Assembly (NCBI GenBank): GCA_018714625.1
Contig: DVNE01000021.1
Coordinates: 1 to 44,421 of the forward strand
Origin: Candidatus Coproplasma excrementigallinarum
GTDB taxonomy: Bacteria; Bacillota; Clostridia; Christensenellales; Borkfalkiaceae
Direction: 5' to 3'
Length of the DNA: 44,421 bases
Below are positions 1 through 44,421 of this stretch, piece by piece. The first letter of the stretch is position 1. Each line of letters opens with the position of its first letter. The notes beneath the pieces were generated by a model. The model did no database searches. It was not told the origin of the DNA and worked only from the letters and a program-made list of their open reading frames with translations. The position numbers and the translations under genes were made by a program.

Positions 1-166
1 GCGCGCCGCCGCAATACGCTTGTGTGTTCGGTGTCCTGCGCGCCGCCGCTGCAAAAAACTTAGTGTATAAGCTGAAATATATCGGCAAATAAAACAGTTT
101 TGCCGCACCTGTAATAAAACCCATAAAAACTGCAAAAACGCCTTTGAAGAGCCGTCTTAGGTGCAT
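1..166 (-). CDS. Partial ORF of unknown function, running off the left edge
   Basis: A minus-strand frame stays open from an ATG at 166 to the window edge (55 codons, no stop). GGTGA lies a few bases upstream of the ATG (171-175, minus strand). The product has a basic start (MHLRRLFKG), then about 25 mostly hydrophobic or aromatic residues, then an Ala/Arg-rich stretch, like the N terminus of a membrane protein. An in-frame ATG at 202 would add 12 residues. The gene diverges from galE, and its start region overlaps the galE promoter. I do not recognise the family. A chance open frame is possible at this length, so confidence is limited. Confidence 0.35.
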   Translation of the reverse strand, partial: MHLRRLFKGVFAVFMGFITGAAKLFYLPIYFSLYTKFFAAAARRTPNTQAYCGGA

Positions 167-195
167 TTTTTCACCGTCTAATTTTTGTTTAATTG

Positions 196-224
196 TTGAC
201 ATATCAGCCGTCTTACCGTATAAT
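196..224 (+). promoter_or_regulatory. Consensus sigma-A promoter for galE
   Basis: TTGACA at 196-201 and TATAAT at 219-224 are separated by 17 bp, a perfect housekeeping promoter. Transcription would start near 231, leaving a leader of about 60 nt with AAGGAGG at 280-286 before the TTG start at 293. Confidence 0.85.
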
Positions 225-292
225 AAATATGTATAAAAAATGCGTACGCAATAAATTTTCACGCCGCATTTTTAACCTTAAGGAGGCATATT

Positions 293-1312
293 TTGGAAAA
301 CATTCTTGTAACAGGCGGCGCCGGCTATATAGGCAGCCACACCGTAATAGAGCTGCTTGAAAACGGCTACGGCGTAGTAGTGGTGGACAATCTCTGCAAT
401 TCCAGCGAAGAGAGCATGCGCCGCGTTGAAAAGATTACGGGTAAGAAGGTAAAGTTTTACAAAGCCGACGTGCGTGACGCCGACGCAATGGATAAAATTT
501 TTACTGAGAACAAGATAGATTATGTAATTCACTTTGCAGGCCTCAAGGCCGTTGGCGAAAGCTGCGTAAAGCCCATAGAGTATTACGATAACAACCTCGG
601 CGGAACGCTCTGCCTCCTGAAGGCGATGCGCGCGCACGGCTGCAAAAAGATAGTATTCTCCTCCTCGGCCACGGTGTACGGCACGCCCGAAAAACTCCCT
701 CTGGACGAAACCTGCCGCACGGGCGGTACTACAAACCCCTACGGTACAAGCAAGTACTTCCAGGAAATCATGCTCGAGGATGTATATAAGGCGGATAAGG
801 AGTGGACGGTGGTGCTGCTCCGCTACTTCAACCCCGTAGGCGCTCACGAAAGCGGCCTCATAGGCGAAGACCCCCGCGGCATACCCAACAACCTCACTCC
901 CTATATTGCAAAGGTGGCAATAGGCGAGCTCAAGGAAGTTGGCGTGTTCGGCAACGACTATCCCACTCCCGACGGCACTGGCGTAAGGGACTATATACAC
1001 GTGGTAGACCTCGCAAAGGGTCACGTTGCAGCCATAAGCCATATAAAGAATGGCGGCGTGTATGTATATAACCTCGGCACGGGCGTCGGCTACAGCGTTC
1101 TCGACGTAATACACGCATACGAAAAGGCCTGCGGTCATCCCATACCCTACGTTATAAAGCCCCGCCGCCCCGGCGATATAGCGGCTTGCTATGCCGACGC
1201 CTCCAAGGCAGAAAGGGAGCTTGGCTGGAAGGCTCAGTACGGAATAGACGAAATGTGCGCTTCTTCGTGGAACTGGCAGACCAAAAACCCCAAGGGATAT
1301 AACGTAGACTGA
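293..1312 (+). CDS. galE: UDP-glucose 4-epimerase
   Basis: This 339-residue protein interconverts UDP-glucose and UDP-galactose in the Leloir pathway and supplies UDP-galactose for cell-surface glycans. The cytoplasmic short-chain dehydrogenase fold shows the NAD-binding GGAGYIGSH motif at residues 8-16 and the catalytic Ser124/Ser125, Tyr150 and Lys154 (YGTSK). Length is normal for the family. Translation starts at TTG (293), which is set 6 nt behind a perfect AAGGAGG; no ATG fits as well. It stands alone, with a consensus promoter upstream and a terminator at 1403-1441, so it is probably expressed constitutively. Confidence 0.96.
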   Translation: MENILVTGGAGYIGSHTVIELLENGYGVVVVDNLCNSSEESMRRVEKITGKKVKFYKADVRDADAMDKIFTENKIDYVIHFAGLKAVGESCVKPIEYYDNNLGGTLCLLKAMRAHGCKKIVFSSSATVYGTPEKLPLDETCRTGGTTNPYGTSKYFQEIMLEDVYKADKEWTVVLLRYFNPVGAHESGLIGEDPRGIPNNLTPYIAKVAIGELKEVGVFGNDYPTPDGTGVRDYIHVVDLAKGHVAAISHIKNGGVYVYNLGTGVGYSVLDVIHAYEKACGHPIPYVIKPRRPGDIAACYADASKAERELGWKAQYGIDEMCASSWNWQTKNPKGYNVD

Positions 1313-1402
1313 TAGGTCTGAATAACTGTGTTTGCGCATTCGGCGCGGTATATAAAGTAACCAATCAAAAATCGCGCCGTGCAATATAGTACGCTGATTT
1401 TG

Positions 1403-1441
1403 TGCGCACCGCGAATGGATAGTTTGCGGTGCGCATTTTTT
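1403..1441 (+). terminator. Rho-independent terminator after galE
   Basis: A 10-bp GC-rich stem (1403-1412 with 1426-1435), extendable by a few pairs into the loop, is followed directly by six T (1436-1441). It closes the galE transcript. Confidence 0.85.
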
Positions 1442-1555
1442 ACAACTTTTTTACAACAAACGGCATACCGCACAAAAAATCTGCTTTAAAAGGCAAAAAA
1501 TTTTACAAATTTATTACAAGTTTGTGAAGATTATATTACAGGCAAATGATAAAAT
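1439..1555 (+). promoter_or_regulatory. Pho-box-like repeats and promoter of the Na/Pi cotransporter gene
   Basis: TTTACA occurs at 1439 and 1450 (11 bp apart). TTTACA at 1502, ATTACA at 1513 and ATTACA at 1535 fall on an 11-bp grid, with a poor match in the slot at 1524. A -10-like TAAAAT lies at 1550-1555, so the second group would span about -60 to -22. Hexamers of TT(A/T)ACA type separated by 5 bp are how PhoP-type regulators recognise DNA in Bacillota. Binding is inferred from spacing and from the downstream genes. The remaining sequence to 1709 carries no other feature that I can see. Confidence 0.65.
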
Positions 1556-1709
1556 AGAATTGCATCAAAAAAATGAGCAACAAAACGCAGACAATGCGCG
1601 CACTTCGGCAAACAGCCTTTATCTGGCGGAAACAAGGTACTTCGCATCACACTTTTTTTCCGTTTTCAATGGCGCGGACTGCTTTTTTTGAGCATTCAAG
1701 GAGAGAAAA

Positions 1710-3371
1710 ATGGATTTCGATTTAAGTAAGCTGGGTACGGCCGACAGCGTTATTCTGCTGCTGGTCGGGCTGGGCGTCTTTCTGCTTGGCTTCAAGTTCC
1801 TTGGCGACAGCATTGAAAAGCTGTCTGCAAGCAAGCTGCGCGCCCTTTTTAACAAGGCGGCGGGCAACCGTTTTGCGGGAGTGGGAGTAGGCGCGCTTGC
1901 AACGGCGATAGTGCAGTCATCCTCCGTTACCACGGTAATGGTGGTGGGCTTCGTCAATGCAGGCGTCATGACGCTTACCCAGGCGGTCTCCGTTGTGATG
2001 GGCGCAAATATCGGTACTACCATCACTGGCTGGCTTGTGTGGCTGGAAAAATTCCATATAATGACGTACGCAATGCTTCTCACCATAATCGGCCTCGTCA
2101 TGACAATGGTATCCAAAAACAACAAGGTAAATACGGCGGGCAACCTTATAGCCTCGCTCGGACTTGTTTTTGTCGGTCTGGAGATAATGTCAGGCTCAAT
2201 GGCGGGCTTTGCCGAAACCGACGGCGTAAGGGCGGCTTTTGAAAGCGTAACAAATCCCATACTTCTGCTTCTCATCGGCGTGGGTGTTACGGCGGTCGTT
2301 CAGTCGTCCAGTGCGGTAACTTCCGTACTCATAGTAATGGCAGGCGAAGGTCTGGTCATAGGCGGACAGGGCAACGGCATACTGTTTGTGCTGATGGGTA
2401 CAAATATCGGTACGTGCATTACCGCAATAATCTCTTCGGTGGGTGCAAACACCAACGCCAAGCGTGCCTGCCTCTATCACTTGATGTTCAATGTTCTGGG
2501 CACTGTAATCATAATGCCTTTCATGGTGGGCTTCCCCGGCTTCTTCAACGACGTGCTTATGAACTGGTTCCACGATACCCAGACATGCATAACATTCTTC
2601 CATACTGCGTTCAACGTAATCTGCACGGCGATATATCTGCCCTTCATAAAGTATCTTGTAAAGCTTACCGAAATTATAATTCCCGACAGAAAGAAGAGGC
2701 GTGCAGGCAAGCAGAGCGAAGGCTTTATGGATAAGCGGCTGCTTCTTACGCCCTCGCTTGCGCTCGGTCAGCTCGTAAAGCAGACTACATACACGGCGGG
2801 CATAGCCATAAAGTGCCTCAATAACGCCGTTGCAGGCTTTATTGCCAAGGACGACTCCAAGCTCGACGAAATGTCTTCCGACGTACAGAAGGTAAACGAG
2901 CTCTCCGGCGAGATAACCGACTATCTTCTGGAAATTTCTTCAAAGGACATATCCTTGAGCGAAGAGCGGCTTGTAAACGTTCTGCACCGTGACAACAGCG
3001 ATATTGTAAGAATTGCAGACATTGCAGAAAATATAGTAGGCTACACTCACAAGGCGATAGACGAAACGCTCGTCTTTTCAGAGGTGGTCAAGCACGATCT
3101 GACCAATCTTATGAAGCTTCTCAACGAGCAATACGAACTTGTGGTTGATATAGTAGAAAATAACAATATAGTAAAAATAAAGCAGTCGGACGAGTTGGAA
3201 CAGGCGGTGGACGACTCTAAAAAGAGGCTTCTGGACGAGCATATCGCCAGAATGGCACGCGGCGAATGCAATGCCGAAAACAACAGTCTGTTCGTAAGCT
3301 TAATATCCAACCTCGAAAGGGTGGGCGATCACCTCAGCATGATGGCTCATTCGGTTGAAGAGGTAGTGTAA
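1710..3371 (+). CDS. Na+/phosphate cotransporter with PhoU-like C-terminal domain
   Basis: This 553-residue inner-membrane protein belongs to the NptA/PNaS family and imports phosphate with sodium. The membrane half (about residues 12-330) contains the family's inverted duplication, each half marked by QSSS (Q69 and Q198), followed by GANIGT and GTNIGT. Residues from about 345 to 553 form a helical PhoU-like region ending in NLERVGDH, the hallmark motif of PhoU. AAGGAGAG at 1698-1705 fixes the ATG. The response regulator starts 32 bp downstream, so the two are probably co-transcribed. Pho-box-like repeats upstream suggest induction by phosphate starvation. No separate phoU is present here, so this tail may be the local PhoU function (inference). 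Confidence 0.93.
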   Translation: MDFDLSKLGTADSVILLLVGLGVFLLGFKFLGDSIEKLSASKLRALFNKAAGNRFAGVGVGALATAIVQSSSVTTVMVVGFVNAGVMTLTQAVSVVMGANIGTTITGWLVWLEKFHIMTYAMLLTIIGLVMTMVSKNNKVNTAGNLIASLGLVFVGLEIMSGSMAGFAETDGVRAAFESVTNPILLLLIGVGVTAVVQSSSAVTSVLIVMAGEGLVIGGQGNGILFVLMGTNIGTCITAIISSVGANTNAKRACLYHLMFNVLGTVIIMPFMVGFPGFFNDVLMNWFHDTQTCITFFHTAFNVICTAIYLPFIKYLVKLTEIIIPDRKKRRAGKQSEGFMDKRLLLTPSLALGQLVKQTTYTAGIAIKCLNNAVAGFIAKDDSKLDEMSSDVQKVNELSGEITDYLLEISSKDISLSEERLVNVLHRDNSDIVRIADIAENIVGYTHKAIDETLVFSEVVKHDLTNLMKLLNEQYELVVDIVENNNIVKIKQSDELEQAVDDSKKRLLDEHIARMARGECNAENNSLFVSLISNLERVGDHLSMMAHSVEEVV

Positions 3372-3403
3372 AGCCCCGTCTGCGTATACGGAGGTATTGC
3401 CGA

Positions 3404-4057
3404 ATGAACGGCACAGTTTTTGTGCTTGAAGACGATGCAAGCATCAGCGGACTTATAAAAGTTGCGCTCGAAATGAACGGCATCAGCTTCGAGGCCTATT
3501 CAAACGTAAAAGATTTTTATGCCGCGCTGGAAAGGCGTCAGCCCGACGTGGCTCTTCTGGACATAATGCTGCCCGACGGCAACGGACTGGATGTGCTGCG
3601 CATGGTAAAGGCGCGCTATCCGCAGGTATGCTGCATAATGCTCTCCGCGCTCTCCAAGGAGGAGGACAAGGTCAACGGCCTCAACCTCGGCGCAGACGAC
3701 TATATAGCAAAGCCCTTTTCCGTTCTCGAACTTACGGCGCGCGTCAACGCAGCCCTTCGCCGCAAGCGCAAATCGGACGAAATCACCGTTGGTGACCTCA
3801 CGCTCAATTACGAGACAATGGAAGTAAGGCTTAAGGGCGAAAAACTGGAGCTGAACAAAAAGGAATTCGAGCTTTTAAAGTACTTCATGCAACACGCCGG
3901 CAAGGTGCTGCCCAGGGATGTAATTCTTCTTGAAGTGTGGGGGTACGAGCAGGGCGAAACGCGCACCCTCGATAACCATATATCCCGCCTCAGGAAACTC
4001 GGCATAACCAATCTCGAAACGGTGTTCGGCATAGGCTACAAGCTCTCAACGGTCTGA
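3404..4057 (+). CDS. OmpR/PhoB-family response regulator
   Basis: This 217-residue cytoplasmic transcription factor has an N-terminal receiver domain (about 1-118) with the acidic pair E9/D10, phospho-acceptor Asp53 (LLDIMLPDG), Ser81 and Lys103 (AKPF). It is followed by a winged-helix DNA-binding domain (about 128-215) with the LDNHISRLRKL recognition region. GGAGGT at 3391-3396 sets the ATG. Its place between a Pi transporter and a sensor kinase, close to pst, makes it the likely PhoP/PhoB of this organism, binding the TTTACA boxes at the nptA-like and pstS promoters. Membership of the OmpR family is certain; the phosphate assignment rests on context. Confidence 0.92.
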   Translation: MNGTVFVLEDDASISGLIKVALEMNGISFEAYSNVKDFYAALERRQPDVALLDIMLPDGNGLDVLRMVKARYPQVCCIMLSALSKEEDKVNGLNLGADDYIAKPFSVLELTARVNAALRRKRKSDEITVGDLTLNYETMEVRLKGEKLELNKKEFELLKYFMQHAGKVLPRDVILLEVWGYEQGETRTLDNHISRLRKLGITNLETVFGIGYKLSTV

Positions 4058-4359
4058 TTTTTTTCAGGTTTTGCGGCGTGCTTTATTTCAGTAATTCAGG
4101 CATACTGCCGCACCAATTAAATTTTTACAGGTATTGAGGCGCCGCGCGCCCTGTGCTTAAAGCGGCAGGGCTCGCGGCTTAAAATTTACAATTCAGCTCC
4201 TCCTTTCAGTTATAAGGTACTAGTTTAAAATTTACAATTTGACGCCGCCTTTAGCTTAAAAGGGCGCGGCTCAAACTTTGCAGTACAAAACGCAGCTCTC
4301 CGCGTACAATCGGAGGGTAAAAAATCTCTGTTCCGCATAAACTGCGGAGATTTATAGCT
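4058..4359. other. 302-bp spacer between regulator and kinase genes
   Basis: A regulator/kinase pair normally abuts or overlaps; this gap is unusual. It holds a dispersed palindromic element copy (4099-4118), TTTACA hexamers at 4124, 4185 and 4231 (not on an 11-bp grid), a hairpin (4141-4153 with 4166-4178, 13 bp, one mismatch), a 15-bp direct repeat (4179-4193 and 4225-4239), and a leader hairpin over the kinase ribosome binding site. No ORF or clear sigma-A promoter was found. Confidence 0.7.
4322..4353 (+). promoter_or_regulatory. Hairpin covering the kinase ribosome binding site
   Basis: CCGCA (4333-4337) pairs with TGCGG (4343-4347) around the loop TAAAC. AAATCT (4322-4327) pairs with AGATTT (4348-4353), with a 5-nt bulge. 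The GGAG at 4346-4349, the only Shine-Dalgarno near the ATG at 4360, lies in the 3' arm. The fold would reduce kinase translation unless opened. This is read by eye; no folding energy was computed. Confidence 0.35.
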
Positions 4360-5712
4360 ATGAAGATAAGAATATTGCTTATTTCCGTACTGATAACCTT
4401 TGCGGGCATACTTGCCTATTCGCTGGTGTCTACGGAACTGTTCTATTATTCCTCTCTTGAGGGCACGCGCCAGACGCTCAGCGTATATATGAACGCATAT
4501 TCGGGCGACGAATATACGCTTACCCAGTCCGCTGCCGACAGCTTTTCAGAGCAGCTTGAAGGCGCGCGCGTAACATTTATAAGCTCCGACGGCACAGTGC
4601 TTGCCGACAGCGAGGCCGAAGACATAAGCGAAAACCATTCTGAAAGGGAAGAGGTTGACTCGGCCATTGCGGAGGGCGAGGGCTACGCGGTAAGGCGGAG
4701 CGCCACTCTGGGAGTGGACTTTGTTTATTACTGCCGCAAGATGCCCGCGCAGGACGGGTTTTATCTGGTAAGAATAGCCGTACCCACTACCAGCGAGTGG
4801 GCGCTGTTTGCAGAATTTTTGCCCACCGTGGCAATATATCTTGTGATTGACCTGCTGGCGTGCGTACTGTTTACCTATGTTGCAACCTATTTTATTCTTC
4901 GCCCCGTAGAAAATTTAACCTGCCAGGCGGCGCTGTCCGACCGAATAAATACGCGCTACAAGGAACTTAAACCGCTTGCGGAGATACTCAACGACCGCAA
5001 CAAGGATATAGAGAGGAAAATGAACGAGCTTAAAGAGGAGAAGGAACTTGTGGAAAGGGCGCAGAATTCAAAGAACGAGTTTATCTCTAATATAACTCAC
5101 GAAATGAACACACCGCTCACCTCTATAAGGGGGTATGCCGAACTGCTTGCGTCCGGAATGATGAGCGAAGAACAGCAGGCGGCGGCATACAAGACCATTT
5201 TAAAGCAGAGCGAGCGGCTTACAAACCTCATTGCCTGCATAATAAACTACAACGAAATCGACAACAGCAATGTGCCCTCGTGCGAGGTAGACCTTTCAAA
5301 ACTGGCCAAAGAGATGCTCGCCGTAGTAAAGCCCGAAGCCGATAAGCGCAAAGTCACCCTCATAGATAACATAAGCGACAATGTGATAGTGCAGAGCACG
5401 CACGAGCGCATGAGCGAGCTTGTGGGTAACCTCATCCGTAACGCCATACGCTACAACAAGGAGGGCGGCCTTGTAAAGGTTACGCTTGACTTCGAGCATT
5501 TCGAGGTCGCCGATACCGGCATAGGTATATCTAAGGAAAACCTCAGCAAGGTGTTCAGCAGGTTCTTCACGGTGGATAAATCGCACAGCGGCAAAAACGG
5601 CGGTTTCGGCCTCGGCCTTGCAATGGTAAAAAAGATTTGCCTGCGCGAAGGCTGGAAAATTTCCGTAAAGAGCGAAGAGGGCGTCGGCTCTACATTTACC
5701 GTAAAGTTTTAA
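4360..5712 (+). CDS. Sensor histidine kinase, PhoR-like by context
   Basis: This 450-residue membrane kinase should phosphorylate the upstream regulator. Two membrane segments (about 5-27 and 153-180) flank an extracytoplasmic region of ~125 residues. A short linker and coiled helix (about 195-235) lead to the HisKA domain with His247 (NITHEMNTPLTSI). The HATPase domain shows the N box (GNLIRNAIRYN), G1 (VADTGIGIS), F box and G2 (GFGLGLAMVK). There is no obvious cytoplasmic PAS domain. The start is ATG 4360 with a GGAG that lies in a hairpin. It is followed by a strong terminator, so the gene ends its own unit. The kinase call is firm; the phosphate role is inferred. Confidence 0.92.
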   Translation: MKIRILLISVLITFAGILAYSLVSTELFYYSSLEGTRQTLSVYMNAYSGDEYTLTQSAADSFSEQLEGARVTFISSDGTVLADSEAEDISENHSEREEVDSAIAEGEGYAVRRSATLGVDFVYYCRKMPAQDGFYLVRIAVPTTSEWALFAEFLPTVAIYLVIDLLACVLFTYVATYFILRPVENLTCQAALSDRINTRYKELKPLAEILNDRNKDIERKMNELKEEKELVERAQNSKNEFISNITHEMNTPLTSIRGYAELLASGMMSEEQQAAAYKTILKQSERLTNLIACIINYNEIDNSNVPSCEVDLSKLAKEMLAVVKPEADKRKVTLIDNISDNVIVQSTHERMSELVGNLIRNAIRYNKEGGLVKVTLDFEHFEVADTGIGISKENLSKVFSRFFTVDKSHSGKNGGFGLGLAMVKKICLREGWKISVKSEEGVGSTFTVKF

Positions 5713-5744
5713 AATCTGAGCAAAAACTTTTATCTATGTTTTTT

Positions 5745-5777
5745 AAATTCCGCACGTACGCGTGCGGAATTTTTTTT
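5745..5777 (+). terminator. Rho-independent terminator after the kinase gene
   Basis: A 12-bp perfect stem (5745-5756 with 5761-5772), loop TACG, with eight T at 5770-5777. Confidence 0.92.
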
Positions 5778-6600
5778 GCCAAAAATGCCGCAAATATTGT
5801 GGATTGAACGCCGCGGGATAAGGTATGTACGTCATACAGCCAAAGGTTTAAAAAGTAAAATAGTTGTTTGAACGCCGCGCAATAAACTCTGTGCGGACAA
5901 AGCCAGACGCCGCAAAGATACAGGCTGCCCGTTTTTTTGCGCGGAGGAGTGCGGTTTTGGCAAAGCTGAAATGTGCGGAATTTTGTAAAAGCTTGTCATA
6001 TGCGTGCGATACGCTTTATTTAAGGCGCATATGCGCTTTGAATTTATTGTGCGCGCCTGCATATGCGGAAAAAAAGATATGCTTTGTCGGTGCAATGTCC
6101 TTCCGCGCATATATAGTACACTTTGGCGGCTTGAGGAGCATATAAGCTCATTTGCCTTTTTATGAATGTTGCGCCATATATTTTTCAGCATATATATGCC
6201 TGCGCCGTGATGTGGCTATTTGTTCATATAAGGGGAGGGCAGGCAGTTTGCTGCGTGCATTTACTCACATATGCTCTTTGTGCCAATGTGTTACCGTTCG
6301 TAAAATTGCCCTGACGCAATTTTTGTCGGTTTTGTCTTTCGGCACATTCAGATTTTGCGTTTCTGTGTTTTTTAAATTAAGTGCAGCGAGGTGCATTTGT
6401 GTGTTCTTTGCTACCAATTTTGTATTTTATGGCATTTTAAGGCGATTTTATATTGTTTACGCGCGTGCGCGCCCGTCTGCGTACAATATAAATAATATTT
6501 TAACGGCGGCGCAAACTAATAAAAAGCGTATGCCCCGCACGGCGCGGCGGCCGCCGCGCCGTGCGGGGTAAAAACAGTGTAAAATAGGCACAAAAAGGCT
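5778..6600. other. Gene-poor stretch of about 0.8 kb
   Basis: No convincing gene. Open frames here lack ribosome binding sites and give Cys/Phe/Arg-rich nonsense, and one runs through the palindrome at 6533-6568. The sequence is rich in CATATG-type words (around 5998, 6027, 6059 and 6267) and contains TTGAACGCCGCG twice (about 5804 and 5868). I saw no tRNA, riboswitch or known small RNA, although an unrecognised RNA is possible. Confidence 0.6.
6533..6568. repeat. 36-bp perfect palindrome
   Basis: The two 18-base halves (6533-6550 and 6551-6568) are exact reverse complements with no spacer. The sequence is almost pure G+C in an A/T-rich surround. It lies 40 bp upstream of the first Pho-box-like hexamer of pstS. 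No T run follows, so an ordinary terminator is unlikely on the plus strand. It could be a cruciform or protein site, or a boundary isolating the pst promoter. Confidence 0.8.
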
Positions 6601-6607
6601 GCAAAAA

Positions 6608-6712
6608 TTAACAAATATTTTACAACTCACCAAAAAAATTTTTGAAAAATCAATTTTGTTACAACTTTATTACAAGTGACTGTATATTTTTTTTACAAGT
6701 GTTTGTTATCAT
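6608..6712 (+). promoter_or_regulatory. Pho-box-like repeats and promoter of pstS
   Basis: TTAACA at 6608 and TTTACA at 6619 are 11 bp apart. GTTACA at 6658 and ATTACA at 6669 are again 11 bp apart; the next slot (6680) is degenerate, and TTTACA at 6692 is one base off the grid. A -10-like TATCAT lies at 6707-6712. The inner group therefore covers about -61 to -22, the same arrangement seen at 1502-1540. Regulation by the response regulator encoded at 3404-4057 is inferred. Confidence 0.7.
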
Positions 6713-6776
6713 TTATTCGTCGAAAGGAAATAGACGAAAAAAATCAGATCTTTTATCAAGGAGTTAAAAGAAAAGT

Positions 6777-7664
6777 ATGAAAAAGATTGCAAAAGTATTG
6801 GCAGTAACAGCAGCGTGCGCTGCAATGACGGGTACTGTGGCAGCCTTTGCAGGCTGCGGTGGAACTACCGACATAGTTATAAGCGGTTCTTCTTCGGTTA
6901 CTCCCCTTATGGAGGTGCTTGCCGCCGTTTACGAAATTGAAGAGGGCAAGACCATTTCCATCAACCAGAGCGATTCCGGTACAGGCGTAAACGAGGCTAT
7001 CTCGGGCGCAAACGATATAGGCATGGCTTCCCGCCTTATAAAGCAGGGCGAGCTTGACCAGGGAATCAAGGCCGTAACAATCGCTCAGGACGGTATTGCG
7101 CTTATAGTAAGCGAAGATTGCCCCGTTGAAAGCGTTACAATCGAAGAAATCACCAACCTCTACACGAGCGGCACAGCAATAGACGGTTCAATCACCGCGG
7201 CTATCACCCGTGAAGATGGTTCAGGCACGCGTGACGCATTCGAAGAGCTGTTCGAGGTTGAGTCCTACGATTCCGGCGTAGACGAGCAGAGCTCTACGGG
7301 CGCAGTTATAACGGCAATAGCCAACGACCAGTCAAATTCCATGATAGGTTATATCTCGCTCGGCTCACTTTCAAGCGCAGAGGAGCAGGGCTGCAAGGCT
7401 CTTTCAATAGAGTATGCCGCAGAGGACGGCTCCACGACCACCGTTGAGCCCACCGTTGAAAATGTACAGAACGGCACATACGGCGCAGCAAGGTACTTCC
7501 AGCTTGCCATCAAGAAGGATATGGATACCAACTCCGACGCATACCAGTTTATTGAATGGATAAAGGGTTATATGGGGCAGTCGGTTGTGCTTTACGAAGG
7601 CTATGTACCCGTATACTATACCTTCAATGAAGTGGAGTTTGTTGAACCTACACCCAATGCATAA
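6777..7664 (+). CDS. pstS: Phosphate ABC transporter substrate-binding lipoprotein
   Basis: This 295-residue extracytoplasmic protein captures phosphate for the Pst importer. It has a basic, hydrophobic signal peptide ending in FAGC, so Cys27 is probably lipidated. The mature protein opens with VISGSSSVTPLME, the phosphate-binding loop of PstS, and has the second signature TREDGSGTRDAF near residues 143-154. AAGGAG at 6758-6763 lies 13 nt from the ATG, longer than usual. pstC-pstA begins 26 bp after the stop, so pstS, pstCA and pstB form one operon. The Pho-box-like promoter upstream suggests starvation induction. Confidence 0.95.
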   Translation: MKKIAKVLAVTAACAAMTGTVAAFAGCGGTTDIVISGSSSVTPLMEVLAAVYEIEEGKTISINQSDSGTGVNEAISGANDIGMASRLIKQGELDQGIKAVTIAQDGIALIVSEDCPVESVTIEEITNLYTSGTAIDGSITAAITREDGSGTRDAFEELFEVESYDSGVDEQSSTGAVITAIANDQSNSMIGYISLGSLSSAEEQGCKALSIEYAAEDGSTTTVEPTVENVQNGTYGAARYFQLAIKKDMDTNSDAYQFIEWIKGYMGQSVVLYEGYVPVYYTFNEVEFVEPTPNA

Positions 7665-7696
7665 CTTAATCAGTTAATAATCGGGAAAAAGTGATT

Positions 7697-9670
7697 ATGA
7701 AAAACGCATCAGCCAAAGAAAGATTTGCAAACGCCTTTTCAAAGGAAAACTTTGGAAAGGCTTTTACAAGAGAAAATATAATGAAGGGTGTATTCATAGC
7801 GCTTGCCGCCGTTTCCATAATTGCGGTATTCGCCATAGTAATATACCTTTTGTGTGCCAGCATAGAGCCCTTCCGCGAGGTAGGTTTCTTTAAACTGCTG
7901 TTCGGTACCAAGTGGGACCCTAGCGCAAGCCAGACCTACGAAACGAGTGAATACGGCATACTGCCCATGATAGTAAGCACTATAGTACTTACCGTGTGCG
8001 CGGTTGTCGTCGGCGGTACGATAGGCGTGTTTGTGGCAATATTTATGGCATACTACTGCCCCAAGCCCTTAAAGGGCGTATACAAGCAGGTCATAAACCT
8101 GCTTGCAGGCATACCCTCTATCGTTTACGGTTTCTTCGGCATGGCGGTAATACTGCCCATGCTCCAGAAAATCTTTAACGTCAGTTCGGCTACCGGACTT
8201 CTCGGCGGTACAATCATTCTGTCCATAATGATGGTGCCCACGATAGCGTCGGTTGCCCGCAACAGCCTCGAGGCCGTGCCCTCCAACTATTACGAAGGCG
8301 CGCTTGCACTCGGCTGCAGCAAAAATCAGGCGGTGTTCAAAGTCTGCGTGCCCGCTGCCAAAAAGGGTATTGCGGCCGCACTCATACTCGGCGTAGGCCG
8401 TGCCGTAGGCGAAACCATGGCCGTACAGTTTGTAATAGGCAACACCACCAACGGCTATCCCACCGGTCCTTTTGCAGGATTTGCAACGCTCACTTCAAAG
8501 ATGGTGCAGGAATTCGGCTATGCCCAGCCCGATAAAAAATCGGTGTTCCTGGCCTGCGGATTTGTGCTCCTGGTGTTCATTCTTATAATAAACCTCTGCA
8601 TAATGGCCGTCCGCCGCGAGGGCAAAAAGGGCAGGGGCGGCACCAACAAATACTTCACCCGCCGCGTAAAGGGCGAGGGCGATTCGGTACAGACCGCCTT
8701 AAATTACAGAAGAACGGGCAGCGTGCAGGATATTCTCTGGATTTTGACCTATATTATAGCCACGCTTGTTGCAGTAGTTCTTCTTACGATAGTGGTATAT
8801 ATCTGCATAAAGGGCGTGGGTAATTTAAGCCTTGACTTCCTCTTCGGCGAAAGCCGCAACGGACACACAACGCTCGCTCCGGCATTCGTATCTACGGGCA
8901 TGCTCATCGTGCTTGCGCTTGCAATAGCCCTGCCGCTCGGTATTGGTGCGGCAATATACCTCAACGAATACGCTAAAAGAAACAATTTCTTTGTAAAGAC
9001 GGTAAGGCTTTTTGTGGATACGCTCGCGGGAATTCCCTCGATAGTGTTCGGCCTCTTCGGCTACCTGGTATTCACCCAGACGATAGGCTATACCTTGCTC
9101 GGCGGCGGCATAATACTCGCGCTCATAATCCTTCCTACCATAATCCGTTCGGTGGAACAGTCGCTTTCAGAAGTGCCCGACTCCATGCGCGAGGCAAGCT
9201 ATGCCCTCGGCGCAGGTAAGGTGCGCACTATATTCCTTGTAGTGCTTCCCTCCGCTCTCGCAGGTATAGTTACCTCTATAATACTTTCAATCGGCAAAAT
9301 TGTTTCAGAGAGCGCTGCGCTCATATTTACGGCCGGCAATGTAGTATATATGCCCACAAGCTACCTTTCCTCAGGTTCAAGCTTTGCAGTATATATGTAC
9401 AAATTCATGAACGAGGGCCTCGGCTTCGGTTCGTGCTATGCAACGGCGGTAGTGCTGCTTGTAGTTGTAATAATTCTCAATATGCTTGTAACGCTTGTTG
9501 AGTGGCTCGGCGACAGAGATAAGGGCAAACCTCATCCCATACTTGCAATCAAACAGTTCTTTAAGGAGGCCAAGGCACGGCTCGGAGGAAAGAGGAACAG
9601 AGCGCGTGGCGAAGGTCAGGCCGAAGACCCCTCAGAGGGCAGCGGCAAGCTTGCAGGTGCAGAAGACTGA
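7697..9670 (+). CDS. Fused phosphate ABC permease PstC-PstA
   Basis: One 657-residue chain carries both membrane subunits of the Pst importer. The first half (about 25-310) is PstC-like, with VGRAVGETMAVQFVIGNTT. A linker of about 35 residues follows. The second half (about 345-615) is PstA-like, with DTLAGIPSIVFGLFGYL, an EAA-type loop (REASYALGAGKVRT) and IVSESAALIFTAGN. Both halves keep the EAA loop that contacts PstB. A charged tail of ~40 residues ends the protein. In most bacteria these are two genes of ~300 residues each. There is no frameshift or stop at the junction. GTG at 7691 is an alternative start, and no strong Shine-Dalgarno is present. Confidence 0.93.
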   Translation: MKNASAKERFANAFSKENFGKAFTRENIMKGVFIALAAVSIIAVFAIVIYLLCASIEPFREVGFFKLLFGTKWDPSASQTYETSEYGILPMIVSTIVLTVCAVVVGGTIGVFVAIFMAYYCPKPLKGVYKQVINLLAGIPSIVYGFFGMAVILPMLQKIFNVSSATGLLGGTIILSIMMVPTIASVARNSLEAVPSNYYEGALALGCSKNQAVFKVCVPAAKKGIAAALILGVGRAVGETMAVQFVIGNTTNGYPTGPFAGFATLTSKMVQEFGYAQPDKKSVFLACGFVLLVFILIINLCIMAVRREGKKGRGGTNKYFTRRVKGEGDSVQTALNYRRTGSVQDILWILTYIIATLVAVVLLTIVVYICIKGVGNLSLDFLFGESRNGHTTLAPAFVSTGMLIVLALAIALPLGIGAAIYLNEYAKRNNFFVKTVRLFVDTLAGIPSIVFGLFGYLVFTQTIGYTLLGGGIILALIILPTIIRSVEQSLSEVPDSMREASYALGAGKVRTIFLVVLPSALAGIVTSIILSIGKIVSESAALIFTAGNVVYMPTSYLSSGSSFAVYMYKFMNEGLGFGSCYATAVVLLVVVIILNMLVTLVEWLGDRDKGKPHPILAIKQFFKEAKARLGGKRNRARGEGQAEDPSEGSGKLAGAED

Positions 9671-9693
9671 AAGGAGAAAAAGGATAACGCATT

Positions 9694-10584
9694 ATGTTTT
9701 TAAAGAAGAAAGAAAAGACCGCCGAAAGTGCGGATAAACCATTGGACGAAGCCATAAAAGAGATGGACGCCACTGAAGAAAAAATCGAAAAGAAGAGGGG
9801 AAGGCGCGTCGAGAATTTTGTTATCGAAGACGGAATTGCCATCACCATAAAGAACATGAACCTCTATTACGGAAGTTTCCAGGCTCTTAAAAACATCAAC
9901 ATGGAAATTCCCGAAAAGAAGATAACGGCATTCATAGGCCCTTCGGGCTGCGGTAAGTCCACGCTCATAAAATCGCTCAACCGCATGAACGACCTTGTGG
10001 AGGGTTGCAGGATAACGGGCGAAATCTGCATAGGCGGTACCAACATCTACGACAGAAAGACCGACCTTGCAATGCTCAGGAAGAACGTGGGCATGGTATT
10101 CCAGCGCCCCAACCCCCTTGCCATGAGCGTGTATGATAACATAGCCTACGGCCCCCGCACGTTCGGCATACGCTCCAAGTCGGTGCTGGACGGCATTGTG
10201 GAGACGTCGCTCCGCGGCGCGGCAATGTGGGACGAACTCAAAGACCGCCTCGGCAAATCGGCGCTCGGTCTTTCTGGCGGACAGCAGCAGAGGTTGTGCA
10301 TAGCGCGCGCCCTTGCAGTTGAGCCGCAGATACTTCTGATGGATGAACCTACTTCCGCGCTCGACCCTATCTCTACCGGCAAGATAGAGGAGCTGTGCAT
10401 GGACCTTAAAAACAGGGTCACTATAGTTATGGTTACGCACAATATGCAGCAGGCCTTCCGTATAGCCGATAAAACCGCCTACTTCCTTTTGGGCGAGATG
10501 GTTGAAATGGGCGATACCAAGGAACTGTGGGCTCACCCCAAGAACAAAAAGACGGACGACTATATCAACGGCAGATTTGGTTGA
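9694..10584 (+). CDS. pstB: Phosphate ABC transporter ATP-binding protein
   Basis: This 296-residue cytoplasmic ATPase drives the Pst importer. It has Walker [10 protein letters not shown] (82-90), the signature [16 protein letters not shown], Walker [14 protein letters not shown] and the switch His in MVTHNMQQA. The sequence [20 protein letters not shown] is typical of PstB rather than other ABC ATPases. A lysine/glutamate-rich N-terminal extension of ~45 residues precedes the usual start of the fold; it is unusual but in frame and begins with a proper ATG. The gene starts 23 bp after the fused permease. No phoU follows, unlike the common pst operon; a terminator comes next. Confidence 0.96.
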
Positions 10585-10652
10585 TACTCCGTATGTTTAT
10601 CTGCGTATGTGCGCAAGTGTTGCTTTAAGGAGCATAAAAGCTTAAAATCTTT

Positions 10653-10682
10653 AAAAAATCTCCGTACTTCGGGGATTTTTTT
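10653..10682 (+). terminator. Terminator of the pst operon
   Basis: A 12-bp stem with one G-T pair (10653-10664 with 10670-10681), loop of five bases, ending in seven T. It lies about 70 bp after pstB. Confidence 0.85.
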
Positions 10683-10766
10683 GCTGTTCAGATATTTTAA
10701 GGGAAGGTGCTATAAAACAATCTTGTGTTTTATTTTTAAAGCGTTGTATTTTAAATCATTGTTTTT

Positions 10767-10802
10767 TAAAGCGCCGCGCAGGGAAACCTGCGCGGCGCTT
10801 TA
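10767..10802. terminator. Hairpin between convergent pstB and the CPBP gene
   Basis: A perfect 16-bp stem (10767-10782 with 10787-10802) closed by the tetraloop GAAA. There is no long T run on either strand. It probably backs up termination between converging genes. The rest of 10585-10913 shows no gene. Confidence 0.6.
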
Positions 10803-10913
10803 AGCAATTTTGTCGTCAGTTATGCAGTTTTTGTCTTTCCATGCGTTTTAAGATTTTGCCCTGGCGGCGCTCTTTCTTTTGCGCCTTTGCGCGGTTATGT
10901 ACCTATGTCTGTA

Positions 10914-11735
10914 TCAGTCCTGCCCTTCGTGCTTGCTCTCCGTATTTTTCGACTGAACATCTGCGGTTCGTTCGCTCCTGTCCGTGTTTATAGCGTAAAT
11001 TATCAGGTGGACGGCACACACCGCCGCACATACCGCCGTAAGTACCCAGAATACGGTGTCCTGGAATGCGCCCTGCCCCAGGTCGGTGACTATAAGCCCG
11101 CCCACGTCGAAAATAAAGTGTAGGACTACAGCCGCCCATATATTGCCCGTCTTTAATGTAACTGCGGCAAACATTATGCCTGTCAGAAAGGTGTATCCTG
11201 CCTGCAGAACGGTTGCGCCCAGCCCGGCGCCCTCTATCAGATTTAAGAGGTGGAAGACTGAAAACAGAGCGGAGGAGATAAGAATGCAAATCAAGGTGCG
11301 GTGCGCGCGCTTTTTGAAAGTTTCCTGCAAAAACCCTAGCACTATCGCACGGAAGAGCAGCTCCTCGCTTATGGCTATAAACAGGCACTTGAGCAAAAAC
11401 AGCCACACAAGGTCGGGGCGCAGTATTTGCGCCTCGCCGTCTGCCAGCGCAGAGTAGGGGAAGTTTGCCAGCGCTACCGCAAGGCAGGGCAGGCACCACA
11501 GAATATTTTTTGCAAGCCCCTCTTTTTTAATCTTAAAAATGCCGCCGTAACCGCATATAAGCACAAGTGTAAACACCGCAGCGCCCAGCAGTATGCGTGG
11601 CACAACGTTCATCCACAGCCTGTTTTCAATTTCGTCCGTGCTGAACACAACGGGCAACGCATATATAACTGCAAATGCGGCAACGCACACAGCTATTACT
11701 AAAAAGGCGGCAATTTCTTTTATTCTCGTCTTCAT
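10914..11735 (-). CDS. CPBP-family intramembrane metalloprotease
   Basis: This 273-residue polytopic membrane protein belongs to the CPBP (CAAX protease/bacteriocin-processing, Abi) family. The three active-site motifs are intact: EELLFR (Glu124, Glu125, Arg129), FSVFH (His162) and HFIFD (His206, Asp210). At least six hydrophobic segments are visible; the C-terminal tail is hydrophilic. The family's substrates are varied (prenylated or peptide substrates, bacteriocin immunity), and nothing nearby points to one. The gene is alone and convergent with pst. A good promoter ends only six bases before the ATG, so the mRNA is probably leaderless. Confidence 0.88.
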   Translation of the reverse strand: MKTRIKEIAAFLVIAVCVAAFAVIYALPVVFSTDEIENRLWMNVVPRILLGAAVFTLVLICGYGGIFKIKKEGLAKNILWCLPCLAVALANFPYSALADGEAQILRPDLVWLFLLKCLFIAISEELLFRAIVLGFLQETFKKRAHRTLICILISSALFSVFHLLNLIEGAGLGATVLQAGYTFLTGIMFAAVTLKTGNIWAAVVLHFIFDVGGLIVTDLGQGAFQDTVFWVLTAVCAAVCAVHLIIYAINTDRSERTADVQSKNTESKHEGQD

Positions 11736-11741
11736 ATAAAA

Positions 11742-11770
11742 ATTATAAAACGGCGGGGGTGAAAAGTCAA
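11742..11770 (-). promoter_or_regulatory. Promoter giving a leaderless transcript for the CPBP gene
   Basis: On the minus strand TTGACT (11770-11765), 17 bp, then TATAAT (11747-11742). Only six bases (11741-11736) separate the -10 from the ATG, so the usual start position falls on the A of the ATG. No Shine-Dalgarno can fit. Confidence 0.7.
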
Positions 11771-12145
11771 TGCTTTATCTTTCTTTTGCCTCCGTGCTTT
11801 TGCACAGTCTTTTAAAGCGCTTGTCTTTAGCGGTTTTGCGCTCGCATTTGTCTGGCCTCTATGCCGCTTTTGCTCGGCGCGAGTGAATTTTATATGTCAG
11901 TTTACAGCCGCACTTTTTTGCGGTGGGCAAATTTTATAGTCTGCGCATATGCGCATATGAATACACCCGCCTGTATGTTGCAGATTAAATCAATTTTTTG
12001 CATTGCTGCATATGAGTGCGCTCAAGCGTTTGCCTTTGCGCGCGCACGGTGATATAATAATGCCGTAAACGGACAATACTGCCGCACTCAGTGCGTGCTG
12101 TACCGATGACAACGATAGTAAAAATCTTACAAGGAGCTTTTTAAT
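11771..12145. other. Intergenic stretch between CPBP and aminopeptidase genes
   Basis: Divergent spacer with no supported gene. It contains a small hairpin (CCGCA/TGCGG near 11910), a CATATG-rich patch (about 11945-12010) resembling the one at 5998-6270, and the aminopeptidase promoter near 12030-12058. Confidence 0.55.
12030..12058 (+). promoter_or_regulatory. Promoter of the M18 aminopeptidase gene
   Basis: TATAAT at 12053-12058 with a weak -35 TTGCCT at 12030-12035, spacing 17 bp. The leader is about 80 nt, with AAGGAG at 12130-12135. Confidence 0.6.
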
Positions 12146-13546
12146 ATGTCAGAAAAAAAGAGCAAGGGACAGGAACTCTACGACGAACTGTCCTACGACA
12201 AGAAGAATTATTTTGAAGTAGCTTCCGAAGAGGAAAAGAAGGCCATGTTCGGCTATGCCGAAGGCTACAAGGCATTCCTCGACGCCGCCAAGACCGAGCG
12301 CGAAGCCTGCGCCGAAGCTGTAAAGCTTGCAAAGGCTGCAGGTTTCACCGAATATCATTTTGGCGATAAGCTGGCCGCCGGCGATAAAAAGTATTTTGTA
12401 AACCGCGGCAAGAGCGTCGTTGCTTTCCGCATCGGCACGGAAAATCTTGAAAAGGACGGCCTTCGCATAATAGCCTCCCATATAGACGCCCCCAGAGTGG
12501 ACGTAAAGCAGAACCCCCTCTATGAAGATTCCAATATGTGCTTTCTGAAGACGCATTACTACGGCGGTATCAAAAAGTACCAGTGGACGGCAATGCCCCT
12601 TTCGCTGCACGGCGTAGTCGTGCTCAAGAACGGCAAAAAGGTAGAGGTAAAGATTGGTGAAAATCCCGGCGACCCCGTGTTCTATATAGACGACCTTCTT
12701 CCCCACCTCGGCGCTGAGCAGATGGCAAAGACGGGCGCTAAAATAATCGAGGGCGAGCAGCTCAATCTTGTAGTCGGCGGTATGCCCTACTCTGACGAGG
12801 ACGTAAAGAACAAGGTAAAGCTCACCGTGCTCGACTACCTCAACAAGACCTACGGTATGTGCGAAGAGGATTTCCTCTCGGCTGAAATATGCGCCGTACC
12901 CGCATTCCCCGCACGCGACATCGGCTTTGACCGCGCGTTTATAGGCGCATACGGCCACGACGACAGAGTTTGCGCATACCCCGCACTCACTGCCGTTCTC
13001 AACAACGAAAGCAAGCATACAGTACTTGCCATGCTCGTCGATAAAGAGGAGATTGGCAGCGAGGGCAACACTGGTATGCAGAGCAAGATATATGAAGACC
13101 TCATGGAAGAGATTTCAATCGCGCTCGGCGCATCCTTCCGCAAGGTTCGCTATGCTTCCAAGTGCCTCTCTGCCGATGTAACTGCGGCATACGACCCCAA
13201 CTTCCCCGGCGTATTTGAAAAGATGAACGCCGCGCTCGTCTCCTGCGGCACCTGCATGAGCAAGTTCACGGGCGCACGCGGTAAGAGCGGCTCCAACGAT
13301 GCAAACGCCGAGTTTGTCGGCGAAGTGCGCGAGATGTTTGCAAAAGAGGGCGTAGTATGGCAGACAGCCGAGCTCGGCAAAGTTGATATAGGCGGAGGCG
13401 GCACGGTTGCCAAGTTCATTGCCAACCTCAATATCGACACGGTTGATATCGGCGTGCCCGTAATTTCCATGCACGCACCCTGGGAGCTTATCTCCAAGGC
13501 CGACTTGTACAGCAACTACAGGGCGTTCGTTGCCTTCATGAAGTAA
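12146..13546 (+). CDS. M18-family aspartyl aminopeptidase
   Basis: This 466-residue cytosolic dizinc aminopeptidase removes N-terminal residues, often Asp or Glu, from peptides. The metal and catalytic motifs are all present: SHIDAPR (His112, Asp114), GHDDRVCAYPAL (Asp272/273), DKEEIGSEGNTG (Glu301, Glu302) and SMHAPWE (His443). Length and the M18 butterfly-domain insertion (about 120-250) are normal. AAGGAG at 12130-12135 fixes the ATG. It is a single-gene unit with its own promoter and a hairpin terminator. Substrate preference is family knowledge, not seen here. Confidence 0.94.
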   Translation: MSEKKSKGQELYDELSYDKKNYFEVASEEEKKAMFGYAEGYKAFLDAAKTEREACAEAVKLAKAAGFTEYHFGDKLAAGDKKYFVNRGKSVVAFRIGTENLEKDGLRIIASHIDAPRVDVKQNPLYEDSNMCFLKTHYYGGIKKYQWTAMPLSLHGVVVLKNGKKVEVKIGENPGDPVFYIDDLLPHLGAEQMAKTGAKIIEGEQLNLVVGGMPYSDEDVKNKVKLTVLDYLNKTYGMCEEDFLSAEICAVPAFPARDIGFDRAFIGAYGHDDRVCAYPALTAVLNNESKHTVLAMLVDKEEIGSEGNTGMQSKIYEDLMEEISIALGASFRKVRYASKCLSADVTAAYDPNFPGVFEKMNAALVSCGTCMSKFTGARGKSGSNDANAEFVGEVREMFAKEGVVWQTAELGKVDIGGGGTVAKFIANLNIDTVDIGVPVISMHAPWELISKADLYSNYRAFVAFMK

Positions 13547-13553
13547 TTGTTAT

Positions 13554-13643
13554 TGCGCGCGCCGCAAAGCGTGCGGCGCGCGCAGAATACTTATTTGCGG
13601 CGCTTTGTACCGCAATTGCTGCACAAATGAAAAATTTGTGCAG
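13554..13643 (+). terminator. Two consecutive hairpins after the aminopeptidase gene
   Basis: The first has a perfect 13-bp stem (13554-13566 with 13572-13584), loop AAGCG. The second has a perfect 10-bp stem (13619-13628 with 13634-13643), loop GAAAA, followed by a T-rich stretch. Neither has a classical long T run directly behind the stem. Confidence 0.6.
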
Positions 13644-13679
13644 TTTATGCTTTTAAATATACATTTTGTGTCAAACATA

Positions 13680-13708
13680 TTGTGCTTAAGGCACAGATGT
13701 GATAGAAT
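13680..13708 (+). promoter_or_regulatory. Promoter of the glycosyltransferase gene
   Basis: TTGTGC (13680-13685), 17 bp, TAGAAT (13703-13708). Confidence 0.5.
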
Positions 13709-13771
13709 GCGTTTGTAAAGGGAAGCTATATGGCTTGCGTGTTCCGCAGACGCAAAAAAGGAGCGTTTTAA

Positions 13772-14797
13772 GTGAAACTTATAAGCTTTGTTGTGCCTTG
13801 CTACAACTCGCAGGCGTACATGAAAACCTGCATCGAAAGTCTGCTCGTCGGCGGCGAAGATGTTGAAATAATTATCGTCAACGACGGCTCTACCGATGTA
13901 ACTTTAAAGATAGCCAAAACTTACAGGGCAAATTTTCCTACGATAGTAAAGGTTATAGATAAGCCCAATGGCGGCCACGGTTCGGGAATAAACGCAGGAC
14001 TTAAGGAGGCGGAAGGGCTCTATTTCAAGGTCGTTGACTCAGACGACTGGCTCGACGGCAACGCCCTTAAGATGCTGATAGCCACCATAAAGGCTCACCA
14101 TTCTGAGGGGAGACTGCCCGACCTTTACATCACAAACTTTGTGTATGACAAGCCCTCGGTAAACGATACCTTTGTTTCGCACTACCGCACAAAAATGCCG
14201 GTTGGCAGGTTCTTCACCTGGAAAGAGGTAAAAAAATTCCGCTACTCCAAGATGCTTTTAATGCACGCACTTTTATACAAGCGCGAAAATCTTGTAAACA
14301 GCGGAACGGTGCTCCCCGAGCACACCTTTTATGTGGATAACCTGTTTGCGTACAAGCCGTTGCCGTTTATGAAGACGCTCTATTACCTCGATGTAGACCT
14401 TTACCATTACTTTATAGGCAGGGCAGACCAGTCTGTAAATGTAAAGAATATGGTAAACCGCTACACTCAGCAGCAGCGCGTTATGCTCTGTATGACCGAT
14501 GCCTACACCTGGGACAAAATCAAAGCAATGCCCAAGGGGCTCAGGCGTTATATGTGGCACAACCTTGAAGTAATAATGGTAAACACCGTATTCTTCACCT
14601 GCGCCGCATATTCCAAGGAGAGGGTGCAGGACATAAAGGAGATGTGGCACCACATAAAACTCAACGATGCCACACTGTACCGCAAGTTAAGGTATTTTTC
14701 ATATGTATCGCTTGCGTACCTTCTGCCGTGGAAACTGCGCGGAAAGTTTATGATGCACTGGTATATGTACTTCGTAAAAAAGATAAAGCTGGGCTGA
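13772..14797 (+). CDS. Family 2 glycosyltransferase
   Basis: This 341-residue GT-A fold enzyme transfers a sugar from a nucleotide donor, probably to an envelope polysaccharide, teichoic acid or lipid acceptor at the inner face of the membrane. Visible motifs are the N-terminal FVVPCYNSQAYMKTCIES, VNDGSTD (37-42) and the metal/donor-binding VVDSDDW (87-93). The C-terminal third is basic and aromatic, suggesting membrane association, without a clear transmembrane helix. The start is GTG at 13772 with AAAGGAG at 13757-13763. No other glycan genes adjoin it, so donor and acceptor cannot be predicted. Confidence 0.92.
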   Translation: MKLISFVVPCYNSQAYMKTCIESLLVGGEDVEIIIVNDGSTDVTLKIAKTYRANFPTIVKVIDKPNGGHGSGINAGLKEAEGLYFKVVDSDDWLDGNALKMLIATIKAHHSEGRLPDLYITNFVYDKPSVNDTFVSHYRTKMPVGRFFTWKEVKKFRYSKMLLMHALLYKRENLVNSGTVLPEHTFYVDNLFAYKPLPFMKTLYYLDVDLYHYFIGRADQSVNVKNMVNRYTQQQRVMLCMTDAYTWDKIKAMPKGLRRYMWHNLEVIMVNTVFFTCAAYSKERVQDIKEMWHHIKLNDATLYRKLRYFSYVSLAYLLPWKLRGKFMMHWYMYFVKKIKLG

Positions 14798-15171
14798 TTT
14801 CTTTCCTTCCAGGTTTTAAGGCGAATGCCCAATATCTCGCGGCGCACAAAAAAACGCGCGTATATTATATTAAAGGCACAGAGTGCCATATTTAAAAGCT
14901 GTTCACACTAAAAGATTTTTTTACTTTATTTTTCTCCTTATAAAATTTATTGCGGCGGAAGGACAACCTTCCGCCGCAATAAATTTATTCAGAACATTGT
15001 GCAATGCGCTTTATCTTCGGCAGTAAGTGTAAAGATGCGGCTCAGTCGGTTTTTTATAAAAAATAAATTATTTAATTGATTTAATTAATTATTTTAATTT
15101 TCACGCTTTACAAAAGAGCGCGCTTAATATATACTTAAATAAATCAGTCGTTTAAAAATTAAAGGTGATTT
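14798..15171. other. Intergenic stretch, A/T-rich before the next gene
   Basis: Contains the strong hairpin at 14943-14986 and a run of almost pure A/T (about 15055-15105) before the YcxB-like gene, possibly an UP-element-like promoter region. No RNA gene or ORF is supported. Confidence 0.55.
14943..14986 (+). terminator. Terminator hairpin after the glycosyltransferase gene
   Basis: A perfect 20-bp stem (14943-14962 with 14967-14986), loop ACAA. The distal part of the stem is A/T-rich, giving T residues at the 3' end. Confidence 0.75.
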
Positions 15172-15657
15172 ATGACTTGCATAACAAGACTGGATAAAAG
15201 TGCAAAAAAGGTGCTCTCCCGCGGCATTCTGGCCTTTGCGATAGTTGCGGTTGTACTGGGCGTCGTTCTGCTTTCTCTGTGGGGAGTTGTCTCCTCGATA
15301 GACGGCTATTGCGACTGGGAGCTGTTCGTCGTGGCGCTTGCTCCTGTGCCCTGCTCGGTGCTGCTTTTCGGCGCGTATTCCAGGCAGGTAAACGGCGCAG
15401 ACGGCACACTATCCTATAACGAATACGATTTCGGCAAGGTAATGTTCACGGTAAAAGCTACCAGGCGCGGCGCTTTTGCAGGTACAATGGATATAGAGTA
15501 CAGCTCTGTAAAAAAGCTGAAGGAGCGCGGCGGTTATCTTCTTATCTATGTCCGCAAGATGGGCGCGTTTATAGTGGATATAGCCGAGCTTGGCATATAT
15601 AAAGCTCAGCTCATTGCCGATATAAAAGCCTGCATAAAAGGCGGCAATAAACAGTAA
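15172..15657 (+). CDS. Small membrane protein, YcxB-like
   Basis: This 161-residue protein has two hydrophobic helices near the N terminus (about 18-42 and 50-70). These are followed by a soluble, beta-rich C-terminal domain with the pattern IEYSSVKKLKERGGYLLIYV, resembling YcxB-like domains. The function of that family is unknown. AAAGGTGAT at 15162-15170 supports the ATG. It stands alone between hairpins. The assignment is by sequence pattern only and could be wrong; a real gene is likely. Confidence 0.7.
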   Translation: MTCITRLDKSAKKVLSRGILAFAIVAVVLGVVLLSLWGVVSSIDGYCDWELFVVALAPVPCSVLLFGAYSRQVNGADGTLSYNEYDFGKVMFTVKATRRGAFAGTMDIEYSSVKKLKERGGYLLIYVRKMGAFIVDIAELGIYKAQLIADIKACIKGGNKQ

Positions 15658-15996
15658 ACAGATTAAAATTTTTTGGATATACTGAAACAGTTGTCCGGGC
15701 AGGTATTTTAAAGTTTTTATGCTGACCGGAGAAGATGTATTTATTTGATTAATGTCAGCCTTTTAAGTGTTATTTAATGTAATCAAAGGGCTGTCCTTTC
15801 AGTTAAAGTTCAGATTTATTATGTACTTATCTGCCTGTTTTCTTTGTATTTCTTGGCTATAATGAAAATTTTATTCACCTTAGCAATTAAAAGTAATATT
15901 TTCTGCATTGTATAAAAAAGTTGACAAAACATATTGCACAGTGCGTGCAGGTTGTGTTATAATTTTTTTGTAAAAAGATATTTAAAGGTGGTATTT
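15658..15996. other. Leader and promoter region of the hydrogenase gene
   Basis: 339 bp with no supported gene. TATAAT lies at 15958-15963 with TTGCAC at 15934-15939, 18 bp apart. A second possible -35, TTGACA at 15921, is too far away (31 bp). No riboswitch motif was recognised. Confidence 0.6.
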
Positions 15997-17532
15997 ATGA
16001 AAAGCCAGAGCGTAGTTACCGATTTAAGGCGCAAAGTCTTTGCAGAAGTAGCAAAAGTGGCATATAAGTCGGAAGCAGTTGCAAGCGATATAGAGGCAAT
16101 CCCCTATATCATAACGCCCGACGAAGAACCTAAATACAGAGAAAACATCTACCGCGAGCGCCAGATTGCGGCAGAGCGCGTGCGCCTTGCAATGGGCCTT
16201 TCGCTCCGTCCCGCAAACAAGCCCGTACACATCACCGAGGGCCTGGACGCGAGCAATATAGCAGATAAATATTACGAGCCGCCCCTCATGCAGGTAATAC
16301 CTTCGGCCTGCGATAAGTGCCCCGATAACGAATATGTCGTGAGCGACCAGTGCCGCAACTGTCTTTCGCACGCGTGCATAAAGGCCTGCCCGAGGAATGC
16401 AATCTCAATAGTCAACGGTCGTTCGTTCATAGACCAGTCAAAGTGCATAAGGTGCGGCAGGTGCAAGGCGGCGTGCCCCTACGACGCGGTTGCCCACCAC
16501 ATTCGCCCGTGCGCTTCTGCGTGCGGCATAAAGTGCATAGGCACGGACGAGTTCGGCAGGGCAAAGATAGATAACGAAAAGTGCGTGGCGTGCGGTCAGT
16601 GCATGGCTGCCTGCCCCTTCGGCGCCATTGCGGATAAATCGCAGATATTCCAGCTCATACAGGCAATAAAGAAGGGCGATAAGGTTGTTGCAGCCGTTGC
16701 GCCTGCAATAGTAGGTCAGTTCGGCCCCAAGGTCACGCCGGGCAAAACCAAGACGGCGCTTTTGAAGCTCGGCTTTAAGGATATTTACGAGGTGGCTTAC
16801 GGCGCAGATATGGGTTGCATAACCGAGGCGCATCACTACGTCAATTCGATAGCTACGGGCAAACTGCCCTTCCTCTTTACCAGCTGCTGCCCCGCCTGGG
16901 TAGAGCTTACCCGCAGGCAGTTCCCCGACCTCGCACCCGAAATCTCACAGGAGCTCACGCCTATGGTGGCTACTGCCCGCCACATAAAGGAGAAGGACCC
17001 CGAGGCGCGCGTGGTGTTCATAGGACCGTGCGCTGCTAAAAAGCTTGAAGCTTCGCGCACATATATAAGGAGCTATGTAGACTTTGTAATAACATTCGAA
17101 GAGCTTGTCGGTATGTTCGATGCTCTCGATATAAATCCCGAGGAGCTTGAAGAGAGCCACATAGAGTTCACCGCCACGGGCGCAGGCCGCGGCTATGCGG
17201 TTGCCGGCGGCGTTGCCAATGCTATAGAAAAGTGCATAGATGAGTACTATCCCGGCACCGAGGTTAAAATTCAGCACGCCGAAGGTCTTGCCGAGTGCAA
17301 AAAGATGCTTATGCTGTGCAAGGCAGGCAAGCTCAACGGCTATATGATAGAGGGTATGGGTTGTCCCGGCGGCTGCGTTGCGGGCGTAGGTACTCTCATT
17401 CCCGTAGAGCGCGCAAAGGTATCCGTTGAACAGATGGTCAAGAGCAGCGAACACCCCGTGCCCGAAAAGAAGCTTGAGGAAGAAGGCGAAAGGCTGACCA
17501 GAATGTCTCCTCCCAAGGCACCCACCGAATAA
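15997..17532 (+). CDS. [FeFe] hydrogenase with ferredoxin domains, group B-like
   Basis: This 511-residue cytosolic iron-sulfur enzyme catalyses reversible proton reduction with ferredoxin electrons. N-terminal cysteines fit several [4Fe-4S] clusters: C105/C108/C119/C122/C127/C131, C150/C153/C156/C160, C172/C176/C180 and C196/C199/C202/C206. The H-cluster motifs are TSCCPAW (295-301), GPCAAKKLEA (343-352, Cys345) and EGMGCPGGC (452-460, Cys456 and Cys460). All four cluster cysteines and the proton-relay Cys297 are kept. Gly343 replaces the Met of the usual MPC motif, which fits group B. ATG 15997 with AAAGGTGG (15984-15991) is chosen because a more upstream frame start overlaps the promoter. 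Confidence 0.93.
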   Translation: MKSQSVVTDLRRKVFAEVAKVAYKSEAVASDIEAIPYIITPDEEPKYRENIYRERQIAAERVRLAMGLSLRPANKPVHITEGLDASNIADKYYEPPLMQVIPSACDKCPDNEYVVSDQCRNCLSHACIKACPRNAISIVNGRSFIDQSKCIRCGRCKAACPYDAVAHHIRPCASACGIKCIGTDEFGRAKIDNEKCVACGQCMAACPFGAIADKSQIFQLIQAIKKGDKVVAAVAPAIVGQFGPKVTPGKTKTALLKLGFKDIYEVAYGADMGCITEAHHYVNSIATGKLPFLFTSCCPAWVELTRRQFPDLAPEISQELTPMVATARHIKEKDPEARVVFIGPCAAKKLEASRTYIRSYVDFVITFEELVGMFDALDINPEELEESHIEFTATGAGRGYAVAGGVANAIEKCIDEYYPGTEVKIQHAEGLAECKKMLMLCKAGKLNGYMIEGMGCPGGCVAGVGTLIPVERAKVSVEQMVKSSEHPVPEKKLEEEGERLTRMSPPKAPTE

Positions 17533-17623
17533 TCGGCCGCTGCGGCAAAGATAAGCAACCTATAACACGTGCAGACATTTATAATATGCAGCTGTTAAAT
17601 TAAATACACAAATAAAACATCAG

Positions 17624-17655
17624 CGCCGCGGAAGCATTTAAATGCTTCCGCGGCG
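17624..17655 (+). terminator. Palindromic terminator after the hydrogenase gene
   Basis: Two exact 16-base arms (17624-17639 and 17640-17655) form a GC-rich stem, followed by TTTAT. The rest of 17533-17860 shows no other gene; the flavoprotein leader begins in the last ~100 bp. Confidence 0.7.
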
Positions 17656-17860
17656 TTTATACTCTTTCAAAATTGTTTAAAATAAAGTATAAAACTCTCT
17701 CGGCTTGATTGAAAACAGCAGCATTACAAAAATTAATCAGCTTAAAAATGCGGCAGATACTCATATAATCTATAATGTTGCTGACGGATTAAATAATAAA
17801 TTGTAAAAGCCGCAAATATTGTCTGCAAGTGTGCGGGAATTTCTGATTGAAGGTGATGGT

Positions 17861-18718
17861 ATGTTATATGATGCGATAATAATAGGAACGGGGCCTGCGG
17901 GCGTTTCCGCGGCGCTCAATCTTAAAATTTTAGGTAAAAACTTCCTTTGGTTTGGCAGCAGCGTAAGCTCGAAGAAGGTGGAGGCGGCCGAGCTCATACG
18001 CAACTATCCGGGGCTACCCGAAGTTACGGGCAAACAGCTCTCCGAGGCGCTGCTTTCGCACGCAAAGAGTATGGGCGCAGAGCCCGAAAAGCAGCTTGTA
18101 ACCGCTGTGTACGACCTTTCAGGCAGATATGCCGTCACCGCGGGCACTGATACTTACGAAAGTAGGACTATAATTTTGTGCACTGGCGTTGCGGCGCAAA
18201 ATCTTATAAGCGGCGAAGAGCAGTTTCTTGGCCGCGGCGTAAGCTATTGCGCCACCTGCGACGGCTTTTTGTATAAGGATAAGGTAATAGGCGTACTCGT
18301 GTACGATAAATCTTTCGAACACGAGGCCGAATACCTCGCAGGACTGGCAAAAAAAGTTTACCTTATGCCCATGTATAAGGGTTGCGAGGTAAAGGCGGAT
18401 AATGTTGAGATTGTAATGAAGATGCCAAAGGAGATTTCCGGCGGCCTAAAGGTCAACAAACTTGTCTTTGCGGACGGGGAAAAGGAGGTTGACGGTTTAT
18501 TCATACTTCGCGCCTCCGTCTCGCCCGCCGTGCTCCTGCGCGGACTTGAGGTCAAAGACGGGCACATAGCTGTTGACAGACAGTGCCGCACTAATCTTGC
18601 TGGCGTGTTTGCCGCGGGCGACTGTACGGGCAGACCCTATCAGTACGCAAAGGCCGTGGGCGAGGGCAACATTGCCGCACATTCGGCGGTTGAGTACCTC
18701 GCAGAGCAGGGCAAATAA
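17861..18718 (+). CDS. Thioredoxin-reductase-like flavoprotein lacking an NADPH motif
   Basis: This 285-residue protein resembles bacterial thioredoxin reductase. It has the FAD-binding GTGPAG (9-14), the redox-active pair C130-A-T-C133 (SYCATCDGF), and the C-terminal FAD motif GVFAAGDCTGRPYQYAKAVGEGNIAA. The central domain that should hold GxGxxA and HRRxxxR instead reads VIGVLVYDKSFEHEAEYLAG and LMPMYKGCEV, with neither motif. Ferredoxin-dependent flavin thioredoxin reductases of clostridia share this loss, so ferredoxin may be the electron donor (inference). AAGGTGAT at 17850-17857 supports ATG 17861. Neighbouring hydrogenase and PFOR genes fit a ferredoxin link. Confidence 0.85.
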   Translation: MLYDAIIIGTGPAGVSAALNLKILGKNFLWFGSSVSSKKVEAAELIRNYPGLPEVTGKQLSEALLSHAKSMGAEPEKQLVTAVYDLSGRYAVTAGTDTYESRTIILCTGVAAQNLISGEEQFLGRGVSYCATCDGFLYKDKVIGVLVYDKSFEHEAEYLAGLAKKVYLMPMYKGCEVKADNVEIVMKMPKEISGGLKVNKLVFADGEKEVDGLFILRASVSPAVLLRGLEVKDGHIAVDRQCRTNLAGVFAAGDCTGRPYQYAKAVGEGNIAAHSAVEYLAEQGK

Positions 18719-18758
18719 TGCATATTCCTCTTTAATTCCTCCTATATGTTTTAAAGTG

Positions 18759-18798
18759 AAAGCGGCGGTTTTGCAAATACTTGCAAAACCGCCGCTTT
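18759..18798 (+). terminator. Terminator hairpin after the flavoprotein gene
   Basis: A perfect 18-bp stem (18759-18776 with 18781-18798), loop ATAC. No strong T run follows. Confidence 0.72.
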
Positions 18799-18905
18799 AG
18801 TGTTACAATATTTACAAATAGTTTATCGTGCGCGTTCGGTATAAATGCCGCGCACATCGTAATTGTCGGCTGTGCCGTAAGCGCTCAGCCGCTTATGGGA
18901 GATTT

Positions 18906-19850
18906 ATGAAGTTTACAGAATTCACCGTTCACACCACAACCGAGGGCAGCGAGCTTGTAGCCGATATTTTATGGCGCTACTCCAACTACGGCGTGGCCAT
19001 TTCAGACGTAAAGGACGTAATTGCCCTTCAGCGCGACAAGGTAATGTACTGGGATTACATAGACGAAGAGCTCACCCGCGATACGGGCGAAGTGCTTGTC
19101 AAGGCCTTTGTTGCGGTGGAGGAGTCCGCCGCGGCGGCAAGTTCCATCCGTGCCGATATAGACGCCCTGCGCGAAAACTGCGGCGGTTGTATGCCGCTTG
19201 GCTCGCTGGAGATAACCACGCGCACGGTTGAGGGCGACGACTGGATAGAGATATGGCGCAAACACTTCCGCCCCATACACATAGGCAGCCGCATTGTGGT
19301 TGTGCCGGAGTGGATAAAGTACTCAAAGCAGCCCGACGAGGTCATCGTCTGTCTGGACAGCAATATGGCGTTCGGCACGGGTGAGCATGAAACGACGTCT
19401 ATGTGCCTGGAGCTTTTACAGGAGTATCTCACGCCCGAAAGCGTCTGCCTTGACGTGGGCTGCGGCAGCGGTATTTTAGGCATATCTGCCGTCCTTTTGG
19501 GCGCAAAGAGTGCATATCTCACAGATATTGACCCCGTCGCCACCGAAAGCGCCGCCCACAACTGCAAAATGAACGGCGTGCAGGATAAATGTACAGTCAA
19601 GCGCACCGACCTTGTGGGCGACAGTGAAATCTGCGCCGATATTGCACTTGCAAATATCACGGCCGACGTTCTTGCGCGCCTCGCTCCCGATATAGCGCCC
19701 AGGGTAAAGGCGGGCGGAAAGCTCATACTCTCGGGCATAATAAGGGAAAAGCTTGCAGGCGTGCTCGAAGCATACTCTGCGCAGGGCTTTGAGCACATCA
19801 AAACCGTCAACAAGGGCGAGTGGTACGCGTGCGCCTTCACGCGCGCGTAA
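18906..19850 (+). CDS. prmA: Ribosomal protein L11 methyltransferase
   Basis: This 314-residue cytosolic enzyme trimethylates ribosomal protein L11 with S-adenosylmethionine. The N-terminal L11-recognition domain (about 1-100) is followed by the methyltransferase domain with FGTGEHETT, motif I DVGCGSGILGISA and ALANITADVL. ATG 18906 with GGGAG at 18898-18902 gives the family's usual N terminus, MKFTEFTVHTT; an upstream in-frame start would add 26 odd residues. prmA-rsmE-mtaB is a frequent cluster in clostridia; rsmE begins 107 bp downstream. Confidence 0.94.
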   Translation: MKFTEFTVHTTTEGSELVADILWRYSNYGVAISDVKDVIALQRDKVMYWDYIDEELTRDTGEVLVKAFVAVEESAAAASSIRADIDALRENCGGCMPLGSLEITTRTVEGDDWIEIWRKHFRPIHIGSRIVVVPEWIKYSKQPDEVIVCLDSNMAFGTGEHETTSMCLELLQEYLTPESVCLDVGCGSGILGISAVLLGAKSAYLTDIDPVATESAAHNCKMNGVQDKCTVKRTDLVGDSEICADIALANITADVLARLAPDIAPRVKAGGKLILSGIIREKLAGVLEAYSAQGFEHIKTVNKGEWYACAFTRA

Positions 19851-19957
19851 TTTTTGCCGCGCCTCAATTAAGTACAGTTTAAAAAGAGCGTATGCTTTTA
19901 AATTGTGTACTTTCAAACTTTGCAAATCTGACTTAAAATATTTTAAATATTATTTAT

Positions 19958-20695
19958 ATGTCCGCTCCTAAACGCTTTTTAACGGAAAATTTAATAGATT
20001 ACCCCGCTGTTTCGGAAGTGCGCCTCGAGGGCGAGCAGTTCAACCACGCAAAAAATGTTCTTCGTCTCTCCGTAGGCGCGGAAATAACTCTGCTGGACGG
20101 CAGCGGCCGCGAATATTCGGCCATAATAGCCGCGGCGGGAAAGCACGATTTTACTGCCCACATAACGGGCTTTAGCGTGGGCGATAAAGAGCCGCTTGTA
20201 AACGTGCGCCTTCTGATGGGCGCGCTCAAGGGCGACAAAACCGAGCTGGTCGTTCAGAAGGCCACGGAGCTCGGCGTAAGTTCTGTCGGAGTATTCAATT
20301 CGCGCTACTGTTCGGCATTTTTCAATTCTGAAAGCAAGCTTGAAAGGCTTAATAAGGTCGCCCGAGAGGCTACCAAACAGTGTATGCGCTCGGTTGCGCC
20401 CAAGGTGGAGTTTTTCGATAAGTTTGAGGACGCGCTGGCCTCTGCCGAAGGCTTTGAAAACAAGCTGTTCGCCTGCGAGTTTGAAAACAATTCACAGGCA
20501 GATATGCGCAAACTAAGCGGCACTGTCTGCATAGTCGTGGGCAGCGAGGGAGGCTTCTCAGAGGAGGAGTACGCACTCGCCCGCGAGAGGTACGGCTTCA
20601 GCGGAATAACGCTCGGCAAGCGTATTCTCCGCGCAGAGACGGCCGCCGTTGCGCTCACGGCAATAGTCATGTTCGCGCTGGGGGAAATGGGATGA
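19958..20695 (+). CDS. rsmE: 16S rRNA m3U1498 methyltransferase
   Basis: This 245-residue SPOUT-family enzyme methylates U1498 of 16S rRNA. An N-terminal PUA-like domain (about 1-75) precedes the knotted C-terminal domain with GALKGDKTELVVQKATELG and the SAM-binding VGSEGGFSEEE and LGKRILRAETA. The start at ATG 19958 lies in A/T-rich sequence without a visible Shine-Dalgarno. The stop overlaps the mtaB start by four bases (ATGA), so the two are translationally coupled. Confidence 0.94.
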   Translation: MSAPKRFLTENLIDYPAVSEVRLEGEQFNHAKNVLRLSVGAEITLLDGSGREYSAIIAAAGKHDFTAHITGFSVGDKEPLVNVRLLMGALKGDKTELVVQKATELGVSSVGVFNSRYCSAFFNSESKLERLNKVAREATKQCMRSVAPKVEFFDKFEDALASAEGFENKLFACEFENNSQADMRKLSGTVCIVVGSEGGFSEEEYALARERYGFSGITLGKRILRAETAAVALTAIVMFALGEMG

Positions 20696-21933
20696 AGGTC
20701 TGTGTGTTTACCCTCGGTTGCAAGGTCAATGAGGTGGAGTCCGCCTCGATAATGGCCGAGCTCAAAAGTCTGGGCGCTGATGTGACCGAAAGGTTGTCGC
20801 CCGCCGATATATATGTCCTGAATACCTGCGCTGTCACGCGCGAGGCTGAAAAAAAGAGCCGTCAGCTGGTAGCCAGGGCGCGTAAGTTTAATCCCGCGGC
20901 TGAAATTTATGTCTGCGGCTGCGCCTCGCAGAAGGACGAAAAGTCTTTTATTGAAAGGGGCGTAACATATGTTGGCGGCGCGCAGGCAAAAAACAGGCTT
21001 GTAGCTGTGCTTGCGTCGAGATTGGGCGGCACATATGCCTGCGTGAATAACGAGCAGGGGTATGAAGAGTTGCCCTCTCCGCTGCACCCGCGTACGCGCG
21101 CGTTCATAAAGATAGAAGACGGCTGCAACAATTTTTGCAGCTATTGCGTAATACCGTACCTGCGCGGCAGGGTGCGCAGCCGCGCCGTTGAAGAGGTTGT
21201 CCGCGAGGTTGAAAATTGCGGCTGTCCCGAGGCTGTGCTCACGGGCATAAACATCTCTGCCTACAACTATGGCGACAAAACGCTTGCGGAGCTCATTTCC
21301 TCGCTCTGCAGCGTGGAAAATCGCATACGCCTCGGCTCGGTCGAGTGCGGCGTCGTGGACGGGAAATTTCTTGAGGCGTGCAGGTCGCTCAAGGACTTTG
21401 CGCCGCAGTTCCATCTTTCGCTGCAGAGCGGCAGCAATGCCGTTCTTAAAAAAATGAACAGACACTATACGCGCGAAGAGTATCTTGAAAAGTGCAAGCT
21501 CATATACAGGTTCTTCCCTGATGCGGCAATAACCACCGATATAATTGCGGGCTTTCCCGGCGAGAGTGAAGAGGACTTTGCGTACAGCCTTTCAATAATA
21601 GATGAAGCGGGCTTTGCCCGCGTTCACGCATTCGCCTTTTCGCCCAGGGAGGGCACAGTGGCGTTCAGAATGAAGGACACGCCCTCCGAAGTCAAGGAGG
21701 AGCGCCTGCACAGACTGCTCGCTGCGGGTGAGGCGGCGGCTCAGAGGTTTGTTCAGCGCAATCTCGGCACGGTGCAGAAGGTCATATTCGAGGATATGGA
21801 GGGCGACTTCACCGCAGGCTACACGGGCAGCTATATAAAGGTATATTGCCGGGGCGACCTGCGCGGCAAAGTTGCAAATGTAAAGCTTTGCTCGCCGTAT
21901 TTTGGCGGCGCTGTGGGAGAAATCTGTGATTGA
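20692..21933 (+). CDS. mtaB: tRNA t6A37 methylthiotransferase MtaB
   Basis: This 413-residue radical-SAM enzyme converts t6A37 to ms2t6A in tRNAs reading ANN codons. The N-terminal UPF0004 domain carries cluster cysteines Cys10, Cys46 and Cys77. The radical-SAM motif is CNNFCSYC (Cys145, Cys149, Cys152), and a TRAM domain ends the protein. The opening FTLGCKVNEVESA marks the MtaB subgroup rather than MiaB or RimO. It overlaps rsmE by four bases. Confidence 0.92.
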   Translation: MKVCVFTLGCKVNEVESASIMAELKSLGADVTERLSPADIYVLNTCAVTREAEKKSRQLVARARKFNPAAEIYVCGCASQKDEKSFIERGVTYVGGAQAKNRLVAVLASRLGGTYACVNNEQGYEELPSPLHPRTRAFIKIEDGCNNFCSYCVIPYLRGRVRSRAVEEVVREVENCGCPEAVLTGINISAYNYGDKTLAELISSLCSVENRIRLGSVECGVVDGKFLEACRSLKDFAPQFHLSLQSGSNAVLKKMNRHYTREEYLEKCKLIYRFFPDAAITTDIIAGFPGESEEDFAYSLSIIDEAGFARVHAFAFSPREGTVAFRMKDTPSEVKEERLHRLLAAGEAAAQRFVQRNLGTVQKVIFEDMEGDFTAGYTGSYIKVYCRGDLRGKVANVKLCSPYFGGAVGEICD

Positions 21934-22042
21934 AAAATAGGCACGGCGAGCTTGATTATGTAATAAAATTTGAATTGGTGCGGCAATATGCCGCAACTAT
22001 TGAATAAAAAAACGGCGCAACGCGCCTTAAGGAGATATAAAT

Positions 22043-22384
22043 ATGCTTAAAGATGATTGCCTTTTCTGCAAAATAATCAAGGGTGAAATTCCCTCGGCAA
22101 AGGTCTACGAAGACGATAAAATGTATGTATTCAAAGATATAGAGCCCAAGGCCAAAGTACACCTTCTGGCCGTGGCAAAGGACCACTTCAAACTGCTCTC
22201 TGAAATGAACGAAGAGCAGGCCGAAACGGTAAAATATATGCTCACTAAAATTCCGCAGATTGCGGCTGAAAACGGCTGCGAAAAGGGCTTCCGCCTTGTT
22301 ATTAACCAGGGTGAGGACGCAGGTCAGTCGGTATTCCATCTGCATATACACATTCTCGGTGGCCAGACTTTGCCCTGGGAGTAA
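22043..22384 (+). CDS. HIT-family nucleotide hydrolase (HinT-like)
   Basis: This 113-residue cytosolic protein has the histidine triad HLHIHIL near its C terminus and the N-terminal CLFCKIIKGEIPS typical of HinT proteins, which hydrolyse purine phosphoramidates. AAGGAGA at 22029-22035 fixes the start. It follows mtaB by 109 bp, a spacer that holds one copy of a dispersed palindrome (21973-21999). HIT genes commonly trail this RNA-modification cluster in Bacillota. Confidence 0.93.
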   Translation: MLKDDCLFCKIIKGEIPSAKVYEDDKMYVFKDIEPKAKVHLLAVAKDHFKLLSEMNEEQAETVKYMLTKIPQIAAENGCEKGFRLVINQGEDAGQSVFHLHIHILGGQTLPWE

Positions 22385-22550
22385 AATATAATTGAGTGCG
22401 TTTTGCGCAGGAAAAATGCAATTCAAAAACCTGCGCTGGGCAAGCGGACTGCTTTAAAGCTGAAAATCTTAAAAGCTTAATTAAGTCTGCGCCCTACAGG
22501 CTTTAAAAATTTAAAATTGTACGGCAGGCGTAAAAACAAAGGGGGTATAT

Positions 22551-23372
22551 ATGTTACATTCTGTTGAAAACGAATTTTTAAAACTTACGGTGGACGACGC
22601 GGGCGGCTCTATGCACTCGCTCATATATAAGCCTACGGGCGAGGAGCGCTTGTGGCAGGGCGGCGAGGCGTGGAAGAGCCGCGATGTGGTAATCTTCCCC
22701 ATAATAGGCCACGCAGGGCCGTTTGAGGTGTGCGGAAAGAGCTATCAGCTCAAATCGCACGGGCTTGCACGCTATGCTGTGCTTGCGGCCGAGGTAAAGT
22801 CGGACGAAATCACGCTCAGCTTTACATCTGACGAGGAGAGCAAAAAGAGTTATCCGTTCGATTTTTATTTCAGCATAAACTACAAGCTCATAAAAAATTC
22901 GGTAAAGATAACATACTTTGTAAAGTCGCTGGGAGGAGTGATGCCGTTCTATGTGGGCGGACATCCCGGAATGTACGCGCCCGGCGGCAGCGCTGTAATC
23001 GAGTTTGAAAACGAAGAACACCCCATAATATACCCCATCGAAGGGGGTGCGGCCGCTCTGCCGCACTTAAAAAGGTTTGTTGCCGATAAGCCGTTTTTTG
23101 CCGAGTGCAAAACATTTCAGCTCGGCTCGCTCTCGGGCGGGGCAATCTTTGCGCGCACGCAGGACGGCTACACCTACACGTATCGTTCAGACTGTCCGCT
23201 GTGGGCGTTCTGGTCCAACGAAAACGGCGGCGACTATGTCTGCGTAGAGCCTTGGTGGGGCATAAACGACAATCCCGCCTTCCCGCGCGAGCTCTCTTTA
23301 AAGCCCTTTATGAACTTTGAAAGGGGAGAGGGCAACACTTTTTCGTACGAGCTGACCGTGTCTGAAAGCTGA
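22551..23372 (+). CDS. Aldose 1-epimerase family protein (LacX-like)
   Basis: This 273-residue protein has the galactose-mutarotase beta-sandwich fold. Visible signatures are KSHGLAR (about 68-74), VGGHPG and CVEPWWGIND, matching the LacX/YeaD-like branch rather than classical GalM. Members interconvert anomers of hexoses or hexose phosphates; the exact substrate is unknown. AAGGGGGT precedes the ATG. No sugar operon adjoins it; galE is 21 kb away. Confidence 0.87.
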   Translation: MLHSVENEFLKLTVDDAGGSMHSLIYKPTGEERLWQGGEAWKSRDVVIFPIIGHAGPFEVCGKSYQLKSHGLARYAVLAAEVKSDEITLSFTSDEESKKSYPFDFYFSINYKLIKNSVKITYFVKSLGGVMPFYVGGHPGMYAPGGSAVIEFENEEHPIIYPIEGGAAALPHLKRFVADKPFFAECKTFQLGSLSGGAIFARTQDGYTYTYRSDCPLWAFWSNENGGDYVCVEPWWGINDNPAFPRELSLKPFMNFERGEGNTFSYELTVSES

Positions 23373-23462
23373 TTGCTTTGGGCGTATTTTTGCCTGCAAA
23401 TGCGTTTTTTAAAATCAACAATACGCGCAGATTTAATTTTTATTTAACTGATATTTTTGATG

Positions 23463-23490
23463 GTGCGGCGGGTCTTCAGACCCGCCGCAC
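23463..23490 (+). terminator. Hairpin after the epimerase-like gene
   Basis: A 13-bp perfect stem (23463-23475 with 23478-23490) with a very short loop. No T run follows. The surrounding gap (23373-23776) otherwise holds the flavodoxin promoter and leader. Confidence 0.55.
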
Positions 23491-23577
23491 TATCTCTGTA
23501 AAGTCAGCCATTCCATAAACTTTTGCATTCGCCCTTTTAATGCGTAAAAGGTATGGCTGATTATAAAAAATAAGCAT

Positions 23578-23606
23578 TTTACATTGTCTTTTGCGGGTGC
23601 TATAAT
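23578..23606 (+). promoter_or_regulatory. Promoter upstream of the flavodoxin gene
   Basis: TTTACA (23578-23583), 17 bp, TATAAT (23601-23606). The leader would be about 160 nt. A second TATAAT at 23753-23758 has no good -35. A possible 43-codon ORF (23626-23757) lies in the leader. Confidence 0.6.
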
Positions 23607-23776
23607 CTATGGTAATAAAGGTTGTATGCAAGTGTCGGCATATACAAAGTGCATTATAAATTTTTTCAGCCGCACATTTCAAGCTTTACAATCTTTCTAC
23701 GGCTTTTATTATCAGCCGCAACCTGGCGCGCCTTTTGTGTGCGCCATAAAAATATAATTTCCGGGGAGGAACTGTT

Positions 23777-24262
23777 ATGGAAGAAAAAAAACTTGTTGCC
23801 TACTTTTCTTGCAGCGGAGTGACGGCTCGCGCCGCGCACAAACTTGCCGAGGCGGCAAATGCCGATTTGTTTGAAATTAAGCCCGCACAGCCCTACACCG
23901 CGGCCGATATAAACTGGATGGATAAGTCCAGCCGCTCAACAAAGGAGATGGCAGACGAAAGCTGCCGCCCTGCCATAGCAAACAAGGTGGAGGATATGGC
24001 GCAGTATTCAGTCGTATTTGTCGGATTCCCCATCTGGTGGTATGTTGCGCCCAGGATTATAGAGACCTTTTTGGAGAGCTATGATTTTTCCGGCAAGACG
24101 GTTGTACCCTTCTTTACTTCGGGCGGAAGCGGCGCAGGCAAGACGGACGCCGTGCTGCATAAACTCTGCTCGCCTGCCACAAACTGGAAGCCGAGCAAGC
24201 GCTTCAGCGGCAATCCCTCCGCAGCAGAGCTTAAAAACTGGCTTTTATCGCTCGGGATATAG
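23777..24262 (+). CDS. Flavodoxin-family protein
   Basis: This 161-residue FMN protein carries low-potential electrons. The FMN phosphate loop is YFSCSGVTARAA (about 9-20), and the isoalloxazine-contacting region reads VGFPIWWYVAPRI. The TSGGSGAGKT stretch matches the long-chain flavodoxin-like group often annotated with NAD(P)H-quinone-type reductases. GGGGAGGA precedes the ATG. It heads a likely three-gene run with the decarboxylase-like and cupin genes (gaps of 14 and 28 bp), a set often linked to redox or electrophile stress. Confidence 0.9.
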   Translation: MEEKKLVAYFSCSGVTARAAHKLAEAANADLFEIKPAQPYTAADINWMDKSSRSTKEMADESCRPAIANKVEDMAQYSVVFVGFPIWWYVAPRIIETFLESYDFSGKTVVPFFTSGGSGAGKTDAVLHKLCSPATNWKPSKRFSGNPSAAELKNWLLSLGI

Positions 24263-24276
24263 CTTAAGGTGACGGT

Positions 24277-25029
24277 ATGGACAGAATTGAAAATTGCAAG
24301 CAAAAATTTGCTGAGCTCTTCGGCGGCAAACCTACGGAAAACGAGGGCGACGACCCTGAATTTATGCGCATTCTGCAGCGGTTTATATTTGGCGAGGTGT
24401 GCTATGAGGGCTCGCTCGATAGCCGCATGCGCGAGCTTGTCACCATAACGGTTCTTACGGTAAACCAAACGCTGCCCCAGCTCAAGGCGCACACAGTTGC
24501 CTGCCTGAATACGGGGCTCACTCCGCAGGAAATCCGCGAGGCGGTATATCAGTGCGCGCCGTTTATCGGCTTTCCCAAAACGCTCAACGCGATTGCTGCC
24601 ATGGACGAGGTGTTCAAAGAAAGGGGCATTGCGCTTCCCCTCGGGAACGGCGAAACTATAACTGAGGCCGACCGCTACGAAAGGGGACTTGCACTTCAGG
24701 CGCCGATATACGGCACGGAGATAAGCGAGCGCTACGGCTGGCTGCCCGCAGGTTTTGCCGAGGCCGTTCCGCGCTACCTCACCGAACTGTGTTTTTCTGA
24801 CTTTATGACGCGTAAATTTTTGGACGGCAAGACGAGGGAACTTTTAACCGTGGTAATGCTTGCCGCCATGGGCGGAGCGGAGGTGCAGGTGCGCTCTCAC
24901 GCAGAGGGCGCACTCAAAGCGGGAAACACCAAGGAGGAGGTAGTGTGCGCGCTTGTGCACGCCATGCCTTATATGGGCATTCCCCGCCTTTTCAATGCGC
25001 TTAATTGCTCAAAAGATGTGCTTAGCTGA
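24277..25029 (+). CDS. Carboxymuconolactone decarboxylase family protein, two domains
   Basis: This 250-residue helical protein contains two CMD/AhpD-like repeats: RMRELVTITVLT...HTVACLNTGLTPQE and TRELLTVVMLAA...HAEGALKAGNTKEE. The CxxC of peroxidase-active AhpD is absent in both. Members include gamma-carboxymuconolactone decarboxylases and uncharacterised oxidoreductase-associated proteins, so the reaction is uncertain. AAGGTGA at 24265-24271 supports the start. It lies 14 bp after flavodoxin and 28 bp before a cupin, a common trio in anaerobes. Confidence 0.88.
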   Translation: MDRIENCKQKFAELFGGKPTENEGDDPEFMRILQRFIFGEVCYEGSLDSRMRELVTITVLTVNQTLPQLKAHTVACLNTGLTPQEIREAVYQCAPFIGFPKTLNAIAAMDEVFKERGIALPLGNGETITEADRYERGLALQAPIYGTEISERYGWLPAGFAEAVPRYLTELCFSDFMTRKFLDGKTRELLTVVMLAAMGGAEVQVRSHAEGALKAGNTKEEVVCALVHAMPYMGIPRLFNALNCSKDVLS

Positions 25030-25057
25030 AATTTAAAATAATATAATCGAGGTTTTT

Positions 25058-25480
25058 ATGGATAAACAGTTTGAAGAACAGAACATATTCGGACTTGGCA
25101 AGGAAAATTCTGCCTACGCGCAGTATTTTAAAGGTACGTCCTATCTCAATCCGCTCACAACACCTTCGGCAGACGCGCCGTTTTTTGCAAACGTCACCTT
25201 TGAGCCCGGCTGTCGCAATAACTGGCACATTCACCACGCAAGCAAGGGAGGCGGACAAATCCTTTTGTGTATTGCAGGCAGCGGCTGGTATCAGGAGTGG
25301 GGCAAGCCCGCACAGTCGCTTAAACCCGGCGATGTGGTGGTTATTCCCGCCGAAGTCAAGCATTGGCACGGCGCAAAAAAGGACAGCTGGTTTTCGCATA
25401 TAGCTGTGGAAGTTCCGGGAGAAAATTCCTCCAACGAGTGGCTCGAGGAGGTAGACGACAGCCACTATTCAAATCTTTAA
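25058..25480 (+). CDS. Cupin-domain protein
   Basis: This 140-residue single-domain cupin shows motif 1 as HIHHASKGGGQILLCIAGSG and motif 2 as PGDVVVIPAEVKHWHG, with His residues placed for a metal. It resembles small cupins found with CMD proteins, some acting in carboxymuconolactone-type chemistry. GAGG precedes the ATG at 25058. It ends the flavodoxin-CMD-cupin unit, just before a strong terminator. Confidence 0.9.
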   Translation: MDKQFEEQNIFGLGKENSAYAQYFKGTSYLNPLTTPSADAPFFANVTFEPGCRNNWHIHHASKGGGQILLCIAGSGWYQEWGKPAQSLKPGDVVVIPAEVKHWHGAKKDSWFSHIAVEVPGENSSNEWLEEVDDSHYSNL

Positions 25481-25493
25481 TCTCAAATATTTT

Positions 25494-25530
25494 TGCCGCC
25501 TGAACGGGTCTCCGTATGGCGGCATTTTTT
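25494..25530 (+). terminator. Rho-independent terminator after the cupin gene
   Basis: An outer stem TGCCGCC/GGCGGCA (25494-25500 with 25518-25524) encloses an inner ACGG/CCGT stem. Six T follow (25525-25530). Confidence 0.92.
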
Positions 25531-25609
25531 ATTTCGTAAATTACCTTTTTTGCTTTAAAAAAACCTCCTGTTCCAGAACAAAAAAATCTGTAAAATTATA
25601 AGCTTTTTA

Positions 25610-25648
25610 ATATTGCGTCTTGCAATCGGTGCCGCAATATGCTATAAT
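25610..25648 (+). promoter_or_regulatory. Promoter with inverted repeat for the GNAT-TIR operon
   Basis: TTGCAA (25620-25625), 17 bp, TATAAT (25643-25648). Exact 8-base inverted arms ATATTGCG (25610-25617) and CGCAATAT (25633-25640) flank the -35, an operator-like arrangement. The spacer also resembles a dispersed palindrome copy (25624-25643). Confidence 0.65.
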
Positions 25649-25708
25649 AAAAGCAGAATTTTTGTTTTTTCTGCGCGATTGCGCGCAGGCTGAATATCTG
25701 GTGGGAGT

Positions 25709-26818
25709 ATGGAAGAATTACTTATAGAGCGCGCGTCCTGCGGCGAGCTCGAAGAGATTTACGGCGCAATGCAGCGCAGTTTTCCGCAGGAGGAATTACG
25801 CGACTTTGCCGACCTTTCGCGCGTGTTTGTAATGCCCGAATACGGCGTGTATCACATTGTCTTCGGCGGCGAGCGTGTGGGATTTACCGGCATATGGCAG
25901 CTTGAGGGGTTTGCGTTCATAGAGCATTTTGCGATATCTTCGGCCTCGCGCGGGCACGGGCTTGGCAGCCTTGCCATAAAGGAGTTACAGCGCAAGTTCG
26001 GCAGAATTGTGCTCGAGATAGAGCCTCCCGTAGACGAAATAACCACGCGGCGCTTTAATTTTTACAGCAGACTTGGTTTTGTAATGAACGACGTCCCCTA
26101 TCTTCAGCCGCCGTACAGGGCGGAGGACGAGCCGCTGCCGCTCAGACTTATGAGCTACCCTGCCGCATTGACCTCGCCCGTTCCCGTCATAGAGCAAATA
26201 TATAAGGTTGTATACGGCCGCAGCGGCGGGCTTACAAGCTTTTTAAAGGTGCGCAAGCTTGCCGAGGGCGACGACCTCGCCGCCGTGGCGCATTTAATCT
26301 ACAAGACTGACGACTATGTGTTCCCCTTTATGTTCAAGGGCAGGGAAAAGGACGCCGTGCCCGTGTTCACTGCTATGATAGGGCGCAACACTCTATACAA
26401 CGCCGCCAACATCACCGTTGCCGAGCTTGCCGGCAAAATAGTTGGCATAGTTGTTTCTCTGCCTGCGCCCATAACTGTTTCGCCCTCCGAGATGATGGAT
26501 TGTTTCCTGCTTTCGGGGCAGGTGGTGGACGAAAACTTTACGCAGGTTTATAACGAATACTACAAGCCGCTCGAAAACGAGCCCTCGGGCATATACATAG
26601 CCAATGTGTGCGTGGACGGGGCTTACAGAGGTATGGGCATAGCCCGCCTTATGCTTTCACAAATTTTGCGCGACGATAAGACATATAATCTCGAAACGGT
26701 AAAGGGCAACGAAGCTGCGTTCAGACTGTACAGCGGGTTGGGGTTCAAGGTGCTCAACGAATACCCTGGCTTTACGAATGTACCATGCTACCGTATGCGC
26801 AGGGAGAAGAAGGAGTGA
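25709..26818 (+). CDS. Tandem GNAT-domain N-acetyltransferase
   Basis: This 369-residue protein contains two acetyl-CoA-dependent acetyltransferase folds. The first (about 1-150) has the pyrophosphate-binding loop RGHGLG after FAISSAS. The second (about 175-365) has VCVDGAYRGMGIARLML and ends with the GNAT motif B pattern AAFRLYSGLGF. Both acetyl-CoA loops look intact. The substrate is unknown; GNATs modify proteins, small molecules, antibiotics or tRNA. A GGGAG precedes the ATG. The TIR gene starts four bases after its stop, and that gene's AAGGAG lies inside the last GNAT codons, so the two are co-translated. Confidence 0.9.
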   Translation: MEELLIERASCGELEEIYGAMQRSFPQEELRDFADLSRVFVMPEYGVYHIVFGGERVGFTGIWQLEGFAFIEHFAISSASRGHGLGSLAIKELQRKFGRIVLEIEPPVDEITTRRFNFYSRLGFVMNDVPYLQPPYRAEDEPLPLRLMSYPAALTSPVPVIEQIYKVVYGRSGGLTSFLKVRKLAEGDDLAAVAHLIYKTDDYVFPFMFKGREKDAVPVFTAMIGRNTLYNAANITVAELAGKIVGIVVSLPAPITVSPSEMMDCFLLSGQVVDENFTQVYNEYYKPLENEPSGIYIANVCVDGAYRGMGIARLMLSQILRDDKTYNLETVKGNEAAFRLYSGLGFKVLNEYPGFTNVPCYRMRREKKE

Positions 26819-26822
26819 AATT

Positions 26823-28136
26823 ATGGACGTTTTTATAAGTTACGAACATCAGTCTAAATCCATTGCAGATAACATCTGCGCCGTGCTCGAATCCAAGGGT
26901 ATACGGTGTTGGTACGCCCCGCGCGACGTCTATGGCGATTACGCTACCTCCATTGTGGAGGCGATAGAAAGTTGCAAGGTATTCGTGCTGATACTCAACT
27001 GCGACTCCTCCAACTCGCCGCACGTTCTCAACGAGGTGGAAATAGCCTACCAGCGTATTCTCAAGGGCGAGATAGCAATAGTGCCGTTCAAGGTGGATGC
27101 GGGCCTGCTTTCAAAGGCAATGGAGTACTACGTAAAGCGCCTGCACTGGATAGACGCAGTCAGCGCACCCTTGGAAAAGGCGATAAGTCAGCTCTATGAA
27201 CAGCTCGTGCCCATTCTGGGCATAAAGGAGCAGCCTGCCGCTCCCTCGGCCGAGGCGCAGCCTGTAAATACCGACCGCAAGGGCGTAACTTACTATTCCC
27301 CCGACGACTTTGTAGAGATGCAGAGGCTTCAGTTGGAGGACGAGCTGCTGTTTGAGTATGAAAAACCGCTCTACGATAAGCTCATGTTCGATAAGGAGGG
27401 GCTGGACGTGCTCGACCTCAGCGTGCTCAATCCACGCTCCACGATAAGGCGGTTCAATCGTGCCGAAGTCAAAAACGTCGTCGCGCTTTCTTACAGCGAC
27501 GGGGTGATTGCCGAGGGCAACGACCTCTCTTCGGAAATGGAGGGGATAGGCTTTTATAAGTTCAACCCCGCGCAGGACAGCGTTTACGACGACCTTCCGC
27601 CCATAATGCACAAGGCGGGTGTGGAACAGTTCGACCTGATAAACCTCACCATGGCCTTCCTCGATTTAAAAAATCCTTTTAAAACGCTCAACCGCCTCAA
27701 AAAGTTTTTGCGGCCGGGCGGAATGATGTTCGTCCGTGATGTGGACGACGGCGTGGTGTTTGCCTACCCCGACCGTGATAAACTTTTCGAGCAGTTTAAA
27801 GAGTTCTATAAGTACGATACTCTGAGCGGCTCGCGCAACTCCGCAAGGCAGGTCTTCAATGTAATGAAGAAGTTGGGCGCAAAGCAGGTAAAGCTTGAGC
27901 GGTGCGGCATAAATACCGCGTCTATGGACTACGACCATAAGAGGTTGCTGTTCAAAAGCTGGTTCTCGTTTATTCCAAACGATTTCCGTCAGATTCTTAA
28001 GGAGCAGCCAAACAACGAAAAGGCCAAAGAGGTTATGAATTGGGTGGACGAGTACTATGACGACCTCGAAGAGGAGTTTTTCGGCGACGATTTTCTTTTC
28101 AACAGCGGGTATTTTATTTATACCGTATTGTTCTGA
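26823..28136 (+). CDS. TIR domain fused to a degenerate methyltransferase fold
   Basis: This 437-residue protein starts with a bacterial TIR domain (about 1-130): MDVFISYEH, RCWYAPRDVYGDYA and SPHVLNEVEIAYQ, with Glu71 in the position of the NAD-cleaving glutamate. A Pro/Ala linker (about 133-153) leads to a class I methyltransferase-like domain (about 158-437). Motif I is degenerate (VLDLSVLNPRS, no GxGxG), but FDLINLTMAFLDLKNP and LKKFLRPGGMMFVRDVDDG are clear. Catalytic activity of either half is unproven. AAGGAG at 26810-26815 supports ATG 26823. Partnered with the tandem GNAT. It could be a defence effector, a signalling protein or a NAD/SAM sensor. Confidence 0.85.
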   Translation: MDVFISYEHQSKSIADNICAVLESKGIRCWYAPRDVYGDYATSIVEAIESCKVFVLILNCDSSNSPHVLNEVEIAYQRILKGEIAIVPFKVDAGLLSKAMEYYVKRLHWIDAVSAPLEKAISQLYEQLVPILGIKEQPAAPSAEAQPVNTDRKGVTYYSPDDFVEMQRLQLEDELLFEYEKPLYDKLMFDKEGLDVLDLSVLNPRSTIRRFNRAEVKNVVALSYSDGVIAEGNDLSSEMEGIGFYKFNPAQDSVYDDLPPIMHKAGVEQFDLINLTMAFLDLKNPFKTLNRLKKFLRPGGMMFVRDVDDGVVFAYPDRDKLFEQFKEFYKYDTLSGSRNSARQVFNVMKKLGAKQVKLERCGINTASMDYDHKRLLFKSWFSFIPNDFRQILKEQPNNEKAKEVMNWVDEYYDDLEEEFFGDDFLFNSGYFIYTVLF

Positions 28137-28324
28137 GTAATCGTAGCGCGGTTTGCAGTGTTTGCTTTTATTGCGCCAAGGCTTGCTTCTATGCGCAGTA
28201 GCAAAGCAATGGTTATTGGCGTAGTTAAATGCACTATAACCACATTTAAATTCACCATAAAGCTGAACCAATCAATTTATAAAATCAAACGCAGTGTTAA
28301 TATCAGAGTTGATTGCATCAACTA

Positions 28325-28371
28325 TAATGCGCGAGCGGCGGAAAATTTCCGCCGCTCGCGCATTAATTTTT
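28325..28371 (+). terminator. Terminator after the TIR-methyltransferase gene
   Basis: A perfect 20-bp stem (28325-28344 with 28346-28365) with only one unpaired central base on paper. The flank that follows has a short T run (28367-28371). Confidence 0.78.
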
Positions 28372-28406
28372 GGTGTGCAGGTTTCTTTATTTTATATTTG
28401 AGCTGT

Positions 28407-28512
28407 GCCGTAAATGGGGGTTATGCCGTAAATGGGGGTTATGCCGTAAATGGGGGTTATGTCGTAAATGGGGGTTATGTCGTAAATGGGGCTGTGCCGT
28501 AAATGGGGTTGT
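28407..28512. repeat. Tandem repeat, six copies of an 18/17-bp unit
   Basis: Unit gccgtaaatgggggttat. Copies start at 28407, 28425, 28443, 28461, 28479 and 28496; copies 4 and 5 have gtcg for gccg, and the last two are 17 bp with GGGG. A decayed seventh copy follows. Each unit has a G5 or G4 run on the plus strand. No flanking duplication or gene is evident. Confidence 0.92.
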
Positions 28513-28549
28513 GCTATAAATATCTGAGCTTCAGAATAAATTCTGGTTA

Positions 28550-28584
28550 AAAAAATTGAGCGGGCGCTTTTAAAGCGCCCGCTC
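28550..28584 (-). terminator. Rho-independent terminator of the PFOR gene
   Basis: On the minus strand, 24 bp past the PFOR stop, a 13-bp perfect stem (28584-28572 with 28570-28558) is followed by AATTTTTTT. Confidence 0.88.
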
Positions 28585-28607
28585 ATTAACTTAAACGGAA
28601 GTTTTGA

Positions 28608-31600
28608 TTATTCCTTGCCTGCAAGTTTTTTATAACCTTCAAGTCTCTCTTTTGCGGATTCCTCCGTCTCTTCAAAGAGCTTGTTGGCAACTTCTGCGCC
28701 CTGGGTCTTTACGAGCGACGAATACCTCGTCTCGCCCGCAAGGAATGCCTGGTAGCCATCGAAGTTGGGCTCAGCCTTGCTGTCAAGCGTGAATACTTCG
28801 CCTTCAGGATTATACCTGTAAAGCTGCCAGTAACCGCAGTCAACAGCTGCCTTCTCTTCGAGCTGGCTCTTGGTCATGTTGATGCCGTGGTTGATGCAAG
28901 GTGCATAGCAGATTATAAGCGAAGGTCCGTGATATGCTTCAGCCTCGGATATAGCCTTGAGGAACTGTGCAGGGTTTGCGCCCATAGAGCACTGTGCCAC
29001 GTAAACATATCCGTATGTCTTTGCCATCATGCCGAGGTCCTTCTTCTTTACCCTCTTGCCTGCGGAAGCAAACTTTGCAACTGCGCCGATGTTGGTCGAC
29101 TTGGATGCCTGGCCGCCGGTGTTGGAGTAAACTTCGGTATCGAGTACGAGGATGTTTACGTCTTCGCCTTCGGCAAGTACGTGGTCAAGTCCGCCGTAAC
29201 CGATATCGTAAGCCCAGCCGTCGCCGCCGAATATCCATATAGACTTCTTGGCAAGGCAGTCTTTATCTGCAAGTATCTCTTTTACGAGTGCGTCAGCCTC
29301 GCAGCCGCAATCTTTGCAGCTCTCGAGGTAGCCGAGGAGTGCTTTGGAAGCTTTCTTTGAAGCCTCTCTCTCGTCGAATGCGGCAAGGTAAGCTTCGCAA
29401 GCTGCCTTGGCGTCGCCCGTCCAGAGCTCTGCAAGTTTTTCAACTTTGCCCTTTATGGCGTTCCTTCTTGCGCTGTATGCAAGGTTCATGCCGTAGCCAA
29501 ACTCTGCGTTATCTTCGAAGAGGGAGTTTGCCCAGGCGGGGCCATGGCCTTCCTTATTCTTGGTGTAAGGGCATGTAGGTGAAGAACCGCCGTAAATGGA
29601 GGAGCAGCCCGTAGCGTTTGCTATAACCATGTCTTCGCCGAAGAGCTGGGTTATAACCTTGATGTAAGGAGTTTCGCCGCAGCCTGCGCATGCGCCGGAG
29701 AACTCAAACAGAGGAGTGCAGAACTGGCAGCCCTTGACGGTCTCTTTCTTGAACTTGGAGGTATCAACTGCGGGAAGGTCAACAGCATATTCCCAGTTCT
29801 TGTCTTCGCCCTTCTCCAGAGCTTCTGCAAGGGGAACCATCTTTATAGCGCCGCCATCCTTTACGGGGCATACGGTAGCGCATACGCCGCAACCCATGCA
29901 GTCGAGGGGAGAAACCTGCATCTTGTACTTGTAGCCGGGGATGCCTATTGCGTCTTTTACCATAACCATCGTTGCGGGAACGTCTGTTGCGTCCTTTGCA
30001 ACGAGTGCGGGTCTGAGGCAGGCGTGAGGGCATACGAACGAGCAGGTGCCGCACTGTATGCACTTGTCCTGCATTATTTCGGGAACGTTTACCGCAACGC
30101 CGCGCTTTTCAAACTGGGTTGTGCCGGTGGGAACGTGGCCGTCTGCATTGAACTGTGAAGACTTAAGCTTGTCGCCCTGAAGGTAGAGGATGGGCTTGAT
30201 TATCTCCTGGTAATACTTGTCGGCATGTCCTTCGTGCATAGCTGCGCCCGTGGTGGCGTTTGCCCAGCTTGCGGGTACGTCTATCTTTATAAGGTTGTCA
30301 CCTGCGGCGGAATCAATTGCGTTGTAGTTCATCTGAACGACAGCGTCGCCCTTTCTGCCGAATGACTTTTTAGCCATGTACTTCATGTACTCGATGGCCT
30401 TGTCGTAAGGCATAATCTGGGGATTTACGCGGAAGAATGCAGACTGAAGAATGGTGTTCGTCCTGCCGCGGAGGCCGAGCTGAGCTGCAATGTGGATTGC
30501 GTCTATAACGTAGAGGTTGATGTGCTTTTTAGCGATGTCCTGCTTAACCTTTGCGGGCAGGAATTCTTCAAGCTTTTCAACGGTGGTGGCGTCTGTGTTC
30601 AGAAGGAATGTGCCGCCCTCTTTGATGTCGCTCGTCATATCGTAGCGGGTTATGTAAGAGGGGTTGGAGCACTGAACGAAGTCAGCCGAATCGATGAGGT
30701 ATTCGCTCTGGATAGGGGTATCGCCGAAACGGAGATGCGAAACGGTTATGCCGCCCGACTTCTTGGAATCGTAGAAGAAGTATGCCTGAGCGTGCTTGTC
30801 GGTATGGTCACCTATTATCTTTATGGAGTTCTTGTTTGCGCCTACCGTACCGTCGGAGCCGAGGCCGTAGAACTTGCAGGAGGTTGAACCTGCGGGAGCA
30901 GCGTCGAACTTTTCAGAGAAGTCGAGCGAGCTGTTGGTTACGTCTTCGTATATACCGATGGTGAAGTGGTTCTTGGGCTCTTTCTTTTCAAGGTTCTTGT
31001 AAACGGCGAGAACCATGGAAGGAGTGAACTCCTTGGAGCCGAGGCCGTAGCGGCCGCCGACTACCTTTACCTTGGAAACGCCCATCTCGAAGAGTGCGGA
31101 GCAAACGTCGAGGTAGAGGGGCTCGCCAAGGCTGCCGGGTTCCTTCGTTCTGTCAAGAACGGCAATCTTTTTAACCGTCTTGGGAAGGGCGGCAACAAAA
31201 GCTTCGGCAACGAAAGGTCTGTAGAGACGAACTTTTACAAGGCCGTACTTCTTGCCCATTGCGTTGAGCTTGTTTATGCTCTCTTCAACAGTCTCGCAGG
31301 CTGAACCCATAGCAACTATAACTTCCTCTGCATCGGGTGCGCCTACATAGTCGAACAGGTGGTAGTTTCTGCCGCACTTAGAAGATACGATGTCCATCAT
31401 CTTCTGAACGATTGCGGGTGCAGCTGCATAGTAGCTGTTTGCCGTCTCTCTGTTCTGGAAGTAGGTATCGCCGTTCTGCGCGGTACCCTTCTGGATGGGA
31501 TGTTCGGGGTTGAGTGCGCGGCTCTTGAAGTCTGCAACGTCAGCCCAGGTACCTGCCTCGTCGCAGATAGCCCTTATCTCGGCATAGTTGTCAGCTTCGT

Positions 31601-32153
31601 CCCATACGTCTATCTTTGCAACTTCGTGAGAGGTACGGAAACCATCGAAGAAGTTGATGAAGGGAACTTTCGTCTTGAGTGTGGAGAGGTGAGCAACGAG
31701 TGCAAGGTCCATAACTTCCTGAACGGAAGAGTCGCACAGCATTGCAAAACCGGTCTGGCGGCAAGCCATAACGTCGGCGTGGTCGCCGAATATGTTGAGC
31801 GAATGAGCCGCAAGTGCGCGCGCCGAAACGTGCATTACCATGGGCATGAGCTCGCCCGAAATCTTGTACATATTGGGGATCATAAGGAGAAGACCCTGCG
31901 ACGCGGTGAAAGTCGTCGTAAGAGCGCCCGCCGAAAGTGAGCCGTGCACCGCACCAGCGGCGCCGCCTTCAGACTGCATCTCTGCAATTCTAACTTTCTG
32001 CCCCCACATATTTGTTCTGCCCGCGGTCGCCCATTCGTCCGCTACTTCCGCCATGGGGGAAGAGGGGGTTATGGGGTAGATGGCCGCTACTTCCGAAAAA
32101 GCATAGGCAACGTGGCTGGCGGCGGTATTACCGTCGATAGTCAACTTTTTCAT
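28608..32153 (-). CDS. nifJ: Pyruvate:ferredoxin (flavodoxin) oxidoreductase
   Basis: This single-chain, 1181-residue enzyme oxidises pyruvate to acetyl-CoA and CO2, reducing ferredoxin; it is central to clostridial fermentation. Domain order is standard: pyruvate/TPP domain with YPITPSSPM, transketolase-like and gamma domains, a ferredoxin domain with CIQCGTCSFVCP and CMGCGVCATVCP, and the C-terminal TPP domain with CAGCGETPYIK and ATGCSSIYGGS, ending in the cluster- and Mg-binding region. ATG 32153 has GGAGGT at 32166-32161; a TTG one codon upstream is possible. It has its own consensus promoter overlapped by a Rex-like palindrome, and a strong terminator. nif genes are absent; the symbol is used for the family. 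Confidence 0.97.
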   Translation of the reverse strand: MKKLTIDGNTAASHVAYAFSEVAAIYPITPSSPMAEVADEWATAGRTNMWGQKVRIAEMQSEGGAAGAVHGSLSAGALTTTFTASQGLLLMIPNMYKISGELMPMVMHVSARALAAHSLNIFGDHADVMACRQTGFAMLCDSSVQEVMDLALVAHLSTLKTKVPFINFFDGFRTSHEVAKIDVWDEADNYAEIRAICDEAGTWADVADFKSRALNPEHPIQKGTAQNGDTYFQNRETANSYYAAAPAIVQKMMDIVSSKCGRNYHLFDYVGAPDAEEVIVAMGSACETVEESINKLNAMGKKYGLVKVRLYRPFVAEAFVAALPKTVKKIAVLDRTKEPGSLGEPLYLDVCSALFEMGVSKVKVVGGRYGLGSKEFTPSMVLAVYKNLEKKEPKNHFTIGIYEDVTNSSLDFSEKFDAAPAGSTSCKFYGLGSDGTVGANKNSIKIIGDHTDKHAQAYFFYDSKKSGGITVSHLRFGDTPIQSEYLIDSADFVQCSNPSYITRYDMTSDIKEGGTFLLNTDATTVEKLEEFLPAKVKQDIAKKHINLYVIDAIHIAAQLGLRGRTNTILQSAFFRVNPQIMPYDKAIEYMKYMAKKSFGRKGDAVVQMNYNAIDSAAGDNLIKIDVPASWANATTGAAMHEGHADKYYQEIIKPILYLQGDKLKSSQFNADGHVPTGTTQFEKRGVAVNVPEIMQDKCIQCGTCSFVCPHACLRPALVAKDATDVPATMVMVKDAIGIPGYKYKMQVSPLDCMGCGVCATVCPVKDGGAIKMVPLAEALEKGEDKNWEYAVDLPAVDTSKFKKETVKGCQFCTPLFEFSGACAGCGETPYIKVITQLFGEDMVIANATGCSSIYGGSSPTCPYTKNKEGHGPAWANSLFEDNAEFGYGMNLAYSARRNAIKGKVEKLAELWTGDAKAACEAYLAAFDEREASKKASKALLGYLESCKDCGCEADALVKEILADKDCLAKKSIWIFGGDGWAYDIGYGGLDHVLAEGEDVNILVLDTEVYSNTGGQASKSTNIGAVAKFASAGKRVKKKDLGMMAKTYGYVYVAQCSMGANPAQFLKAISEAEAYHGPSLIICYAPCINHGINMTKSQLEEKAAVDCGYWQLYRYNPEGEVFTLDSKAEPNFDGYQAFLAGETRYSSLVKTQGAEVANKLFEETEESAKERLEGYKKLAGKE

Positions 32154-32257
32154 CAAAAAAACCTCCGTTTAAAATGTGTCTGAATTAAAATAACTGCAAT
32201 CCAAAATATTGCCGATAGTTCGCACGCGCGTAAAGCGCGTACTTTTCATACGCAGAT

Positions 32258-32286
32258 ATTATAAAACAAGCGCAAAAAAATGTCAA
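32258..32286 (-). promoter_or_regulatory. Consensus promoter of the PFOR gene
   Basis: On the minus strand TTGACA (32286-32281), 17 bp, TATAAT (32263-32258): a perfect sigma-A promoter. The leader is about 100 nt. Confidence 0.88.
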
Positions 32287-32296
32287 TATATTAACA
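32281..32296. promoter_or_regulatory. Rex-like operator over the PFOR -35
   Basis: TGTCAA-TATA-TTAACA (plus strand) is an inverted repeat with one mismatch per arm relative to the Rex consensus TTGTTAA-N4-TTAACAA. It overlaps the -35 hexamer, where NADH-sensing Rex would repress. Inferred from sequence only. Confidence 0.4.
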
Positions 32297-32508
32297 GATT
32301 TTTGGCTTTCTTTGCCGCAAAAAATTAAAATAATTTCGTTGCGGCCGCATATATCCGTTTGTTGCCCAGCGCAGCCGCGCAAAACGCATTATCATTAAAA
32401 GAATTGTCGCGCAAAAACAATGTTGCGCAAAAAACAATGACGCGCAAAAAGTTGTGCGGAATAAAATAAAATTTTACCTTACTTTAACAAAAAAAGCGGC
32501 GTAAAGTG

Positions 32509-32537
32509 TTGTTAAAATTTTGTTGATTTGCTATAAT
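32509..32537 (+). promoter_or_regulatory. Promoter of the ECF-truA genes
   Basis: TTGTTA (32509-32514), 17 bp, TATAAT (32532-32537). The ATG at 32571 follows a leader of about 27 nt without a clear Shine-Dalgarno. Confidence 0.65.
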
Positions 32538-32570
32538 CTTTTTAAATCGGTATAAAAAATTATATAAAGT

Positions 32571-34472
32571 ATGAAAAAGCAAACAGAAAAGCAGAGCGAT
32601 AAAGCCACCCAGACAACCGAACAGACTGCTGCCGCCGCGGGCAGCGCAGGGGATAGCGACGTAGCCGTAGAATTCAGCCACGTCAATTTTTCGTACGACG
32701 AGCAGTCTGCTCCCGCGCTTTCAGACCTCTCTTTAGAGGTTAAAAAGGGCGAATTTCTCGCCGTGATAGGTCACAACGGCAGCGGCAAGTCAACGCTCGC
32801 CCGCCTGATAAACGGCCTGCTCCTGCCCGATTCGGGCACGGTTTCGGTTTTCGGCCTCAAGACTTCAGACGGCAAAAACCCGATAAAGATACGCAAGCGT
32901 GCGGGTATAGTATTCCAGAACCCCGATAACCAGATGGTCGCCTCGATAGTGGAGGACGATGTGGCTTTCGGCCCCGAAAACCTGGGTGTCCCGCGCGAAG
33001 AGATAGGCAAAAGGATAGACTGGGCACTTAAATCCGTCGGCATGGAGGCCTTCCGCGAAAGCACTCCCTCGCGCCTTTCGGGCGGACAGAAACAGCGCAT
33101 AGCAATAGCCGGCGTGCTTGCAATAAAGCCCGATATCATAATTCTGGATGAATCCACTGCCATGCTCGACCCCAAAGGCCGCCGCGAGGTTATGTCCGTC
33201 GTGGCGCGCCTCAATAAAGAGGAGGGCATGACGGTAATACTCATTACTCATTTCATGGAGGAGGCGCTGCTTGCAGACAGGCTGGTCGTGCTCAACTGCG
33301 GCCAGCTGGTAATGCAGGGCACTCCCGCCGAAATATTTTTGCACAGCGAGCGGCTGGAGGCGTACAACCTCAGCCTGCCGCGCATAGGCAGGATATGTAA
33401 GTCTTTGCAGAAGGCGGGCATACCCGTTGCCGACTGCCTCTCTCCCGAAGTGCTCGCCGAGGAGATTGCCAGCGCCGCAGAAAAGATGGGCGCTAATTCT
33501 CATTCGGCGGCATATATCCCGCAGGCAATTAAGGAAAATTTCCACGAATGGGATATAGATATAAGCAACCTGACCTTCACCTATTCGGCAAAATCGCCTT
33601 TTGCGTCAAAGGCGCTCAAGGGCATCAACCTGCACATAGGCGAGGGGCAATTTTTCGGCATAATAGGCCATACGGGAAGCGGAAAATCTACTTTGGTGCA
33701 GCACCTCAACGCGCTTATAAAGCTCCCGCAGGCGCAGAAGCATTACCATGCCAAAAAGCCTAAAAAGGGACAGCCTGCACCCGTTAATCCCGCCATATCC
33801 GTGGGTCAATTCAATCTTGCAGACAAAAAGTGCAACTTTCTGAAACTGCGCGAAAGTGTGGGAATGGTATTCCAGTACCCCGAATATCAGCTCTTCGCCG
33901 AAACTGTTTTCGACGATGTGGCTTTCGGCCTTAAAAATTTCAGAAAGGGCATATCCGCGGAGAACACGGAGGCCGCCGTGCGCGCCGCAATCGAGATGGT
34001 TGGCCTCTCTTATGAAGATGTCAAGGGCAAATCCCCCTTCGACCTTTCGGGCGGACAGAAGAGGCGCGTTGCCATTGCCGGCGTAATAGTCACCCGCCCG
34101 CACATACTCATTCTGGACGAGCCCGCCGCGGGACTTGACCCGCTCGGCAAGCAGGAGATAATGGATTTGCTGCACAAAATTCACCGCGAATGGTGCAGCA
34201 CAGTAATAATCGTTTCGCACGATATGGACGAAATTGCCGATAACTGCACTATGGCGGCGGTAATTTCAGACGGAATTGTGGCCGACTGCGCCGAGCCGCG
34301 CGTGCTGTTCAGAAAGGCGGAGGAGCTCACCTCCCTCGGCCTGGATATTCCGCTCACGGCAAAGGCGGCCGCCCGCCTGAGCGAGCTTGGGTACAGCGTG
34401 GATACCGACTTCACCTGCGAAGATTTTTCGCAAAAAGTAATAAGTATGTTCGGGGGTGAAAGCAATGCTTAA
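32571..34472 (+). CDS. Fused ECF transporter ATPase (EcfA1-EcfA2)
   Basis: This 633-residue protein joins the two ATPases that power energy-coupling-factor vitamin importers. Domain 1 (about 30-285) has Walker A GHNGSGKST (near 67-75) and LSGGQKQRIAIAGVLA. Domain 2 (about 330-620) has Walker A GHTGSGKST (near 366-374) and LSGGQKRRVAIAGVI. Both have Walker B with a catalytic Glu (LDEST, LDEPA). Domain 2 carries a Lys/Pro-rich insertion (HAKKPKKGQPAPVNP). The hydrophilic N-terminal ~25 residues are unusual. Most Bacillota encode two genes in this same order before ecfT and truA, so this is a fusion. No substrate-binding S subunit is in the window. Confidence 0.93.
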   Translation: MKKQTEKQSDKATQTTEQTAAAAGSAGDSDVAVEFSHVNFSYDEQSAPALSDLSLEVKKGEFLAVIGHNGSGKSTLARLINGLLLPDSGTVSVFGLKTSDGKNPIKIRKRAGIVFQNPDNQMVASIVEDDVAFGPENLGVPREEIGKRIDWALKSVGMEAFRESTPSRLSGGQKQRIAIAGVLAIKPDIIILDESTAMLDPKGRREVMSVVARLNKEEGMTVILITHFMEEALLADRLVVLNCGQLVMQGTPAEIFLHSERLEAYNLSLPRIGRICKSLQKAGIPVADCLSPEVLAEEIASAAEKMGANSHSAAYIPQAIKENFHEWDIDISNLTFTYSAKSPFASKALKGINLHIGEGQFFGIIGHTGSGKSTLVQHLNALIKLPQAQKHYHAKKPKKGQPAPVNPAISVGQFNLADKKCNFLKLRESVGMVFQYPEYQLFAETVFDDVAFGLKNFRKGISAENTEAAVRAAIEMVGLSYEDVKGKSPFDLSGGQKRRVAIAGVIVTRPHILILDEPAAGLDPLGKQEIMDLLHKIHREWCSTVIIVSHDMDEIADNCTMAAVISDGIVADCAEPRVLFRKAEELTSLGLDIPLTAKAAARLSELGYSVDTDFTCEDFSQKVISMFGGESNA

Positions 34473-35313
34473 CGACGTAACTTTCGGCCAGTATTACCCC
34501 GCAAAATCCTTTGTCCACTCGCTTGACCCGCGCACAAAGCTGCTGCTTCTGATTGCGTTCATAGTCGCCATATTCATAGCGCAGACGCTGTACGGCATGG
34601 TGCTGTGCGCATTGGCCCTCATTGTAGTCGTCATTGTGGCGCGCGTGCCTTTCGGTTCGGTTCTGCGCTCGGTCAAGGGCATAATCTTCATACTCATTTT
34701 AACTTCAGTACTCAACCTGTTCTTCCACGGCGGCGAGCACCTTTTAACGCCAGAAAACTGGGCGGTCAAAATCTATCTCGAGGCAGTGGTGTTCACCATC
34801 TTCCTGCTTTTAAGATTGTTCCTTCTGGTTATGGCGTCGGCCGTGCTGACACTCACGACTACGCCCGTGCGCCTCACCGACGGTATAGAGAGCCTTCTCA
34901 CCCCGCTCAAGTGGATAAGATTTCCCGTGCACGAGCTTGCTCTGATAATGAGCATAGCCCTGCGCTTCATACCCACGCTGATAGACGAAACCAACCGTAT
35001 AATTTCCGCGCAGAAGGCGCGCGGCGCCGACTTTGAAAGCGGCAACATAGTAAAGCGCATAAAGGCGGTTGTGCCCATACTTATACCCCTTCTCATAAGC
35101 GCGTTCAGGCGCGCGGAGGAGCTGGGCGACGCAATGGACGCACGCTGCTATTCTGGTTCTAAAAACAGAACAAAGTATAAAAAGCTTACTTTCGGATGGC
35201 GCGACCTTGTTTCCGCCATTGTGTGCGCCGCTCTCATTGCGGGCGTGGTGCTGTTCAATGTCTACGCCGCTCAGATATGGCCTGAAATATACGAGTATAT
35301 CATTATAACCTGA
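34465..35313 (+). CDS. ecfT: ECF transporter transmembrane subunit EcfT
   Basis: This 282-residue membrane protein couples the ATPases to exchangeable S subunits. It begins MLNDVTFGQYYPAKS, typical of EcfT, has five to six hydrophobic helices, and two ATPase-contact motifs with ARG-type signatures, AQKARGAD and AMDARCYSG. ATG 34465 overlaps the ATPase stop by eight bases and has GGGGGTG at 34452-34458; a GTG at 34456 is in frame but less likely. It is coupled to the ATPase gene. truA follows 22 bp later. Confidence 0.94.
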   Translation: MLNDVTFGQYYPAKSFVHSLDPRTKLLLLIAFIVAIFIAQTLYGMVLCALALIVVVIVARVPFGSVLRSVKGIIFILILTSVLNLFFHGGEHLLTPENWAVKIYLEAVVFTIFLLLRLFLLVMASAVLTLTTTPVRLTDGIESLLTPLKWIRFPVHELALIMSIALRFIPTLIDETNRIISAQKARGADFESGNIVKRIKAVVPILIPLLISAFRRAEELGDAMDARCYSGSKNRTKYKKLTFGWRDLVSAIVCAALIAGVVLFNVYAAQIWPEIYEYIIIT

Positions 35314-35335
35314 TGTGCTTTTAAGCTGATTTTTT

Positions 35336-36094
35336 ATGAAGTTTGCATTGCTTTTGGCTTACGACGGCACGCACTATCGCGGCTGGCAGACGCAGAAGAA
35401 CGGTATCTCCGTCCAGAGCGTTCTCGAACGGGCTGCGCTTGATGCGTTCGGCAAAAAAGTAAATATAATTGCCAGCGGCCGTACGGACAGCGGCGTGCAT
35501 GCCGCAGGTCAGGTCTGCTCGTTTTCCGCCGATATTTCAATTCCTGCGGAAAAGGTGGCGGACGCGCTCAACTTCCGTCTTCCGCCCGATATCTGTGTGC
35601 TCAGGTCTGTTACAGCGCCGCAGGATTTCGACGCCAACCGTACTGCCAAGGCAAAGACCTATTGCTACCGCATGTATGTCGCACGCAGGGAGCACCCCCT
35701 CAAATCGCGCTATGCCGTGGCTGTGTGGCCGCGCCCCGACATTGAACTGATGGCAAAGGGTGCGGAGCTGTTTGAAGGGGAGCACGACTTTAAGGCGTAC
35801 TGTGCAAGCGGTTCTTCGGCAAAGACGACCATGCGCACCGTCCGCTCGGTAAAAGTTTCGTGCGATTTTTCCCGCGGTAGCGAGGATATTTTTGTCACGG
35901 TCTGCGGCGAGGGCTTTTTATATAACATGGTTCGTACAATGGCGGGCACGCTTTTGTATCTCGGTCTTGGCCGCATCTCTTTGTCTGATGTGCAGGCCTC
36001 GGTAGAGCGCGGCGACCGTTCACTCACAGGCAAAACAATGCCTGCAAAGGGGCTGACGCTTGAAAGCGTAGACTACGGTTTTCCGCTCTTTTAA
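35336..36094 (+). CDS. truA: tRNA pseudouridine(38-40) synthase
   Basis: This 252-residue cytosolic enzyme makes pseudouridine at positions 38-40 of the tRNA anticodon arm. The catalytic Asp51 lies in ASGRTDSGVHAAGQV, and the N terminus AYDGTHYRGWQTQ and C-terminal FLYNMVRTMAGTLL are diagnostic. Length is normal. The start lacks a good Shine-Dalgarno and sits 22 bp after ecfT, suggesting co-transcription. The ecfA-ecfA-ecfT-truA order is widely conserved in Bacillota. Confidence 0.96.
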   Translation: MKFALLLAYDGTHYRGWQTQKNGISVQSVLERAALDAFGKKVNIIASGRTDSGVHAAGQVCSFSADISIPAEKVADALNFRLPPDICVLRSVTAPQDFDANRTAKAKTYCYRMYVARREHPLKSRYAVAVWPRPDIELMAKGAELFEGEHDFKAYCASGSSAKTTMRTVRSVKVSCDFSRGSEDIFVTVCGEGFLYNMVRTMAGTLLYLGLGRISLSDVQASVERGDRSLTGKTMPAKGLTLESVDYGFPLF

Positions 36095-36477
36095 AACTTT
36101 CAGTTCTTTGAGTGCGCAAAGCGGTTTTGTCTGTCGCACTGACAAATAAAACCTGCCCTGCACAAAGAGGTTCACCCTGTAAATAAACGCGCCATATCGC
36201 AAAGAGGCACATCATATAACTTAATGCGCTCTGTAAACAATGCGCGCCTCTTTGCGGCACATACAATAAGGAAGAAACGGCGCAGTGTGCGATAATCAAA
36301 ATCCGGCAAATAAAGTTGCGCGTGGCTGCGCAACCTAATTTTACTTGCTTTTCACAATTCTTTTTTTCTAAATACATTATATAAGCGTATAATATTTTGT
36401 GCAATAATGACAGAGTATCTGCGGCAACCGCCGCGGTGCTGCACAGATAGTTCACTATTTTCTGAACAGGGAGAGTT
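36095..36477. other. Intergenic stretch before the membrane protein gene
   Basis: No gene seen. It contains an 11-bp inverted repeat with a long loop (36198-36208 and 36246-36256), a 7-bp hairpin GTTGCGC/GCGCAAC (36315-36334), and TATAAT at 36388-36393 with a weak -35. GGGAGAG precedes the next ATG. Confidence 0.5.
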
Positions 36478-37443
36478 ATGGATTTCTTTCAGTTTGCCAG
36501 TTTTATGCTGAATTTTTTTATGATGAGCGATACTCCCAATCCGCCCAACAGACTGTGGGTATGTCTTGTTGTCGGCGCGTTGTGTTTTCTCATCGTGTAT
36601 ATATTCCAGGCTGTCGGCCTCTTCGTCATAGCAAAAAGGGAGAGGTATCCGCATAAGTGGATGATATTCATTCCCTTTTTCAACACCTACTATATAGGCG
36701 TGTGTGCGCAGAAGAACAAAATTTATAACGTAAAAGCCAAAAACTTTGCGCTTGCCGCCGCCATTATAGAGGTCGTTCTTGTAGTAGGATATATTCTTTA
36801 CTTTGTTGCCGCATTCAAGATGTGGGATTATCTCACCTGGATGCCCGAATATTTTTCTAACGGCGAAATAGCATACTATGTACCTGAGAGCATCAGCGGC
36901 GAGCCTGAAAACTTGTACTGGTTGGCGTGGATATTTGCAAACTTCAACAATTTAATCCTCTCTTTGGCCGACCTGGTGTTCATAGTCATAAAGATGTTGT
37001 TGCTTATGGCGTTTTTCCGCACCTATGCAACCCGCTATTACCTTGCTTTCTCTATCGTTGGCGCATTCTTCCCGCTGGCGGGCATACTCATATATGCCGT
37101 CCGTAACAATGCCGGCATAAGCTATATGGACTATGTTAATAAAATGCGCGAGCAGAGCTACCGTATGTATCAGCAGCAGTACGGCAACCCCTACAACAAC
37201 AATCCGTACAATCAGGGCGGGCAAGGCGGATATTCCGGTCAGGGCGGCGCAGGCTATAACCAGACCCCCGACCCGTTCGGTGAATACGGCTCCTCCTCAG
37301 GTTCTTCGGGCGGTTCTCCTTACGATACCACCTCAAACGGAGGCGGCAGTTCTTCACAGTCAGACGGCGGAAATTCTTCGGGCGGTGGCAATTCTTCAAA
37401 CGGCGGCAGCTCCTCAGATTCGCCTTTCGACGAGTTTAATTAA
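36478..37443 (+). CDS. Polytopic membrane protein with Gly/Ser/Asn-rich tail
   Basis: I do not recognise a specific family. The 321-residue protein has about four hydrophobic segments (about 26-51, 88-112, 146-178 and 185-207). They are followed by a hydrophilic tail (about 228-321) rich in Tyr, Gln, Asn, Gly and Ser, with NPYNNNPYNQGGQGG and repeated GGSSS/GGNSS blocks, ending in an acidic DSPFDEFN. The WMIFIPFFNTYYIG segment resembles small bacterial proteins of unknown function with a 'fixed-pattern' first loop. The tail looks disordered and could be exposed or self-associating. GGGAGAG supports the ATG. Single gene. Confidence 0.8.
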   Translation: MDFFQFASFMLNFFMMSDTPNPPNRLWVCLVVGALCFLIVYIFQAVGLFVIAKRERYPHKWMIFIPFFNTYYIGVCAQKNKIYNVKAKNFALAAAIIEVVLVVGYILYFVAAFKMWDYLTWMPEYFSNGEIAYYVPESISGEPENLYWLAWIFANFNNLILSLADLVFIVIKMLLLMAFFRTYATRYYLAFSIVGAFFPLAGILIYAVRNNAGISYMDYVNKMREQSYRMYQQQYGNPYNNNPYNQGGQGGYSGQGGAGYNQTPDPFGEYGSSSGSSGGSPYDTTSNGGGSSSQSDGGNSSGGGNSSNGGSSSDSPFDEFN

Positions 37444-37470
37444 GTTTTTCTAAATCTTTAATATGTATTT

Positions 37471-37510
37471 AAGGGCGTGCAAATGGCATAAAATGTCGTT
37501 TGTACGCCCT
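37471..37510 (+). terminator. Weak terminator hairpin before mnmE
   Basis: A 12-bp stem with one G-T pair (37472-37483 with 37499-37510) and a 15-nt loop. No T run. Confidence 0.4.
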
Positions 37511-37517
37511 GATTTAT

Positions 37518-37599
37518 TTGCACAGATTATATTAGTATGGTATAATACGGTAAAGGTATAAATGCAGGTTATACGTATAACTATTTTTTATACCATACT
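37518..37599 (+). promoter_or_regulatory. mnmE promoter with nested palindromes
   Basis: TTGCAC (37518-37523), 17 bp, TATAAT (37541-37546). An exact 11-base inverted repeat, AGTATGGTATA (37534-37544) and TATACCATACT (37589-37599), overlaps the -10 and ends in the leader. Between them lies the 14-base palindrome GTTATACGTATAAC (37568-37581). It could be operators or an RNA fold. Confidence 0.6.
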
Positions 37600-37622
37600 T
37601 AAGCAGTATTTATAGGTGAATT

Positions 37623-38954
37623 ATGCAGGGCGAATGTATTGCTGCAATTTCAACCGCGCCCGTCGTCGGCGGCGTGGCTATTATAAGAATAAGCGGCGCG
37701 GGTGCGCTCGACGTGGCTTCGCAGATGTTTGTGCCTGCGGGCAAAAGGGCGGTAAAGGATTTCAAGCCGCGCTATATGTATTCTGGGAATATCCTTGCCG
37801 AAGGAGGAATAACCGATTTTGGCCTGTGCGTCTATTTCCGCGCTCCCCATTCGTTCACGGGTGAAGACGTGGTGGAATTTCACTGCCACGGCGGCGTGCA
37901 GCTTTCGCGTGCGGTGCTAAAGCGCACTTTTGCGTGCGGCGCGCGTGCGGCAAAGGCGGGCGAGTTCACAATGCGCGCCTTCCTTAACGGCAAAATATCA
38001 CTATCCGCGGCCGAGGGCATGGCCGATATGATAAACGGTCAGAGCACTGCCGAGGTGCGCGCGGGCAGCCTTTTATATTCTGGAAAACTCACAAAAGAGG
38101 CACGCGCCGTTCAGGACGAGCTCAAAAATATTCTGGCGAAAATTGGTGCCGACGTCGACTATCCCGAAGAGGATATAGAGCGCACGGAGCTTATATCCGT
38201 AAAGGACGATATCGCCGCGCTTGAAGAGCGCCTGAACGCGTTCGTTGCGGCATATACGGGGGGTAAAGTCATAAAAAACGGCGTAACCGTTGCAATCTGC
38301 GGCAGACCGAACGCCGGTAAAAGCTCGCTTTTGAACGCACTGCTTGGCTACGATAAGGCCATAGTTTCCTCTTATGCCGGCACCACGCGCGACGTGGTGG
38401 AGGGCAGCATAGAGCTCGGCGGCATAAGGTTCAATTTTTACGATACCGCTGGCATACGCGAGACGTCTGGCGAAGTCGAACGCGAGGGCATAGACCGCGC
38501 AAAAAAGACGCTTGCCTCTGCCGACCTCGCGCTCATAGTGTACGAGGGTGCTTTCGGCAAGGAGGAGAGGGAGCTCGTTTCTGAGTGCTCCTGCCCTGTA
38601 ATAAAGGTGCGCAACAAGCGCGATATCTCCGACGCGCCCGGCGGCGAGGAGGATGTGTTTATATCTGCGCTCACGGGCGAGGGCATAGAAAAACTCAAGA
38701 CAATGATGAAGGAGCGCGCTCTTCCGCAGGGCTCTTCAGACGGCGCATTCATTATAGAAGAGCGGCATTATATGGCGTTAAAGCGCGCCGCCGCCGCATT
38801 AAAAAATGCCAAAGAGGCCGCTGGCGTTGTTCCGCTTGACATAATCTCCGTCGACCTTCAGTCCGCCTGGGATATTCTCGGCGAAATCACGGGCGAGACT
38901 GCCACGGAAGAGATTATAGATACTATATTTTCAAAGTTCTGCGTAGGCAAGTAA
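37623..38954 (+). CDS. mnmE: tRNA modification GTPase MnmE
   Basis: This 443-residue GTPase works with MnmG to place the (carboxymethyl)aminomethyl group on U34 of tRNAs. The N-terminal formyl-THF-binding domain (about 1-118) starts IAAISTAPVVGGVAIIRISG. The helical domain contains the G domain with P loop GRPNAGKSSLLNALL, GTTRD and DTAGIRET, and the C terminus ends CVGK with the conserved Cys. AGGTGA at 37614-37619 supports the ATG. mnmG is not adjacent. A 145-bp tandem repeat follows the gene. Confidence 0.96.
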   Translation: MQGECIAAISTAPVVGGVAIIRISGAGALDVASQMFVPAGKRAVKDFKPRYMYSGNILAEGGITDFGLCVYFRAPHSFTGEDVVEFHCHGGVQLSRAVLKRTFACGARAAKAGEFTMRAFLNGKISLSAAEGMADMINGQSTAEVRAGSLLYSGKLTKEARAVQDELKNILAKIGADVDYPEEDIERTELISVKDDIAALEERLNAFVAAYTGGKVIKNGVTVAICGRPNAGKSSLLNALLGYDKAIVSSYAGTTRDVVEGSIELGGIRFNFYDTAGIRETSGEVEREGIDRAKKTLASADLALIVYEGAFGKEERELVSECSCPVIKVRNKRDISDAPGGEEDVFISALTGEGIEKLKTMMKERALPQGSSDGAFIIEERHYMALKRAAAALKNAKEAAGVVPLDIISVDLQSAWDILGEITGETATEEIIDTIFSKFCVGK

Positions 38955-38964
38955 AAATCCATAT

Positions 38965-39286
38965 TTGCGTCGCATTACAGTGTCAGGCTTGCGTTTTTCC
39001 TCGGTCACTTACACTAAAGTAAGCTCCCGTCGGATAAATCCGCGCCTTCCTTGTCCTGCTTGCAACTATGAATTTTTACGGCATGGCTTAAACGTAATTT
39101 GCCCGCAACAATCTGCGCGTTGCTGTGTCAGGCTTGCGTTTTTCCTCGGTCACTTACACTAAAGTAAGCTCCCGTCGGATAAATCCGCGCCTTCCTTGTC
39201 CTGCTCGCAACTATTAATTTTTTCGGCGTGACTTAAATTTATTCTGCCCGCAACAACCGTCGCATTACTGTGTCAGGCTTGCGTTT
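38965..39286. repeat. 145-bp tandem repeat, two copies plus a partial third
   Basis: The marker gtgtcaggcttgcgttt starts at 38980, 39125 and 39270, exactly 145 bp apart. The first 81 bases of copies 1 and 2 (38980-39060 and 39125-39205) are identical; the rest has diverged. Inside the conserved part are two small inverted repeats, CTTAC/GTAAG and CGGAT/ATCCG. Neither repeat copy contains a gene; the array fills most of the 433-bp mnmE-lysR gap. Confidence 0.93.
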
Positions 39287-39387
39287 AATGTTTGCCTCAT
39301 AAATTCATAAATAAACAAATAAAATAAAAGAGCCCGATATATGGCCGAATTATTCAATTTTCGGCGTTAAATTCTAAGGTGATTTCT

Positions 39388-40269
39388 ATGGTTAATCTCG
39401 AACTTTACAAAGTTTTCTACACGGTAGCAAAATGCGGCAGCCTTACAAAGGCTGCAGAGGAGCTGTTCATATCGCAGCCGGCGGTTTCGCAGGCTGTAAG
39501 ACAGCTCGAAAATCAGCTTGGCACTTCGCTCTTTAACCGCACTCACCGCGGGATGGAGCTGTCTGTGCAGGGCGGCAAGCTCATATTCAAAAAGGTGGAG
39601 GACGCCCTCAATCTTCTTGAAAGTGCAGAAAATACCCTTATAGAGCTTAAAACCACGGCTACCGGAACAATACGCATAGGCGCAACGGACTCTATATTTT
39701 CAAATATTCTTGCCGATAAAATTGCAGAATATCACGAAAAGTACCCTGCGGTTAAGTTCGACCTTATCACGGGTACAACTCTGGATACCATCGCCCAGCT
39801 CAAGGAAAACCGCTGCGACGTGGTATTTCTGAACCTGCCAATAGATGATGAAGAGGTCATGCTATCGGGCAGCGTAAGCCTGCTGAGCGATATTTTTGTT
39901 GCCGGCAACAGATACGGTGATTTGCGCGGTCAGGTTGTTCCCGTAAAAAGGTTGCAGGAGTACCCGCTCATGATGATGGAGGAGAACACCGTCGCCCGCC
40001 GCGCGGTAGATAGTTACCTCGCCACGCTCGGTATCTCGCTGCAACCCGATATAGAGGTTGCCAACTGGGATCTGATGCTCAAGCTTGCGGTAAAGGGTAT
40101 GGGTATAGGCTGTATCCCCCGCGAGTACTGCACCGAGGAACTTGAAAAGGGCGAGCTGTTCGAGGTGAATATCCGCCCCTCGCTGCCCGTGCGCGGCGTT
40201 GGACTTGCCCTGCCCAAGAATGTGCCCGTTCCCTTCGCGCTCCGCGAATTCATTGCGCTCTTCCGTTAA
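39388..40269 (+). CDS. LysR-family transcriptional regulator
   Basis: This 293-residue regulator has an N-terminal winged helix-turn-helix (about 1-60: KCGSLTKAAEELFISQPAVSQAVRQLE) and a periplasmic-binding-like effector domain (about 88-293, starting TGTIRIGATDSI). AAGGTGA at 39376-39382 points to ATG 39388; a GTG at 39379 would overlap that site. LysR regulators usually control a divergent gene, but the gene upstream is mnmE on the same strand, and the downstream ABC operon converges on it. The target is unknown; it could be the transporter, or itself. Confidence 0.92.
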   Translation: MVNLELYKVFYTVAKCGSLTKAAEELFISQPAVSQAVRQLENQLGTSLFNRTHRGMELSVQGGKLIFKKVEDALNLLESAENTLIELKTTATGTIRIGATDSIFSNILADKIAEYHEKYPAVKFDLITGTTLDTIAQLKENRCDVVFLNLPIDDEEVMLSGSVSLLSDIFVAGNRYGDLRGQVVPVKRLQEYPLMMMEENTVARRAVDSYLATLGISLQPDIEVANWDLMLKLAVKGMGIGCIPREYCTEELEKGELFEVNIRPSLPVRGVGLALPKNVPVPFALREFIALFR

Positions 40270-40567
40270 GTAATAAAGTTCGGGCATAAGTTTTGTCTTA
40301 GGATTTTTGGCAATACTTGCTCAAGCGCAAATATTTTTCTGCGCGGAGTACTGTTTGCCTCAAAAAAATTATAATATGTATTCAACTTAAATCAAAGCGG
40401 GCTGCGGCACATTTAAATGTGCCGCAGCCCGCTGTTGTAATTACGACCGCATATAATAAGCCGCGGGCGGGCAGATTTTGCCCGCCCGCGGCGTTCAATA
40501 AATTTTAAGTATTTTACGTCGTTAAACGCGGAATTTTTGTCTTTTTCAGGCTTCTGTTAAGGTTTTC
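40270..40567. other. Convergent gap with two strong hairpins
   Basis: Between lysR and the ABC permease. Apart from two terminator-like hairpins the sequence shows no gene. Confidence 0.6.
40396..40492. terminator. Two hairpins between convergent genes
   Basis: The first is a 38-bp perfect palindrome (40396-40414 with 40415-40433). The second is a perfect 14-bp stem (40460-40473 with 40479-40492), loop GATTT. They probably end transcription from both directions. Confidence 0.65.
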
Positions 40568-41392
40568 TTATGCGCGTTTTTTAATTACCAACCGCTCAAT
40601 TATTGCAACAATGGCGTACATACCGCCTGCAAGCAGGCAGAGTATAAATGTGGCCGCCATAACAAGGTCAAGGCGGAATACCTGCCCGCCGTAAACTATA
40701 AGGTACCCAAGTCCCGCGCGCGAAACAATGTATTCGCCCATAATAGAGCCAATCCACGCAAGCCCGACGGCCACTTTCAGCGTGTTCATAAACGCAGGGA
40801 GGGAGGCGGGTATCACCAGCTTTGTCAGCATTGTGAATTTGTTCGCCCCCATAGAGCGCATCAGAAGCTGCTTGGTTTTGTCTACGCCCACAAAACCCGT
40901 GAGCATATTCATTATGCACACAATTATGCTCACAAGAATTGTCATAAATATTATAGCGGTATATCCCGTGCCCATCCAGATTATGATAAGCGGCCCGAGC
41001 GCTATCTTGGGCAGCGCATTGAGTACTACTATATACGGCTCGAAAATCTGCCTTATATGTTCGTTCATCCATAGCAGCACGGCAATAAGGTAGCCTGCCG
41101 CTACGGCGACGATAAAGCCGATAATTGTCTCCATAAGCGTTATGCCTATGTGGTAAAACAGCGTGCCTGCCTCGGCAAGGTCGGCTATTGTTGCCGCCAC
41201 GCGCGAAGGTGAGCTTGTAATAAACGGGTCAAAAATTCCCGTCTGCGCGCACATCTCCCACAGCCCGACTATGGCCACAAGTATTGCCGCGCGCACCGCG
41301 TGCACAAGTATTTTGTTGCGCCTTAATTTTTTAAGGTACAGCGCGTGCTGCGCTGAAAACTGTTTTTTTTCCTTTCTGAATATGTTTTTCAT
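40568..41392 (-). CDS. NitT/TauT-family ABC transporter permease
   Basis: This 274-residue membrane protein is the permease of a nitrate/sulfonate/taurine/thiamine-precursor-type importer. Six hydrophobic segments surround the EAA-type loop (RSMGANKFTMLTKLVIPASLPAFMNTLKVAVGLAW), typical of SsuC/TauC/ThiX proteins. ATG 41392 is chosen over a TTG two codons upstream; the Shine-Dalgarno is weak. It is the last gene of the SBP-ATPase-permease unit, separated from the ATPase by a 133-bp spacer with two hairpins, which may lower its expression. Confidence 0.9.
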   Translation of the reverse strand: MKNIFRKEKKQFSAQHALYLKKLRRNKILVHAVRAAILVAIVGLWEMCAQTGIFDPFITSSPSRVAATIADLAEAGTLFYHIGITLMETIIGFIVAVAAGYLIAVLLWMNEHIRQIFEPYIVVLNALPKIALGPLIIIWMGTGYTAIIFMTILVSIIVCIMNMLTGFVGVDKTKQLLMRSMGANKFTMLTKLVIPASLPAFMNTLKVAVGLAWIGSIMGEYIVSRAGLGYLIVYGGQVFRLDLVMAATFILCLLAGGMYAIVAIIERLVIKKRA

Positions 41393-41420
41393 GGGCAATT
41401 TTACCCGTCAATGTATGTTA

Positions 41421-41508
41421 GTTGCGGCATATTGCCGCACGAATTTATTTTTTGTAGATTTTTAAGGCTGTAATTCAAAGCTTTGCGCACAAAATTTTAT
41501 TTGTGCGC
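41421..41508 (-). promoter_or_regulatory. Two hairpins between the ATPase and permease genes
   Basis: Stems 41485-41493/41500-41508 (9 bp, loop 6) and 41423-41429/41433-41439 (7 bp, loop 3). The second is part of a dispersed palindromic element. They could protect RNA ends or attenuate the permease gene. Confidence 0.4.
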
Positions 41509-41525
41509 GGTATGGCCTAAACTTT

Positions 41526-42254
41526 TTATATCCCCAGTTCGGCGCGCAGCGTTTCAAACATGGCGGCAAAATCGCCGCATTCCCTGCGCTTTTTTGGCTT
41601 TCCCTCGCCGAATGTTATGCGGTGTTCGCCCACCACGCGCGCAGGACGGGAGGAGAGCACTATCACCTTGTCGGAGAGCGCTATCGCCTCTGATATGTCG
41701 TGCGTGACCAAGAGCGCCGTCTTTTTTTCGCTCTTTATTATCGCGTGTACGTCGTCGCACACGGCCAGCCTGGTCTGGTAGTCGAGCGCCGAAAACGGTT
41801 CGTCGAGCAGCAGCGTCTGCGGCCCTGCCGCAAGCGTGCGTATAAGCGCCACTCGCTGTCTCATTCCGCCCGAAAGCTGCGAGGGGCTCTTTTTAAGAAA
41901 ATCTTTCAGCCCGTACTTCTCGGCAAGCGCCACGGCGTTCTGCCTCATCTCCGGGGTGTTCTTTTTCTTTATCTCTAGCGGCAGAAAGATGTTCTGTTCA
42001 ACCGTGCGCCAGGGGAAGAGCGCGTCTGTCTGGAGCATATACCCGAACTCCCCGCCGCCCCGCTCTACCTTGCCGCCGGAGGGCTGTATAAGCCCAGCCG
42101 CAAGCGAAAGTATTGTGCTCTTACCGCACCCCGAAGGGCCTATGACCGAAACAAATTCGCCCTCTGCCACTTCAAAACTCAGGTTTTCTACCGCCCTGGT
42201 CTCGCCCGCGGGGGTGTGGTAGGTATAGCTCACTTCACTGAATTTAAGGCTCAT
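41526..42254 (-). CDS. NitT/TauT-family ABC transporter ATP-binding protein
   Basis: This 242-residue ATPase has Walker [10 protein letters not shown] (about 38-46), Q-loop MLQTDALFPWRT, signature LSGGMRQRVALIRTLA, Walker B LLLDEPFSALD and switch VTHDISEA. MLQ..LFPWRTV and SGGMRQR are typical of SsuB/TauB/ThiZ. It begins six bases after the substrate-binding protein stop, so the two are tightly linked. Confidence 0.93.
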   Translation of the reverse strand: MSLKFSEVSYTYHTPAGETRAVENLSFEVAEGEFVSVIGPSGCGKSTILSLAAGLIQPSGGKVERGGGEFGYMLQTDALFPWRTVEQNIFLPLEIKKKNTPEMRQNAVALAEKYGLKDFLKKSPSQLSGGMRQRVALIRTLAAGPQTLLLDEPFSALDYQTRLAVCDDVHAIIKSEKKTALLVTHDISEAIALSDKVIVLSSRPARVVGEHRITFGEGKPKKRRECGDFAAMFETLRAELGI

Positions 42255-42260
42255 TTTATG

Positions 42261-43256
42261 TTATGAATATATCTCTTTATATACTTTTTCTGCGGCGTCG
42301 GTCAGAATAAGCTCGTCAAAGTCTACGCGCCTTTCCAGCTCGCCTGAATTTTCTATTACGTCCTGCAATCTGTCAAATGCAGACTGCTCCATTGCCATAT
42401 TCGTAACCCAGGCGTCTATATCTTTGTAGGCCTGCACGGAATTGGCCAGGCTCTCTTCTGAAGTGCCGTCGAAATATGCCGTAAGGTAGCCCGCCGTCGT
42501 CATTGCGTCGTTTTCCAGCACGAATTTGGTGGCTTTTGTTACTGCGCGCAGTAGTCCCTCAATCTTGTCAGGGTTTGCGTCTATAAAGCTCTGTTTCGCC
42601 GCAAAACAGGTGTATGGTATCTCTCCCGACTGTTCACCTACAGAGGCGACTATGTATCCCTTGCCCTGAGCCTCGTAGTCGCTTGCCGTGGGCTCAAACA
42701 TAGTGCAGTAGTCGGCTATGCCGCTCTCGAAGGCGGCCGTCATATAATTGAAATCGACGTCGTAGTTCAAGGACGCGTCTACGCCCAACTCCTCTATGAC
42801 GTATTCAAAGGTCATAGCGGGCACGCCGCCCTTGCGCCCTGCAAGTATCTCCTTGCCCTCTAGGTCGCTCCATTCAAAGTCCGGTTCGGCAGTACGCGCC
42901 ACAAGGAAGCTGCCGTCGCGCTTGGTGAGCTGCCCGAACACTTTAGGTGCATCGGAAGAGCCGCCTATCGCTATATACAGCGCGGCCTCCGGCCCGCAGA
43001 AGCCCACGTCCGCGCTGCCTGAAAGCACCGCCGCCATGGTGTTGTCTGCACCGCCGCCGTTGGTAAATTCAACGTCAAATCCCTCGTCTTTGTAGTAGCC
43101 GAGCGCGTCGGCAAGGTACATCGGCGCGTAGAACACCGAGTGCGTAACTTCGTTTATTTTAAGCACGTCGCCGCCGCCCGAACAACCTGCAAGCGAAAAA
43201 GGTATTGCAAGTGCGGCGCATATGGCGCAGATTACTGAAATAATTTTTCTTTTCAT
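42261..43256 (-). CDS. ABC transporter substrate-binding lipoprotein, NMT1/SsuA-like
   Basis: This 331-residue lipoprotein has a signal peptide ending SLAGC (Cys25). The mature part starts with the NMT1/THI5-like pattern SVFYAPMYLADALGYYKDEGFDVEF and continues with LSGSADVGFCGPEAALYIA. Such proteins bind sulfonates, taurine, nitrate or the thiamine precursor HMP; no TPP riboswitch or sulfur genes nearby decide between them. The nearest Shine-Dalgarno (GGAGG) is about 14 nt from the ATG, longer than usual. It is first in the operon and diverges from valS. Confidence 0.92.
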   Translation of the reverse strand: MKRKIISVICAICAALAIPFSLAGCSGGGDVLKINEVTHSVFYAPMYLADALGYYKDEGFDVEFTNGGGADNTMAAVLSGSADVGFCGPEAALYIAIGGSSDAPKVFGQLTKRDGSFLVARTAEPDFEWSDLEGKEILAGRKGGVPAMTFEYVIEELGVDASLNYDVDFNYMTAAFESGIADYCTMFEPTASDYEAQGKGYIVASVGEQSGEIPYTCFAAKQSFIDANPDKIEGLLRAVTKATKFVLENDAMTTAGYLTAYFDGTSEESLANSVQAYKDIDAWVTNMAMEQSAFDRLQDVIENSGELERRVDFDELILTDAAEKVYKEIYS

Positions 43257-43322
43257 TTAAAAAAACCGTTCCTCCGGAGTTTAAAAATTTTAATAATACA
43301 GTTTATGCGCCGCGCGTTATGT

Positions 43323-43352
43323 TTGACAACTCCCGTCCTTTTGTTTTATAAT
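43323..43352 (+). promoter_or_regulatory. Consensus promoter of valS
   Basis: TTGACA (43323-43328), 18 bp, TATAAT (43347-43352). Its -35 overlaps TTGTCA on the other strand, a possible -35 of the ABC operon. The leader is about 97 nt, with AAGAGG at 43445-43450. Confidence 0.85.
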
Positions 43353-43406
43353 TAAAACCGTATCGCACGTAAAATAAAAGCTCATCTGATTAAAGAGAAT
43401 ATTTAT

Positions 43407-43434
43407 AAAGCGGGGTTCAGAAAAGTCCCGTTTT
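43407..43434 (+). promoter_or_regulatory. Attenuator-like hairpin in the valS leader
   Basis: A nine-pair stem with two G-T pairs (43407-43415 with 43426-43434), 10-nt loop, T-rich at its 3' end. No T-box sequence is recognisable in this short leader. Confidence 0.35.
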
Positions 43435-43455
43435 CGTTTATTTTAAGAGGTAACC

Positions 43456-44421
43456 ATGGAAAAAACTTACAACCCCAAATCCTTTGAGGACGAAATATAT
43501 AAGGAATGGGAGGAAGAGGGATGTTTCCGCGCGGAGAGGGACGATAACAAAGTTCCTTTCACTATCATGATGCCCCCGCCCAATATAACGGGGCAGCTCC
43601 ATATGGGGCACGCGCTCGACGAAACTTACCAGGATATATTAATAAGGTTCAAGCGTATGCAGGGATACAGCGCCCTGTGGCTTCCCGGCACAGACCACGC
43701 CTCGATTGCTACCGAGGTCAAGATTGTCGAGCAGCTCAAAAAGGAGGGTAAGGACAAGACCGACCTCACCCGCGAAGAGTTTTTGGACCTTGCCTGGAAG
43801 TGGAAGGAAAAGTACGGCGGCAGAATAGTCACCCAGCTCAAAAAGCTCGGCTCTTCCTGCGATTGGTCGCGCCTTGCCTTCACCATGGACGAAAGGTGCT
43901 CGCGCGCGGTGCGCGAAGTTTTCGTAAACCTCTACAACAAGGGGCTTATCTATCACGGCAACAGAATAATCAACTGGTGCCCGCGTTGCAAAACCGCCCT
44001 TTCCGATGCGGAAGTGGAGTACACCGACGAAAACTCTTACTTCTGGCACATAAAATACTACCTTGAAGGTTCTGATACCGAGGGGCTCATCGTTGCCACC
44101 ACCCGTCCCGAAACAATGTTCGGTGATACGGCCGTGGCAGTCAACCCCGCAGACGAAAGGTATAAAAAATATATAGGCAAAAACGTCATACTGCCGATTA
44201 TAAACAAGCCCATTCCCGTTGTTGCGGACGAGCACGCCGATATGGAGTACGGCACGGGCTGCGTTAAAATTACGCCCGCGCACGACCCTAACGACTTTGA
44301 AGTCGGCTTAAGGCACAACCTGCCCGTCGTAAAGGTCATGAACGACGACGGCACAATGAACGAGCTTGCAGGCAAATACTGCGGCATGGACAGGTACGAA
44401 TGCCGCAAGGCAGTGGCGGAG
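43456..44421 (+). CDS. valS: Valyl-tRNA synthetase, 5' part (runs off the right edge)
   Basis: 322 codons are present without a stop. The product charges tRNA-Val with valine. The start METHION reads [18 protein letters not shown]. The class I HIGH motif is HMGH (49-52) in [17 protein letters not shown]. The Rossmann fold continues with [13 protein letters not shown], and the editing domain begins around residue 190, with [15 protein letters not shown] and [20 protein letters not shown]. The KMSKS loop and anticodon domain lie beyond the window. The reading frame is intact up to the edge. Confidence 0.96.

Follow-up and report, generated by a model that had tools for sequence, protein, structure and literature searches.

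The GNAT-TIR operon and its surroundings

The window, that is the whole 44,421-nt stretch analysed, carries what looks like a two-gene operon on its forward strand. The upstream gene (25709..26818) encodes a fused double-GNAT protein of 369 aa; the downstream gene (ATG at 26823, stop at 28136) encodes a 437-aa protein in which a TIR domain is joined to a putative pseudo-methyltransferase. The sequence-only reading of this DNA had described a double-GNAT gene followed after 4 bp by a TIR gene, and the ORFs (25709-26818 and 26823-28136) agree: 4 bp separate the GNAT stop from the TIR ATG. A mechanical ORF caller gives 26778 as an alternative start of the TIR gene; in seven close relatives the first start of the TIR frame is the equivalent of ATG 26823.

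A promoter-like site, TTGCAA-17-TATAAT (25620-25648, forward strand), is recognised by its match to consensus only and is statistically weak, with one site found versus 3.8 from the shuffled stretch. Its -35 element lies between the arms of a perfect 8-bp inverted repeat, ATATTGCG/CGCAATAT (25610-25617 and 25633-25640, within 25610..25648, forward strand). A promoter with an inverted repeat at the -35 had been described before, and its sequence is confirmed. The repeat was rejected as a conserved operator: an upstream alignment of seven loci, including the window, contains no conserved repeat, and there is no clear conservation upstream of the six relatives. A strong intrinsic terminator (28325-28365, annotated as 28325..28371, forward strand) has 19 pairs followed by a T run. 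The GNAT and TIR genes thus bracketed look like a single transcription unit. Just 3' of the terminator there is a tandem array (28406-28508) of 5.8 copies of an 18-bp unit.

The window genome has 1.43 Mb in 60 contigs and is 75.7% complete. The neighbours of the operon are metabolic: an aldose epimerase, a flavodoxin, a carboxymuconolactone decarboxylase and a cupin, together with pyruvate:ferredoxin oxidoreductase, a cobalt/ECF-type transporter and tRNA modification genes. It had been claimed that no defence genes adjoin the operon, and a PADLOC scan of ten neighbours bears this out. Nine are matchless; the ABC ATPase of the cobalt/ECF-type transporter (32571-34472) has ATPase matches, which are ABC cross-matches, and it was rejected as a defence gene.

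The TIR domain

The TIR domain spans residues 1-135 (26823..27227, forward strand) and is matched by Pfam TIR_2 (E 6e-18). Relatives were collected in a family set of 51 TIR-methyltransferase genes from 49 loci. Glu71 (27033-27035, forward strand), proposed earlier as a candidate NAD-cleaving residue, aligns with the helix glutamate column of tir-1 and Cat1; this conserved Glu of the C helix, expected of catalytic TIR NADases, is kept in 51/51 family TIRs. Its position is thus that of a catalytic-type residue.

In AbTir, a Trp four residues before the Glu (WxxxE) is reported to be needed for 2'cADPR production (PMC11374754). Residue 67 of the window TIR is His, which makes a cyclase activity doubtful; linear ADPR or another compound may be formed instead. 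Eight of the 51 family members have Trp at this position. The TIR domain is by far the most constrained part of the module, with a mean identity of 87%, compared with 61% for the methyltransferase half, 55% for GNAT2 and 45% for GNAT1. Where dS could be estimated, no domain reaches a dN/dS of 1 (range 0.009 to 0.37); each domain was covered by up to three pairs, some of them with dS undefined or close to saturation. Several TIR types sit on the same methyltransferase-like C-terminal domain.

The methyltransferase half and loss of the SAM site

Residues 158-437 (27294..28133, forward strand) form a degenerate class I methyltransferase domain. Pfam methyltransferase models match it below cut-offs only (Methyltransf_23, E 1.7e-4), and its predicted structure has a clear class I methyltransferase fold, in line with the likeness first suggested from the letters. 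The features of an active class I SAM methyltransferase are missing: motif I reads LDLSVLNPRS (27411-27440, forward strand), in which the glycines are absent, and Ser223 replaces the strand-2 acid. A conserved DDG occupies residues 308-310.

A tree built from the methyltransferase half groups the window gene with those of seven relatives in one clade (100/99). The strand-2 acidic residue is missing in all eight members and present in 42/43 other genes; position 204 is Pro in 8/8 and Gly in 38/43 others; Gly200 is retained in one of the eight (L009) versus 41/43 others. Motif I had been called degenerate, and this holds, with the loss being derived within the family. The SAM site is also lost in L204, which is sister to the window clade, and the glycines are lost in L194, which is placed elsewhere in the tree. 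Asp308-Asp309 and Arg338 are retained in 51/51. The domain is thus a SAM enzyme by ancestry which lost its cofactor site and kept residues outside it. The idea that a degenerate copy is always accompanied by a canonical copy in the same genome was rejected; genomes G486 and G487 each showed a single copy.

Distribution and genomic context

A contig scan for relatives of the window protein gave 11 loci, and some relatives are labelled Christensenella and Christensenellaceae, which would suggest the order Christensenellales. Matches at E <= 1e-30 occur in 13/93 genomes of the genus and in 40/396 of the order; the order count also takes in rows with a TIR alone or a methyltransferase alone. In 391 genomes drawn from the class (E <= 1e-15), the full architecture is found in the window genome only; one relative outside the order (L107) is a stand-alone methyltransferase. 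The distribution is patchy, with the degenerate copy in 3/93 genus genomes plus two other families. TIR-only and methyltransferase-only matches were removed before counting, and L014, L015, L034 and L057 were excluded as duplicates of the L003/L004 loci. Also outside the counts are several order-level matches and G516:C11, which has just the methyltransferase part.

Many relatives sit among ordinary-looking genes, as judged by eye. Defence-type company is found at L011, and comprises an AbiL-like ATPase, a weakly RloB-like protein, Cas9 and Cas1; in this region (L011:1-8324) the TIR-methyltransferase gene lies between the AbiL-like/RloB-like pair and the Cas9-Cas1 genes. At L204, a GNAT-TIR-pseudo-methyltransferase pair is preceded, at a distance of about 1 kb, by a gene for a NACHT protein with DUF4062 (L204:1559-5269). 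In one relative, L004, the TIR operon is immediately followed (7436-10111) by genes for an FAD oxidoreductase, which by eye looks nadB-like, for quinolinate phosphoribosyltransferase (nadC) and for a 3H-domain regulator. A mobile origin was considered and rejected: the plasmid collection has no match to the TIR-methyltransferase protein, phage records have one match covering the TIR part only, and a scan of viral contigs with a single pattern around the DDG motif found none.

GNAT proteins and their linkage to TIR genes

Pfam finds two GNAT stretches in the 369-aa protein (PF00583, E 2e-17): GNAT1 (about residues 1-174) and GNAT2 (about residues 175-369). The GNAT fold and the RxxGxG/A loop of acetyltransferases are present, as judged from Pfam, the GNAT2 model and alignment. 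The predicted structure covers GNAT2 only, because the alignment of the fused GNAT set GNAT1 rows on the GNAT2 half; the two best fold matches of the model are named just as acetyltransferases, without a substrate. The tandem GNAT noted from the sequence is real in the window, but the fusion is not general: it is found in the window only, and in relatives the halves are separate genes. GNAT2 alone is constant, lying directly upstream of the TIR-methyltransferase gene in 8/8 loci of the close clade; GNAT1 is found in six of the eight. A duplicate GNAT1 gene (L006:3592-4122) occurs upstream of one GNAT1-GNAT2-TIR operon.

Neighbours were called by a simple ORF caller, and were counted as immediate when on the same strand as the TIR-methyltransferase gene with a gap of up to 60 bp. 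The 51 genes have 29 immediate neighbours, of which 17 are GNATs, three are RimK-type ATP-grasp enzymes and two are RyR-domain proteins. Among 100 genes drawn at random from 272 other genes of the same loci there are two GNATs (17/29 vs 2/100; Fisher p 1e-11); counting each related cluster once gives 6/18 vs 2/100 (p 1e-4). The sample included GNAT1 of L009 as well as a GNAT at L049 that lies some 400 bp away from a TIR-methyltransferase gene, and these are probably the two control GNATs. L047, L201 and L049 have GNATs that were left out of the immediate count; the one at L047 is 441 bp away. In one clade of the tree (81/92, a branch without strong support) a GNAT adjoins 14/14 genes, as against 3/37 of the others. 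A conserved GNAT-TIR linkage beyond this strain, as the sequence-only reading would require, thus exists: it holds in all loci of the window clade and extends to at least three families of the order.

A GNAT is not a fixed companion of the TIR-methyltransferase architecture, since 34/51 genes are without an immediate one. The partner GNATs fall into about five groups whose mutual similarity is weak at most; cross-matches between groups are few and weak (20-29% identity over longer stretches, and one of 42% over 24 residues). Because the groups are barely similar, recruitment of GNATs beside TIR-methyltransferase genes seems to have recurred. At L200, the gene 13 bp upstream of a TIR-methyltransferase gene (4363-5718) encodes a fusion of a GNAT with a class I tRNA synthetase domain.

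A reverse search with a GNAT2 profile against 396 order and 391 class genomes gave 22 distinct loci. Five of these (L209-L213) are profile seeds, and the search is to that extent circular and non-independent. Of the 17 non-seed loci, ten have a directly adjoining TIR gene, and in the other seven no TIR lies closer than about 1.5 kb. L218 is a near-copy of L219, as is L222 of L223, and the TIR frame of L221 is interrupted. None of the ten TIR genes encodes a TIR-methyltransferase. They encode TIR-X proteins (L214, L218, L219, L221-L226 and L228; e.g. L225:369-1481), which were first reached via a specificity control, in which 51 TIR loci without a methyltransferase domain had three GNAT matches by a local profile of uncalibrated sensitivity. 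Compared by profile with 23 pooled GNATs, the C-terminal domain of TIR-X shows a weak likeness to them (probability 76, E 2e-5); against GNAT2 by itself, three rows give 15.5 (E 0.002). The CoA-binding loop is missing in nine aligned TIR-X C-terminal domains; the tenth protein is that of L221. Domain X has no sequence match in PDB and is tentatively a pseudo-GNAT. If this likeness holds, one kind of live GNAT seems to have come together with two different dead-enzyme-like tails.

RyR-domain proteins in related loci

Long RyR-domain proteins are encoded in 4/49 TIR-methyltransferase loci. At L045 (the L004 locus) a RyR protein is followed by a canonical TIR-methyltransferase, GNAT1, GNAT2 and a degenerate TIR-methyltransferase; at L046 a RyR protein is followed by a TIR-methyltransferase and an ATP-grasp enzyme. 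At L101 and L190 the RyR protein is some kilobases off the TIR-methyltransferase gene. The proteins beside TIR-methyltransferase genes (L045:10951-13236 and L046:8964-11231) have about 755 aa, with an HD-like start (E 0.04) and a DprA/SLOG-like end (E 0.06-0.1), both recognised from weak matches and motifs by eye. There is a second RyR match, below cut-off, at L190:3578-5446, and L141:6834-7304 encodes a small RyR-domain protein of 156 aa that Pfam matches strongly (E 1e-33).

RyR domains are found in 11/19 genomes searched (long proteins in eight, short ones only in three) and in 0/14 control genomes. None is found in the window genome, which is 75.7% complete, or in seven of the other 18 genomes. 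Within 10 kb of TIR-methyltransferase genes there are three RyR genes vs 0.15 expected in the 19 genomes, the limit having been chosen post hoc. Because the window genome shows no RyR domain, this evidence concerns the TIR-methyltransferase family rather than the window operon.

A 2026 preprint describes phage RyR-domain proteins as binding or cleaving 2' and 3' cyclic ADPR, and gives the ligand residues of RyDEP as H75, W78, H100 and D117 (PMC13232231). In the RyR proteins examined here, H525, W528, H555 and D572 are invariant (6/6 aligned). Matched without alignment to RyDEP, they come in the order of its residues, with identical H-W and H-D distances.

Comparison with known systems

Like Thoeris, the window has a TIR with a catalytic-type Glu in a compact operon, and the RyR proteins of some relatives carry a weakly DprA/SLOG-like end. 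Unlike Thoeris, the operon has no adjoining ThsA-type effector among the neighbours scanned, its TIR is fused to a methyltransferase fold, and its partner is a GNAT; PADLOC ThsB models match the window TIR at E 4e-4 only. SPARTA (TIR-APAZ/pAgo) was rejected, as the C-terminal half is a methyltransferase fold and not APAZ, and the partner is a GNAT and not an Argonaute. TIR-SAVED and other TIR-sensor fusions similarly join an N-terminal TIR to a C-terminal domain, but the PADLOC SAVED5 match (E 2e-7) covers window residues 2-77 only, and membership was rejected on the degenerate methyltransferase fold of the C-terminal domain. The Methanosarcina mazei methyltransferase 3mgg and the stand-alone relative L107 are without a TIR, unlike the window protein; L107 matches methyltransferase models well above cut-offs.

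The RyR proteins resemble phage RyDEP (PF02026) in keeping the order and spacing of its four ligand residues (PMC13232231). They differ in being bacterial, in their length of about 755 aa, in their weakly HD-like and SLOG-like parts, and in being encoded beside a TIR rather than by a phage. The window operon itself consists of GNAT and TIR genes only. GNAT toxins with an RHH antitoxin have, by definition, a small DNA-binding antitoxin gene in the operon, and a GNAT toxin/antitoxin assignment was rejected on this point. TIR immune enzymes, GNATs and methyltransferases are each known; no description of a TIR-methyltransferase-GNAT system, and none of such a combination with SAM-site loss and recurrent GNAT linkage, was found in the literature searched.

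Possible function

TIR enzymes are common to bacterial, plant and animal immunity. Starting from the operon, the folds, the conserved Glu, the SAM-site loss and the GNAT linkage, all read from sequence, we tentatively favour an explanation which is possible rather than probable: an NAD+-consuming immune TIR may be gated in two ways, by its pseudo-methyltransferase and by an acetylation, through the GNAT, of either the protein or a sensed ligand. The GNAT-TIR pair would then be a two-gene immune-type module in which the TIR domain cleaves NAD+ and is restrained by its own C-terminal domain. The latter, an ex-methyltransferase with its SAM site gone, would now serve as a sensor or docking domain. 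GNAT2 (and GNAT1 where present) would use acetyl-CoA to acetylate the TIR protein or the ligand of the pseudo-enzyme; acetylation might act as a switch by setting the TIR threshold, and phage may be the trigger. The GNAT2 linkage in 8/8 loci of the window clade, the GNAT enrichment, the ten of 17 non-seed GNAT2 loci with an adjoining TIR, the invariant Glu, Asp308-Asp309 and Arg338, the constraint on the TIR, the patchiness and the defence-type company in some relatives, RyR proteins among it, argue for this explanation. Against it count the lack of a defence gene by the window operon, the ordinary-looking surroundings of many relatives, and the plasmid, phage and viral searches, which are empty save for one TIR-only phage match. 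The 34/51 genes without an immediate GNAT, three of which have an ATP-grasp ligase instead, and the seven of 17 GNAT2 loci without a TIR also count against it, and the non-Trp residue before the Glu weakens certainty on the TIR chemistry.

An unlikely alternative is that the TIR makes an ADP-ribose derivative, which a GNAT, ATP-grasp enzyme or active methyltransferase domain acylates, aminoacylates or methylates, and which RyR proteins read or destroy. The partners are indeed group-transfer enzymes (GNATs, RimK-type ATP-grasp enzymes in 3/29, and a GNAT-class I tRNA synthetase fusion), and the SAM-site acid is retained in 42/43 other family members. Long RyR proteins in 4/49 loci point the same way, as do the three within 10 kb vs 0.15 expected in the 19 genomes at the post hoc limit, and the 6/6 invariant residues, which by order and spacing, without alignment, match the RyDEP ligand residues (PMC13232231). 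But RyR is not found in the window genome (75.7% complete) and in seven of the other 18, three of the 11 RyR-positive genomes have short RyR proteins only, and the window's own methyltransferase site is degenerate. Moreover, the TIR signals described so far are not known to need an acetyl group.

It is rather unlikely that the pair is non-immune, with the TIR acting as a protein-interaction module in a regulatory or scaffold protein and the pair serving housekeeping modification. Ordinary surroundings in the window and many relatives, and the lack of a mobile-element sign in the collections searched, would suit such a role, but the catalytic-type Glu persists in 51/51 across diverged TIRs, presence is patchy, several TIR types occur on one C-terminal domain, and some relatives have defence-type neighbours. 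More improbable still, the two genes may form a pair of toxin-antitoxin-like or abortive type, with an NAD+-depleting TIR kept in check by the GNAT and with the nutrient or acetyl-CoA state, not phage, as trigger. The close spacing of the two genes between a promoter-like site and a terminator of their own, the patchy distribution, and the L004 module just upstream of the FAD oxidoreductase, nadC and the 3H-domain regulator are consistent with it. However, the 34/51 genes without an immediate GNAT indicate that a GNAT is not generally needed to survive the TIR protein, and the NAD-gene neighbourhood is seen in one locus only.

A wider reading, less likely than the gated immune TIR, is that of a TIR immune family in which control of the TIR would pass through the dead domain of a metabolic enzyme, methyltransferase-like or GNAT-like, together with a live group-transfer enzyme dedicated to it, and which would read acetyl- or methyl-group metabolism or emit a capped ADP-ribose signal for RyR-domain proteins. 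How TIR enzymes stay off and switch on is the general question addressed here. By the comparative evidence, the TIR goes with a degenerate-enzyme tail and with an acetyltransferase that is intact; the gene pair points to an undescribed control of a bacterial immune enzyme. The operon is small enough for a role of acetyl-CoA in TIR control to be tested directly. The RyR proteins of some relatives connect chromosomal bacterial TIR genes with a domain that in phages is reported to bind and cut cyclic ADP-ribose.

Other TIR loci

Clusters at L101 (4522-15497) and L192 combine a TIR protein with an ORF that by eye resembles a KGGSGR-type ATPase and with proteins of 640-780 aa; Pfam gave no significant match to the corresponding ORFs of L013. 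Another TIR protein, with a C-terminal domain of about 300 residues, is encoded at L043:5300-6601; a ROK kinase and an ORF that by eye looks HAD-like are nearby.
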